This document shows positions 1 to 64,000 of a stretch of DNA of 64,000 bases, one piece after another (position 1 is the stretch's first letter; each line of letters opens with the position of its first letter). A program made the position numbers and the translations under genes. Origin of the DNA: Eublepharis macularius (lineage: Eukaryota > Chordata > Lepidosauria > Squamata > Eublepharidae); NCBI RefSeq assembly GCF_028583425.1, contig NC_072793.1, forward strand, positions 101,169,689-101,233,688. The letters run 5' to 3'. The notes beneath the pieces are model-generated. The model saw nothing but the letters and a program-made list of their open reading frames with translations, did not search any database and had not been told where the DNA came from.

Positions 1-2937
1 TCCCCGTCAGACGGGTATCCTTTCCAGCTGGACAAACACTCCGCCGTCCATATAGTTTTAATAGATGTATGGCAATATATGTTTACTAGGTTCCCTTATG
101 GGACTTGATATATATTTTGCAGCTGTGGGGCAGATTACAATACCTCCTTTCCAGCCATTTTGTGTGAGAAAGATGGATCTGAAGGAGGAATGATGGCTCC
201 AGTCAGTGCTGAAGGCCCAAAGATAATTCCTTCTTGGCTTTTAGGTCATTGGCACATGGCAATGCTGTGAATGCAGAGGTATTTGCCGTGACAGCAACAG
301 AGTATCCACACACCAGGCGTCCCCACATTTCTCCTTCCCCAGTCCCTCACAGTGACCATTCTCCTCCCTCTCCCCAACAAACCACTGGAGGTCTTTTTTC
401 ATTTTTTCAAAGTTGGTAACTACTGTATCCCTATTGTGTTATCACTATAGTAATATGCCATTACCGATTTTTTTGTTTAAAAAATGAAAAAGCTCTCTGG
501 TGGCACTAGGGGGAGTGGTGGCTGTGGAGCACTGGGCACAGAAATGGTGCCCATATGAACAGAACTGGGAAAGATTTGGACCTTCCCATCCAGAAGGCAA
601 CAACCCTGACTTGGCTATACATTTTCAAAGAAAATGGAGTAAGCACGTTTAGGAAAGATCACAGCAAGGCCAAGGGAAAGCTAGAAAATACCTGAAGGCA
701 CCATATCGGTATGTGGAAGCAGGAAAAAACCCCACTTACTATCCATTTCAGACTGAATACTTCGTGTGGAAGTGACTTTAGGCTGCCAAGTCCTCTGTGT
801 TCAAATCCATGGTAGATAGGCAGACACACAGCACCAAAGTTTTGGCTTGTTTTGCTTTGAACATGGTCAAGATAATTTCTATTCCCTTAACAGCTGCTGT
901 GGTTTAATTGAATATTTTATTTTTTAAACAGCCACAGAAGTATAACAAAGTATTGACAAACAACACATAGGCAGAGATTTGGGGTGGTTTTGGCAAGGAA
1001 TTAAGTGAATGGGTACCTGCCTTCCTTCCTGCTGAGAGAATCTCTTCTAGCCTGTCTCCTTCTCTTTCTCTGCTCCATTTGCCCATTTTTTCTTGGTCAC
1101 TGCTCCCTTCAAGCCTTCCTGCTAAAGCACCTCCTGCTAAAAGGGCTAGTGCTTTAGCACTCAGTGCTTTGCTGCTACAAGGGTCCATTCTGTGGTTGCA
1201 GTTCCTGATTGGCCCTCTCTATAGCTGCTGCAGCACTAATATCACAAGGACTCCATGAACAGAGGGATCATCCTCTGCCCTTCCTCTTGCTTCTCCCTAG
1301 TAAGGGGACCCGGGAAGGCTGAGCAGCTTTTTCTGTCCAACATGCACAGAAATGGGGCTTGAATGAGTTATTATTTCACACGGGGCATTCCAACATTAAG
1401 GGGAAACTACTGGGAAACCCCTGTTCCTCACAGAGAACAGTCTAGCCACTGAATACTGGAAATTGAACAGGGCCTCCAGTTTTTTGGAGGTCCTTGTAAA
1501 GTGATCATTTTTTGTATATTTGATTGCTTATTTCAATATTTGCTAATCATCAGTGAGGAAGTGTCTGATGGCAGAAAGGCCTTTCTGTTCAGGAGGTTAC
1601 TGTCAGAGAAGCACACCCAGTAGCCAACATTAATGCTCTGCAGTTTGTGTGTGTGCTTTTGGGCATGTGTCAGAGAGAAAATCATATGAATGTTGCAGTG
1701 CAGCAAAAAAGAATAAATAGGTCTGAGTTATCCAATGCTATAGGGAAGTCTTGTTGCTACTCCCCTTCATACAGCCCCTTCATACAGCTTCAGAGTAGAG
1801 CAAAGCCATTGCCCTGCCCTCAGCTCTGTCTTTTTAAACTACCCTTTCCGGCTAACATTGCATTTCCTGACACGTGTTCTTCACGTGTCAAATGTCTCAT
1901 GTAGAGAGAGGTCTCATCCTCCACGTTTAAATAAACAGATATCATAAAGTCATAAGTCTCCGTGTTGTCTCATTCAAAGAAAATGAAATCCTACACCTGG
2001 AAATTCTCATCTCTCAAGAAAGTAGGTGGTGTGTAACAGTATTATTTAAGACCCCTTCCTTTAACATACTCCATAACGTGAAGAAGCAGAACACTGCTAC
2101 GGGGCAATGGATTTAGAACTAGGAAATCCTCCTTTTGCCAGCATGTGTACCCTACCATCATAACAAAGGCAATCCAGGTGTTAAAAATAGAACTGAGTAT
2201 AAGATAAAAGACTATTTTGAAACACCAGGCCTTCCAGACAATCTGGCGTGATGTTACAGGGTGGCCCAAAAGACCATGTTTATACCCTTTGCAAGAAGCT
2301 AGTTTCAAGAGAGTCAAAGAATTAATCCCCTCCAGAACTAGTATTCATGCAGCAGATCCCCAATCTGTACAGTGTGCTAGTAGGTTAAACAGGGTAAGGT
2401 GCTATCTCTTTCAGAGAAGTGGCAAACACTGTAAGAGTAGATGAGCTAACCCAGAAATTCCTTATGCTGGTGGATCATGATTATTTTACAACCCAGTCGT
2501 TCAATCAATTAATCCAGTGTTCTAATGAGAATAAAATAAAATTGATTTGATCAAATGCAAATGCTTCAAGCTTAAGTGGGTAATTCGATTCAGTCTAAAG
2601 GTGTTCCTCACCAGAACCCATCACTTTACTTGTAATTTTTTACTGTTATTTAAGGTTTTACACAGGCAATTCCAGGTCAACAAACCTATGGCTCCCGGAC
2701 AAGGCCACCAACATAAGCTCTTTTCAGACCATCAATCCATGTAGAATGAATGTACACTGGGGGTGGGAATGTGGCACTAGGCTTATTATTCCCCCTTTTG
2801 GTGTGTGTATGGGGGGGCGGGAATCTTCTGCTGCCATCAGGTGCTTCCCACTGCAACTAAGTTGGCAAGTATGGGGGGGTGGCAGGAAATAGGGGGGGGG
2901 ACATTGGCAGCATCTGGAATTGACATCAGTCATGTAC
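1..2937. other. No gene recognised
   Basis: AT-rich sequence without a convincing coding frame, RNA gene or clear repeat. If a gene starts at the 32-kb CpG island and runs leftward, this could be intron. Confidence 0.5.
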
Positions 2938-3260
2938 GGTTGCCAGCTCCAGGCTGGGAAATTCCTGGAGATTTTAGGGGGGGACTGTGGTGTTTGGGGA
3001 GGGGATGGACATCAGTGGGGTATACTGCCACAGCATCCATTCTCCAAAGCAGCCACTTTCTGATCTTTGTGACTTGGAGATAAGTCATAATTCTAGGAAA
3101 TCTCTAGTCACCACCTGGAGGCTGGTGACTGTACTCACAGCATTTCCGGGGGTCACTGGGAACAGTCTGGTATTTGGGCAAAACTCTAGAGAGTCACCCT
3201 GCAGGCCCTGTAAGCCCCACCCCCACTCCCCATGTTGCTGAGGGGAATCTGAGAGCCCTA
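2938..3260. repeat. GTTGCCAGCTCCAG interspersed repeat, diverged
   Basis: Shares its first 40 or so bases and the internal CCAAAGCAGCCA phrase with the copy at 19207. Ends near AGAGCCCTAGG. Probably a non-autonomous DNA element related to the TAGGGTTGCCA family. No target duplication found. Confidence 0.5.
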
Positions 3261-3756
3261 GGTCCTGTTCTTAACTTACTGCATTAATTTGAAGACCTGT
3301 TTAAATCCTAAGTGAATAGACATACGTGGCTCTCCCGATAAAACTGGGAACCTGAAAAATGAGGGTTTCTAAACACATGGAGGGAGCTCCAAGATCTAAG
3401 TAGACCTTCCAGTGAACATGGGGTGGGGACCAATGCTTCCTCACCCATCCCCAACATGTTCATACTGCGTAAAATGGGAGTCTGAAAAAGATTCATTCTG
3501 TAGGTATGAAAAAGGATGAGCTGGGGCTACATTGGATTTGCCCCAGCTGGCAGTAGATTTCATAGCTTGAAATCAACAAACCAGATTTGGGAGAGCCAAG
3601 TGCATAGTTACACATAGGAATTGTAGAGTTTAACTTCTAAGGGGTCAGTGAAATTCAAGGACAAACATTTAATTTTGAAATAATAAGTGCAGTGTTACAC
3701 AAAAGCACTTGTCAGACTGGTGAATAAGATTTTAATCTCGGCAAGTGCCAAATAAG

Positions 3757-3830
3757 GGAGGGGATGTGGTTTAGCAGTTCTCCATCTGCTTTGCCTGAAG
3801 AAGATCCCAGGTTCAATCACTAACATCTGT
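3757..3830 (+). mobile_element. tRNA-Ala-like SINE head
   Basis: GGGATGTGGTTTAGCAG, CATCTGCTTTGCCTG and CCCAGGTTCAATCAC match the head of the family; the body is not recognisable. Confidence 0.5.
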
Positions 3831-3863
3831 ACTTTGAACTTGGGCAGCCACTACCACGTATAG

Positions 3864-3948
3864 GGCAATCCTAAACAAAGTTACTCCAGTCTAAGACCAT
3901 TGTAATAAGTGGACTTAGACCAGAGTAACTCTGCTTAGGATTTCACTG
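3864..3948. mobile_element. Palindromic MITE, diverged copy
   Basis: GGCAATCCTAAAC...GTTACTCCAGTCTAAG, then CTTAGACCAGAGTAACTCTG...TTTCACTG. Same family as 13841-13928. Confidence 0.6.
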
Positions 3949-4494
3949 GTAACATAACTGACGCTTATTTAAACGCTTTTTTAAAATTCTCTTTTGATCC
4001 ATGCTATACAGCAGTAAACCCTATTAACCTTAAATCTACCCTCAAAAACCAATGGCTCCTGTATCATAGGAAGAAGCTAGATTATTGCACAATGTATTAT
4101 TTTTTCATAGGCAATATGCTGCCTGAATATGTCCTATTATTAAAAGAAATAAATTTTGCTCCAAAGTACCTGAGCACTGGCATTTTGCTACCACAAAGTA
4201 ACATAACTGTTCATTTATAATTAAGTCAATGGGAGTTAGTGATTAACTTCAGTAAGATGTAGTCTCAACTTCTGGAATAATAGATAGGGGAACTTCACTT
4301 TCTGCTATTTCCACACAATGAAAATACTCTCATGTTGCTTTGATCAGCAAATGCAGAGGCATGCATGTTGGCAAGAGATTTCACATGAATTTTCTGTACA
4401 CTTTGCTCTCTTTTCTTCTGACCTTTTCTCTTTACACAAACTTCACAGCAACTCTGCATTTGTTTTTATCACAGTCAACACAGAGACTCAACAG

Positions 4495-5167
4495 TAGAGA
4501 TGGGCACGATCCGCATTACGATCGAAAAAACCCCACGATAATGGCGATCGCGATTTGGCGGATTGTGATCGGCCACGGCCAACGATCCAGCGATCAGGAG
4601 AGGCCTGGATTGGGGCGTTGGGGCTCGGATCAGGGCTCCAGACACTCAGGCGACAGCAATCTATTCCCCTGGCAACGGAGCCAGGGGAAAGCCTGAGCTC
4701 TGTTTGTCCTCCTTCTGTCGCCCTGGAAACCCAAATGGAAACCCAGCTTTCCTTGATCAGCAGGGCTTCCTTCCAACCATGGAGCAGCAAAGCAGTCACA
4801 AGTTGGGAGAAGACTCCCAGGGGAGGGAGGGGGAAGGGGGTGTTCTGTAGCCATGGGCACTCCAATCTCATCCCTGCAAACCCTGATAGGCAGCTCTGAC
4901 GGCCAAACACAGACCTCCTGTGTTGCTGAATGAGACCTGAGGGGAGGCAGCTCGTTGCCACCTCCCCGTGCCTGCCAGGCCCAGTGGCCGCCGTCATCAC
5001 CCACCTTCCCACATAATACCAGCATGCCCCACTTTGGCCTCCACGATCCACAATGCACAGCTCAGGAACGGGAGATGATCGGCGTGGGTCGTTAATTCGG
5101 GATCGCCGTCGGCACCGATCCACAATCCGCTGGATTGTTAAAAATTTTTGGATCGTACCCATCTCTA
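4495..5167. mobile_element. Non-autonomous hAT-like transposon, 673 bp, 8-bp TSD
   Basis: Ends TAGAGATGGGCACGATC at 4495 and (reverse strand) TAGAGATGGGTACGATC at 5167 form terminal inverted repeats. Both sides are flanked by the 8-mer ctcaacag (4487-4494 and 5168-5175), the hAT target length. Both subterminal regions are crowded with GATC/CGATC motifs, likely transposase-binding repeats. The interior has no transposase; the long frames inside are chance. Confidence 0.92.
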
Positions 5168-5227
5168 CTCAACAGCCCCTTTCTGTGTCTTTTTCTATAC
5201 ACATGTGCTATAGTGCCATAATGACAT

Positions 5228-6801
5228 AACAAATAGCATCCCTTTGGGATTCGGTTTCGTTTTCCATTCGGTTTCATTTTCCCGGCCATGTCGGATGCTC
5301 CTCTCCGCAGGTCCGGGAGGAAGCGCCCGAGCAGCCTGACCGGGTGGTTGACCTGCAAGGGTTAACCCCCAGGACTCCCAGTGAGGGGGTCAGGGTCTGG
5401 AGCGCTGCGGGAAGAGCCCCCTGAAGTCGATGCAGGGGGTAAATTGCCCGTCTGCTCCTACGGAGGCCGGCAGACTTGCGCAGCACATCGCGTGCTGCCA
5501 GGCCATGGAGAACAGCAACAAGCAGATTTAAGGTGAAAACCTGTAAGTAAGAGAATCCCTTCTGTCATTCCAAGCGTATGCGAAGGATTGGTGGGAGTTG
5601 AAGCTAAGAAGGTTCGGATATCTTCCCAGTCATTGAGTTTTGGAACTTAGTTGGCGAACTCCCCCCCCCCCCGCTAAGATGGCGACGAAAAAGCAGAGCC
5701 CTGCTGTGGGCAAATCTGTTTTGGCTGCTTTGCAGGGGAAAGGAAAGTCTCTTGAAGAGGTGGTTAAACGGTCGGTCGTTGAAGCTATGAAGCCCTTTGT
5801 TGATAAGCTAAATGAAATCGGTCAAAGGGTTGGCTCAGTCGAGCACGAAGTGAAAACCATTAAAGACGTAGCGTCTGGGGCAGAGCAGTCTGCTCGGGAA
5901 AACGCAGTACTCATGAAAGCAACAAACAAAGAAGTAAAGCTTTTGGAGAATCAATTGATAGGGTTACAAGTGGATCGTGCTCAGACGGTATTGTGTCTTC
6001 AGAATGTGAAGGAGGAGGAAAGTGAAAACTTAAAGGATTTGGTGTCGGAACTTTTGGCGTCATCTGCAAAGGCAACTAAAGAAGAGTTAAAAAGCGATAT
6101 TCTGGAAGTCCGCCGGACATCTTCAAAATATGCAACTGCCTGTCAGCTGCCTCGCGAGATTATTATCGATTTTTCATCTAAGAAGACTCGGGACACCATC
6201 TTATATAATTCGTACAATGTGGACTTGGACTTTCTGGGTAACAAGGTAAAAATATTGAAGGACATTCCATTTTTAGCTCGGAAAAGAAGATTCAAATATA
6301 AAAGGTTTGCAGCTCTTCTGAGGAAGCGTGAAATAAAATACAAATGGTTATTTCCAGAAGGCATCTGGTTCAGTTATAAAGACCAAGCCTACAAGATAAC
6401 ATCGGAAGTACAGCTGAGGGAATTTGTGTTTAATCATCAAGAGTTCCAGCAAGGAGAGGATTTAGAATCTGAAGGGGGGAATGGGGAGGAGGGAGTGAGC
6501 GCAGCTACTGTAGCTGTTCAGAGAGAACTGCGACCGAGACGCAGGGGGGGGAAGAAGACCTGATCCTGACTGTAGTTCGTATTTTGTAAGATCTACCAAT
6601 CTAATAGCATATTAGAAAGTTTAACTTTAAATAATTGTATTATGAAGGGAATGCAATACTTGTAGATGTAGTGTGTGTTTTTATATGTTGTTTCTTCCCC
6701 TTCCCCCTGTTCCCTTTTTCCCTTTTTTGTAGTTTTTGAGGTTAGTAAATAAAAATAAAAAAAATATATTAAAAAACAAAAAACAAATAGCATCCCTTTG
6801 G
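5228..6801 (+). mobile_element. ORF1-only L1 (HAL1-like) with 20-bp target duplication
   Basis: The 20-mer aacaaatagcatccctttgg occurs at 5228-5247 and again at 6782-6801, a perfect target-site duplication. Between them lie a GC-rich 5' UTR (5248-5678), one intact ORF1 (5679-6563), a short 3' UTR with a pyrimidine-rich part, and an A-rich tail (about 6745-6781). There is no trace of endonuclease or reverse transcriptase. This is the layout of HAL1 ('half-L1') elements described in mammals, which depend on L1 ORF2p supplied in trans. The intact frame and perfect duplication point to a recent insertion. The 5' UTR has a short upstream frame (5505-5531). An alternative is a copy of a full L1 that lost ORF2 by splicing or deletion. 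Confidence 0.9.
5679..6563 (+). CDS. L1 ORF1p-like RNA-binding protein, intact, 294 aa
   Basis: The start is the ATG at 5679 (context CTAAGATGG, good Kozak); the frame is open further upstream but without an ATG. Residues 24-100 form a coiled coil (LEEVVKRSV..., VKLLENQLIGL). Residues 101-180 resemble the ORF1p RRM (QTVLCLQNVKEEE, then REIIIDFSSKKTRDTIL). Residues 183-255 resemble the C-terminal domain (KRFAALLRKREIKYKWLFPE, then QLREFV). The tail 282-294 is very basic (RPRRRGGKKT). In L1 the protein trimerises through the coiled coil, coats element RNA and acts as a nucleic-acid chaperone. No stop or frameshift is seen. No ORF2 follows, so the element is not autonomous. Confidence 0.9.
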   Translation: MATKKQSPAVGKSVLAALQGKGKSLEEVVKRSVVEAMKPFVDKLNEIGQRVGSVEHEVKTIKDVASGAEQSARENAVLMKATNKEVKLLENQLIGLQVDRAQTVLCLQNVKEEESENLKDLVSELLASSAKATKEELKSDILEVRRTSSKYATACQLPREIIIDFSSKKTRDTILYNSYNVDLDFLGNKVKILKDIPFLARKRRFKYKRFAALLRKREIKYKWLFPEGIWFSYKDQAYKITSEVQLREFVFNHQEFQQGEDLESEGGNGEEGVSAATVAVQRELRPRRRGGKKT

Positions 6802-8049
6802 CTGTCTTGCAGTTTTTCCTCCCAACTGTTTTCCAGACAATCAGAATAAAAACTGCCTGTACGTCTCCCTTATATCTCTACAACAGACTGGTAAACAAAT
6901 TGAATATGTGATATGAGAGGCAGGGAATTTATCAGCCACACATTAACAGTACCAAGAAATAAGCTGCTGTTAGAAATCAAAGAATGTAATCAACTAAGCA
7001 TTCTCTGAGATAGTTCCACAGATAAGGTGACTACATAGGAACTTGTTATTTATGTAAAATAAGTAACAGATAGGAAATTTAAGGGACCATATTTATCTGT
7101 ATTTCTCCTAGAACAGCATGCAGGTGTTACTTAAAAGCTTTGGATTAGGAAATGGAAAGATTAGATCTAGACAGGAAAACTAGAAAAACTGACCTGATGC
7201 AAAACACAAAGGAAAGAGTGGGTGGCCCAATACTGTGTTGCATACAAATTATATCTAGCACTTTTTAAAAAAAGTTTAAAATATTGAACGCCTATTTGAA
7301 GTAAGCATGATTTTGAGAATATTGTACACATTTTACATTCACTCGCCCCAGAGGTAGGCGATATGACTACAATTTATGAAACATTGGAAACAAAGATCAA
7401 GGAATACTAATATTTACATCAAGGGGAGTTGTGAATAAGTTAGGTACCCTGGAAACATTAGCAAAGAACCAGAAAAATGTTGTTTTGCACTGATAAGGCA
7501 TTTTTGAAGGAACAGGAACAAAGACACTGTGAAAGGACTACTGAAGTTATTGAAATCACCCCATTTCAATCAATGCTGCTGGAAGTGCCAAGGTGGTCAG
7601 ATCTGATTGGAGCACCTGACCATTCCAGAAGCAGAAGCTCAATCAGCAGTTGGATTGGGACAGGTAAATGTCCTTCGGGAGAAAGAGCTGAAGAGGAGCA
7701 AAGGTTTAATGAAGCAGGCCTGACATTCTGATTGCCTCAGAAAGTATCTGGTTTGAACTCAGACATGACAAACAATACAAATCTATTTACAGAGTAGATT
7801 AGTACTGCGATTAGATTTAACAATCTGAGGGTCTGCAAAGTATCATGGGAGGGGGCAAAAATCTGAAAATCCTTCACTGCTCAAGATGTAGAGTTCTCAA
7901 GGCTTCTTCTCCCACCCTCTTTTTCCTTTGAAGCTCAGGTGCCCTCAACATTTCATGATCCTGGAGGATATTAAATCCTCATTAAGGTGATACATATCTA
8001 TTATACAATAGTTAATTAGGCATCATCAATATATCTAATTCTCAACAAG
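6802..8049. other. No gene recognised
   Basis: AT-rich, unique-looking. The 84-codon frame at 7477 has no recognisable similarity. Confidence 0.5.
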
Positions 8050-8205
8050 AGAATTTAATGCTTTTAAATGTTTTAAAATGTATTATTTAATGCTTTTAAA
8101 TGTTTTAATGGTGGGTGATAGTGATGTTTGTATTTTGTTATCCGCCCTGAGCCTGCGAAAGCGGGGAGGGCGGAATATAAATATAATAAATTAAATTAAA
8201 TTAAG
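8050..8205 (+). mobile_element. L2-type LINE 3' end only
   Basis: The last 150 bases match the tail of the 15.9-18.9 kb LINE (ATCCGCCCTGAGCC, GCGGGGAGGGCGGAATA, AAATTAAA tail). Includes two copies of taatgcttttaaatgtttta (8057 and 8089). Strongly 5'-truncated insertion. Confidence 0.7.
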
Positions 8206-8509
8206 ACCAAATCTAAGAATACTAAATTCTGTAGATAGGAGCCATGAAGGGACAAGACAGATCTTTCTACAAATCTGAGAAAAAAGCCCAAGTTTGGCAG
8301 AAAAATCTGAAATCTAAAAATACTCCAAAACACAGGTGGTAGGAAAGAGTTAAAAAAGTAGGAAAAGGGGTGAGGCAGTTTGTTTGTTTGTTTATGCTAT
8401 TTATAGTTCTTTCTCATTGAGACTCAAGGCATTACATAGTGTAGACCAATACAATCAATGGCTAGGATATTCAATAAACATTCAGTAACCAGTACAGTAA
8501 GGTATAGAT

Positions 8510-8696
8510 CCAGAGGAGTTAGCCGTGTTAGTCTGTAGTTTACAAAATAGTAAAAAGTCCAGTAGCACCTTTAAGACTAACCAACTTTACTGAGGAATAA
8601 GCTTTCGAGAACCACAGCTCTTTTCATCAGATGGTTCTCGAAAGTTTATGCCTCAAAAGTTGGTAGTCTTAAAGGTGCGACTAGACTTTTTACTAC
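8510..8696. mobile_element. Foldback element with one hammerhead-like core
   Basis: Arms about 8549-8613 and 8632-8695 are inverted copies. The minus strand holds CTGATGA (8630-8624), helix-forming GAG...CTC, and GAAAGCTT (8606-8599). Flanks tacagtaaggta and tacaatagggta are a possible old target duplication. Same family as 45634-45840. Confidence 0.65.
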
Positions 8697-9099
8697 AATA
8701 CAATAGGGTAGGAATTGCAGAAATTTGAAATAAGCCAAAATTGGATACAGAGCTGAAAACAATGCAGAAACAAAACATATGTACATTGACAGGACATATT
8801 ACACAATGCAGAACTTGCCAGGAGGAGCATATTTTCAGGGCTGCCATGGGGGCGGGGGGAGAGGAAATAGTGAAGGAGGGGAAAAGAAATGCCCTCTGCA
8901 AGTCCTTGTGGGTCCCTGACTTGCGTGGAGACTGTCCCAAGTTACTTAGCTAGAGCAATTAAAATTCACCTGAATGGTGGAAGCACATAAATAATGCAAA
9001 CAAACTGAAGGACTCCCTTACTTGTGGGGGTTATGTTTAGGGCAGGTATGAGGGTAGATCATGAAGTAGGAGGTCCTCCTCAGCTTTCAAAGTATCTAT

Positions 9100-9300
9100 T
9101 TTTTAATCCCACTTTTCCTCAAAGGAGCTCACAGCAGCAAATATGTTGTCCTCTCTCTTCCATTTTATCCTCACTAGAAGGCTGTTAGGTAGGTTAGGCT
9201 GAGAGAAAGTGATCTGCTCAAGGTCACCTAGTATGTTTTATGGCTGAGAAGGAACTTGAACCTTCCTCTTTCTAGTCTGAGAGAGAAACTACTATACCAT
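9100..9300 (-). mobile_element. MIR-like SINE, diverged
   Basis: Minus strand: GTATAGTAGTTTCTCTC, GGTTCAAGTTCC (B box), GGTGACCTTGAGCAG, CCTAACCTACCTAACAG, and AGGAAAAGTGGGATTAAAA tail. Confidence 0.65.
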
Positions 9301-10019
9301 ACAAATCAGACTTAATTTGGGCAACACAGTGACTAAAACTGATATGTCAGAAGACTTCTCAGTGCCCTCCCAAGTTGTACCTCTTCTTGAATAAAGTTCA
9401 AACTTTGCTTTGTGGGGGGAAAAAATCACAATGAGGCATATACACAGTATCAGATCATGTGAGCTAAAAAGTACTAGTTCATTATGCAATTTGCTACTGG
9501 AAAACTGTCAATCTGGATGTGTCTTAAACTTATTTATGTCAGATTTCCTGTGACATGAGAGAGAACAGCTGGTATCTGCTTTCGTGCCATGAATATGTCA
9601 GTTTTCTCAGTGGCTACACACTGAATGCTGTGCAGACATCACCTTTTACCCTTTCCTTCTGATGGAGCATCAGTGTGCACAGCTGCTATGAGAGGCTTTT
9701 TTCCTTTCTTTATGTAGCAGCACATTTCAGACTGCCAATCAGACTTGCAGTGAGTAAACGGTTATAAAACCAAAGCAATTGAGTTAGGTCTACCCCTCAA
9801 ATATAAATGAGGGAAAACCTAAAACACACAATATTAAAAATGTTTACAAGCAATTCTTGCCGAAACAATTACCACATAGCAAGGAACCCAACAGACATGT
9901 ACCTTCATCACACTAGCAATTCTAATAAGCTCAATGCCCAGGGGGCAGCCAGATGTCATAATAGCCTCTATAAACCCCACAAAGGGGAAATACAAGACAT
10001 CTCATCATGTGTTTACACA

Positions 10020-10586
10020 TGGTTATTTATTTACATTGTTTATGGACTGCCTTTCTCAATGGAGGGATCTCACTTTCTCCATAGTGGGATCTCACTTACA
10101 GCAGCAGGCAGTACAAACTATACCCAGTATTATCGACCACAGTCCCTAACCCTTTACCCAAGTATCTTTCCGAATAATTTTGTGACAGTACAGCTCTATC
10201 ATTTATGTAGAAAAGCCCTCTTGAAACATTCAGTTTTGCATGGTTTGCAGAAAGCTGGGAGAATGGGAGCCTTCCTAACATCATCAGCCAGGCCATTCCC
10301 CAAGGTGGGGACTACAATAGAGAATGCACATACACAGGTAGTTGTTAATCTTGCACATTTTCAGGTTGGCACCCACATTAGAGAATGCAGATATGACAGG
10401 TGGAAGCCACGAAGGGCTTGGAATGTGATAGCCAACAGCACCTTAAACTGAGACTTGTATCTGATGTGCAACTAGTGGAGTGACAACAGAACAGGAGTAA
10501 TATGCATGCTTTGCCTAGCTCCCAATAATATCTGAGCTGCAAAGTTCTACACCAACTGGAGACTCCAAGCTGATTTTGAGGGCAGA
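10020..10586 (-). mobile_element. L2-type LINE 3' fragment, antisense
   Basis: The reverse strand matches the 3' regions of the fragments at 34690 and 61300 (tail, CTCCCATTCTCCCAGCTTTC, TGCAAAACTGAA). The plus-strand frame at 9807-10451 is the antisense reading and not a gene. Confidence 0.6.
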
Positions 10587-11010
10587 CTAGGGCCCCCTGC
10601 TCCCACCCTCTGTCCCTGGCAGCAAGGGGGAAAGGTAGGGGAACGTGCTTTCCAAGATGCACTCCTGGGCAGCGTGGCATGCTCCTGGGCAGTGTGATGT
10701 GCTCCTGGGTAGCATAATGCGGCATCCTGGGAGCACTCCTGTGCTCTGCAGCCAGCTGATTTGGGCCTGTTTGGGAGCACTGGAGCACTGCTGGGAGAGC
10801 CCTGATGAGCTCCTGAGCTTCACAGCAGGCCAATTTCAGCCCCAAATGGGTCCAAATTGGCCCACTACAGAGCTTGGGAGTGCTTCCAGGGGCAGCATGA
10901 GGCCCTGCATGATGACATCACTTCCAGGAAGTGACATCATTGAGCTGCCCAGAAGGACTACACCACAAGTGAGTGCTGGAAAGGTTAAGGGGACCTGGCA
11001 ACTCAGGGGA
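10587..11010. mobile_element. Member of TAGGGTTGCCA hAT-like family, ends unclear
   Basis: Shares phrases with other members (GGGAGCACT..., CAGCTGATTTGG, CAATTTCAGCC) and carries the palindrome at about 10911-10940. Ends with a degenerate CTGGCAACTC. No target duplication found. Several short GCTCCTGGG-containing units (10670-10720) are locally repeated. Confidence 0.5.
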
Positions 11011-11258
11011 GACCAATATAAAGTGCATTATAATCGTTTAGTCTCAATGTTACTCTGGTGTGGATCCAGGACGCCAGATTGTTGGATCAAGGTAGGAAGC
11101 CATCTTCTCAGCTAGATTGAGTTGGAAGAGAGTGGTTTTTTTTCAGATGTATTAGTCTGCTAGTATAAACCCTAGGCAAGTTGTTGTGTCTGTGGGGAGG
11201 GAAAGGATCAGTAGTGAAGGCAGCAGTGATCGCAAGAACTATATTTATTAGAACACAC

Positions 11259-11870
11259 TAGGGTTGCCATCCCCCCACTTGGGGCAGGGGATCCCCCAAT
11301 CCCACCCTTCCCCCCCTGCACCCACTTACCTGGCCAGTGGGGGAGGGGCGCACAGTGCGCCCCCAGGTGCAGTGCGTGCTCCCACACCACAAGAGTGGGT
11401 GGTGGTGGCAGAGAGAGAGCAGGCAGCAGTGGCAAGAGCAGGCCACTCTCACTGTTGCCGCTGCGGCCGCCGAGGCCTGCTCTCTCGCTGCCCCTGTGCA
11501 GCCCGCGCCGGCAGGGACAAGGGGTGTGGTAGTGGTGGTGGTGGCGAGAGAGCGAGCTGCAGTGGCCATGGCCTGCTCTCTCGCCACGGCTGTCCCTGTG
11601 CAGCCTACACCGGCAGGGACAATGGGTGCGGTGGCGGCGGCGGCGGCGAGAGAGAGAACGGCCTGCTCTCTCTGCCCCTCCCCAGTGTACGTGACATTGT
11701 CACGTGGGGTGCCATTTGACCCTGCATGATGATGTCACTCCCGGAAGTGACGTCATCACGCATGCATGCGCATACACACGCACATGCAGTCACAACATCA
11801 AGAACAGTGACATAGTAGGAGCTAGCATCCTAGTCCCCCATTGGGAGGCTTGAGGGATCTGGCAACCCTA
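11259..11870. mobile_element. Non-autonomous hAT-like transposon, 612 bp, 8-bp TSD
   Basis: TIRs TAGGGTTGCCA (11259-11269) and TGGCAACCCTA (11860-11870) are flanked by gaacacac at 11251-11258 and 11871-11878. The interior is GC-rich with GGT/GGC runs that create long Gly/Ala-rich frames on both strands, and a CRE/ETS-like palindrome at 11728-11758. No transposase. Confidence 0.92.
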
Positions 11871-12194
11871 GAACACACACAGGCGACTAACTGAGCAAGT
11901 TAGATCTAGGTCTCTACAACTCTAACCTCTCTTCCAGCAATGGTCACAAGACCTGGGCTCCTTCTGAAGGCCTTTTGGGAGTTATCTTTAAAGCAATAGT
12001 ACACATATATCACACTTTTAACTGAGGGCGAAACTAGATATTACAGCAGCTACAGGCCTAGAATTTGATATTTTACAGCCACAGATATTTTGCTGTACAT
12101 GTCAAGCAAATGCAAAACTCTGCAAAAATGTCTGAATTCACTGGAAACAAAAACAATTAGATTGCAGAAACCTAAAATTAAACTGCTTTTGCTC

Positions 12195-12404
12195 TAGGAT
12201 TACCAGATCCCCTTACCCTCCTAGTGGAAGGGAGTAGACTTAACACTCACCTTCCTGAAGTCTTGGCATGCGCATGCTCCTGGCATGGTGTGATGATGTC
12301 ACTTTCGAGAGTGACATCATTGCACAAGCTACAGGAGAGCCAATTCTTAAAGATCACTGCTTCCACCAGGGGATTTCGCCTCCACCATGTGACCAGCAAC
12401 CCTA
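12195..12404. mobile_element. Non-autonomous hAT-like transposon, 210 bp, 8-bp TSD
   Basis: Ends taggattaccagatcccc and accagcaaccctа-type (12195 and 12404) match the TIRs of the 11259-11870 element with a few changes. Flanked by ttttgctc at 12187-12194 and 12405-12412. Holds the same palindrome type at 12291-12322. A short relative of the 612-bp element. Confidence 0.88.
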
Positions 12405-12412
12405 TTTTGCTC

Positions 12413-13840
12413 CCAAGTAGATAGTACTTTGCAGGCTGCTTTTGGCCTGTTTAGCACTGCTTCCACAGTGATAGATGCATGGCTCTGGCCAGTCTGAAAG
12501 GACACAAAAGAACAGCGATCCACTTCTCAGAACCTTAACTCAGCTGGAAAGAAAACATCACTCCAAAGGGCCTCAACATAACTCTGGCGGTTTACCAATG
12601 GGAGGGATGTCTGCCAACTGGGGGAGAGATGGACTTCCAGGTTCTTCAAACTGAGGGGCAAGACTCTCCCCATTTAAGCTGCTTGGTTTGGAGAACAGTG
12701 TTATCACCAATGGTATAGTCTCAGATTCCTGAGTAACTTGTCTGGTGAAAATTCATCCCCAAGTTCAACAACTTGGCCATCCCTACACTAAATTATCAAT
12801 ACCGTAAATCACAGCACCTGTACCATTCCAAATGACAACACTATCCAATAATACTCATCTTTGCTTATGAGGCCCTATTCTTTAATCAATATGAGCTTTC
12901 TGCTTTCTCTCCCCCCCCCCAATTCTGGAATGAAACCTCTTTCAAAAGAGGTCCATATTAATGTTCCACATACATTTCCGACCTCCAGAATCCATGCTTG
13001 GTCTAGCATTGTCCTCTGTGCAACCTCTACAATGCTACCTCATTCCCAACCTTACTGCTAATAATCTGTGACTTTCTCTTCAGGCATATCAGAAGCATCC
13101 ATGGAATGCAAGCCCACACAGGGATGGCAGCCAGCCAGTGAGCTTCCCCTCCTCCAATAGGGATCCTACTCACTCGCTTCTGTGGGAGAGGAGGGGCATC
13201 GAACAAGGGTGAGGGCTATGTTTTGTTATTTTGTTAATAACCTGAGCTAAACTGGTATTGAGTCCCTTCTGAAAATCCAAAAGAAAAACAGGCTGAAAAT
13301 TCTAGTTAACCCAATGATGAGGCGAGAAGTCGACAGCTGTGTAAATGCAGACTTGGACACCCCCTCCTTTCTGATCTCTCTCAGCTGTCCCAGGCGGCAA
13401 CTGTCCTATCAAAGAGTCTCAGGGGGCTTATTTAAACTCCCTCTCCTTTATTCTTGACTGGGAGATTGAGTGTCAGGAAAACCTGGGGCTTTGTTTGGAA
13501 GAACAGCATGTTTTGTCAGGCAATACAACAGAAAAGAAGCCATCAAGTTTTTTTAAAATATAAAAGTATACACACACACACAAACACAAACATATATTAA
13601 CGCAAAAACATTAATAAAATGAATAAAAAATAAAAAGGCAAACAAGAAGGAAGAAAAAAACATTGGCAAATCTATACATGGATATCTAGCAAAGATTTTC
13701 AAATATCTACAAATAAGTCTATGCACAGTTGCCTTCGATATGCGATATATTCAGTTGTTGATAAGTTTATAAGGTCTTCAATCCAATGATTTACAGAAAA
13801 TGGGCTTTTATTTTTCCATTGCTGAAGTGTAAGCCTTTTA
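12413..13840. other. No gene recognised
   Basis: Unique-looking sequence with a CA-rich patch near 13570 and a poly-C run near 12915. Nothing coding. Confidence 0.5.
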
Positions 13841-13928
13841 CAGTGCAATCTTAAGCAGAGTTACTCCAATCTAAGTCCATTGAAATTAATGGGCTTAGAC
13901 TGGAGTAACTCTGTTTAGGATTGCACTG
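13841..13928. mobile_element. Palindromic MITE, 88 bp
   Basis: Nearly perfect inverted repeat CAGTGCAATC...GATTGCACTG, with internal AGAGTTACTCC/GGAGTAACTCT and TCTAAG/CTTAGA. Further copies lie at 3864-3948 and 20699-20789, with halves near 40925, 43347 and 53527. No clear target duplication. Confidence 0.75.
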
Positions 13929-14099
13929 TCAGCAACTGTAAGGGTACAGAGGGTCCATTTCTGTTTACTATCAGTTAGATTCCAAGAGACAGGTAAGTAG
14001 TTTAACAGTGTGTTAACATCCTCAAAAATAAATGAGTTTTCTAACACAAAATTGATATATGACTAATAAATTCCTCCCAAAAGAGCTGAATGAGTGTAG

Positions 14100-14315
14100 A
14101 GTGTAGCGTGTCCCCAGGCCGTGTGGTGCACCCCATGGCCTGCCATGGTGCGCACCCGCACCCCGCAACAGGCCCATTTCAGGCCAAATTGGGTCCATGG
14201 GGGGGCGATTCAGCCCTTTGGTGAGCACAGGATCACATGCCGGGCCGCCCTTTGACCCACATGATGATGTCACTTCCTGGAAGTGACATCATCATGCATG
14301 CCAGGAGCGCGCGCA
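14100..14315. mobile_element. Partial TAGGGTTGCCA-family element with 35-bp palindrome
   Basis: Interior phrases shared with 10.6 kb and 15.5 kb copies (CCCATTTCAGGCC, TTGGGTCCA), followed by a palindrome at 14261-14295 with perfect 17-base arms around one central base. Ends not found. Confidence 0.5.
14261..14295. repeat. 35-bp palindrome with CRE-like and ETS-like halves
   Basis: Arms of 17 bases (ATGATGATGTCACTTCC and its complement) around a single T. Contains TGATGTCA (CRE/ATF-like) and CTTCC/GGAAG (ETS-like). Related palindromes lie at 10911-10940, 11728-11758 and 12291-12322. Confidence 0.85.
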
Positions 14316-14851
14316 AGAGAAGAATCATCGAAAGGCAAAATTAAATTTCCAATACATCAAGTGAAAGAACAGCAACTTGATCAGATCTCTTTCTACTAAA
14401 TGCAATTAGATCAGCTACCAGTCATAGATTATCAGATCCTTGCCTTCCTTGTATAAATTCTTAAAATGTAATCTTCTCTACATGCACCAAGATTCTAATA
14501 ACCTTTTGAAGTCTGTTAGCAAGAATGGCAGTTACTATCTTAGTGTTCACATTCATCAAAGAAAGAGAAGCCATTGTTTCCTGAGTCCCACTTCTACACC
14601 GTGAAAAGAAATCCTATGAATCTGAATCCTTGGTCCTTGCTATTACCATAGCAGTTGTTACAGGTCCCAGTACAAGCTTGGCACTGGAAGTATGGGCCTT
14701 GCTCTGTAACACACAATAATGAATAAGAAGACTCTAAAATGGTGCAAACTAATATTGATGAAAAAATCTTGATGCATTTGGAGTCTTGGCTCTTTCTCAG
14801 GAAACCACTTACACCTCCCCCCTCATAAATTTTTAAATAATAGGGTGGATC

Positions 14852-15021
14852 CAACCATTCTCCAAGGAGATTTCCTCCAGCCTATGGAGCCTGCTTCCAA
14901 CTTAAGTGACACTTCCTCCAATGGAAGAGCCACTTAAGTTGTAAGAAGGCTCCTTTGGCTGCTGGAGGGCTTCAAACTTTGCTCAGTGGAGAGGTAGAAT
15001 AGGGGCAGGATCCACCCCCCA
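14852..15021. mobile_element. Hairpin MITE, ATCCACC ends
   Basis: GGTGGATCC near 14854 pairs with GGATCCACC near 15009. Inner arms GGAGCC..CAACTTAAGTG and CACTTAAGTTG..GGCTCC (about 14886-14953) form a hairpin. The phrase GGCTTCAAACTTTGCTCAG recurs at 48435. Confidence 0.55.
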
Positions 15022-15489
15022 AAAATGATTTTAAAAAAATCATTACAAATTTACCACTTAATGGATATAGCAGTATCTAATATAGATACAGTTGCCCTAC
15101 TAATAAGTGTTTATTAAATAGCAAGCAAAAGTCATTTCTGGCTCCTCGTTTACATTTTTTATTATACTTTATCTGCTCACTATTAAGGCTCAAGCATGAC
15201 ATATAACATACTTTAAATACATCATTTATTTGTATTTGTTTCTTTAGGAAATGTTTATGCTGGTCCTCTAAGGACCCTGTATATAAAAGTATGATTTTAT
15301 TACAGCTCTGAAACAGCTCTTAAAATGGGGCAATTTCTTTAAAAGAGAATTGCTTGGCTTACATTTTAAGATTTAGATAGCATTATTGTCGAAGGAGTCA
15401 GATAATTTTGCCTTATTTAGATCCAGTATGATATAGTCGATAGTGCTGGACTTGGAGCATGGAGTCTACATTAAAATTTCTACTCAGCC

Positions 15490-15814
15490 ACAAATCTCCC
15501 GGCCTGGAAGTGACATCATTGTGCAGGCCGCGCTGGGAACACTGCTGTGCTCTGCAGCGGCCCTATTCAGGCCCGATCTGGGCTGATTTGGCCCTGATTC
15601 GGGCCATTTCAGCCTAGATTGGGCTGCTGTGGAGCACTGGAGCATTGCTGATTATGCTGATTCAGCTGATTTGGCCCCAATTCAGCACGGATCAGGCCAC
15701 TGTGGAGCACGGGAGCACTGCTGCACTCTGCAGCAGCACAATTTAAGCCCAATCCAGGCAGTTGCAGCACACAGGTTCCCCCAGGGAGGACCCCAGTGGG
15801 AGACTGGCAACCCT
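15490..15814. mobile_element. Partial TAGGGTTGCCA-family element
   Basis: Right end GACTGGCAACCCTA matches the family TIR. The interior has repeated GGAGCACTG/GATTTGGCCC phrases and half of the palindrome (GGAAGTGACATCATTG near 15506). The left TIR was not found. Confidence 0.55.
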
Positions 15815-15929
15815 AATTTTAGGGGCCCAAAATATATGTAAGAAACAAAAACAAATGCTGGTGCCTATAAATACAAATCAAGCAGCTAGATACAAAAGAT
15901 CTAGATACAAAAGGGATCCCAGTCCTCTG

Positions 15930-18900
15930 GGGACGTGGGAGGTATGATGGTGGGAGCTGGTCTCAGTGGAGAAGGGCACAGAGATATGGAATGGCTCAGT
16001 GCCCTTCTAACCTGCGTCCCTTACTGAGAAACGCTGGTGATGGAGCTGGGAAAAAGAACCTTCTTTCGACACTGATGTTGTGCAATACCAGGTCCATAAA
16101 TAATAAGACCGCAGTGCTGCAAGATCTCTTTGCAGTGAGTGATGTGGACCTGGTATGCGGGACCGAAACCTGGGTGAGGGAGGGTGAAACAGTTGCCCTG
16201 GGAGAACTGACCCACCCACCCCCCAGGATATTTGGTCCTCCACCAGTCCCAAATAGAAGGTCGGAGGTGCCCGAGAGTCTCTCTCTTTCAGGCCGCTCCC
16301 CACCCCTGAGATCTCTGGCATTGAATGTGTAGGCCTGGTGTGGGGTGATGAGGAGAGTTTGGCTATCTCTCTGCCTAGCGCACCAGCAGATAACCTGTCG
16401 CGCCTGCTAGAGGTGATAGCGGGGTGGGCCTTGAAGTACTCCAGACTGATGGTGCTGGGGGACTTCAACATCCATGTCGATGATGCCTCCTCTGTGCAGG
16501 CTGCGGACCTGGTGTCTTCCATGGCAGCACTGGGACTCTCTCAATTTGTGTCGACCCCCTACACATCAAGCAGGCCACACGCTAGATTTGATCTTCGGGA
16601 TGGGGTTAAACGTAGATCTGGAAGTGGTAGAACTGGTGCCATAGTCAGACCACTCGGTACTGATGCTTTGTGGGATTGAATGCTCCACAGTGGTTCATTA
16701 AATGAGCTGGTGGAGGACTGGCAGTGCTGGATCTCCGAAGCCACGATGAAATCGCTCCCCGTCACCCTCTTTGCCCCTGTGCAAGACGGGCTCCCTGGTA
16801 TACAGAGGAGCTCCAACAGAAGAAGCGGGAGCTAAGACGGCTTGAGCGAGTGTGGCGACGATCTCGGGACGAAGAGGCAAGATCATCTTATAGGATGTTT
16901 ATGAAAGCCTATGAGGTGGCAGTGAAGGCTGTGAAGAAAGAGTTTTATGCAGCCTCCATCGCATCAGCTAGCTCACACCCGGTAAAATTGTTTAATGTGG
17001 TTCAGTCATTGGTCACCTTGCCAGAGGGAGGCCGTCAAATTCTGAATTCGTATATTAGCTTTTGGGAGCTTTTTTGCTGATAAAATCTTGTCTCTGCCGC
17101 AACTTGCCAGCCACAGTTGATTCAGTGAATGAGCTAGAGACCCCTTGGCCGTCTTCGGGGCCAATATTTGATCATTTCATCCCACTGTCTGGGGAGGAAA
17201 TTGACAGGACCCTGTGATCAGTTAGGCCCACCAACTGTCCCTTGGACCCATGCCCTTCATGGCTGGTAAAGGCCAGTGCCGAGGGGCTGCGGTTCTCGCT
17301 GGAGGCCATTGTTAACCTATCCTTAGGCTCCGAGGTTTTTCCTGGGTCATTAAAGGAAGCTGTGGTGAGGCCTCTTATAAAGAAACCATCGCTGGACCCC
17401 ACTGACCTGGTCGATTACTGTCCGGTTTTGAACCTCCCGTTTCTGGGAAAGGTGATTGAGCAGGCGGTAGTGGAACAGCTGCAGGGCTTCCTGAAGGATG
17501 TCTCAGCCCTAGACCCCTTCCAGTCCGGGTTCCGCCCAGGACATGGGACGGAGACGTTGCTGGTTGCCCTCACAGATGATCTTTGTAGACATCTGGATCG
17601 AGGTGGCTCGGCGCTGCTGATATTATTGGATCTGTCGGCAGCATTCGATACAGTCAATTATGATCTTCTGACTCACCACCTTGCCAGTGTGGGAATATGA
17701 GGGACTGCCTTGCAGTGGCTTGTCTCTTTTCTCCTTGGTCAGGGACAGAGGATGGTGCTTGGGGAGAAATTGTCATCCCGCCACCCTTTGGTGTGCAGGA
17801 TCCCACAGGGAGCAGTACTCTCCCCATTATTGTTTAACATCTATATGCGCCCCCTTGCCCAGTTGGTGCGAAGTTTCGGACTTGGGTGTCATCAATATGC
17901 AGATGACACCCAGTTGTATCTGATGATGGACAGCCGGCCTGGCTCAGTCCCAGATGTCCTGGAACATGCTTTTGCAGCCGTGACTGGTTGGTTGAAGCAG
18001 AGTCGGCTGAAACTGAACCCGATGAAGACGGAGGTCCTGTACTCGAGCCACGGGGGATTAGGTTCGGGAATCCAGCTCCCGGCCCACGATGGGGCACCAT
18101 TAGTGCCAGTTCCGAGGGTTAAGAGCCTGGGGGTGATCTTGGATGCCTCCCTGAAAATGGAGGCACAGGTCACAGCGGTTGTCAGGTCCTCTTTTTTCCA
18201 TCTGCGGCAGACCAGGCAACTTGTCCCTTACCTGTCAACACATGACTTAACTACAGTGATCCAAGCAACGGTCATCTCTAGGCTAGATTACTGTAACTCG
18301 CTCTACGCGGGGCTGCCCTTGAGCCTGACCCGGAGATTACAGCTGGTACAAAATGCAGCGGTGCGTGTTATTACAAGAGTGCCAAATAAGGCGCATATAG
18401 CACTGTTCTTACGTGAGCTGCATTGGTTGCCAGTGGAGTACTGGATCAGATTCAAGGTTCTGATGTTGACCTATAAGGCCTTGTGCGGACTGGTACCAGC
18501 ATATCTACAGGACCGTCTCTCCCCATATATTCCCCAGAGGACACTCCGATCAGAGGACAAACAGCTGTTGGTGGCCCCTGGCCCCAAGGAGGCCTGCCTA
18601 GCCTCAACTAAAGCCAGGGCCTTTTCGGTCCTGGCTTCCACCTGGTGGAACGCTCTGTCTGCTGAAATCAGGGCCCGGCAGGACCTACTATCTTTTCGCC
18701 GGGCTTGCAAGACAGAGTTGTTCCGCCAGGCATATGGCTGAGGCTGGGCCTCCACCGCCCTGGAAAAAAAGGGGTGTATAAAACCCTCCCTGTGAAGGCT
18801 GTCCACCATCCTGTTTTAAATGTGTTGTTTTTAAGGAACGTGAATTTTTAATTGTATTTTTAATATGTTGTTATACGCCCTGAGTCCGCTCGCGGGGAGG

Positions 18901-18944
18901 GTGCAATACAAATTTGAAATAAATAAATAAAAATAAATAAATAA
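15930..18944 (+). mobile_element. L2-clade LINE, nearly full length
   Basis: Carries in order an APE-type endonuclease (LCNTRSINNKTAVLQDL near 16078; LGDFNIHVDDASS near 16460), a linker, reverse transcriptase and a C-terminal region (RLDYCNSLYAGLP; LHWLPVEYWIRFKVL). The 3' UTR ends CGCCCTGAG...GCGGGGAGGG followed by an AAATAAAT tail (18920-18944), as in L2-like elements and unlike CR1. The 5' end is placed roughly; no target duplication was found. The endonuclease part is spread over three frames. Confidence 0.85.
17242..18741 (+). pseudogene. L2-clade LINE reverse transcriptase, one stop in frame
   Basis: The same frame is used for 17242-17697 and 17701-18741, broken by a single TGA at 17698 that looks like a decayed CGA (VGI-R-GTALQW expected). 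Catalytic motifs are present: LLILLDLSAAFDTV (motif A), IPQGAVLSPLLFN (motif B), QYADDTQLYL (motif C). The intact motifs and few breaks suggest a moderately young copy. Confidence 0.85.
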
Positions 18945-19206
18945 AGAGAACAAAAGAAGCTAAAGGAAATTAGCCTGTGCTCCAATTTTTCAAAACAGAC
19001 AAGACCTTTCTGCAATCAGGCAACAATACAGGCAGGAGAGAAGCAGATGAACAAAATCAAGTCGAAAATTATTGCAATGTAGAAACTGAGTTGGTGGCAA
19101 CAAATTTTCAGTTGAGTGTGTTAAGCCCTTTGGATTCTTTGCACACTCAGAATGCCAGGTCCTGCCTGGCAACTGGCAGGAGGTGGGAGTGGGAATTAAC
19201 CAGGGT

Positions 19207-19800
19207 TAGGGTTGCCAGCTCCAGATTGGGAAATTCCTGGAGATTTGGGGGGGTGGGGTGGTAAAGCCTGAAGAGGGCAGAGTTTGGAAAGTGGAGGGAC
19301 ATCAACAGTGTGTAATGTCACAGAGTCCACCCTCCAAAGCAGCCATTTTCTCCAGGGGAACTGATCTCTATGGCCTGGAGATCAGTTGCAATTCTGAGAG
19401 ATGCCCTCCCACTGGGATGGGGAGGGACCTGGGATGGGGAGGGACATGCAAGGAGTGTGGTGCTCCTTGCACATGCGTGCCCCAGTGCCTGTGCAATAAT
19501 GTCACTCCCGGAAGTGAGGTTTTCACGCTGGCTGCATGAGCAGTCATGTGCTCCATGCGAGACTTATTCTGCCCATCTGAGGCCCAAATCAGCCTGAAAG
19601 AAAATACAGGAGCGCTCCCACAGCTGGCGTGATGATGTTACTTCCAGGAGTGACAACGTCAAATTCCTGGGGTGCTTGCTGATGGCAGGCAACCTCTGGG
19701 AGCTTGCCACCTCCCACCAATCACTGGCAGGTCGGCAAGCAAGGAGGCAAACCCCCGGGAGTTTGCCTGCCACTGGCAGGCAACTGGGAACCCTAACGTG
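19207..19800. mobile_element. GTTGCCAGCTCCAG repeat joined to hAT-like family sequence
   Basis: Begins AGGGTTGCCAGCTCCAG and contains CCAAAGCAGCCATTTTCTCC, a phrase shared with 2938-3260. It continues into palindrome-bearing sequence (near 19497 and 19627) and ends GGGAACCCTAAC. Probably one or two nested members of the family. No clean target duplication. Confidence 0.5.
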
Positions 19801-19837
19801 GAGGCTGGGAACCCTAACTGGGTGAGGTATTATCCTT

Positions 19838-20033
19838 ATCTCTGCATTATGATGTCACTTTTGGTGTGTTCCAGATGCAACATTATTATTGTGCTGGTGC
19901 CAGTTCTTTATCACTTGGCCAAAAACATGGCGTTTTAATGCTATGTTTTAATGCTTTGTTTTTGGCCAAGTGATAATCATGACACACACACCCCCGATTC
20001 TGGGTTGCACCAGGTGTGACATCATCATATAGA
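19838..20033. repeat. Large inverted repeat (foldback)
   Basis: Inner arms ttatcacttggccaaaaaca at 19908-19927 and its perfect complement at 19957-19976. Outer arms (19838-19880 and about 19995-20033) are also inverted copies, with ATGATGTCAC on each side. Probably a mobile foldback. A target duplication was not found. Confidence 0.7.
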
Positions 20034-20180
20034 TATGAAGCTTGCGCCCCTCCCCCATTTTGCCCGCCCACCCCCTTCCACTGATCAGCTGATTGGCAGT
20101 CAGAGGCATAAATTGCCAGGAGTCTGTGCACCTAGCAAGCCTATTTCACACTGCCAATGACTGTGGAAGAAGCTGAATCA

Positions 20181-20181
20181 T

Positions 20182-20228
<47 letters not shown>

Positions 20229-20275
20229 TCAAAACATTTATACCTCATCTTTCCACATAGTTCAAGGCAGCTGAA
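20181..20275. repeat. (TTTA)n microsatellite at an antisense retroelement tail
   Basis: Twelve TTTA units (20181-20229) are followed by ACATTTATACCTCATC...TTCAAGGCAGC, the antisense 3' end of a SINE or LINE, so the microsatellite is probably an expanded tail. Confidence 0.75.
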
Positions 20276-20698
20276 AGAAATCTGAGCAAGCACGCATTCA
20301 TCTAAAATTGCAGGAGTTCTACAATGGGGCAAGAATGGGTAAGCCACCTAGCCATCTTACCTGCTGAGTATGAACTTGCAAGACAAATTGACATCACTAG
20401 AAAAGATAGCTCTAGAAATTACCAGAAACTGTATGTGCTGATGTTGTACACATTCCCCTTTGTCCCTGCCCAGAGACCTCACAGCAATCCTAGTGTTATT
20501 ATTAAACAGACATAGCAAAGTGGGCATTTTTCAGAAATATATAATATAGAACAGTAATTTCATACCTAAAATAAATATTTGAGACTATATGTATGGGATT
20601 GTGTAATAGGATGAGGGATTGTGGCATTGGTGTGTGTAGTGGAGGGACCAGTTTTATAAGTTTGTACTAGACCCCAAAAAATAAAATTTGGCCGCTGA

Positions 20699-20789
20699 CA
20701 GTGCCATCCTAAAAAACAGAATTACACCCGTCTAAGCCTATTGAGGTCAACAGGCTTAGAAGGGTGCAATTCCGTTTAGGATAGCACTG
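20699..20789. mobile_element. Palindromic MITE, diverged copy
   Basis: CAGTGCCATCCTAAA...GTCTAAGCC, then GGCTTAGA...TTTAGGATAGCACTG. Same family as 13841-13928. Confidence 0.65.
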
Positions 20790-23700
20790 GAATATATTAA
20801 ATAATTTCTGTCTTGTTCAATATTGGGGAGATTATGACAGAAATTATTGTTCCAGAATAGACAGTTTGAACATAATCGTTCGCTCTAGCTGGCTTTACTG
20901 TTTTGACCACAGTACAGTCATTTTGTAAAATATGACATCTGCTACTTGCCAAGAGTTAAGCTTTCAGACTGAGAAGAGTTTTACTCCAGAATGTTTAGAA
21001 GAACAATTCACACCCTTTGTTATACTATTCTGTAAACTGTTCAGTTACACTGTTCAGTCTGCCCAACAGGATGCAGTGGGAAACTTATAAATCTCATCCG
21101 CCTTCTCCCTATTTCCTGTCTGGGACTAACTCTGTACATTAAATTGCTTCATCACATTTGAAGTGAAGATCAAAATGTTCTTGATGTCTCAAAACCATCT
21201 GATTTATGAGGCTACTATATATATATCTTAAGCAGAGTTGCTCTGTACATACAAGTGTGGATTTTCCTTGAAAAATAGAATGTTATACAATAAATGCTGG
21301 AACATTAGATATGGCGGGAAACAGGTACTTGTACTCTCTTTCAGAGAGAAACAAAGGCTATCTGCAACTGTATAACTTTTTAGAAACTCTTCTAATTTCT
21401 GAGCATTTTGATTTTTACTTCCAATGGATACTAGCTCAAACTCCAAAAACTCAGTACTTTTGACTGATACTCGTTTTTTAATTTTTATATGCCCAAATGT
21501 ATGTTCTCTCCCATTTTTGTTTTTTTAAGCATAGTAATTTTGCCTTCGGTTATTCTTAAATTTGTGCAGCTATTAAACTGCTTTCTGCTTGGAACAGAGG
21601 TTGGAATGCTTCTGTATTAAATCAGTACATATGCTTTACGTAATCTAGCCTTGTTTGTGTTAACCAGATTTCTTTACCTTCGTTTATGTACATCTGTGGT
21701 ATTGTGATGGCAGCTATTTTAGTTAAGCATCACTATAAAAGTCCATTAGTTTGCAGTCCAATCCTATCCATTTTTTACTATATTCCACATTTTCCCAACT
21801 GTTGGCTCAACTAAATCAGCCTTTAGTTTTTCGACAGACAGTAAATCATAGTGAGTAAAGTTCATGACATGAGGTGAGGAAGCTCCATGGTCAAGAAGGT
21901 GGTAGTTCTTGTTAATAGTGCATGAGTAAGTGGAGCTGTTCTACATCGTCATCACTAATCTGATGAAGGGACTCTCAAAAGTTCATACTCCGGAAATCTA
22001 GTTGGTCTATAAGGTGCTATTAGACTCAAGTCTCGCTTGTCTGCTACAGACCAACATGGCTGCCCACCTGAAACCATCACTAATCTAGTTGGCAAGAGGT
22101 GCTGAGGTCCTCTCTAAAGGTGCTAGGAACAATGCTTTCCCTTACAGCATATCCATAGGAGGGAAGGTGGTGTTTCTGGGTGAACACAATGAGCCATGTG
22201 CTCTATGAGTTGATTTGCTGCCTGTCTACATAACAGTTGAAGGCCAGAGCACAGAGATGTCTGCTTGACTCTGTGGGCCCAAGTAGGGATCTCCTGTGTC
22301 ACATCATACCTGTACTTTTACAGAAAGCTCCTCCGGAACATCAGGCTAGGTGTTAAAGCCTCAAACTAGGAATAAGATACGTAGCCTCTTAGAAGCCCAC
22401 CCACGTTGCCCCTATGAAGTTTTTAAATGTGTACAGATAATCAAGGTCTTTATCAGTAACTTCAAAAACAAAATTACACATTCTTGAACACAAAGTCAAT
22501 AAAAACATAAAATCTGTCAAACGTTTAATATAAAAGATGGCCTGTTCAAATAAAATTTGTTTAGTCGTTTCTACGAATTTCAATGTGAAATTTATTTTTA
22601 CCCTTACAGTTTCCCAGAAGTTCTCAAATGTGTTCCATATTTCTAATTCTTCCATAGGGATTAGTTTTCTATCTTTATATCAAATATAAAAGCCAACTAA
22701 TAAATTGTTTTCCATCCTCTAATAGCCGGCAAGCTAATTGGTAGCAGTGATGTCAGTTTCCAAAACTGTGCAATAAGTAATTTAGCTGCCAAAATATTTC
22801 ATTATACAGTTTGTGTCCTAGCCAAAGATGATCTTAAATAAATAAATAAATCCTGGTAACATTAGCATTCTTCTTGTACCTTTTACTTAAAGCAGAGGTT
22901 TCCACTCCACCAAGCATCTGCAATTATTATTGTCCAACAAGGAGTCTGCAAATCAGGACTGACATATTGGCAGAGCAAGAACACCAGAAATTGTGGAGGA
23001 AAGGGAGCATATTGCAGATAGTTAACTCCAATTGAAATGTTTCCAGGCTAATTCCCCTACCTGCACTTCCAATAACATTAATAGAGAAAATAAATAATAA
23101 AAGATAATGCTTTGATTGGCAGCAGCACAGCAGCTATTGTCCATATCAGTTTACCACACACAGATATGCCTCAACCATAGTCCCTCACATGGTCTGCACC
23201 ATGATGCTTTGAGGAGAAAAATTTCTTCCCTTCATTTTTCCAGAGCAGGTGATCAATATAACTCTGTACATGTGACTGAGACACAACCTCATTAAGCATT
23301 TAATCCCATTTATGCCCTGATCCTTTGCTGGTGACCACAGTGACTGGGCTGAGACCTGACTTAGTCTGGACATTTCTGAGGTGAAGTCCATGATGTAATG
23401 GCATTGAGTATTGATTTGGTATCTGCCCTGTTGAGCCTAGAATCCTGGGGCAGGTTTTTTTTTGGGGGGGGGGGAGTGCCAGAGTAACTTGCTATGAAAA
23501 ACAAAGGGCTCTCAGTAAACTACACAAGGCTGACTTTTGTTTACTTCTGTCATAAAGCAGTAGAGATGAATTTTTTTAGGAGAAATGCAGCTCTGTGGTT
23601 ACAGAAGGAGGACACTGGAGAGTCCCACTCCCCCGCCCCTGATAGCCCTCAGAAAGAAGGAACATGAGAAAACTGTGGTGGGAATGCCATTGAGTTTTGA

Positions 23701-24576
23701 GAGAGAGAAAGAGAGAAGGTCTTAAATGAGCAGTCCTTTTATAACAAAACTAAGAAATACCCCTCTAGAGAAGTGCTGTAATTCAAGAATATGTGAACAT
23801 CCAAAATACTAAGAGATTACCTAGGATACCTGATGCTATCCAAATAACCAATCCCGCAATCCTAAGCTTATTTACTAGGGAGTAAATCTCTGAGACAACA
23901 TGCTTCAAGATGTGCTGCATACATGATAGATTTAGCTTCCGTTTTGATGCTGATCTGTATAATGTTGCAGCGAGGAGAAATTTTCTATTTCCTGAAAATG
24001 GGGCAAAGTAAGCTCAGCCAGAGGAAAAATCTCTACTCTGGCTGCAGCTGAGTTCTCAAAGAGTGGAGGACAGGGAGAGCAAAGATACTGCTCATAGTAT
24101 GAGCAACTAGCAACTTGAAAAGAGAACAGATGGCTTGGGTGATGAGATCTGCCAATGGAAGGGATCATCAGCCCACGCCTCTTATTAGTGCCTGATCCAT
24201 TGGCAGCCTTTTGGCTCCCGGAGCTCAGTGCAGCTCTCCATCAAAGCACTCGGCTTACTGTCAGAGGCTAAGCAAGCATGAGGAGAAAGCCATATTTCTT
24301 ACAGCTGAAGAGAAAAACAGGCCACATTGGGCATCCTTGAAAGCCCTATAGAGCTTGCTTAAGTACTAGTTCTGAAGCCTCAAGGACAGGCTCTCATTTC
24401 CCATCACAATAATACTGAATTATTCTAGTTAATTTATTGCTAATGCACACACTATTGATTTAGTACGCACACAAGCTTATGCATACATTGTACACACACA
24501 AGGAAGCCAATCCACAGCTCCCTGTTGCATGTATTCCAAGTAGAGCAGGTATATAAACCCCCAAGTGATAATGTAC
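20790..24576. other. Mostly unique AT-rich sequence
   Basis: Apart from the insertion at 21962-22074, no repeat or coding frame stands out. A G/T run lies at 23455-23475. Confidence 0.5.
21962..22074 (+). mobile_element. Short hammerhead-family retroelement, 12-bp TSD
   Basis: catcactaatct occurs at 21950-21961 and 22075-22086. The insert begins at the CTGATGA core (21960-21966, overlapping the duplication) and continues AGTTGGTCTATAAGGTGC...CCAACATGGCTGCCCACC. Helix II and GAAA are decayed here. Confidence 0.75.
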
Positions 24577-24805
24577 ATATTTATTTATTTAGACTTCTGT
24601 ATCCCATTTTTCTCACCAATGAGGACCCAAAATGGCTTACAACATCATTCTCCCCTTGTTCAGATTGATCTTTATAACAACCCTGTGAGGTAGGAGAGGC
24701 TGACAGAAGTCATTCCAAGGTCACCCAGAGAGTTTCCATGACAGAGGGGGATTCAAACCTGGTCTCTCAGATCCTAGTCCAACACTGTACTACAGTGTGT
24801 AGGTT
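24577..24805 (-). mobile_element. MIR-like tRNA-derived SINE
   Basis: Minus strand: GTACAGTGTTGGACTAGGATC, GGTTTGAATCCCC (B box), core GGTGACCTTGG and CCTACCTCACAGGGTTG, ending in AAATAAATAAAT. Confidence 0.75.
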
Positions 24806-26274
24806 ACAACAACACATTCAGTCTTGGATCTGTATACATGCAATGTACATGCATCCTTCTTTTAGACAAGTTTCTGAGCTGGTTTAAGGAAAGGGTGAGG
24901 TAAGAATTCTGACCCTCTAATGAAGAACTTCTTTTATAAGAAATGACTAGATGCACTGCCTTAAGTAGTTTCTCCTAAACTAGTGGACTAAAATTAAGGG
25001 CTCAATGAAATCATTTCTCTTTATACCAGGGAGGAAGGTTTTGAAGTGGCTTTTATTTTTAGCTTCATTCTGAAATGTCTTAAGTAAGCTTCTAGAAAAA
25101 GTGTGCATCTTTGCAGAAGGTGCACATAACTAGCAGTCTGCAAGCAGTTTTTTAAACAAATCCCAACACCAAAGGGCAAGAAGTTTAGGTGCTCAAACAT
25201 AAACATCTGCAGAAGGTCCCCAAAGGAGGGACAGGGTGGGATCCATTCCAAACAGTTCTTGCAGTATCACTGTAACCTACATGGATAACTGCTATGCACA
25301 TAGTAGCAACATAATGGTACAGCAGCTAGAGTGCCTGAGGCCATTGGTATTAAATGTTTCACAGGGAGCATCTGTAAACCTCTACAGCACTGAAGCATGA
25401 AAGGAACGTCAGGCAGGGATTCCTGGTCATTACAGGGTGCATTACCCCTTCCGATGTTCAGCAGCAAATAAGCCCTTCAAGGGTAGACCCTGGCAACCTC
25501 AGCCTCCAGGGCCAGAATGATTGGGATGTGTGCAGGGTTGGGACACCTGCAAGAAATCCCATAACCCTCCCCTTTATTGTCAGCTACATTTAAAAAAAAA
25601 AGATTTCTAGCCCTTCTTTATTTACAGAGTTGTTTAAAAATGCAGGCAGTATTCTGCTCGGTTGCTCAATATTCAGTGAGCCTACTCTCATCTTGTAGAA
25701 TTCTAGCCAGTGAGTGCAAAGGAACTCAGAGCCATGACAAGCAAAGGAGGCACAGTTATGTCCTGGTTAATTCCTTTCTATTACATGTTCTTACCATGGG
25801 AAAAGGGAGAAGCGTTACTGATCTTGCATGCATTGGCAACTGCAGTAGTTGTTTTCTCTAAAACAATTTCATAATTTTCCTGGCTGACAGAATGGTCAGT
25901 GGTTTTTCCAATCTGTGAAAAAATGTGGTCAACACATGGAGCTGGATCTCACAGATCCTTTCCACTAATGGTAATGCTTGCCTCTGGCACAAAGAGTGTT
26001 ATCTTGGCTAAAGCATTTCTTCCGCAGAAAAGCATCTTTCATCATGGGATGGCTCATTGTGCTGGAAGAAAGCACCATCATGAGTAGAACAAACCTGCAG
26101 TATCTGGGCCATGATTCTTGCATTTCTTACTTGGGAGGGCACTATGCACTTATTTTGCTAGCTTAAGAACAGAGAGCAAGAACAGAAGGGGGATACTTAT
26201 ATTTTAATATTACTAGTGATAGTATTGATACTAATGATGCTTTCATTTTAACATTACTAAAATGAAAAATACGA

Positions 26275-26832
26275 AATTTTGTACGGCAGCTTCACTTATC
26301 TGAACAGGGCCTTTGGTAGATACCACCCTGCAAATGGGCAAAATCAACAGCTGCCCATACACGTACTTTCTCTGTGGCAGCTCCCTCCTTATGGAATGGC
26401 CTGCTTGAGGAGGTCAAGAAAGCTCCCACTCTCCTGGTCTTCTGTAAACTGCAGCACTGAATTATTAAGGAGGGCTATTTTAATAAGGTGATAGGGCTGT
26501 GCAGTAAGGAAATGGTTCAGAGAGATGTTTTGAAAAAGGGCAGGGACTGTAGAATATACTGCTGGGTACTATCTGTTGCTGCAAGTATGCTCCCATGGGG
26601 TATTTTCCATGTTGTTTAATAGGTCATGCTGAATTACTTATGTTTTGTTTCAGCTGTATTTCATCTCTGTATCCCTGTATTTGTATTTATGTTTTTTTTT
26701 CAAATTTCTGCCATACATACCCTATTCAATAGGGCTTATTGTACTGTTTATTGAATGTTCCATCTGTTGATTATATTGACTTATACTGCATAATCTGTCT
26801 GGAGTCTCAGAAAGGTGGGCTATAAATAACAA
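26275..26832 (+). mobile_element. L2-type LINE 3' fragment
   Basis: ATCTGAACAGGGCC..., GGAATGGCCTGC and AAAGCTCCCACTCTCCTGG match the 34690 and 61300 copies. Ends in a GGCTATAAATAAC tail, tail-to-tail with the SINE that follows. Confidence 0.65.
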
Positions 26833-27066
26833 CAACAACAACAACAACAACAACATTTTATGTATATACCGCCCTTCAGGACAACTTAACACCCACAGAG
26901 CATTTACAAAGTGTGTTATTATCTTCACAACCATCACCCTGTGAGGTGGATGAGACTGAGAGAGCTGTGACTGACCCAAGGTTACCCAGCTGGCTTCAAG
27001 CAGAGGAGTGGGGAATCAAATCCAGTTCTCCAGATTAGAGTCCTGCCGCTCTTAACCACTACACCA
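26829..27066 (-). mobile_element. tRNA-derived SINE with GTT tail
   Basis: Minus strand: GGTGTAGTGGTTAAGAGCGG (A box) and GGATTTGATTCCCC (B box), body GTGACC/CACAGGGTGATGG, and tail GTCCTGAAGGGCGGTATAT followed by (GTT)n. Same family as 51718 and 60886. Confidence 0.8.
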
Positions 27067-28047
27067 AATTGGCAAACGAACAAATTATTGTAAATATATG
27101 TATATTTAGATTTTGATTTATGCTGTTACATGGACAGTTTGCCTATTGCCCAGCTCACAATTTCTGATCATGGGTCTGCCGTTTATTTTGCCAATCAACA
27201 TCAAACCAACACTCCACTGCCATCTTCACCTTCCTTCTGTCACAATACTCTGGGACGGGAAAGATCTAATACTCTGGGAAGGCAATGCAATTTATGATAC
27301 TATCAGAAGGAGAGATACTTGTCACTAAATTTTTTTACAATCCAGCTGCCAGACTTTACACACCCCTCTCTGTCCCCCCTTCAGGTCCTTGTGATTACTA
27401 GAAAATTCCTCCTATAGGAAAGTTGCCTATCAAAAAATAAGCAACAACTCGAACTATGCTTGGCTAGTTTCTTTTCTGTCCTAATTCCCAGAAAAAGCCC
27501 TATTTATTTATTTATTTGTTCATTTAATGTATTTGTATGCCATCTCTTAATACATTTCCAAAGTGGAAAAAAAGTTCAAAATGTTTAAAAGCAGTACAGT
27601 AATAAAAATGATATCCCTGAAAGAGTTCTTTGCCTTGTTTGTCTTGCGTACTTTCAGTTTTGGGTCTTGTCTTCTAGGATGGATTACCATAAATGGAGAA
27701 TTAATGCAACTGTAACATTTAGGAAGGAATCCTGATGTAGTTTCTTTAAAATATTTTTGGGGCTTGTGTTGTTTTTAAGAGCAAAAGAGAATCTACAATG
27801 TGAAAAAATGAGAAATTTGCAAAGAAAATCTGGTATTAATTTAAGTAATTTACTGCTGGGGACAAAACAGGATGATATATTATGTATTTTCCTGTGTGTA
27901 CGTGCATGAAGGACTTTTTGTTAGATATTGTGACTGATTTCTTTTTCTATGAATTTTTAAAAGATTAACTTTATGAACACGTGCTTGGTTTTTTCTTCAG
28001 TATATTCCAAGCATGTTTTGTTGTTTAATTTTCTTTAAAACTTTGGT

Positions 28048-28078
<31 letters not shown>

Positions 28079-30534
28079 CCTTCTGTGGTTTGGAACTCAT
28101 GATATGTAAAAAAAAAAACCACCCTCCATAAAAAATACCAGCAAAGACAGGAAATGACATTATTTAGAGCTGTCGACAGTAATGATGCACTCTAAAAATA
28201 TCAGTTTCAACATATTAACCTTTATCTAAACATATTAAAGCAGCAGTGCTCAAAAGACCACTTTAAAACAACTTTGGAGAGTCACCTCTAAACAGGGTAG
28301 ATCTATTAAGTCAAGTAGCTGAATTCAATACCATCCAGATTCTTTCCAATAGGAAATACCAATATCATAGCTTACTCATCAAAAGCTTTTTAATATTATA
28401 AATGTACACACAGTTTTCTTGTGCCTAAAGCAAAAAGTAATACTGACATGCAGTCCCTGGAACTCATTTTTAGTGGTGCACATTGGCGTTTTGAGCACGG
28501 GCAATTTTTGCTGTTTTTGGCTCCATACCTTTTTGGGTTTTCTTCTGAATTCCAGACACTTAACTCTCCCTTCAGATTTCAAAGTGGCTTTTCAAGGGTT
28601 CTCTTCCCAGTTTCCTGCTTGGCATGGGTATGGGGGCCAAAAGAGTTATGGGGCCAAAAGCAGCATAAAGGCCACAAATAGATGTGAGAAGGAAAATGGA
28701 ATCTGATATGAAGAATCTGATATCTTAAGCAAGTATTTCACATTTCCAGGAAGAATCCTGCATCTTCACTTTAGCATTCTGCAACTTGATTATTTCACTC
28801 CACCCCCCTGAGAAAACTCCACCCAGCTTCATGACATCATCAATGTCATCATCATTTGGCTAGTCTTCTATGAACAACATCCTTCTAGCTTCTAAGTGCC
28901 TTGAAAACATTTAATCAATTCTAAGGATCTCCTCCTCCAGAATACAGAGAGAAACTGAGACACAAAAGTAGAACCACTGATAGTATATTATTGCAATGGT
29001 AGGACCAAGAGAAATCTTTAGTAGTTTCTGGGCTTTAGCTAATCATTTGCTGCTACTAAACAATGGACGGTTTACAAATCATTCCAGCTAGAGCAGTCCT
29101 GAAGTGTGAATCAAACATGAACCCAATGATTGATTGAGATAATTTAAACTAGAAACTTGGAGGGGAAGCGACAGTTTATTGCACTGGAAATGGCCATCAG
29201 CAGCATATCTGCATCCAAAGATCCAAGTTCTGTTCCTGGCTAACTCCAAAGTATTTGGTGGCTTTACCTTGTCTTCAAATAATATATGTATGCAAATGCT
29301 TCTTTGAGGCGTCTCTTTCACTTCTTGCATTGTGGCTTTATACAAAACTATTCTAAATCCTCTTCTTTCATTTTTTACAAACTAAGCTGGAGTGTACAAA
29401 GAATAACATAGTTCTAATCGGTGGCCAATGGAAGCTTGCGTGGGTAGTATTCTCATTAAGCCTCCCCAACGCACCCCCAGCTTTCGCATGAGAAGGCTCT
29501 CTTACTGGGACACAAGAACAATTCCTGGTGTGTTCCATGAATGCTGAGGAGGAGAGTATAAGCCCTTAGAGAGCTGACCTCATTGCTACTCTGAATATTG
29601 ATATTTAGTTCCCAAAATGCTTGGACAGGACAGGGTAGCGGGTGTGTGGATGTTAAGGACAAAGAACAAAAAGGAATGTAGACAATTCCGCCAAGGCTGA
29701 AAAAACACCATAGCAGAGGGAACAGTGCTGTTACTGTACAGAATGCCCTGCAGACTTCCCTAAGAGATGCCATTATGGAAGAGGTCACAAGGAAGACACT
29801 GTCTTAAAATGTTCTCCTTAATTAGGAAGGTTGATGAAGAAGGATACTCACTCTGTTCCTAAGGGAAAGGAATCCTCATTAAACATTTTCTTTGAGTTGT
29901 TCATTAGTTTCCTTCAAAATTGTTTGCATCTGCACACATCTATTGGAAAATTCTGCTTTTAAACTAAACATGCCTCTCTTTGAAAGATCATTCTGGCTGA
30001 GAATAAGGTCTCACTTTGGAACCTTTCAGCAGAGCACTGCAGCTGGAAGCATTTTGTGTGCTTCCATGGTTGTCTCAGAAGTATTTGCTCCAACCTGAAG
30101 GATGATAAGTGATAAGACTGTAATAAATCTATACTTCTTGAAGGTCTGAGAATAATATTTGGCCTCCATCTCACTGGCCTTGTGATTTAGGAACCTTTAG
30201 CTGAATAAGGACAAACAAAAACTCTGATTCAGGATGTTGGCTTCTCTTAATTTTTGCTTGGAAGGATCACACCCCAATCTTAATGTGTTCACACAACTTA
30301 TTTCCAAACAAAATGCTTCAAATAGCCCAAGCTCTGAGGGCCTCTGAGAACTTCTAAAATGCCCACACACATCCCCCCCCACACTCGCATACATCATCTT
30401 TGGGCAGCCATACAGACATTAAAACGTACACCCTACAGAATACCATGGAGTTGCCATTGTAGTCACATAATGATGCTATGAACAATTCCACATGATAAAA
30501 GGAAGAGTCTATAGAGTGGAACCCATTCCAAGAA
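27067..30534. other. No gene recognised
   Basis: AT-rich with the (TA)n at 28048 and a short TTTATT stretch near 27510. Frames present are short and lack coding character. Possibly intron of the unidentified gene starting near 32.3 kb. Confidence 0.5.
28048..28076. repeat. (TA)n microsatellite
   Basis: About 14 AT units, ending TATTCCC. Confidence 0.9.
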
Positions 30535-30715
30535 GCTCAGAATGGCATACATAGTTTTCACCTCTTCCATTTTATCATCACAACAACCCTGTGAGGTGAG
30601 TTAGGCTGACAGTGACTAAGCTAAGGTTTTCCAGAAAGTTTCGTGGCCAAATGGTAGTCAGAACCATGGTCTCCCCAGTATACTTTGTCCATTGCACCAT
30701 ACTGACTCTAGAATA
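30535..30715 (-). mobile_element. MIR-like SINE, diverged
   Basis: The plus-strand phrase CACAACAACCCTGTGAGGTG and the flanking pattern match the family in reverse; the B box is decayed (near 30655). Confidence 0.55.
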
Positions 30716-31503
30716 ACTTTTGAGACTCAAAAACGATGGCATTTTTACTACATTGTAAGGCTGGCTGAGGCAATGCCCATCCCCCAGACTACTCCAGGCC
30801 CCCACATCATTATTTTTGTATGTTGTACGTGATGCTTGGATCCTGTCATTAAAGTGGCCAGAAATGACTGGGAGGAGAATGGCATTTGGTAACGGTTGGG
30901 AACAAAAGGATGCATGTGTGTTGAAAAGAATGAATGCAATCTGCTGCCAAAGAGAAGCAGGTGCTGAAAACCAAGGCTGTATCACAAATGGAATGAACTG
31001 GGCAGATTCATCACCCAACTTGTCCCCAAGGGCCTTACCACAATAGCAATCTGAGCTCAGAAGTAGGCTGTGCCAGTTTGGAGTCGGGGTGGGAAGATGA
31101 ATGGAGCACAATAGGAATCTGGAGCTTGCACAAACCGAGTTATGGAGACCAAGAGTTGGAAAAGCAGGTCATCCAGTGGGGAGTGCCAGCTCAGTGGTGC
31201 CATGACATAAAACATACAGGAAGCAAACCTAAGGGTGCAGAGTGATGGACTACCAGGATTAGAAGAACAGAGGGTGCTGAAGGCCTGGAAGGGCCACCCA
31301 GAGTCTGCCAGGGGATCCAGAAGCGAAACAAAAGGAACAGGCAGGCAGTGACGGTTAGAGCATTAGCTGAAAATGGAGTGACCTGAGAAAGGTCGGGGAG
31401 GGTAGTGGGGCTGCCCAGCTAAGGCTGATAGGTTTAGCAGAGCGGGAGCTGAAAAGGAGAGACTGATTGTCTGGCCGGTGGCTGGTTTAAAGGAGAATAA
31501 ACA

Positions 31504-31580
31504 GGACTCCTGTGGCACTTTAGACTCACCACATTCAACATAAACTTTTCCGGGCTGAAGCCCCTTTCTTCAGATTTAGC
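31504..31580 (-). mobile_element. Short hammerhead-family retroelement, antisense
   Basis: Minus strand: CTGAAGA (31573-31567), helix II GGGC-TTCA-GCCC (31563-31552), then GGAAAAG, and the shared tail GTGAGTCTAAAGTGCCACAG. Flanked by gaataaac and gaataaaac, a probable target duplication. Confidence 0.6.
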
Positions 31581-31835
31581 GGGAATAAAACCGTGTTAGT
31601 CTTCCAAGAGCCCCCAGACCTCAACAGACTAGAGGGCCGCCCGCGGGGCATTGTTGTTTTCAACTTGGCCTCCTGCCTTCCCGGGACTCCCAGGCTCCCC
31701 AGTGCGACGCCGAGGGATTTGAGCGGGGGTCTCTCTGTCTCTCTCCCGGGAAAGCCAAAAGTTCTGGCCGGGCATCGTCTGCTTGTCTCCAGCCTGCCGG
31801 ATCTGCGATCTCGGGGCTTCAGAAGACCCCGCGGG

Positions 31836-31865
31836 CGGGGGCGGGGGCGGGGGCGGGGGCGGGGG
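31836..31865 (+). repeat. (CGGGGG)5, G-quadruplex-prone
   Basis: Five perfect hexamers, giving five runs of five G. Located in the CpG island, just left of the candidate first exon on the minus strand. Confidence 0.9.
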
Positions 31866-32232
31866 CGCGACGGTGCTTGGAGGACGCTGGCCTGGCAAGT
31901 GGAAGGACTAGACGGCGGAGGAGGAGGAGGAGGAGAGCATCCCCAGCCTCCTCCAAGTTCCCTCCTCTGCCTGGTCCAGGCTCAGCCGCAGCATCCCTCG
32001 CCTCCCTGAAGGGGCTTCCAACTTTCGACGACGGGCAGCAAAACTTTATTTCGCGCTTGCCTTGCCTCGACTTCCCGCCGGCGGAGCTGCGCGCCTGGCC
32101 AACCTCGCGCCCGGCAGTGCACTGAGTCCACGCGGCGGCGACGCTGCTCGGAGCGCGAACTGCGGTTGGGGGTTCTGGGGGTCCCGACCCTTCCTCAGCC
32201 CCTTGCCCCCCCCCCCAGTTCGGGACGGGGCA

Positions 32233-32248
32233 GCGCGCGCGCGCGCGC
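32233..32248. repeat. (GC)8 alternating tract
   Basis: Sixteen bases of pure alternating G and C, Z-DNA-prone, just inside the intron that would follow the candidate donor at 32262. Confidence 0.85.
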
Positions 32249-33839
32249 ACTTTCGCTCTTACCTGCGGGCTGGGTCCAGAGGGCTCCTTTGTGCCTCCTA
32301 GTCCCACATTGTCACCCGGCGAGGCGTCTGTGACAACTGGGAGTGACATCAGCCCGGAACAATGAGATCAAATGCTTGACAGGAGAGGGAGGCGCAGGCC
32401 AAAGCTGGGGACGCTTCTACCCCCCTCGGCAATCCCGCCCAGCCTCCATCGGTCCCTCCTTTGCGCGCTGGCTCCCTCCAGGATCCAATTACAGCGGATA
32501 AAGGAGACACCACAGGAACAATGCACACTGGGTAAGACCATCTGCCAAGGACAGGGACATTCCACCCCCACCCCCACTGCCACCCTCCTCCCCTTGCAGT
32601 GGAGATCCCTCTCCCCCTTTTGTGTTTGGCATTCTTTTCCTGGAAACCGACCGGCAGACGGAGTCTGCCTGCAGTCCACCACCAAGGGCGGGGAAAACAG
32701 ACGGCTGGTACCTTCGCTCCCTCCTTTCCCCATCCCCAGACTTCCCCTTTTGATTTGTTTGTCCCCATGTCTAAGTGGGTTTGGGTTGCTTGCGGCCTAA
32801 TAAGAAACTTTCATTATTTGTTTATATAACCAGAGGAGGCTGAAATGGGTGGGATCACTCTCAGGTCATCATGTGCTTGATGTGACTAATGAATTCCACC
32901 CAATTCCTCCAAAAAGAGAGCAAGTTTTCAGTTATCCTGGATTATTCAGGAACTGTTTTCCATTCTTTTAACTTTTAACAGTGTATATGATCACCCTGTG
33001 AGGCTGAGACAAAATAAAGTGCAGTTATACCACAGGGTATCATATATTTCCCACAGACCTCTTTTTGATGCCAATGATCTGGGAGAATGCCTTTAATACA
33101 CAGTGCAGTAGACATGGACAGAGGTATTGGTATCCTGTGTGTCTTACCTATAAGATTGGTTTAGTGCTACAGTGTTCAATTAAAAGGGCAGGTGTTGCAA
33201 TATGCATGTGAGGATTATTCTGCGCTTGCTCCATCATCACTCCTTGTTTTCTTGAATTCTAAAATTGCCATTGTACAATTTTTAAAAATAAAATACATAA
33301 AAATGAAAATGCAAAATGTGGCCTGGTGCTTTACAAGACATCAATATATATGTCTACAGGCTGGGCAAGGCCATGGAAACAAATTACAAAGGCCAAGGAA
33401 TAGAAGTGATATAGCAGGAGCTTCTAAGACAGTAGATGGCGGATTGCAAGAAGGAGAGCAGCTTCAGTGATAAGCCAAGGCCAGTTAAATAGTTTGGACA
33501 GACACTGCCTGTAGCTCCAGAATGAGAGGTGGTTCTTGTGGCAGCTAATGATACGGAAAAAGGAATGAGAGAGAGGCTTCTGAGGTAAATTGCCCTCTAG
33601 ACTTAATGGCTGTCCATGCCCACACTCTCTAGTCCCTTCTTTATTTTAAACCCTAGCCACCCACAATCAGTAAAAACGGGGGACACAAGCTTTGATTGAC
33701 TGGTTGGTCATTTGTAAGGTTTGTGCTCCTTAAAGCATTCTGTTTTAGGATCCTACTAGAATAAGGTACTTAATTGTGAGGTAAGTATAAATTATTTTTC
33801 ACAGCTGTTTTGACTGAACAGACAAGACACTGATAGTGG

Positions 33840-34689
33840 TGAAAAATGAAGATTTATTCACAGAAAATACAGTAGGTTTGGAGCTGCAGGGCCTGTTCCC
33901 AATGGACTTGCCTGGGTCCCTGAGAAGAGTAGTGCCTGCCAGGGTACCAAGGCCGAGGACTGGATCTGCCACACCAAAAACGCCAAGGCTGGGGAGAGGT
34001 GCCACAGTGCCAAAAGCCACAGGAGGAGCAAGTAGCAGAGAAGCTGGTCAGCAAGCAAGGCCCTGAGCCACACTGCCCTGCTGCCATGCCAAGGCCGCCG
34101 GAGAAGCAAGTGGCAGAAGGAACACCTAGCGGGCAGGGCCCCAACTATGGCAGCAGCACCATGGCTGTCAAAGAAGCTCCCCAGCTGGTGGCTGCCCTTC
34201 TCATTGGCAACGGGAGCGGCTCAGCCTGCAAAATGCTCCTAGGTGTGCTGCCACTGCTGGCGGCCAAAGCAAAACCGCCACAGCAATTTAATGTTGTCAT
34301 TGCCTGAGTCTGAGCAATCCTTGCTGCAGGAGCCGCTTGGCTCAGCTTGCTCCATTCCAATCTGCCCCTGATGGAGACACCTGACCATGGCAGGCTGCAG
34401 CCTGCACTGCCGTTGGGCCAGGCCTGGCAAGTTTGAAGGAGGCACTGCAGTGGCTGGCAAGGAATCAGGGGCAGTGGTGTCATGGGGGGCATCAAGTGCA
34501 AGCACTGCCAGCTGTGGCCCTCAACCTGCAAGGGTTGCTTCTCATGACCAGGAATTTCCTCAAGAATTGGATGTGCCTGGCCATGAAAGCTGTGGTTCCT
34601 GCTGCTCTTAGGCTGGATGCTGGTGAACACGAAGGGGACATCAGGGCAGCTGGCAAGACATCAGGAGCATTGGTTTTGTGGGGCCATCA
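33840..34689. repeat. GC-rich block of unknown origin
   Basis: About 850 bp richer in G, C and CpG than its surroundings, with repeated short phrases (GGAGAAGCAAGTGGCAGA / GGAGCAAGTAGCAGA; CTGGCAAG). It abuts an L2 LINE fragment. Several frames of 70-160 codons overlap on both strands, but none resembles a known protein. Could be an unrecognised repeat internal region or a non-coding exon cluster. Confidence 0.4.
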
Positions 34690-35345
34690 TCCAGTCACTC
34701 CATTGTCTACCTAAACATTACCACACTCAGTTCAAGGTATTGGGTATCACATACAAAGCTCTTCATGGCCTTGGTCTGGCATACCTACAGGACTGCCTCC
34801 CTCCCTATGTTCCTCCACAGCAACTTTGCTCATCAGAACAAGGTCTCCTGCAAGTGAAATCACATGAGTGAAATCAACAGCAGCTCGTACGCTGGCTTTC
34901 TCTGTGGTGGCCCCTACCCTGTGGAACAGCCTGCCTGAGGTCAGGAGAGCCCCCACTCTCCTAGCTTTCCGCAAACACTGCAGAACCGAATTAGTCAAAA
35001 TGGCTTTTGTATTGTAGGGAGGGGTCTCAGATGCTCTGCTAAAGAGTTAGGGATCATAGACTTCACCCATAGGCTTCACCACTATGTTGCCTTACATACT
35101 ATCTGACGCTTTAGATATGTGCTCCTATGTCAGCCCTAGAATTGCTTATGTTCTGTTTCAGCACTTCTTCAACTCTGTATAGGATTCTTGCTAATACTAT
35201 GTCTTTGTAAACTTGCATTTATTGACCCTACAGCATTGTTTATGAAATTGTCCTTGCTACTGACTGTACTACTCTCACACTGTGTAACCCGCCTTGAGTC
35301 TCAGTGAGAAAGGCAGACCATAAATGACATAAATATATAAAATAA
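34690..35345 (+). mobile_element. L2-type LINE 3' fragment
   Basis: Encodes remnants of the C-terminal region (FKVLGITYKALHGLGLAYLQ, LPPYVPPQQLCSSEQGLL) and ends CGCCTTGAGTCTCAGTGAG with an AAATAAAT-type tail. Same subfamily as 26275 and 61300. Confidence 0.75.
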
Positions 35346-36112
35346 ATCCTGTGCACATTTTACTTGGGAGCAAGACAAGACGGTCTACTGTTGAGTAAAT
35401 GTGCTGGCCACGTATAATTTTGTATGTGCATTTACTGGGGAATAGTTGCCATTGCATTTAGTAGTTGGGCTGCATACATATCTTTTAAAATTAATCTGAT
35501 CTTTAATTAGAGTTTTACTAAAGTAACCCCCCTCCCCCATTTTCCTAAAGCGTTTAGATGAGTAAATGATGACAGATGTATGTGGAGTGGGGAGAGTGAT
35601 TAAAGCAATGATGAGATCTAAAGAAGTATCAAAAGGAACTGGGTAGTTTTTGATCGTTCAACGTGCAAGCCAGTTTTGGCAACTTTTGCAGTAGATGGAG
35701 GTGATAAGCAACACTGTCTTAATAGCTTATATTTAATTCTTGCTGGGCAAGTGCGGGTGGATAGGGACTGTGGTGAATGAAAAAAAAATCACAAGTCCTG
35801 TCTCTAGATTTAGGGTTGTGTAAGAGGCTTGATCATGTCCATACATTGAAATGTGGTATCCTTTTGACCCATTGCCCAAGTCCTTAAAAAAAAGGACCAA
35901 GCACAGAAACTACTATAGAACCTTCCTCTTCGAGCACTGCAGAAATTCTTCCAGTTATGCTCATGCAAACATTTAATAGGATATGCTATGATTGCCTAGG
36001 ATTGCAGCTGTCCAGTGCACTCATAGTACACTCACAGTAACAAGCAAGGCTGCAAGCTTGTGCACTTTTGCTCAATAGTAAGTCCCACTGAACATTGTAA
36101 GACATGTACATA

Positions 36113-36268
36113 TTTGCCATCAAGTCACAACCAAATTATTGTAACCCCAGGAATGTGCCTTCAAGGCAAGTGAGAAGCAGAGGTGGTTTGCCAATGCAGA
36201 GTTGTCCTTAGTAGTCCCCCATACAAGTGCCAGCCCTGCTTAGCTTCTGAGATCTGATGAGCTATGCC
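36113..36268 (-). mobile_element. 5S rRNA-derived SINE
   Basis: The minus strand reads CTCAGAAGCTAAGCAGGGCT and ACTTGTATGGGGGACTA, matching the internal promoter region of 5S rRNA, then the body CAAACCACCTCTGC and CCTTGAAGGCACATTCC ending TTGTGACTTGATGGC. Too diverged to be a 5S gene. Confidence 0.7.
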
Positions 36269-36977
36269 ATCAGCCTTCCCTCCCACTGAGATTTACTAGG
36301 ATTCAAATTTGTCATTTCAATAGATTAATCGACTGAAAATATATACAAATAATCAATTAAGATTTCTTTATTCAAGTGACTTGGGTAGGTTGTATTGCTG
36401 TGATCAGAAGAACACAAAGGTCTGCTTTGGGGTTTTTTGCCAGGGCCATTTTAACATCCCAGGCCACCCTTACCTATTATGGCTAAATGTTTCATTGTTT
36501 AATCAACAGAGTAAATCCTTCAGCACAACTTCCTATTTGCAAGATCTCCAGAAAGAATAGGAGAGGACCAAAAATTTGCAGTGGAAATAATTAGGGGAAC
36601 CTCCTGTAATATTGCAACAGATATTTAAATGTGTTCATCTGCTTTAGTTTAATTTGGAGTTGGCATCCGAGAAAGAAAAGAATATAGAATGGTCATTCAC
36701 TCATGCAAATTCATTGTTTAATGACTGCAGCACTGTAGTGACGTTTATGTTTGAATAAATCAAGGATCAAACACCACAGAGAACATTTTCATATCTTCCA
36801 ATGTTTGTTTATTGAAATTATGCTCTACCTTATCTTAGATCAATAATGAAAATTCAAAAACAGAAAAATAAGCATCACAAGTACTTCAAAAAAGGTTTAA
36901 AAAATCCCAGATGAAAATAGTTAACAAATCAATCACAGAGCATCAGAAAAGAAGCCATATGGCAAAAGGGCTGTTTC

Positions 36978-37727
36978 TGTCACGGGCTGGGCCAGCCCAA
37001 GCAGAGTGGTGCAGGTCCAAACCTTGATACCAAGTCCAGAGGGAGTTTCAGGAGCCAAAAGCCAAGTCAAAGCAGTGGTCAGAGCACAAGCTAATGCCAG
37101 GGTTGAGTCCAGAGTCCAAGAGCAAGGTCAGGCACAGTCCAAGGTCAGTTACCGGTAGTGTCAGGTCCAACAGCAGGCAAGGTGCACGGAGTGGTTGCAG
37201 GCAGTAGAGACGTTGCTTCCACACCTGGCTGTTGCTCCTGACTGGCTTTTATAGCCAGGCATGGTTTTCAGCCAGCTGCTGGGGCTCCATCCTGAAGCTA
37301 CTCATCATCACTCTCCAGCAGCTGGCGTCGGCTCAGGAGACAAGCACTGCGCCGTCTCTCCTGCAGCTCCAGTCTCTGGCGCTGTCTGCGGCGTTCTCCG
37401 GGTGTGGGTGAACCTGGGGGGGTGGAAGCCTCTGGCTGGGCTTCCCCTGTGGTGCTGGCAGTCCCTGACTGAGCTTCCCCTGTGGAAGTCCCTGGCTGCA
37501 CTTCCCCTGTGGTGCTGGGGCTGGAGAGTATTGATGGCTCTGCTTCAGCTGCTGGCTGTAGGCTCCGATTAGCCAACAGCTGTGGCTCCTGATTACCAGC
37601 CTCTGCTGAGTCAGGGCTGGCTGCATGGAGCTCCTCTTCTCCTGAGGAGTCCTGGCTGGCTACACGAAGCCCCTCTCCTCCTGAGGAGGAGTCCTCGCTC
37701 TCACTGAGCCCAGGCTGGGCCATGACA
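36978..37727 (-). mobile_element. Solo LTR of an LTR retrotransposon (fossil)
   Basis: A 750-bp unit, read on the minus strand, begins TGTCATGGCCCAGCC and ends GCCCGTGACA. It is flanked by the 5-mer gtttc at 36973-36977 and 37728-37732. A TATA-like CTATAAAAG lies inside (near 37253 on the minus strand). No internal region remains, so it is a lone LTR left after recombination. Gypsy-type is likely; an endogenous retrovirus is possible. The exact duplication suggests moderate age. Confidence 0.75.
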
Positions 37728-37967
37728 GTTTCATAGGTTCTACAGAATGCTGCTAACAAATGTCATCTCAAATACAATACTGAGATGTGAATAAGAAATT
37801 GATGTAGGTGTGAACCATACCTTGGATGATAAGATATCTTTTGTGAGTAAGACTCTGCAAGCTTTGCAGGGCACTTCTTGAGGCGAAGAGGCATGGTAGT
37901 TGTGATAGTTCAGGACAGCTCTCTGCTCAAGGACTCAAGAAGGGGGACTGCTGTGCATGGTATATCG

Positions 37968-38514
37968 CAGGGGTGGCCAAACTGCGGCTCGGGAGCCACA
38001 TGTAGCTCTTCTAGACATATTGTGTGGCTCCTGGTGGTCTCTCAGTATCACTGTGGCCATACATTTTATTTTAATTTCCCTCCCTCCCTTTCCACCTTTC
38101 TTTTCATGCCTTTCCTTCCCTCTTTTTCCTTCTTTCTTTCCATGTCTTTCCCGCCCTTTTCCTTTTTTCCTTCCTTCTTTCCATGTAATTCATATTTTTA
38201 ATAAAAATGTTGGGGTTGCCGGGTCTGACTCAGAAAATACCTGAGGACTTTGGGGGTGAAGCCTAGCAAGGATGTGACATCACTTCCAAGTCAAAGGTCA
38301 AGTGATGGCTCTTCCCAAGCTCCACCCCTTCTGATGATGTCACTTTCAGCATACTGCACCAAACCCCACTCTTTCCTGTGATGTCACTTTCAGGACAGTC
38401 CCCCAAACCCACCTCTTCATCTGAAGTCACTTCAATGCATCATGTCTTGCGGCTCTCAAACATCTGACGTTTATTCTATGTGGCTCTTACATTAAGCAAG
38501 TTTGGCCACCCCTG
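37968..38514. mobile_element. Non-autonomous hAT-like transposon, 547 bp, 8-bp TSD
   Basis: TIRs CAGGGGTGGCCAAACT and TTGGCCACCCCTG, flanked by gtatatcg at 37960-37967 and 38515-38522. The left half holds a T/C-rich tract (about 38080-38185). The right half holds four TGATGTCAC-like motifs (near 38277, 38334, 38380, 38421) that resemble the interior of the TAGGGTTGCCA family. No transposase. Confidence 0.92.
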
Positions 38515-38718
38515 GTATATCGCTTGGGAAACAGTACAGTGCTCAATTCTAAATGCATGAAGGCAGCATGCTTTCTATCTTTTTCCTTAGAGTAATAACT
38601 CACAAATTTAATAATAGTGCCATGTGCTGCTGTCGCTAAAAGGAATAGCATGGACTGCCCAAACATGATACTGATTGCTGGCATGGGGAGAAAAGTATGG
38701 TACAGAAAAATATTATTG

Positions 38719-40648
38719 CAGAAAAATATTGCAGTTTTGGAGGACCCTTTGAAAGGAATTGAAATGACAAAATTGAAAGAATTTGGTGGCTGCTTTTAAG
38801 GTTAATAAGTGGAAAACCAAAGTCTTAACTAAAAATATGAAAATACAAGATCAAATGAAACTTGAGAGCATAACAGGATTTAAAGTTAAGAAAAAGGTAA
38901 AATACTTGGGTATTACTTTGTCAAATATGAACTATATGTTATTCCAAAATAATTATATTAAGACTTGGAAAGAAATTAAAAGGGATATGCTAAAATGGGA
39001 TAAAATTCAATTACCACTGTTGGGAAGAATAGCTACAATTAAAATGAATGTCTTACCTAGAATGTTATTCCTATTTCAGATAATTCCTGTATTGACAACA
39101 GAGACACCATTTAAGCAATGGAAGAAGGATATATTGAGATTATATGGCAAGGCAAAAAGCCAAGGGTTAAATATAAGGTTCTACAGGATGCAAAAGAAAG
39201 AGGTTTGGGCCTCCCAGATTTGAGATTATATTTTGAGGCTGTTTGATTTGGATGAAGGAATGGATACTGTTAAAAAGAAGATTACTGGACCTGGAAGGGC
39301 ATGATCTAAAATTTGGGTGGCATGGGTATCTATGGTATGACAAAGTTAAAGCCAACACAGAGTTTACTAATCATTATGTAAGGCGTGCAAACCTGAGAGT
39401 ATGGATTAAATACAAATTTAGGTTTTGTTCAAAAATACCTCTCTGGCTGTCATCGCAAGAAGTTCATTTTAGAAGGGAAATGGTTAGTCCACCTAAATGG
39501 TTAACTTATCAGGATTTATTGGAATTCTCTCAGGACCAAGTTAAAATTAAATCAAGAGAAGACTTAACAGCAGAAGGGCACGCCTGTCAGTGGTTTCCAT
39601 ATATGCAGTTTTTGGAGAGATTCAAACTAAAGAAGAGTCATTATGACTTTGAGAAATCTAAAACTGAATTTGAAATAGTCCTTTGTACAAATGATGAACA
39701 TGTTATTTCTAAAATGTATAAACTTTTGTTGAGGTTTGAGACGGAAGACGAGCAAGTAAAAGAATATATGATTAAATGGGAGAAAAATTGTGGACATGAT
39801 ATATTAATGGAGCAATGGGAAAATATGTGGACAAGAGGGCTGAAATTTACATTAAGCTCCAGTATTAAAGGAAATTTTTACAAAATGATATATCGTTGGT
39901 ATATGACTCTTGAAAATTGGCTAGAATGTATAAAGGGGCGTTAAATGTATGTTGGAAATGTGCTAAACAAGAAGGGACATTTTTTCATATGTGGTGGACA
40001 TGTAAGAAAGCAAAGAGTTTTTGGTTGTAGATACAATCATCGATTCAGAAGATTTTGAAGATTAAACTTCAGCTGAAACCAGAGACTTTTCTGTTGGGAA
40101 TAATGAACAGCCAGTTGGGGGAAAAAATTTAGAACACTGTTTTTATACTTTATTACAGCAACAAGAGTACTTTATGCACAAAAGTGGAAAACTACAACAT
40201 TGCCTACAGTGGAGGAATGGTTGACAAAAGTTTTGGAGTTTGCATTAATGGCAAAACTTACTGCATTAATTAGAGAAAGGACATTAGTTAACTTCTTGAC
40301 TTAATGGAAACCATTAATAGACTTTTTGCATGAAATGGATAACAAGGATTTGATGACATCTGGATTTAGGGATTAAGTAACAGGAACAATAGAAAAAAGA
40401 GGGGGTTTGTGACTAACTTAGAATAAGTGGGACTCTAGAAATGATATATACTTGTTGGGAGAAAATCGGAACTCAACTTGTAGTGTAATTTAGGTGGTTT
40501 TTTTGTTTTCTTAATTTTATAGATATATTTATATATATATTGTTAGTGTGTTATGTTTAGAATTGTGTTTTTTTCTTGTTCTCTATGTTTGTTGTTTATT
40601 GTGTTGTGTGTAGTTTATAGTTTAAATAAAGACAAATTTAACGGAAAA
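38719..40648 (+). mobile_element. L1 LINE, 5'-truncated, ORF2 C-terminal half
   Basis: Starts inside the ORF2 reverse transcriptase and runs through the thumb region (VKYLGITLS, LPLLGRIATIKMNVLPRMLFL) to a CCHC-type knuckle at about 39950-40025 ([20 protein letters not shown]), then a short 3' UTR ending AATAAAG with an A-rich end. Coding sequence shifts frame near 39223-39243 and 39944. Flanks agaaaaatattattg (38704-38718) and agaaaaatattgttg (40649-40663) are a 15-bp target duplication with one mismatch. Confidence 0.88.
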
Positions 40649-40669
40649 AGAAAAATATTGTTGTGTAGC

Positions 40670-40850
40670 CAGGTAATGTCAGTGTAGTACAGCAGACAGC
40701 TTTGGACTGGAGAGGCCAGAGATAAATTCACAAATCCGCCATCCACTAGGTGATGTTTGGACAGTTACGATCTTGCAACCTAAACTACTTTACAGTGTTG
40801 CTGTGAAGACTTGAATCTTGCTGTTATACTAAACTTATATAACCCTTAAG
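40670..40850 (+). mobile_element. MIR-like SINE, diverged
   Basis: CAGTGTAGTACAGCAGACAGC, GGACTGGAGAGGCC and a decayed B box follow directly after the L1 target duplication. Confidence 0.4.
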
Positions 40851-42380
40851 ACAATATACCAATATAATCCATATAACACCTACCAGGAAAAGCAGGTGAA
40901 TTTCAGGGAGATGCTTGCAGAACAATTTAGATCTCTTAGTGAAGTCAATGGGCTTAGACTGGGGTACCTCTGCACAGGATGACGCTGCTGCTCAAGCAGG
41001 AGTATCCTACAGAAAAGGGCAAAACCCAAAACAGACTAGTAGCAAATCTGACTGAAAATTCCTTCTCACGGTAAATAGTACGATCAGAAAAAGTCTTGGC
41101 ACGTCAGCAAAACTCACTAAGCCATTCCAAAGGAATTTCTGTTGGGCAGCACCTCCGTGATGCCTGTTGCTTGCTGTGACAGTGCTTAATGGCATCAAGA
41201 AGCTGGGGGAAGGGTCTGACCCGCCAAGATCATATGCAGGAAATTCCCCTTCCTCCCAGCCCCCCCTCATCCACAGCTAAGAAATCAGAAATCTGCAACA
41301 TGGAATGAAGAATGCAATTTTCAGTCAAGAGCAATGCACTGTGATTCCTTTTCAGCCAATGATGGCACAGCCTTGACAGACGAATGTGATGCTTTTGTGA
41401 GATGAGAGAAAAGCTGCCCAGTAATGTGAGCTGCCCAGTGGCTACCCAAGCAGAGGCACTGGATGCAGCTGATCACATGCCAGATTGTGCGTGCTCTGAG
41501 CAAAAGCAACAACTGCTCTGAGGTTATAGGGCTGGGGACGGCAGCCATTGTCAGCTCTCTACCCCATGGGTACATTTAGGGCCTAGTGCCAGACACCTGT
41601 TGGAGCTGAAGTGCACTAGCATTGAACCTACTGAAAGGTGAGATCTTAACCATCAAGGCAAAGCCTTATGTTGAAGAAGGAGCGGTGTGGATGCCAGGAA
41701 TGTCCCTTCTTTGTGAATGGGATGTATGAAATTGGGCCACAGAGAAGCGGTAGCTTCTCAGCACTGGAGAAATAAAAGGGGGAATGTGTGAATATAGGAT
41801 CACAGCTACTGGGAGCAGATTTTTTGGTGGACCCTCCCTCCTAACAACAGACTGGCCACCAATGATGTGACCAGGATATTTATTTATTCATTTAAATCGC
41901 CTCCCCCCGGAACCTAATATGGCTTACAGATAAATACAATTTATACCCCAAACTCCCACAAATATATATATTGATATAGAACCATTCCAACTGCCAGGCT
42001 GGTCCTTGTGCCACTGGGCATGCTCACTTAGGGCAACAGGATGCTATCAGTCCTTTGACTCCTGCGTTTTTGTCACTCTCAAGCTCCATACCTGCAATAG
42101 AGGAGGGACAGAAGCTCAGCCCAGATCTCATACGGCTGACATAAAGATGCTCCTGCCCCTGCCATTACAGAAAGCCAGCCTATGAAAATGCATAAATTGA
42201 TGCATAAGGGGAATGGCATGAGAGGATCATCATCAGAGTATGGCAAGAAATTAGCTTCGGTGAGAAAACAAAGGTGAAGGAATGAAAGAGTGCCCTTTTC
42301 AGGCCAAGAGACACTGGCTGGGCAATTCTTGTTTTATATTCCTTTGCTCCTATGCTCAGATGCCTTTTGGAAATGACTGG

Positions 42381-42585
42381 AGGGCTGCGTTGCTCAGTGG
42401 TCATACTCTATACAGCAGGTCCCAAGTTCAATCCCTGGCAGCTCCAGTTACAGGTAACAGATGGTAAGACCAACCTTTGTACTAGAGAAACCCTGGAGAG
42501 CCACTGCTAGTTGGAGTAGGCACTCAGCAGTACTGAGCTAGATAGACCAATTGTTGGACTTGGTATAAAGCAGTTTCCATATAAT
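42381..42585 (+). mobile_element. tRNA-Ala-like SINE
   Basis: GGGCTGCGTTGCTCAGTGG (A box), CAAGTTCAATCCCTGGCAGC (B box and stem), then ACCCTGGAGAGCCACTGC and TAAAGCAGTTTCC. The head resembles tRNA-Ala but is not a tRNA gene. Confidence 0.75.
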
Positions 42586-43379
42586 CATAGCAAAGTACAT
42601 GTCATTGAAAGCTGTTTGATTGGGAGTCTGTTGCTGCTGATTCTCTCCCTTTCTTTTTTATTTTTAAGGTTGATTTTCCATATATATTTAAACATTCTCT
42701 TCCTTTCTAAAGTGACAACAGACACAGCTGACTTCTCACACAGGCAGGCAGCAAAGTTCACTTTCTAGCTGTCTTTTCACGAAGTCCTCAGAGCCTACAA
42801 AACGTTTTAAGCAGTTTGCCTTCCCCTACATATCTATGTGTAAGTCTACTGTTGTACTGTAGACTGATGCATGGAAAAGGGTGAATAAACCACCAGCTCT
42901 TGCAGATCACAAGAACTTCCTTGCTCGGTTGCCTGGAGGTAATTAGTTTGCAAAAAGCAAATAGCTATTTGCAAACCTGTTTCCTGGAGATGCTGCTTCA
43001 ACTAAAGGGCCCCTCCCAAGAATTCTGCTACAGCTTTCCCCAAACCTACTTTGATACAATTGAGTGTTTTGGGAAAATGGAAGGCAAAGTGTATACAGGG
43101 CCATCCCCACCCCCCCAACCATTCCTTCCCTCACTACCAGTAGGCTTTTTGACAGGATATTTCACTATAGCGTTAAAACACTATACAACCTAATGATTTT
43201 TTTTTAAGCAGCAGCAGAAGTCCGCTGGAGATGGCTGGGGTAGATCTCCCTGGGCAGAGTCTCTGTACCTTTGACAATGCCTTTGCATTCACAAAGGCTG
43301 TGAGACCAAAACAAGGAATTGTCCCCATGCAGAAGCAACCCAAGACTTACAGTGCAATCCTAAACTGAGTTATACTCTG

Positions 43380-43445
43380 CAGAATGGGCTCAGAACCTCA
43401 CGGGGAGGGTGGGCTAGAAACTGAATAATAAATAAATAAATAAAA
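43380..43445 (+). mobile_element. LINE 3' tail relic
   Basis: CTCACGGGGAGGGTGGGCTAG followed by AATAAATAAATAAATAAA resembles the L2 3' end. It directly follows half of the palindromic MITE (43347-43390). Confidence 0.4.
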
Positions 43446-44696
43446 TTGCCATGGGGGAAGAGGGGCTCCTACCTCTTCCCATGCTGTTTTTCTGCTCAAA
43501 AACAGGTAAGAGGGTAGGGGGATTATTTCCCTGGTTTTGCTGCTCAGAATATTCCACATGTAGCAGCAAAAATGGGAAATAATCCCCCAGCGCCGTTTTG
43601 GCACAGGAAAAGGGCTGGAGGACAGGAGCTCTTCCTCCCCCTGTGGCAGTGTTCTGAGGCTGCTTGAGTTCTTCTTTATTCTTAAAAAGCCATTCTCCAC
43701 AGCGGCTGTGTCGCAGCAGGGAACTTAAGTTGGGTCCAGGAAACCTAGAACCAACTTTTTAAAAACTCGAACACGTAGTTTGATATTAAGATGGAGGAGA
43801 GGATCATGCAAGTTGGTTTGGGTCCCCACTGGGAGAAAAGGAAGGGCATAAATGAAACACACGTTTAAAAGCTGGTATTAAAATTCGCACGAACAACAGA
43901 ATGGCCCTCTAAATTTTGGATTCATTCAGGTAGGAGGTATTTCACTGAGGCCGCCCAAAATTCCAATTACCTTGATGTGGTTTGTCAGTTTCAGCACTGA
44001 CCTACTGAACATGGATCTGCCTGAGCTCATTCCCCCCCTTCGCTTGAGTGTAGTCAATCCCAGGGCTTTAGATCCCAGATATAGAAAGAGGTTTCTGCCT
44101 GTGTCGGAATGATTCCTGAGGCCTGGTCAAATCCTTGCCAGCAAATCCTCTGCCTAATAGGATAAAGTCCAGTGTTCGACAGCCTTCCCAGCCCTCATCT
44201 AGTCAGTGTGCTGTGTGATGATTAGAGTCCTCCTCCATACTTCTTATGGCTGGTCCCATCTGCTTGGCCTCCATCTACAGAAAAGCAGTTCAAAGAGAGC
44301 AGGCCAGGTGGCTGATTTTAATGTGCTTCTCCCACATCTGTTCACCTTGGTCATTAAGTTAGTAATCCCCTGGGCATTTAAAGGATTCAATTTCTGCAGC
44401 AACTCCAGTGAGCTGGCATTTTTCTCTTAAACTACAGAAAAACTAGATGATCTAATCTTCTCTCTCAGAGAGTAATACAAAATGGGAAAAGACAGTGTGC
44501 TGATGATACAGGAAAGGTGCTGAGCAGAAGGCATCTGCTCTGCTATAGCTAATGTGAAAGTAACTTGGAAGATAAATTCACAGTGTGACAATGAGATATC
44601 AGAGAAATCCACTTTTCTCCAGCACCCACTCCTGTGGTTTGCCTTAATTCTGCTTGTAACATCATGAACACCCTCTGGCACAAGTAATGCCAGAGT

Positions 44697-44895
44697 TCTG
44701 TGGCATAGAGATTAGAATATTGAACTAGAATCTGGGAGATTCAGGTTCAAATACCACATTCTGCCATGAAACTGACTAGGTGACCTTAAGCGAGCTATTC
44801 TCTCTCAAGCAAAACAGCCTCACTAGGTTGTTAAAGGAAGACCTATCTATGCTACTCTGAACTCCTCATAGGAAGGACAGAATAAAAATGTAATA
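44697..44895 (+). mobile_element. MIR-like SINE
   Basis: GTGGCATAGAGATTAGAATA (A box), GGTTCAAATACC (B box), AGGTGACCTTAAGC core, TGGTTGTTAAAGG-type region and AGGACAGAATAAAAATG tail. Confidence 0.65.
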
Positions 44896-45070
44896 GAAAG
44901 ATAATTGCATATAAAATGGACCCATTTCCTTGCCCAGCATTTCAAATACATCCTTTATGAAGCCCATTTTAATTATTTATTTAGTTACTTCATTTATACT
45001 CAGCTTTTCCCCCCACTGGGGATCCATAGTGGTTTACATCATTCTCCTCGCTTCTATTTTATTCTCACAA

Positions 45071-45173
45071 CAGGTATCTGAAGAAATGAGCTGTGACTCA
45101 TGAAAGCTCATACCTTACCACCAATTTTGTTAGTCTTATAGGTGCTACTGGACTCTTGTTCTTTTCGACTGTC
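45071..45173 (+). mobile_element. Hammerhead-bearing short retroelement inside a SINE
   Basis: Starts GGTATCTGAAGA and ends GGACTCTTGTTCTTTT. It splits a SINE, and tcacaac occurs on both sides (about 45064-45070 and 45172-45178), a likely target duplication. The body TTGTTAGTCTTATAGGTGC is shared with copies at 8510, 45634 and 31505. Confidence 0.7.
45073..45114 (+). ncRNA. Hammerhead ribozyme-like motif, three helices
   Basis: Helix I: GGTAT (45073-45077) with ATACC (45110-45114), five perfect pairs. Core CTGAAGA at 45078-45084. Helix II: ATGAG (45086-45090) with CTCAT (45097-45101). Then GAAA (45102-45105) and GCTC, a fit to the NUH cleavage triplet. Helix III could form only between two molecules through the AGCT stretch. 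Structure is inferred from pairing. Confidence 0.55.
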
Positions 45174-45633
45174 ACAACCTTGTGAGGGGTTTAGGCTCGC
45201 CCAGCCAGCTCTCCTGGTAGAACGGGGAAATCATCCTGATATCTAATTCGAACTCAAATATTTACTAATACAACACGTCTAATTCCTTTTAAGCCAGAAG
45301 TAATGTTGTTGAATTTCTTTCAAAATACAGGTATACCCCAGTTAAGACTTAACCAAATAGCATTTTTATGTGCCACAGCCTGCTTAGTCATTGCAGCAAC
45401 TTGGAAGAGCAGTAAACTGCCTTTGTGACCTGATTGGTACAAGAAGATATGGGACATATTTGTAATGAAGAAAATTCTAGATCAACAAAGGCATATCGAG
45501 TCAGATTAATGTATCTCTGATTTTGCTGAAACATGGCAACCTGTAATTGACTTTATAGCAAGAAATGAGGCAACATTTCACTTCACCCACCCCAAACAGT
45601 TCGTACTTTTATGATGTAGATATATTGCTAGCT

Positions 45634-45840
45634 CCAGAGGAGTTAGCCGTGTTAGTCTGTTATAGCAAAATAGTAAAGAATCTAGCAGCACCTTTAAGAC
45701 TAACCAACTTTATTGTAATACAAGCTTTCAAGAGCCACAGCTCTCTTTGTCAGATGCATCTGACAAAGAGAGCTGTGGCGCTCGAAAGCTTATACAACAA
45801 TAAACTTGGTTAATCTTAAAGGTGCTACTGGACTCTTTAC
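45634..45840. mobile_element. Foldback element with hammerhead-like cores on both strands
   Basis: A 207-bp inverted repeat around GATGCATC (45753-45760), flanked by tatattgctagct (45621-45633) and tatattgttagct (45841-45853), a 13-bp duplication with one mismatch. Each arm has CTGACAA, a GAG.../...CTC helix and GAAAGCTT: plus strand 45760-45791, minus strand 45753-45722. Starts CCAGAGGAGTTAGCCGTG, as does the copy at 8510. Confidence 0.75.
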
Positions 45841-45853
45841 TATATTGTTAGCT

Positions 45854-47352
45854 GTAGTTCTACCCATGACTGTAAATTTAGTTGACCCATTGTTCTTTAA
45901 TTACTTACTAATTCTTGTGTATACTTTAACATTTAGTGTCTTTCAGTGTTTTGATTTCTGATGTAAGTTGTTTTTAAGACGTTATTGTACAATTTTTCTG
46001 TTTTAATAACGTTTATTTAAAGCTAAAAAAAGAGAAAAAATCGGGTTTTATTTGATCACAAAATATTTTGATGAAGAATAAATTATTCAGCAGGAACTAA
46101 CCTGGATTCTCTGCCATATATATAACCTACTATCCTGTACCGCTGATTTAATTCATTTTCTTCTCCAGATTTATTTTTATAAGTCTCCCTGTATTAACCC
46201 AACAGACCCTTTGATTCTGTCCAAGAAGGGTTTGAGTATGAAGCAGCAAAGGAACAGTCTCCTTTCTGTTTTGAAGTGGATTAGCAACGCTTCTCCTCCA
46301 GAGTGCCCTGACCTTTCCCTTTCTTTGGCAGGACTACAGAGGGTTTCGTCTGCTCTTTTCTCTATTTTTGCAATGCAGTCAAACAGTACTCAGATGTGTC
46401 CCATTAACCAGTCATTACACATCTAAGTGTCAATTAGACAACTGTCTAATTTACACCATGCAAGACAATGATCACAGTAACCATGAAATCCAAGAGTATC
46501 ACAGAGAAATCGGTCACAAGTCTTGGACGGCCCAGGCCGCAGAAGGAGAATCTGTCCCTGAACTTATATGCACTGTTGAGTAACTCAGGAAGGGACAATC
46601 TAGGAGATGTTAAGAATTCTGTCACACAAAACTATGCTCTCTAAAGTCAGTGAGGGTGAAGTCAGCATGAGCTTCACTGATGGTTGTTCATCACAATCCA
46701 AAACACTGGGCAGCCCCTGCTGGCTCTTAGTTTCAGACTTACACAGTTTTACTGCCTCACAGCAAGAAGGTTCTGACACAGAGGTGCATACGAAGAATAC
46801 AGTAGGGATACTGCTGAAGCTTCTGTCATTGAGGGAAAAGTGGGTCAGGAGATGAGAGGCAAAGGCCAGGGTGACTTGCTCTGGAAGCCTGTTCAGTTGG
46901 GGAAATATACCCTGGTCTGTCTTCATCTCACCAATCTTGTCTATTATAAAAGTAAATTAAAAAGAGAGAAACAAGCCACAATCATGGGTGAAAGGTGGGA
47001 ACAAGGAAGAGGTTGATTGCATGGCTAGCAAAATCACAGCACTGGTCCTAATGGACGTAGGGAACAAATCCTAGCATGTTAATATGAAAACATGTGACCT
47101 AAAGCATCTCATGGACAAGAGAGACAACACTACACTCCATCAGCCTATGAAGTTAAGCAACAGGCACATTTTGGATGTAACATCATGCATTTCTCAGCTG
47201 CTTAGTTCTGGGATTATTGAATAGTCTAGAAAGGCTGCTGACCAAATTGGAGAGGGAAGGGGGGAGAGAGAGAGATTCCAATCATCTGGAAAGATGTACC
47301 AAAGAGACAGACATGGAAGTGACTGGTGATGGCCCAGAGGATGCAGAACTAG
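45854..47352. other. Sequence 3' of ABHD14B, no gene recognised
   Basis: No coding frame with known similarity. The minus-strand frame of 108 codons at 46926-46600 has no recognisable domain. Confidence 0.45.
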
Positions 47353-47358
47353 TTTATT
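47353..47358 (-). terminator. ABHD14B: Polyadenylation signal AATAAA directly after ABHD14B stop
   Basis: AATAAA on the minus strand begins only 2 nt after the ABHD14B stop codon (47363-47361). If used, the 3' UTR would be only a few tens of bases long. No second canonical AATAAA was noticed on this strand in the next few hundred bases. Confidence 0.5.
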
Positions 47359-47360
47359 CT

Positions 47361-50300
47361 TCACTCTAAGCTCTTCAGGAAGTTTAGCAGACCAAAGTGC
47401 CACTCTTCTGGCTTGTCAAGGTAACAAGCATGGCCTGCCCCTTCCATCCGCATCACTGTGTGATTGGGCAAGTTCTTCAAGTTGTTCAGGCTGACTTCCC
47501 CCAGCTGGACATCCTGGTCTCCATATACGATGAGTGTTGGTGTCTAGTGTGAGAAAGAAGAGAAGTCAACTGGTGTCAAATCTACAAAAAAAGTATGTCC
47601 TGCTCAGGTGCTACCAGTATAAAAGAACTCAAGTGGGATGACAGAGCAAAGGTTACCTTCTTGCTGGCAAGTTTCACTGACTGGACACCATCTAAAACAG
47701 GTAAAGTGCGCCTTGGGGTGCTCCTCATAGTGCCATTTCTTTAGATTGGATTACAGGATTACAGTTATGCAGGGGAAATGCCCATCTAGTAAAGAAGCCA
47801 TGCAGCTGCCAGCTCTCTGTCTAATATATTGGAAGTTTAGCAGCTGGAAAAGTCTCAGCATATATCCAAATAGTTATGTGGGACAAAATATCGAACCCGT
47901 TCATAGAAGAAACATTTCTTGTACTGGTTTCCTCTATGTCCATAAGGCAGATCATGGTGAGTGCAAAACCAACAATGGCCCACCGCAGAAAAAGCAAAAA
48001 GATACCTACATTTTGCAGCTCTTGATTCGCTCACTTCCCTCCAAACTTGCCCTCTTTGCCTTACAACTGATTGCTTAGTGCTTACCTCTGTTAATGTTAT
48101 AAACACATTAACTTTTGTGGCTTGGATCCCACCTAAAATTTCCTGCCATCCACACAGCATGGCTTCCGCCTTCCTCCTACAGCCCAAAATATCCCCTGAA
48201 ATGCTCCTCCCATGGGGCAACGGACCCCCAGGAACAGCTCAGAGTGGGAGAGTCATAGATCTGCCACAGGAGTTAACAAAAATCATCCACCCTTCCATCC
48301 TTCAAACTTTTAGGCAGGCTTCAGGCCATTGGCATGTATCCTGTCTTAGGTTAGAGGAAATTCCTTCAGCATGATATGTCTTCCTGCAGCCTAAGTGGCT
48401 CTTCCACTGGGCAAGGATCCTTAGGATGGAGGAAGGCTTCAAACTTTGCTCAGTGGAGTTGTAGGATACATTTAATACTTTCCCAGTTGTAATACAACAG
48501 GAAATATCCTTCCAAGGAGGAGGGGACCTCTTCAGTATCTGCAGAGGTTCCAGGATCTCTGCAGCAGAGATATTCAGGACTCACAGAAGTACAGGGAATT
48601 CTTATTGTTGTCAAAGCTATTGCTTTGCCATGTCACACTGGCTAAAAAAAGTTTGCAGGTCACATTTGCAAGGGCAATGGCATATACAGGAGACTGATAT
48701 TAGGAAGAGGCTAAAGTCCAAAGGCCAGGAATCTGGAGAAGGGTCAGATCATGTGCTCTACATCAGCAAGAATCATTATAAGGTAGTAATACACAATCAC
48801 ACTGGGATGGGTTGAGATCAGCATGCATCATACCTATCAGTGGCCAGGTAATTGCATCAAAATGCACATTTAATCCCAGATTGAAGCATTGTTGATCAGA
48901 CAAAAAGGGAGTAGTCATGACTGTGCTGTCCTATAACATGCACTGCTTGGTTGTATAAGAAGATCTGACATGCTGAAAATGAAATGAGTGCATCTGCAAC
49001 TCCCCCTGTACCATGGAGACTGCAGTTTAGATAGGCCCATTGCTCATTCATAGCCTGATAATTGTAGCCCATTAAAGATGGAAGAACTAAGTGCATAAGA
49101 AAAGAACTTGCCACTACTCTCAGGTAACATTTCATACACATCACAGATGACAGAGAGATTAGTTATGCATTCTTATGAGTTAGGTAATGTCCAGATATTT
49201 ACTGCAATTAGAATTCACATCTCTCTCCACCTCTAATGCTGCATTTTCTTATGACTAAAGAAGCAGACCCTCCTTGCTGAAGCAAACAGCAGGGGAATTT
49301 ACATCACCAGTCCAGTAATGGGGAGAGGCCTGTCATAGCAATGCTCACATTTCCATGGCTCCTCAAAAAAAGGGAATAATGAAAGAATTCCTGCATCCCA
49401 CTCTCCTCACATCCTCCAGCAGTCCTTAAGATACTACAGCTAACCAGTAAAAAGAGAAACATTCTACAAGGGCTTCCTTGTTTGTTTATGTCAGTAAATA
49501 GGCCTGGATATAGTCCTGTTTTGCCTTTTCCAAAGTGTCTGACAATGAAGAGGTGGGCAGTGCCCTCTAGTGCTCAGCTGGGAAACCCCTATTGTATTAC
49601 AAATCTGAGTCTGTTTACTGTCACAGGCTGCCACCTGTTCAGTTTACCTCATGCTATTCTGAAGTGTCTGCAACTTATCTCAGTTGCCTTCCAGTTTCCC
49701 TAATTACCATTAATTGAAATAAAATCTGTTCCTACTTTAACCTTAGAATCCCTCTCCAAGCCTAGCTGGCAGACCTACTTTGACAGCAGCGTACTGTGTG
49801 GCTGGGAACTTTTCTGTGCAGATGGGTGCCACCGGGATATAGGCCTTGAGCAGCTCATTGTGCTGGAAGAGGAATGGAAGTGAATACATCCCGCTGAGAG
49901 ATGGGCTGATGACCACAGCTTGGTCTAACAGAAGGCCTTCAAATACAGACTTCAAGAAACTGCTGGGTGCTGGCTCTCCAACAGGAGCTGGAGCAGTTGC
50001 CTCTTTGGAATTACCCAGTCCTACACCACAAGAAAGAAGACAGTAGATGAACAACTACAATAAACTTCATATAGAGGTTCAAAGGCAGAAACCATCTGGT
50101 GACAAATAGTAATATGTTTTGCAGTGGAATAGTCCCCAAGGAATGAGAGAATCCAGAAGAAGCAAAGTGCCATTAACATTATTTGTCACTCAACAAGCCT
50201 CAGAATAACTGGATTGTGGTTCTGGCTCTAGAAATGGCAATTCCACATGCTACACTTTTAGGTCCAAGTATGAACATGAATGTCAGAAAAGGCCAGCACG

Positions 50301-51421
50301 GTCCAAGGGTACATAATAATGCATTATTAAAATTAAGCAGGCCCCAGACTGGTTAATGCTTAAATCAAAGACTGCCTGGGAGCCCCATGTAAATCCCAAT
50401 ATGATTTCCAAAGGAAATGCAAGATATAAGCACAATGAATAAATACAAATCAAGCACATTATGATGGTGCATGAAGCTCAGCAAAAAATCCTGCAATGCA
50501 AATATAAATATCGGGATGCTGGCTATTCCAAGCACAGAAAAAGTAAGGCTCTGGGTCCATCTCACATTTTACACTGGCAGGTACCCTACTACTGTTGGCT
50601 CCTAACAGGTTGTGTTATCTGCACGTGAGCCTGAACAGATTGTCATTCTGGATCAAATGCAATAGGCTTGTCTTCATCCTTCATAGCTAACAAGAAACCA
50701 TCTTCTACAAACTACATTGTTTAAGGCCATAAGTAGGCCTGTTTTGCCTCTTCAAAGGTGTCCAAGATGAAGAGGAGGCATATCCTCCATTGGTCAACAA
50801 ATCCTTTCCAGTTTTACAGCCTGTTGAATGTTATCACTGATGTCAGACTGTTCAGTTTTGCTAGCTGAGGCAAAATGGGGCTGATGCATCTCTTCCACAA
50901 GGAGCATTGCTGTTTTGGAGGGCCTAGCAGGGGAAAGGTGGGGGAGGAGGGATCCACTGCCAAGAGTGGCAAGGCCAGACCTAGAGCTACAGGAGAGAAA
51001 CAGTAAACAGCCATGCTGTGGAGGTTACATTGGATAGGAGGGAACATAGTCCTTGGTTCTGATAAGACATCTAAGAGTTATGAACAATTTTATTAGAAGG
51101 TGTTGTAACAAAAAAGACGAGGAGAGGGTGAGGAGATAGGCAAAAGGATTTTGGGGGAACAAATTTTCTAAAATCTGAGCATTGAAGTGATCTCCTGAGC
51201 CACTGAAACATACCTGGTAGGTCAATAGCTACAGCACGGTATCCAGCTTCAGCCAGTTTTGACAAAGTGTGCAGGTTGAGCCAAGTCTCTGATGAAAAAC
51301 GAATGCCATGCAGCAGCAAGACAGAGAGACGAGGGGCCTGCTGAACTGGCTTGGCTTGTCGGTAGAACAGAGTCTGTCCACCCACTGTTATGGTACTCTC
51401 AGTTAGTTGTGTGGCAGCCAT
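47361..51421 (-). CDS. ABHD14B: ABHD14B, alpha/beta-hydrolase, three coding exons
   Basis: Coding exons read leftward: 51421-51214 (208 nt), 50020-49779 (242 nt), 47543-47361 (183 nt with TGA), giving 210 aa, the length of human ABHD14B. Introns are GT-AG: donors at 51213 and 49778, acceptors ending at 50021 and 47544. The protein has the oxyanion-region motif [13 protein letters not shown] (res. 35-47), the nucleophile motif SPSLSGMY (Ser110), Asp161 in YGDQD and His188 in GAGH, so the catalytic triad is complete. The family protein is cytosolic/nuclear, first known as CCG1-interacting factor B, and has been reported to act as a lysine deacetylase that passes acetyl groups to CoA; that function is taken from the human protein. 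The start ATG has a fair context (GCAATGG) and lies 28 nt after a strong splice acceptor. No broken residue is seen, so the gene looks functional. The paralogue ABHD14A was not found in the window. Confidence 0.96.
48360..48475. repeat. Copy of the ATCCACC hairpin MITE inside ABHD14B intron
   Basis: Shares CCTAAGTGGCTCTTCCA and GGCTTCAAACTTTGCTCAG with 14852-15021. Left end lost or diverged. Confidence 0.45.
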
Positions 51422-51449
51422 TGCTTGAGGACTGTGTTTTCCAGGAAAT
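51422..51449 (-). other. ABHD14B: ABHD14B 5' UTR part of first coding exon, with splice acceptor
   Basis: On the minus strand a long pyrimidine tract (51480-51452) ends in TTCAG, with AG at 51451-51450. This gives a strong acceptor 28 nt before the start codon and implies at least one further non-coding exon to the right. The acceptor is seen directly; that it is used is inferred. Confidence 0.6.
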
Positions 51450-51717
51450 CTGAAGGGAAGTGCAACAAAGAAGAAAAATGAGATAGAAAATTAAAAAGTG
51501 GAAAAGACTCGGACTGCCAGCTACTTTGAGAGGGAGAAACTGGATTCTTGCATCTCATACTATGAATACATAGTACTAGTTCTCAGGGTCAGTTCTTCAT
51601 TTTACATTTTGAACTCAAGGATGGAGCACTGCATTTACAAAATACACACAGCTCTTTGTTTAAAGTGAAGGACGTGTAAAATGCACAGCAGTCCCTTTAA
51701 AACAGATAGAAATAAAG

Positions 51718-51961
51718 AAATAATAACAATAACAACATTCGATTTTTATACCGCCCTTCAGGACAACTTAATGCCCACTCAGAGCAGTTTACAAGGTATG
51801 TTGTTATTATCCCCACAACAAACACCCTGTGAGGTGGGTGGGGCTGAGAGAGCTCCAGAGAACTGTGACTAGCCCAAGGTCACCCAGCTGGCTAGTCGGG
51901 AATCAAACCCGGCTCTCCAGATTAGAGTCCCGCGCTCTTAACCACTACACCAAACTGGCTG
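51718..51961 (-). mobile_element. tRNA-derived SINE with GTT tail
   Basis: Minus strand: TTTGGTGTAGTGGTTAAGAG and GGGTTTGATTCCC boxes, then TTGTCCTGAAGGGCGGTATA and a GTT-type tail. It lies between the ABHD14B acceptor and the candidate first exon, so probably in the first intron. Confidence 0.8.
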
Positions 51962-51999
51962 GATCCCCAGTTCTGAATATTTTGAAGAAATGTGTGCCA

Positions 52000-54000
52000 A
52001 TTTCTAAAGGCACATTATTTTTGCTGCATGTATTTTGTACCTGGATATCAACCCTCAAGACCAAAAATATGGATGTGAACTGCTTGTGAAGAGGCTGGAT
52101 TGAGGTCCATGCAAATGGCACTAGAAAATCAGAATGTAAAAAGAAGTTTTACTTTATTTCAAACATGTTCTGAGGCATCCCCCCCTTAAAATAAGAAGAC
52201 ATTTATTGGAATTGTGGGATCTGAAGCATGGAATGCTGGTGGGGCTTTGCTTCCTCTCACGGTGAGATCTTTTTCATTTTACAATGCTCTTGCTGATGTT
52301 TCATCTCCCAGAACTTGTACCAGATGTAGGGGAGGCACTGGACGGCTTTCTGGACAATAGTTTAATTTTCCTACTGTCATGAAACAATTGCTGGATGTGA
52401 CCAAGAAAGTCATTCAAGATACCTTTGCACACATAAACAGGGCTAGCCCAGCCTGGCCACAAAGAGAGACTAGCGGCCTAGAAGCTAGCAACCTTAGGAG
52501 GAGCATAAACAATAGGGTTATACAGTTGTATTGCCCTGTGTAGATTAGAAGAGCCATCTAACTCATATCAATACATACAATGTACCAAGGCCCAGGTGCA
52601 GGGAGTATGTGAGAATGGCAGGGATGTTTAACTTCATAGAGGCTGGCAACATTATTCAAGGATAATTGCAGTGGTGGAGGGATAGACAACTATTGTTAAG
52701 AGAAGGTTCTGAAACTCTACAAATATGACTGGCGATTCCAGAGCGTCTTCTTAGAAGGGACTTCTTGCCTGTGACCTTCATATCTTTCTGTAAGATACTT
52801 TTGGGGGCTCATATAATTGCTCTCTTTTAATGATCTATGTACTTATAATGGATGGTATAATTTTCTGTTGGTTGAGTTGATATTAAGAATGCTAAATAAT
52901 TATTTTTTAGTAATAAAGGCTTAAAATGGAAGCAGAGACTCCATAATTGTATTACTTGTGTACAATACCAGGTAACGAACATAGAAGTCTGGCCTCTGTG
53001 TGACCACATGTTCTTGTGGAGTTCAGAAATGAAATGACATTCACTGAATGAGAGAGGAAAGCTACCCACATCATTCTTCAGCTGCCCAGGTTGCTATAAA
53101 CCATCATGTATGCTGAATACAAATAAGTGATGGTCTGGTTGTGAATGGACCATTACAGTCATGAAAGTTCTATCGCCTTCACAAAAAATGCTTTTCAATG
53201 GAGTCAGCTTCCACCCTCACCTACCAGTAAGCAAGTACAAGAGAAATCAAGCCGTTCTCTCAGTACCATGCAGCAAGGAACAGATGCCAAGTTTGTTACA
53301 ATATGTAGTTAGGGCAAGAGGACTTCAAGTACGGAGCAGGTGATCTGTGGGGCTCCACGGTGTAAAACCAACAAAACTGGTTTGCACCATTAGTTTGCCT
53401 GGCATCATGTGACCAATTAGAAGACCACATTTCAGCAGCTGCAGATTGTATTTCCATGAAAAAGCATAACATAGAGTTCAGGGAAATGCATGTGAATTCT
53501 GGGGGCTTAAACCTTCTCCTTTCAATACAATCCTAAACAGACTGACCACTAAAGTCAATGGGCTCAGAAGAATAGCACTGTTAATTACACACACAGATTG
53601 AGAACTCAGCCCAAATTTAATAGTGCTCTATATACCTAGTGACCGGGAAAGCAGAATGCAATTGCCCAGGCAAGATTTCATAACACACGGCAGCTTTCCT
53701 ATGTGTACTTACGCAGGAGTATGTCCTATTGCAGAGGACCGTTCTGTACCAGTGAAATCTTAGTAACATTTTCTTGGTAGTAAGTCTTCTTGAGTAGGAC
53801 CCTAAGCGGCCTACTCAGAAGTAAGTGCCATTTTATTGCAACCCAATTGCTTCTGGGAAAAGACAAGAATCAACTAGCTCTGTAGGAAAGAAGGTCACTC
53901 AGATTGTGGCACCTCCATTTTAGACCAATTGTGGCGGGGGACAGGTGAACCGAGCAGTTTTCTGTCACGGCCAATTCATCAGAATGAACAACTTTTTGGA
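52000..54000. other. No gene recognised
   Basis: Between the SINE at 51718 and the candidate ABHD14B first exon. Unique-looking, with a half MITE near 53527. Confidence 0.45.
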
Positions 54001-54085
54001 ATGCAGGCCGGGAGAAGGAAAGAAGTAGCAAGAAAATCCCACTGAAGAAAAAAGGTGGAAAGTGAAAGCGTTAGGAATGTGCTAC

Positions 54086-54160
54086 CTGATGGAGAGAGAT
54101 CGCAAAACGAACACTGGACGATTTGCAGTTTCTTGGAGCTTCCGGGGTCCAAAGGATCTG
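54086..54160 (-). promoter_or_regulatory. Candidate ABHD14B non-coding first exon and promoter
   Basis: Minus-strand donor CATCAG|GTAGC lies at 54086|54085. The sequence just upstream is locally richer in CpG than its surroundings and holds an ETS-type core (CCCGGAAG, about 54139-54146), common at housekeeping start sites. It lies 2.6 kb upstream of the ABHD14B acceptor at 51449. The right-hand limit is a guess. The CpG island at 62 kb is an alternative start region. Confidence 0.3.
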
Positions 54161-54409
54161 AAGGAAACGTTAAGAGAGAAAGGACAATAAAAATAAATGA
54201 AGGGGAAGTTACAACATTTCTAAGCAAAAGTTCACATGAACACTAGGGACACCTAGTGGACAGAAACAGCTATATGCTTTTGGCACAACTTGAAGTGAAT
54301 TGAGTTGATTGCAGGTTAGATTTACTGATTAAAAACAACAAAAGACAGGAACTCTAACTGGACTTGGGGTTTTTTTTAATTAAAAAAAGTTCCAAGGCAG
54401 AAGCAAAAT

Positions 54410-54645
54410 AGAAATGTTGGGGCACCTTAAAGATGAAAAGATTTATTGTAGCACCAACTTTCATGGAGAATACTGCATGCTCTAAATTAGTAAATCACCC
54501 TGTGTACATTGAGACAGTGGAAAAACCTGTAAACGCTAATGTGTTTGCCAACTGAGGACATACTTCATGCGTTTGATGAAGAAGGTTCTAGTCCCCAAAA
54601 AACTGTGCCACAGTAAATCTGTTACAGTTTAAGATGCCCCAGAGA
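54410..54645. mobile_element. Decayed foldback of the hammerhead family
   Basis: Left arm GGGGCACCTTAAAGATG...TTTATTGTAGCACC and right arm GCCACAGTAAATCTGTTACAG...GCCCC are inverted versions of the family body. A degenerate TTTGATGAAG core sits near 54576. Confidence 0.5.
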
Positions 54646-54711
54646 CTTCGTTGTTTTTATGAACAAGTACATGCTACATGCTTCAGTATCATCTTCAGGC
54701 TTTCCTCTTGT

Positions 54712-54918
54712 GAACACATGACACTACCTTACACTGAGTCAGATCATTGGTCTATCAAGGTCAACACTGTCTACTCTCTGGCTACCAGTGGCTCTCCAGG
54801 GTCTCAGGAAGAAGTCTTTCATATCACCTGTTACCTGATCCTCTTAACTAGAGATGCTAGGGATTGAACTTGGGACTGGGCAAAGCAGATGCTCTAGCAC
54901 TGAGCTATTGTACCTCCC
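54712..54918 (-). mobile_element. tRNA-Ala-like SINE, antisense
   Basis: Minus strand begins GGGAGGTACAATAGCTCAG and has CCCAAGTTCAATCCCTAGC; the body GACCCTGGAGAGCCACTGG is shared with 42381-42585. Confidence 0.75.
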
Positions 54919-55629
54919 GTTTTCTGAAACCATGGGGACTAGAAACTTGGCTGTTCACACACATGTATTTTCTGTATAAATAAAACATCACAAATGTATT
55001 TCAGATTTCATGCATACATACTGATGGCTTGCAACAAAAGCGTTGAAATATCACAAGAATTTAGGAACTGTGTGCATACATTATGTTAGTTCATGCAAAT
55101 AATTACTGAATAAATGGAAAGCATGACAGATTTCAGAACGCAATTAATATAATACCTTTAGGATCAACACAATGACACATACCGTGTGCAAGCTTTCATC
55201 AGTGAATGGCCTTCAGAATTTTTAAAAGAGAATTTGGAAATGGTGACACTGTAATATTGAACCTTTTTTTAAAAAAAAGTGAACGATTGCCTTGCTTGTG
55301 AAGTACAACATTATATGACTGGTATTTATGAATGCATGAACTCAGGTGAGTTCACAATAATGATCATACAACTTTAGAACAAATATCACCTGAAGTGTTT
55401 ACATATAATACTGGGTCATTACAAAAGACTGGAAAGCTGCTATTCATATTATGCAAGGTTGAAATGCTAAAGCAATTTCTCTGGCTACCTGAAATACCAA
55501 AAATGGTTACCTATTTTCTACCCTTTCATTGTGTTTGTGGTTGACATTTTTCATGAGCTAGCATCAGGTGGGTAACTGAGTTAGTTTATAATAGCAGAAC
55601 AAACTCTGAATCCAGTAAGCATCTTAAAC

Positions 55630-56517
55630 TAAAGCATCTCCTTCCTCCGTGGCCGAGGAAGGGAGGACAGAGGGAGAGCAATTATCACCTCACCACCCCT
55701 TCGTGTGTGGCATTCCTCAGGGTTGGGCTGGAGTGTCATCAAAATGCTGATGACACCCAGCTCTATCTGTTGATGGGCGGCTGTCTGGACTTCACCCCAG
55801 ATACTTTAGCCAGGGCCTTAGAGGCCATGGCTTGTTGGTTAAAACAGAGCCGACTGAAACTGAATCCCATGAAGATGGAAGTCCTGCACTTGTGGCGTGG
55901 GCTCTGGGATCCACCTCCCAACCCTGGATGGGGCACCACTGGTACCTGTACCAGCAGTGACAAGTTTGGGTGTGGCCCTGGATGCCTCCTTGACAATGGA
56001 GGTCCAGGTCATGGCGGTGGCCAGGTCTGCATTTTTTCATCTTCGCCAGGCCGGGCAAATTGTCCCCTACCTCTCAACCAACAACCTAGCTGAAGTGATC
56101 CATGTAATGGTCCCCTCCCGGTTGGACTACTGCAACTCGCTCTATGCTGGGCTGCCCTTGAGACTGCTCCGGAAATTGCAACTGGTCCAGAGTGCAGTGG
56201 CGTGCATCCTGGCCAGGACTTCAGTGGTTGAGGCGGGCAAGCCATCTAAGGTATTTATATCAGCCTCCTTCCATGGGGGAAGCATACCCCCCCCCCAGTT
56301 TCTGTAACCATCTATAACTGGCCACCCTGCCCCACGGGTTATCTAGGCTTAGTGGATGATGAAATATGTGCGTCACTGTTTTTAGAAATTTATATTATTA
56401 TTGATGTTTATATTGCACCTAAATTTATTCTATTTTATTATACATTTTAAAATGTTGTGATCCACTCTAAGCCTGCTTGCGGGGAGAGTGGAATAAAAAT
56501 TAAATAATAAATAATAA
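55630..56517 (+). mobile_element. L2-clade LINE fragment with internal deletions
   Basis: Reads CHQNADDTQLYL (changed YADD box), LKQSRLKLNPMKMEVLH, VTSLGVALDASLTMEVQV and RLDYCNSLYAGLPLRLLRK, then jumps to the 3' UTR (GCTTGCGGGGAGAGTGGAAT, tail to 56517). The stretch between motif B and motif C is missing, as is much of the C-terminus. Confidence 0.8.
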
Positions 56518-56519
56518 AG

Positions 56520-56765
56520 ACCAGCCAAACTATCCCCCCAAAGCTCACTGGAACAGATGCCAATAGCACTCCGTCAGGGTCGGGAGGTGGAGAACCTATT
56601 AACCCATGCCCCAGATGCAGGATCTCTGTCTTCATGGGATTCAGTTTCAGTCAGCTCTGTTTTAGCCAACCAGTCATGGCCTCTAAAGCCCTGGTTAAAG
56701 TATCCAGGGCAGAGTCCAGCTGGCTGTCCATCAACTTGTTTAGAGCAAGCAGATATGCATAAAGG
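56520..56765 (-). mobile_element. L2-clade LINE fragment, antisense
   Basis: The minus strand reads LDTLTRALEAMTGWLKQS and then, in another frame, MKTEILHLGHG, the segment after the YADD box. It lies directly after the tail of the sense copy, in opposite orientation. Confidence 0.65.
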
Positions 56766-56989
56766 TGGGAAATGCAGAAATTTAGCATCTGTAAGAAGTA
56801 CCTATCTATTCTGCCCTGGTGGTGTATGTGTTGGGGGGGGATCCATTGTCCTGAATTTGCTGATGAATTCAGGTTCAGCAATCTTTCATTGTAATCTCTC
56901 TGAAGGAGAACCACTACTCTTAGGTTAACAGAGGAATGTCCAGGAAGAATTAAAATGTTCTCACTAGACTTGTACACAGGAGTTTGTTT

Positions 56990-58370
56990 CATTTCTTTCA
57001 TTTTTATTATTAAGGCCCAAAGGGATTGTTTCATTATTGGGTTGTTTCATATGGCTTTGTTTTATTATTATTTTATTTTCATGATTCTATTTCATTATTA
57101 TTTCCTATTGGTTTCAATGGAAGTACTCCACCCCTTCTTGGGTCTGTACCTTCTTCGTCTCCTGTCTGAACTGGACAAAAGGAGATTGCAGTATCCTACT
57201 AGGACATCTACACTGCCCAATATCAGACAGATGGATTAAAGGGTGGGGGGAGCTTTTTGAGGCAATGAAATGTGTCCACATTTAACATTAAACTCTATGG
57301 GAGAAGTGATAAGAAGCAGTAATACATAAAGCAGCTTGAGCAACAGATACTGCAGCCACTTAGCTTGAAGAACCATAGCTTGAGTTTGCAAGGGGAAATT
57401 CCAGTGACAAATATACTGCTACTACTGTTGGTTGCTGCTGTTTTTTCAAAGTCACTCTTTCCTCTCCTTCTCCCTCTGCCAGACTGCCCCTACCATGCTG
57501 CATGTTCTTCCCACCAGAGCCAGAAGATCCTCTGCCAGTCATGATGTGCTGTGTTTGTGCACAGATGTCAGATAAGATACTGTAATGTGTGTATGAAATG
57601 TATGTAATTTTATCACTGGACTGGGCGTGATAAAATAAACAAGTGGTTGATTGTAATTCCCAAAGAACCACAGTAGCTTCGGGGGGTAGGGGGACAATTA
57701 AAAATTAAAAGGAATCAGTAGATATTCAGGTACAGTCAGGTTACACAGCCAGTCGCAGACTGATAAAAGAACTAATTAAACAAATAAGACGGAGGGGATT
57801 AAATAAAAAATTGGCCTCCAAACAACAAGAAGTTGCAGGAGAAAGCAAGACAGAAGTCAAAGCAAATAATAAAGGAGGGAAAGGGGAGGAGGCAAACCTC
57901 AAGCAACAATAGTAAATTCTTCATAAAGAAGACAGCACACACAAAACAGAACAAAACTATATTCAAGAAGAAAGCTAAGAAAATAAGAAAAGAATAATAT
58001 AAAATACTACTACACTGTACAAGACGACTTGCAAACCATCTCTCTCTGAGGATTCCCTGCAGTCACTCTCCAGAATGTGAAATCAACTCTTATCTGATTC
58101 AAAGTCCCATCTATATGCTTCAGGATTGGACTGCCAATCCTGTTTTCTTTTTCATTACAGGCTATTTAGATAGGGAATTTGTTTTATTTTCATATTAATT
58201 ACTATGATTACGAAACACCTAATTTTTGTAAATACTGTAATTAATAATGAAAGAAACATACATGTCTGGTACTCTCACTGGTTTCTGAGTAATTTAAAAT
58301 GTCAGACATATGTCCATATATTATTTTGTGTAGAGACTGGCCTTGTTATCCAATGTGGAAAGTAGAAAGG
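56990..58370. other. No gene recognised
   Basis: ATT-rich stretch at 57000-57110, then unique-looking sequence. No exon or clear transposon ends found. Confidence 0.45.
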
Positions 58371-58377
58371 TATTCGA

Positions 58378-58870
58378 TATATTGTTGAAGGCTTTCACGG
58401 CCGGAGAACGATGGTTGTTGTGGATTTTCCGGACTGTATTGCCGTGGTCTTGGCATTGTAGTTCCTGACGTTTCGCCAGCAGCTGTGACTGGCATCTTCA
58501 GAGGTGTAGCACCGAAAGACAGAGATCTCTCAGTGTCAAAGTGTTGACACTTGATGGCATATATAAAGTTGTAAGATGAGCAAGTGAATGAACCTGTGAT
58601 GTAGTTGTTAGTGGTACTAGTGTTGTTAGTTCCAGTGAATGTGTTGTTAGACTGTATGTGGGGATAAAGTTGGGATCTTGGTTTATTACTGACCCTGAGC
58701 CCAGAGTCCATGTCCATGTTAGGTTGTGCATTAGTGTAAGTGTTTAGTGTAAGTTGTTTAAGGTTAGGGGGCAGTATGTGAGCAAGAAAAGGTCTGCCTT
58801 TCAGTGCCTGGGAGAGAGGAATATCATTATCAAGATTAGGCTGTAGGTCATTAATGATGCATTGAACTAT
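58378..58870 (-). mobile_element. Penelope-like retroelement fragment with hammerhead motif
   Basis: The minus strand reads LSQALKGRPFLAHILPPNLK and, further on, FTCSSYNFIYAIKC, the sequence that precedes the GIY-YIG endonuclease in Penelope-like elements. The endonuclease itself is missing; sequence passes straight to a 3' segment carrying a hammerhead-like motif (58505-58461) and ends GCCGTGAAAGCCTTCAACAA. The assignment to Penelope-like elements rests on recalled family features. Confidence 0.6.
58461..58505 (-). ncRNA. Hammerhead ribozyme-like motif
   Basis: Minus strand: CTGAAGA (58501-58495), helix II GCCAG/CTGGC with a nine-base loop (58493-58475), GAAA (58474-58471), then C-GTC (58470-58467). 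Helix I can form from CCT before the core and AGG after GTC. The very short helix III is a known feature of hammerheads in Penelope-like elements, which may work as dimers. Activity is not known. Confidence 0.65.
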
Positions 58871-59097
58871 TTTTTTCCTTCCATGAGAAACTCTCTGCCT
58901 TTAGCAGCTTGAGCTCAGTAATGAATTCAACAGATACTTTGCTAACTTGATGCAGGGAAAAGCAGGTGCTCTTTAGTTTCTGTTTATCAGTGCATCAGCC
59001 AGAGACACAGAACCTTTATCAGGAAGACTCTCTCACTCCTACTAAGGTACGTGGATTTACCCCAGTCTCCGTGTAATCTGTTTTGGTCTCTACAGTG

Positions 59098-59643
59098 CAG
59101 TGGATTTTAACCTTGTTTGGGTCACAGCCTCCGCGGAGAATCTGATGAAAGCTATGGACCCTCTCCCCAGAAAAATGCACATAAACACATACACACAAAT
59201 TGTGTGTCCAATGTATTTTCAAGATCAACAGATATATGTAGTTCCTTATAATAACTAATCTGGAATAAAAAATATAACAAACACTTGAAAAGACTAAATT
59301 TTTACCTTAAAATTCACTGTGACCTGATGTAAAAACAGACGTGCATAATAATAATTCCTGTCAATGGGAAACTATTCTAGATGTCCTCATGGTGACAATG
59401 ACAATTATACATTACCTGACTGTGTACAGTAGCATCCTATGCCACCCTACAGTTGTTTAGAGTGACAGAATGCCTTAATAACATAATTTGACATTTAAAA
59501 TTATTTTTTCACAAAGTCCATTTTCAACATAACAGGAAGGAAATAGAAGGGGGGAAATTGGGTTTTATGCCTGGTTCATGGACCTTCTGAAATCCCTTCG
59601 TAGACTCCAAAGAGGTCCAAAGGCCACAGGTTAAGAACCCCTG
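59098..59643. mobile_element. Old hAT-like (Charlie-type) transposon relic
   Basis: Left end CAGTGGATTTTAACC and right end GGTTAAGAACCCCTG are imperfect inverted repeats. Flanks ctacagtg and, one base off, ctatagtg look like a decayed 8-bp duplication. The interior has no frame of note. Confidence 0.6.
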
Positions 59644-60885
59644 GCTATAGTGCATGAAGTAAATGAACAACATCTTCTCTTACTGTTTTCTTAGTAAGCC
59701 AGCAGGTGTTGATGATGATCTCTAAAATGCTGGAGCCAGACTAAGATAACATTATTCCCCTCGGAAGATTCTGAAACGTTCTAATGAGCTTTTGCAATGG
59801 AAACAAAATTGGTTGCCCTTGGTTGGAGCCTTGCTGTCTTCCCTAGGGTTGTCAGTGATCTGCAATAATTTTTTCCACCTAGGAATGGGGAACTTGGTTA
59901 CTGATGTGTTATTTCACTCCCAGACTGACAGAGAGAGAAAAGAGACTCGGCACACTCTAATTTAAACATGAAAATAATCCTTGTTTAAGATACCATTCTG
60001 ATCTTATATTTCAACATAAAGTCGACCCTGGTCCCAGGGTCCAGTAGACAAATTATTATGAGCCCCATGAGAAATTTCTGTTAAGGACAAGGCTAGGTTT
60101 ATAACTAAGCATATTGTACTAAGTAATAAACATACTAAGAGATAAACATTAAGCAGGTCTATTTAGAATCAAACTCAGGTATATTCGATGGGTTTACTTG
60201 CCAGAAAGTGTTCTTAGGATTGCAAAACAAGTAGATAAAACTGAACAGAAGATCTGCTGATTTACTCAGACACATTCAAATATTTAACAAGCCATACTTC
60301 AGTCAAGCCAGCATATTGCAAGAGAAGATCAAGAGGGGTGGGGCTGAAAAAAGGGGTCTTCCACCAGCACTGACATTCTCACTGAGGTATTCCAGATCAA
60401 CTTCCAGGGAATTCCAGGGTTTTCTGGGAACAAAATTGCCAGCCAGCCAGGAAAAAAACCTCTCAGTCCATTCACAGGGCCTGTATCTTGTCGTCTTATA
60501 TTGGCTGTGAAGCTTTGGCTGATGCCAAATGTTATCCCTACTAGTTGCTTTGGAGTACATGGTCTTTAAAGGCCTAGCCACAGGAACCAATAAAAAAATG
60601 TCAACTTTACCTGGGACATAGCTTGAAAACCACTGCTGTGTTGCATATGGTCACCTTAAGGGCAGTTGGCTGACCATTAAAAGTCTCGTGGGATTCCCGT
60701 ATCTACATATCTCATACCCCCAGGAAGGAAAAAAAAATACCAGCAGGACACATTTCCCCTCACATCTATTTCCCTAATCATATCTGCATCCTCTTACAGC
60801 TAAAATATTGGGAGATGTGTGGTTAGCTCTCCTGCGTCGTGTGTTTGTTGTCTTGCAGCATGATTCCTTTTCTTGACATTCTTAA
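59644..60885. other. No gene recognised
   Basis: Unique-looking AT-rich sequence without coding character. Confidence 0.45.
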
Positions 60886-61124
60886 CAACATTCAATTTAT
60901 ATACTGCCCTTCAGGATAACTTAATGCTCACTCAGAGTGGTTTACAAAGTGAGTTATTATTATTCTCACAACAATCACCCTGTGAGGTGGCTGGTACTGA
61001 GAGAGCTTAGAGAAGCTGTGACTGACCCAAGGTCACCCAGCTGGCTTCAAGCAGAGGAGTGGGGAATCAAACCCGGTTCTCCAGATTAGAGTCCTGCTGC
61101 TCTTAACCATTATGCCAAGCTGGT
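60886..61124 (-). mobile_element. tRNA-derived SINE with GTT tail
   Basis: Minus strand: A box GGCATAATGGTTAAGAGCAG, B box GGGTTTGATTCCCC, tail TATCCTGAAGGGCAGTATAT. Same family as 26829 and 51718, and all three are in the same orientation. Confidence 0.8.
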
Positions 61125-61299
61125 TCTTCTAATAGAATGCAGCCATGGGGAGAGACAATCACCCATGAGATGGTTTTCACCTAAGCTGAATATATATATA
61201 GTGCTTTTCTTGTTTTTAAAAAAACTGGTGCAAAGTTTTCCACCAAATCCCCACTCAGGACTTGGGAGAGTTCCCCCCAAACATGCCAGTACTCAGTAC

Positions 61300-61975
61300 T
61301 GGTGAGTACCACCACAAAAAAGGCTCACATGAATTATATTGAACACATTCTGCAGTCACTTCATTGGTTACTCATCAATTACTGGACTCAGTTCAAGGTT
61401 TTGGCTATCACATACAAAACCCTTCATGGCCTTGGTCTCACATATCTACGGGAGCACCTCTCTCCCTATGCTCCACCGCGGCAGTTTTGTTCATCTGAAC
61501 AGGGCCTTCTGATGGTGCCACCTTGCACATAGGCAAAATCAGCAGTTGCCTGTACTCATGCATTCGTTATGGTGGCCCCACCTTATGAAACTGCCTGCCA
61601 GAAGAGGTTAGGAAAGTTCTTGCTTTCCTGGCTTTCTGCAAATTGTGCAAAACCAAATTATTCAGGAGCGTTCATACCCAGGTAATTGTGCTGTGCTCTA
61701 AAGCAATAGTTCCAAGAGATGCTTTGATAAAGGCATAGGGACTGCAGACTCCTGTGCACTGCCTGTTCCTGTCGTTTATTATGTCACGTAAAATTGCTTC
61801 TGCTTCATTTTAGTATTATTTCAGCTGTGTACCGGATTTCTGCTTGTTTTCAAATCTCTGCAAGTTTGCATTTGTATATCCTACTGCATTATTTATTGAA
61901 TATCCATGTTGTTTGATTTACACTGTTTAAAATGCCTGTAATAAAAGCGGAGTAGAAATAACGTAAATAAAATAA
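61300..61975 (+). mobile_element. L2-type LINE 3' fragment
   Basis: Frame at 61302-61532 reads LQSLHWLLINYWTQFKVLAI and TYKTLHGLGLTYLREHLSPY, the L2 C-terminal signature. The 3' UTR ends AAATAAAATAAAT. A short piece of tRNA-like SINE (AAGCAGATGCTCTAG) follows at about 61980. Confidence 0.75.
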
Positions 61976-62009
61976 ATCAAAGCAGATGCTCTAGTACTGG
62001 ACTGAATTC

Positions 62010-62760
62010 CTCTTCGGGCTTTTCGGTGGGGGCGGGGGGGGGGGTGGCTTACAAAATGCAGAACCTGAATCGGAAGACTGGTGCGGGAAGGAAGAACGGC
62101 TTCTTCGATCCTCCTACTGGACCCTCCTGGCCACCCCTCCTCTTCTACAGGAGCCGGTCCCCCCTCCCCACCCCGCCACAGCCTTGGCTGCGCCTCCTGC
62201 GTCCCGGGCGAGAGAGGCGCGGCGCCGTCGTCGGCCGGTAGGTGGCGCTGTACGCTCGGAGCGGCCGGCGGCGGGGCGGGGAGTGATGTGCTGTGCTGTG
62301 GTGTGACGCTGCTCGCTCAACGCCCGCAAGCGGTCAAGGGGGACAGGGGCGGGCGAGAGAGCCAGCGGCCGGCGACAGCTGTTCCGGCGACTGCGAAAGC
62401 GCAGGTACCGTCGGCCGGCCGGCGGGCCGGGCCTGCCTTGGGGGGAGGAGCGCTGCGCAGCGCAGGGCGCGTTGTAGTGGCTGGGATGGCCGAGCCTCTG
62501 CAAAGTCGGAGGCTGGCAGAGGGAGTCCACCCCGCGTTGGCTGGAGAGGGGGAGGCGGTGCGCGCGGTGTTTGGCGGCCTAGGGGCGGGCAGGGGCGGGG
62601 TTGGTGATCAGCCGCCTGCCTGCCGGGGGTGGCTGGGCAGCACTGGCGTGGGAGGGCATCGTCTTCCAAGGCCTGGATCCAAGGCCGGGAAAGTAAGCCA
62701 GGTTGCCGAGTGTCGTCTGCGTCCTTTATGTAAATACCACTTTTAGTTTTTGCCCCGATG
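62010..62760 (+). promoter_or_regulatory. CpG island, likely promoter
   Basis: Very GC- and CpG-rich block with GC boxes (GGGGCGGGG types) in an otherwise AT-rich region. It contains a plus-strand splice donor GCGCAG|GTACCG at 62404|62405, an ETS-like TTCCGG near 62377, and a CTCF-like sequence at 62235-62248. The overlapping reading frames here reflect GC content. Likely drives the L1-ORF1-like frame at 63438; it could also serve a gene on the minus strand. Confidence 0.65.
62235..62248 (+). promoter_or_regulatory. CTCF-like site
   Basis: CCGGTAGGTGGCGC fits the core CTCF consensus (CCASYAGRKGGCRS) at 12 of 14 positions by eye. Inside the CpG island. Prediction only. Confidence 0.35.
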
Positions 62761-63437
62761 TTTAAAAGGGGAGGCGGGGCGAGTATTTTAAAAGCATAAT
62801 GAGTCGTTAGTGCACTTACTGTTCCTCATACATCTTCCTAGCAAAGAATTCCCACCTCTACAGCCTAATTCCATTACGTTTTCTATTCCTGAAATGTTGA
62901 CCAGACACCACACTTTGAGCCAGTGCTGGTAGAGGGTTGAAGGATTAGTATGCAGAAAGCAAACTGCTCTAGATGTTATCCTGAAGGCGATTGCTAAAAG
63001 GAGTGGGTGGGAGAAATGGATCTGTTGTGCTTTCCCAGGGCTTGTGGCTCAAACTGAATAGGATGGATCTGCCAGGTATAACTGGGGGGAGGGGGGAGCC
63101 GGAGGAGAGATGTGGGTGTGTACCAGCGAGTTCATGATTCACTCTCAGGCTCTTCTGTGCAAGCTGCAGAGTATCCATTGAGGAGTTTCACATAGTCCCA
63201 CCCCATCAGTAGTGGCCTTGTGTGTGTTTTAACGCCTGTGAAGCTGCTGGAGGAGGGGAAGAAGGAAGGTGTGTACATAGTAGGGAGGCAAAACGGCTTG
63301 TAAACAAGGGTGTGTCCTGCTACATTTAAACCAGCCAGAGCAGTGGGAAGTTACGAGCTTGTCCTAGCAAGAATAGTAGTCTTGGTTACTTCTTGAAGGT
63401 ATTAATGTTTCCTCTTTCCTGAGACGAAAATTAATCA

Positions 63438-64000
63438 ATGGCTGAGGCTCAGCGATCTTCAGAAACCGGTATGGAGACGATGCTTTCAGACTGCAGAAGA
63501 CCTTGTGGTGTGTGTCTTTGTCCGAATGCAGCAAATTCAATACCAGATTTGTTGGAGCAAATGGCATCTGAACAAGATTCTATAAGCCAAACCCTAACTT
63601 CTCTCTCAGCAAAGTTAGCAAAGCTTGAGAAGTGCCTGGAAGAGACAGACCATCAAGTAGAAGTGCTGGAAGCAAAGATGGTGTCCACCCAAGGTTGTGT
63701 AGTAAAACACTCTACTCTGATGGGAGAGATTGCAGCAGGGTACCGGAAAGTGGACCACAGGCTGGAGACCCTGGAGAACAAAGTGCGGGCTCGGAACTTG
63801 CGGGTCATTGGTGTCCCAGCTGCTGTCAGAGATGGAAATCTCATTCCATTCATAGAAAACTTAGTGCCAACTGTGTTTGACTTAAATGGGAAAGCAGTTC
63901 CTGTCTGTATAGAAAATGCATACCGTCTCCCAGCAAAGAATGCCCAGGAGGGTAACAGGAGTGCTGTGCTAATAACTCTCTCTGATTTAAGGCATCGAGA
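63438..64000 (+). CDS. L1 ORF1p-like protein (Transposase_22 type), runs off window end
   Basis: The frame is open for 187 codons to the window edge without a stop. The product starts MAEAQRSSETGM. Residues 19-28 hold a small cysteine cluster (C19, C23, C26, C28). Residues about 36-117 form a heptad-rich coiled coil. From about residue 118 an RRM-like part begins with RARNLRVIGVP, matching the NLRIxGxP start of L1 ORF1p RRM domains; IENAYRLP and SAVLITLSDLRHR fit later strands. A plausible acceptor (pyrimidine tract, AG at 63422-63423) lies 14 nt before the ATG, and a CpG island with a plus-strand donor (62404|62405) lies 1 kb upstream. It could be a host gene built on an L1-derived exon, or simply ORF1 of an L1 whose 5' UTR is the GC-rich stretch. 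The C-terminal part and anything after it lie outside the window. Confidence 0.75.
   Translation, partial: MAEAQRSSETGMETMLSDCRRPCGVCLCPNAANSIPDLLEQMASEQDSISQTLTSLSAKLAKLEKCLEETDHQVEVLEAKMVSTQGCVVKHSTLMGEIAAGYRKVDHRLETLENKVRARNLRVIGVPAAVRDGNLIPFIENLVPTVFDLNGKAVPVCIENAYRLPAKNAQEGNRSAVLITLSDLRHR

Follow-up and report, generated by a model that had tools for sequence, protein, structure and literature searches.

Minimal, dimer-type hammerhead ribozymes are established in Penelope-like elements (PLEs), where they are thought to work as dimers (PMC7761336, PMC6155905, PMC6466107), and the initial annotation of the locus described here had correctly named them. The association of the ribozyme with PLEs, including that of Anolis, is already known. 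With the published minimal type I hammerheads of PLEs (Cervera and de la Pena 2014; Lunse et al. 2017), as described in papers citing them, the repeats in this study share the core, helices I and II, the lack of a proper helix III, dispersal in thousands of copies and, for some, a position in pseudo-LTRs (pLTRs). No difference in kind is apparent; the sequences here are particular subfamilies, which have an extra A before helix II.

In PAc, the Poseidon element of Anolis carolinensis, reverse transcription (RT) begins at an internal position, 111-118 bp into a frame whose start lies at helix II; the classical tail of 30-40 bp corresponds to the stretch separating two start sites; and both target strands are cleaved and extended (PMC11167929). 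The Anolis ribozyme needs its protein in order to cleave, and insertion in vitro does not require the ribozyme (PMC11167929), which would agree with the uncut templates suggested below. The repeats in this study appear similar to PAc in the hammerhead at the frame start, the internal RT start, the two start sites, and the extension of both strands. They differ in that 36 of 40 two-arm insertions hold one arm of each kind, whereas in vitro the two strands did not differ in start site for PAc (PMC11167929), and in that an intact element with the unit was not found here.

For the Penelope families of Adineta vaga, PMC3846280 describes inverted head-to-head pLTRs whose junction is palindromic, a 31-bp tail that is optional on one inverted pLTR, and target-site duplications of 8-10 bp. 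Inverted pairs, a junction palindrome, a one-arm tail, and target-site duplications are likewise seen here, and the optional tail is already published (PMC3846280). The Adineta vaga arrangement is attributed there to self-priming, probably on an antisense template, whereas two-strand priming is proposed here. Searches of the open-access literature brought up no paper reporting a strict pairing of a short and a long arm over many insertions.

The window analyzed in this study is a stretch of 64,000 nucleotides from Eublepharis macularius, in which dispersed short repeats of subfamilies S1, S2, and S3 carry a hammerhead-like motif. Copies were scored with R1, a family covariance model built on 76 gapless copies, and by a strict scan (CTGANGA, helix II of at least 4 bp, GAAA, UH, and helix I of at least 4 bp). 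A flank match score of at least 9 was taken as a sign of target-site duplication. The following features were identified at 45.07 kb:

45072..45171, + strand: single-arm S1 unit, a putative leader copy (S1 match positions 1-104; 5' end at helix I, 3' end tail-less)
45065-45071 and 45172-45178: flanks of this unit, TCACAAC (flank score 7, under the counting cut-off of 9)
45073..45114, + strand: complete minimal hammerhead motif (direct sequence reading, strict scan, R1, and family motif scan)
45073-45077/45110-45114, + strand: helix I, 5 bp
45078-45084, + strand: core, followed by a bulged A at 45085; GAAA at 45102-45105
45086-45090/45097-45101, + strand: helix II, 5 bp, with a 6-nt loop
45105..45108, + strand: self-complementary AGCU in place of helix III (A15.1-U16.1 with GC between)
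after C45109, + strand: predicted cleavage point (UH triplet present)

Read directly, positions 45073-45114 are GGTAT-CTGAAGA-A-ATGAG-CTGTGA-CTCAT-GAAA-GC-TC-ATACC, confirming the complete helix I (GGTAT/ATACC) that had been annotated. The strict scan gave this one match in the window (45078, + strand) and none in 40 block shuffles; the bare CTGANGA showed no enrichment there (47 matches vs. 40.3 +/- 6.6 in shuffles). The extra A between the core and helix II is conserved, and we know of no such A in the textbook hammerhead core. Helix III had been thought to be replaced by the self-complementary AAGCTT; a self-complementary piece is indeed present, but it is AGCU (the 45.07-kb copy reads AGCTC). 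Action as a dimer via a self-complementary helix III would be plausible. The hammerhead was the lowest-energy monomer fold for none of the 45078, S1, and S3 copies tested (-8.9, -9.2, and -0.4 kcal/mol vs. -11.6, -11.6, and -6.4 kcal/mol for the respective lowest-energy folds), and helices I and II were present in the lowest-energy monomer fold of an S2 copy.

The other copies in the window are decayed relatives of the motif at 45.07 kb:

45629..45759, - strand: long (tailed) S2 arm of a head-to-head insertion, decayed hammerhead motif with a CTGACAA core
45754..45850, + strand: short (tail-less) S2 arm of the same 45.63-45.85-kb insertion; the arms join at CAGATGCATCTG
45623-45633 and 45843-45853: flanks of this insertion, TATTG(C/T)TAGCT (flank score 8, under the cut-off of 9)
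8505..8633, - strand: long S2 arm, retaining an intact core and GAAA, with damage to helix I at the junction (flank score 6)
8638..8695, + strand: truncated short S2 arm, head to head with the arm at 8505..8633
21952..22080, + strand: S3-like (third-subfamily) unit with a decayed motif, 3' limit set by eye
31530..31581, - strand: distant decayed member, placed by eye on the basis of the sequence downstream

All 13 scored core places were matched in four window copies (45070+, 45752+, 45710-, and 8587-, with G or A allowed at the G8 place), and the exact core within the strict motif occurred in one window copy only. R1 scored these four copies at 60-65 bits (E 1e-13 to 1e-15); since all four are among its 76 training rows, only the tests of 21952+ (28.0 bits, E 6e-5, on 21952-21996) and 31530- (11.6 bits, E 1.9, not significant) are independent. 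All six sites of the initial annotation were read directly, and its observation is confirmed. With some corrections: the 45760+/45753- pair forms a single head-to-head insertion, and the 8.6-kb copy likewise consists of a full arm plus a truncated arm. The window contains two-arm insertions at 45.63-45.85 kb and 8.50-8.70 kb, and a single arm at 45.07 kb. Among the window copies, helix I is complete in the 45078 copy alone, with one pair broken in 45752+ and 45710- and two in 8587- and 21952+. The variants CTGACAA, CTGATGA, and CAAAAG are compatible with CpG decay. Because the flank scores of the window insertions (8, 7, and 6) are below the cut-off of 9, their target-site duplications are likely only by analogy. 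Elsewhere in the window, we noted a compact palindrome with 42-bp arms (13840-13929) and an inverted pair of 133 bp, 82% complementary and 701 bp apart (55769-56735).

Rfam hammerhead models expect a helix III, and the 45.07-kb-type variant is one without it. The comparison with Rfam covariance models that had been suggested as a check went against the initial annotation, with no hammerhead family found in the whole window at the gathering threshold, or at E<=10 in four stretches including near-consensus S1 and S2 copies. The E-value hits at 45715-45798 came mostly from microRNA models of Rfam, several of which matched below threshold on both strands; we took these as a false lead that apparently arose because the insertion is a near-perfect palindrome.

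The repeat occurs genome-wide, with first-look candidates numbering 4230 and 1158. Forty were scored from each, and the loci studied were the best-scoring candidates rather than a random sample (2 of the 40 scored among the 1158 were not fetched); L001 and L009, which are the window itself, were removed ahead of family counts. S1 (GTATCTGAAGAAGTGAGCTGTGACTCAC/TGAAAGCTCATAC) and S2 (ATGCATCTGACGAAGAGAGCTGTGGC/TTCTCGAAAGCTTATGC) were the dominant subfamilies among the copies fetched. Between S1 and S2, helix I changes from GTAT/ATAC to GCAT/ATGC and helix II from GTGAG/CTCAC to GAGAG/CTCTC. Covariation was assessed in 76 copies, picked on core places only, against 500 shuffles. Helices I and II had 33 double-changed cells vs. 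10.6 in shuffles (0 of 500 as high), 91.8% paired cells vs. 86.7%, and a covariation score of 0.261 vs. 0.175, with slid structures at or below 0.098. The number of helix pairs showing double change (5 vs. 4.0, with 165 of 500 shuffles as high) and of pair types (14 vs. 12.6, 86 of 500) was not exceptional, because most double changes trace to the S1/S2 split. The check for compensatory changes suggested in the initial annotation came out in its favor, with an excess of double-changed cells in helices I and II, which co-vary between S1 and S2, though from few independent events. Additionally, 39 strict motifs were found in 76 family loci, compared with none for three scrambled cores, and none were found in 33 other PLE-related loci. 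AGCU was present in all 39 strict motifs, for which the scan fixes A, U, and H and leaves GC free, and its columns were 94-100% kept in 65 S2 arms taken without motif selection.

Units of the family were found downstream of PLE endonucleases. PF01541 matches above the cut-off were identified in L050, L067, and L072, each with a unit downstream. L067 and L072 each hold a PLE-type GIY-YIG endonuclease fragment with an intact unit behind it in the same orientation (R1 scores 65.0 and 65.3 bits), and in L050 a decayed unit of the third subfamily lies on the endonuclease strand (23.4 bits). These three endonucleases, all accompanied by the unit, are of a distinct type with YIGQT or YIGHT; we take this type, and the source clade, to be of the Penelope/Poseidon type. 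The survey covered 32 endonuclease places with 3' flank out of 78 GIY-YIG matches listed, 10 of the 32 having been picked for a short profile match like that of L050. A clear unit was absent at 29 of the 32, where two weak R1 matches were seen (L039, 20.0 bits; L055, 18.8 bits) and the remaining places had no R1 match at E<=1. The PLE loci first considered as sources (L039-L062 except L050) yielded no unit, and their lineages were set aside.

L067, L072, and L016 have a common sequence from just past the endonuclease region through the unit. In L067 and L016 this includes GATATAAG, in which the first T of TATAAG is 30 nt ahead of GTATCTG. The TATA segment has been lost from L072 and is kept, as such or as near variants, in the solo S1 copies L077, L098, L099, L100, and L106. 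The endonuclease copies with a unit are truncated, and none of the loci examined yielded an intact element with the unit. As regards a reverse transcriptase domain in the same element, L073, upstream of L067, offers 78 aa only, which match the L060 PLE at 29% identity close to the endonuclease end of the latter. L060:3171-5339 contains an open 722-aa PLE frame with RVT_1 and GIY-YIG domains; no hammerhead motif or unit was found in this lineage, including the L060 3' region. Its PLE relatives in L043 and L059 are mostly 95-97% identical. The endonuclease link at three loci, together with the pseudo-LTR anatomy, supports the descent of the repeats from a Penelope-like element bearing the motif. 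What had been an earlier reader's guess at a ribozyme-bearing element thereby becomes an identified element.

Units were mapped in 79 insertions, and 78 were counted after exclusion of L002, which had no cluster. These comprised 40 two-arm head-to-head insertions, 28 single arms, and 10 other patterns, with no tail-to-tail two-arm insertion. Thirty-six of the 40 two-arm insertions combine a short arm (end ~93) with a long arm (end ~131), the remaining four being one short-short pair and three with an arm of other length. Short+long pairs thus make up 36 of the 37 classifiable insertions (p about 3e-10 if arm ends are independent, with the two classes defined after arm ends had been seen). A flank score of at least 9 was reached by 36 of the 78 insertions, and by 22 of the 40 two-arm ones, compared with 47 of 6006 mismatched flank pairs. 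Insertions for which one or two arms were mapped contain 114 arms; 93 of these start at unit position 1-4 and 21 elsewhere. No arm of the 114 starts within 2 nt of the predicted cleavage site, so there is no sign of cleaved RNA being integrated, although finding loci through whole-unit similarity disfavors copies that start at that site. Of the S1 arms, 49 begin at unit position 1-4; the predicted start is the limit for 37 of them (three being short S1-labelled fragments in L028, L112, and L114), and 12 continue into the promoter. Another 13 S1 arms have their start deeper in the unit; the promoter segment is reached in 12 of 42 S1 insertions. A G directly precedes the S1 stub start in 24 of 37 stubs (e.g., window 45073, L006, L092, and L094), and 11 of the 12 S1 copies extending upstream have T at that place; this excess of G could stem from copying of the mRNA cap or from microhomology with targets that end in CAG.

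The S1 units start 30 nt past the TATA segment and end at apparent internal RT starts, and therefore look like leader copies. We consider it highly probable that the repeats were copied from the 5' leader of a Penelope-like retrotransposon, in the following order. A TATA box in the pseudo-LTR would start the mRNA about 30 nt downstream, at helix I of the minimal hammerhead, with (G)GTATCTG and ATGCATCTG as predicted mRNA starts. The protein of the element would then begin reverse transcription internally, about 93 or 131 nt into the mRNA, and run to its 5' end. Copies would be primed from both nicked target strands, and the two cDNAs would join head to head within one target-site duplication, often via the self-complementary ATGCAT of S2 helix I. 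Promoterless stubs would decay neutrally, and the hammerhead would be kept in the source element as a weak, dimer- or protein-assisted self-cleaver. Observed here are the motif, the covariation between subfamilies, the association with the PLE endonuclease, the TATA distance in S1, the arm ends, and the duplications; the transcription start and the dual priming are what we infer.

Arm junctions range from a 6-bp overlap to a 25-bp gap. An overlap of exactly 6 bp, seen in ten insertions, would follow from two-strand priming and subsequent joining at ATGCAT; two-strand priming leaves the short+long arm rule unaccounted for. Snap-back copying of one RNA as the origin of the second arm is disfavored, as arms of the same insertion are only slightly more alike than those of different insertions (91.5% vs. 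90.9% identity for S2; 91.6% vs. 89.9% for S1). At variable sites, concordance within one insertion was 15/20 vs. 0.55 (S2 site 26) and 8/10 vs. 0.60 (S1 site 23). This comparison is not decisive, because decay since insertion blurs it. The genome stores many natural PLE integration products, which record insertion unusually clearly. Their arm ends map the probable mRNA start, two RT starts, and the junctions, making both PLE insertion and the purpose of the ribozyme testable on natural copies.

The source elements might also keep the motif because it binds protein, pairs two template RNAs, or serves some further purpose unrelated to cleavage, its likeness to a hammerhead being inherited by an RNA that no longer cuts. 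We regard this as unlikely. The lack of arms starting at the cleavage site, the extra A in the core, and the weak monomer folds would fit such a role, as would the Anolis ribozyme mutants that inserted normally and the Anolis RNA-seq without ends at the cut site (PMC11167929). Against it, the UH triplet and GAAA are retained, the Anolis homologue cuts when its protein is there (PMC11167929), and core sites are modestly less divergent than others. In 65 S2 arms, whose majority sequence retains the hammerhead core, eight non-CpG core sites were 1.3% divergent, compared with 5.3% at 48 others in the first 60 positions (p 0.027) and 4.2% at 80 other non-CpG sites of all 92 (p 0.037). A first run on 71 arms (1.1% vs. 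7.1%, p 0.003) included six S1-like arms; without these, the lower core divergence suggests a second, modest sign of selection. Core conservation was not judged on copy set A1, because membership required at least 12 of the 13 core places. The two CpG core positions were 42% and 15% divergent in the same 65 arms. It is likely that source elements kept the core and that inserted copies lose it, largely through CpG decay.

The same short+long make-up in 36 of 40 two-arm insertions could alternatively be taken to mean that a head-to-head fold-back element, with the inverted dimer as master, is transcribed and inserted whole. This seems improbable, since the junctions vary from overlaps to gaps, arms are truncated at many points, and most polymorphic sites have no short- or long-arm-specific variant. 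The arms differ clearly at S2 site 91, which lies at the junction with the target, and a weaker tendency is seen at S1 site 23 and S2 site 31.

A more speculative and improbable proposal is that the helix-III-less hammerhead serves to pair two template RNAs via AGCU and the palindromic helix I, with cleavage as a by-product. If so, one protein dimer would prime a cDNA on each cut target strand. This would account for the occurrence of one of each start site in two-arm insertions, for same-insertion arms hardly more alike than others, and for uncut RNA alone being seen integrated.

A spread of retrozyme-like units as small circular RNAs released by two hammerhead cuts was also considered. Type I motifs are common to metazoan retrozymes and PLEs (PMC7761336), and tandem units do occur. 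L016:1597-2098 has nine head-to-tail motif units, mostly ~52 bp apart, in one S2 insertion that sits in the 3' end of a PLE having an S1 unit; L017:1289-1495 has three tandem composite units of 76 bp, each made up of a hammerhead piece and a short inverted one; and L079 has three whole short arms in tandem. However, such runs of at least three units are confined to these 3 of 78 insertions, and the arms start predominantly at the predicted mRNA start and, in a sample that disfavors such copies, none of 114 at the cleavage site, which makes this explanation very improbable. Chance resemblance within an ordinary short repeat, with which the unenriched CTGANGA and the silence of Rfam would agree, is scarcely credible given the covariation, the absence of matches with control cores, the PLE endonuclease link, and the lower core divergence.

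In another PLE lineage, L059:1721-7188 contains two PLE copies head to head, with 2284-bp arms that are 99% complementary. This pair is a young, large-scale counterpart of the inverted two-arm arrangement.
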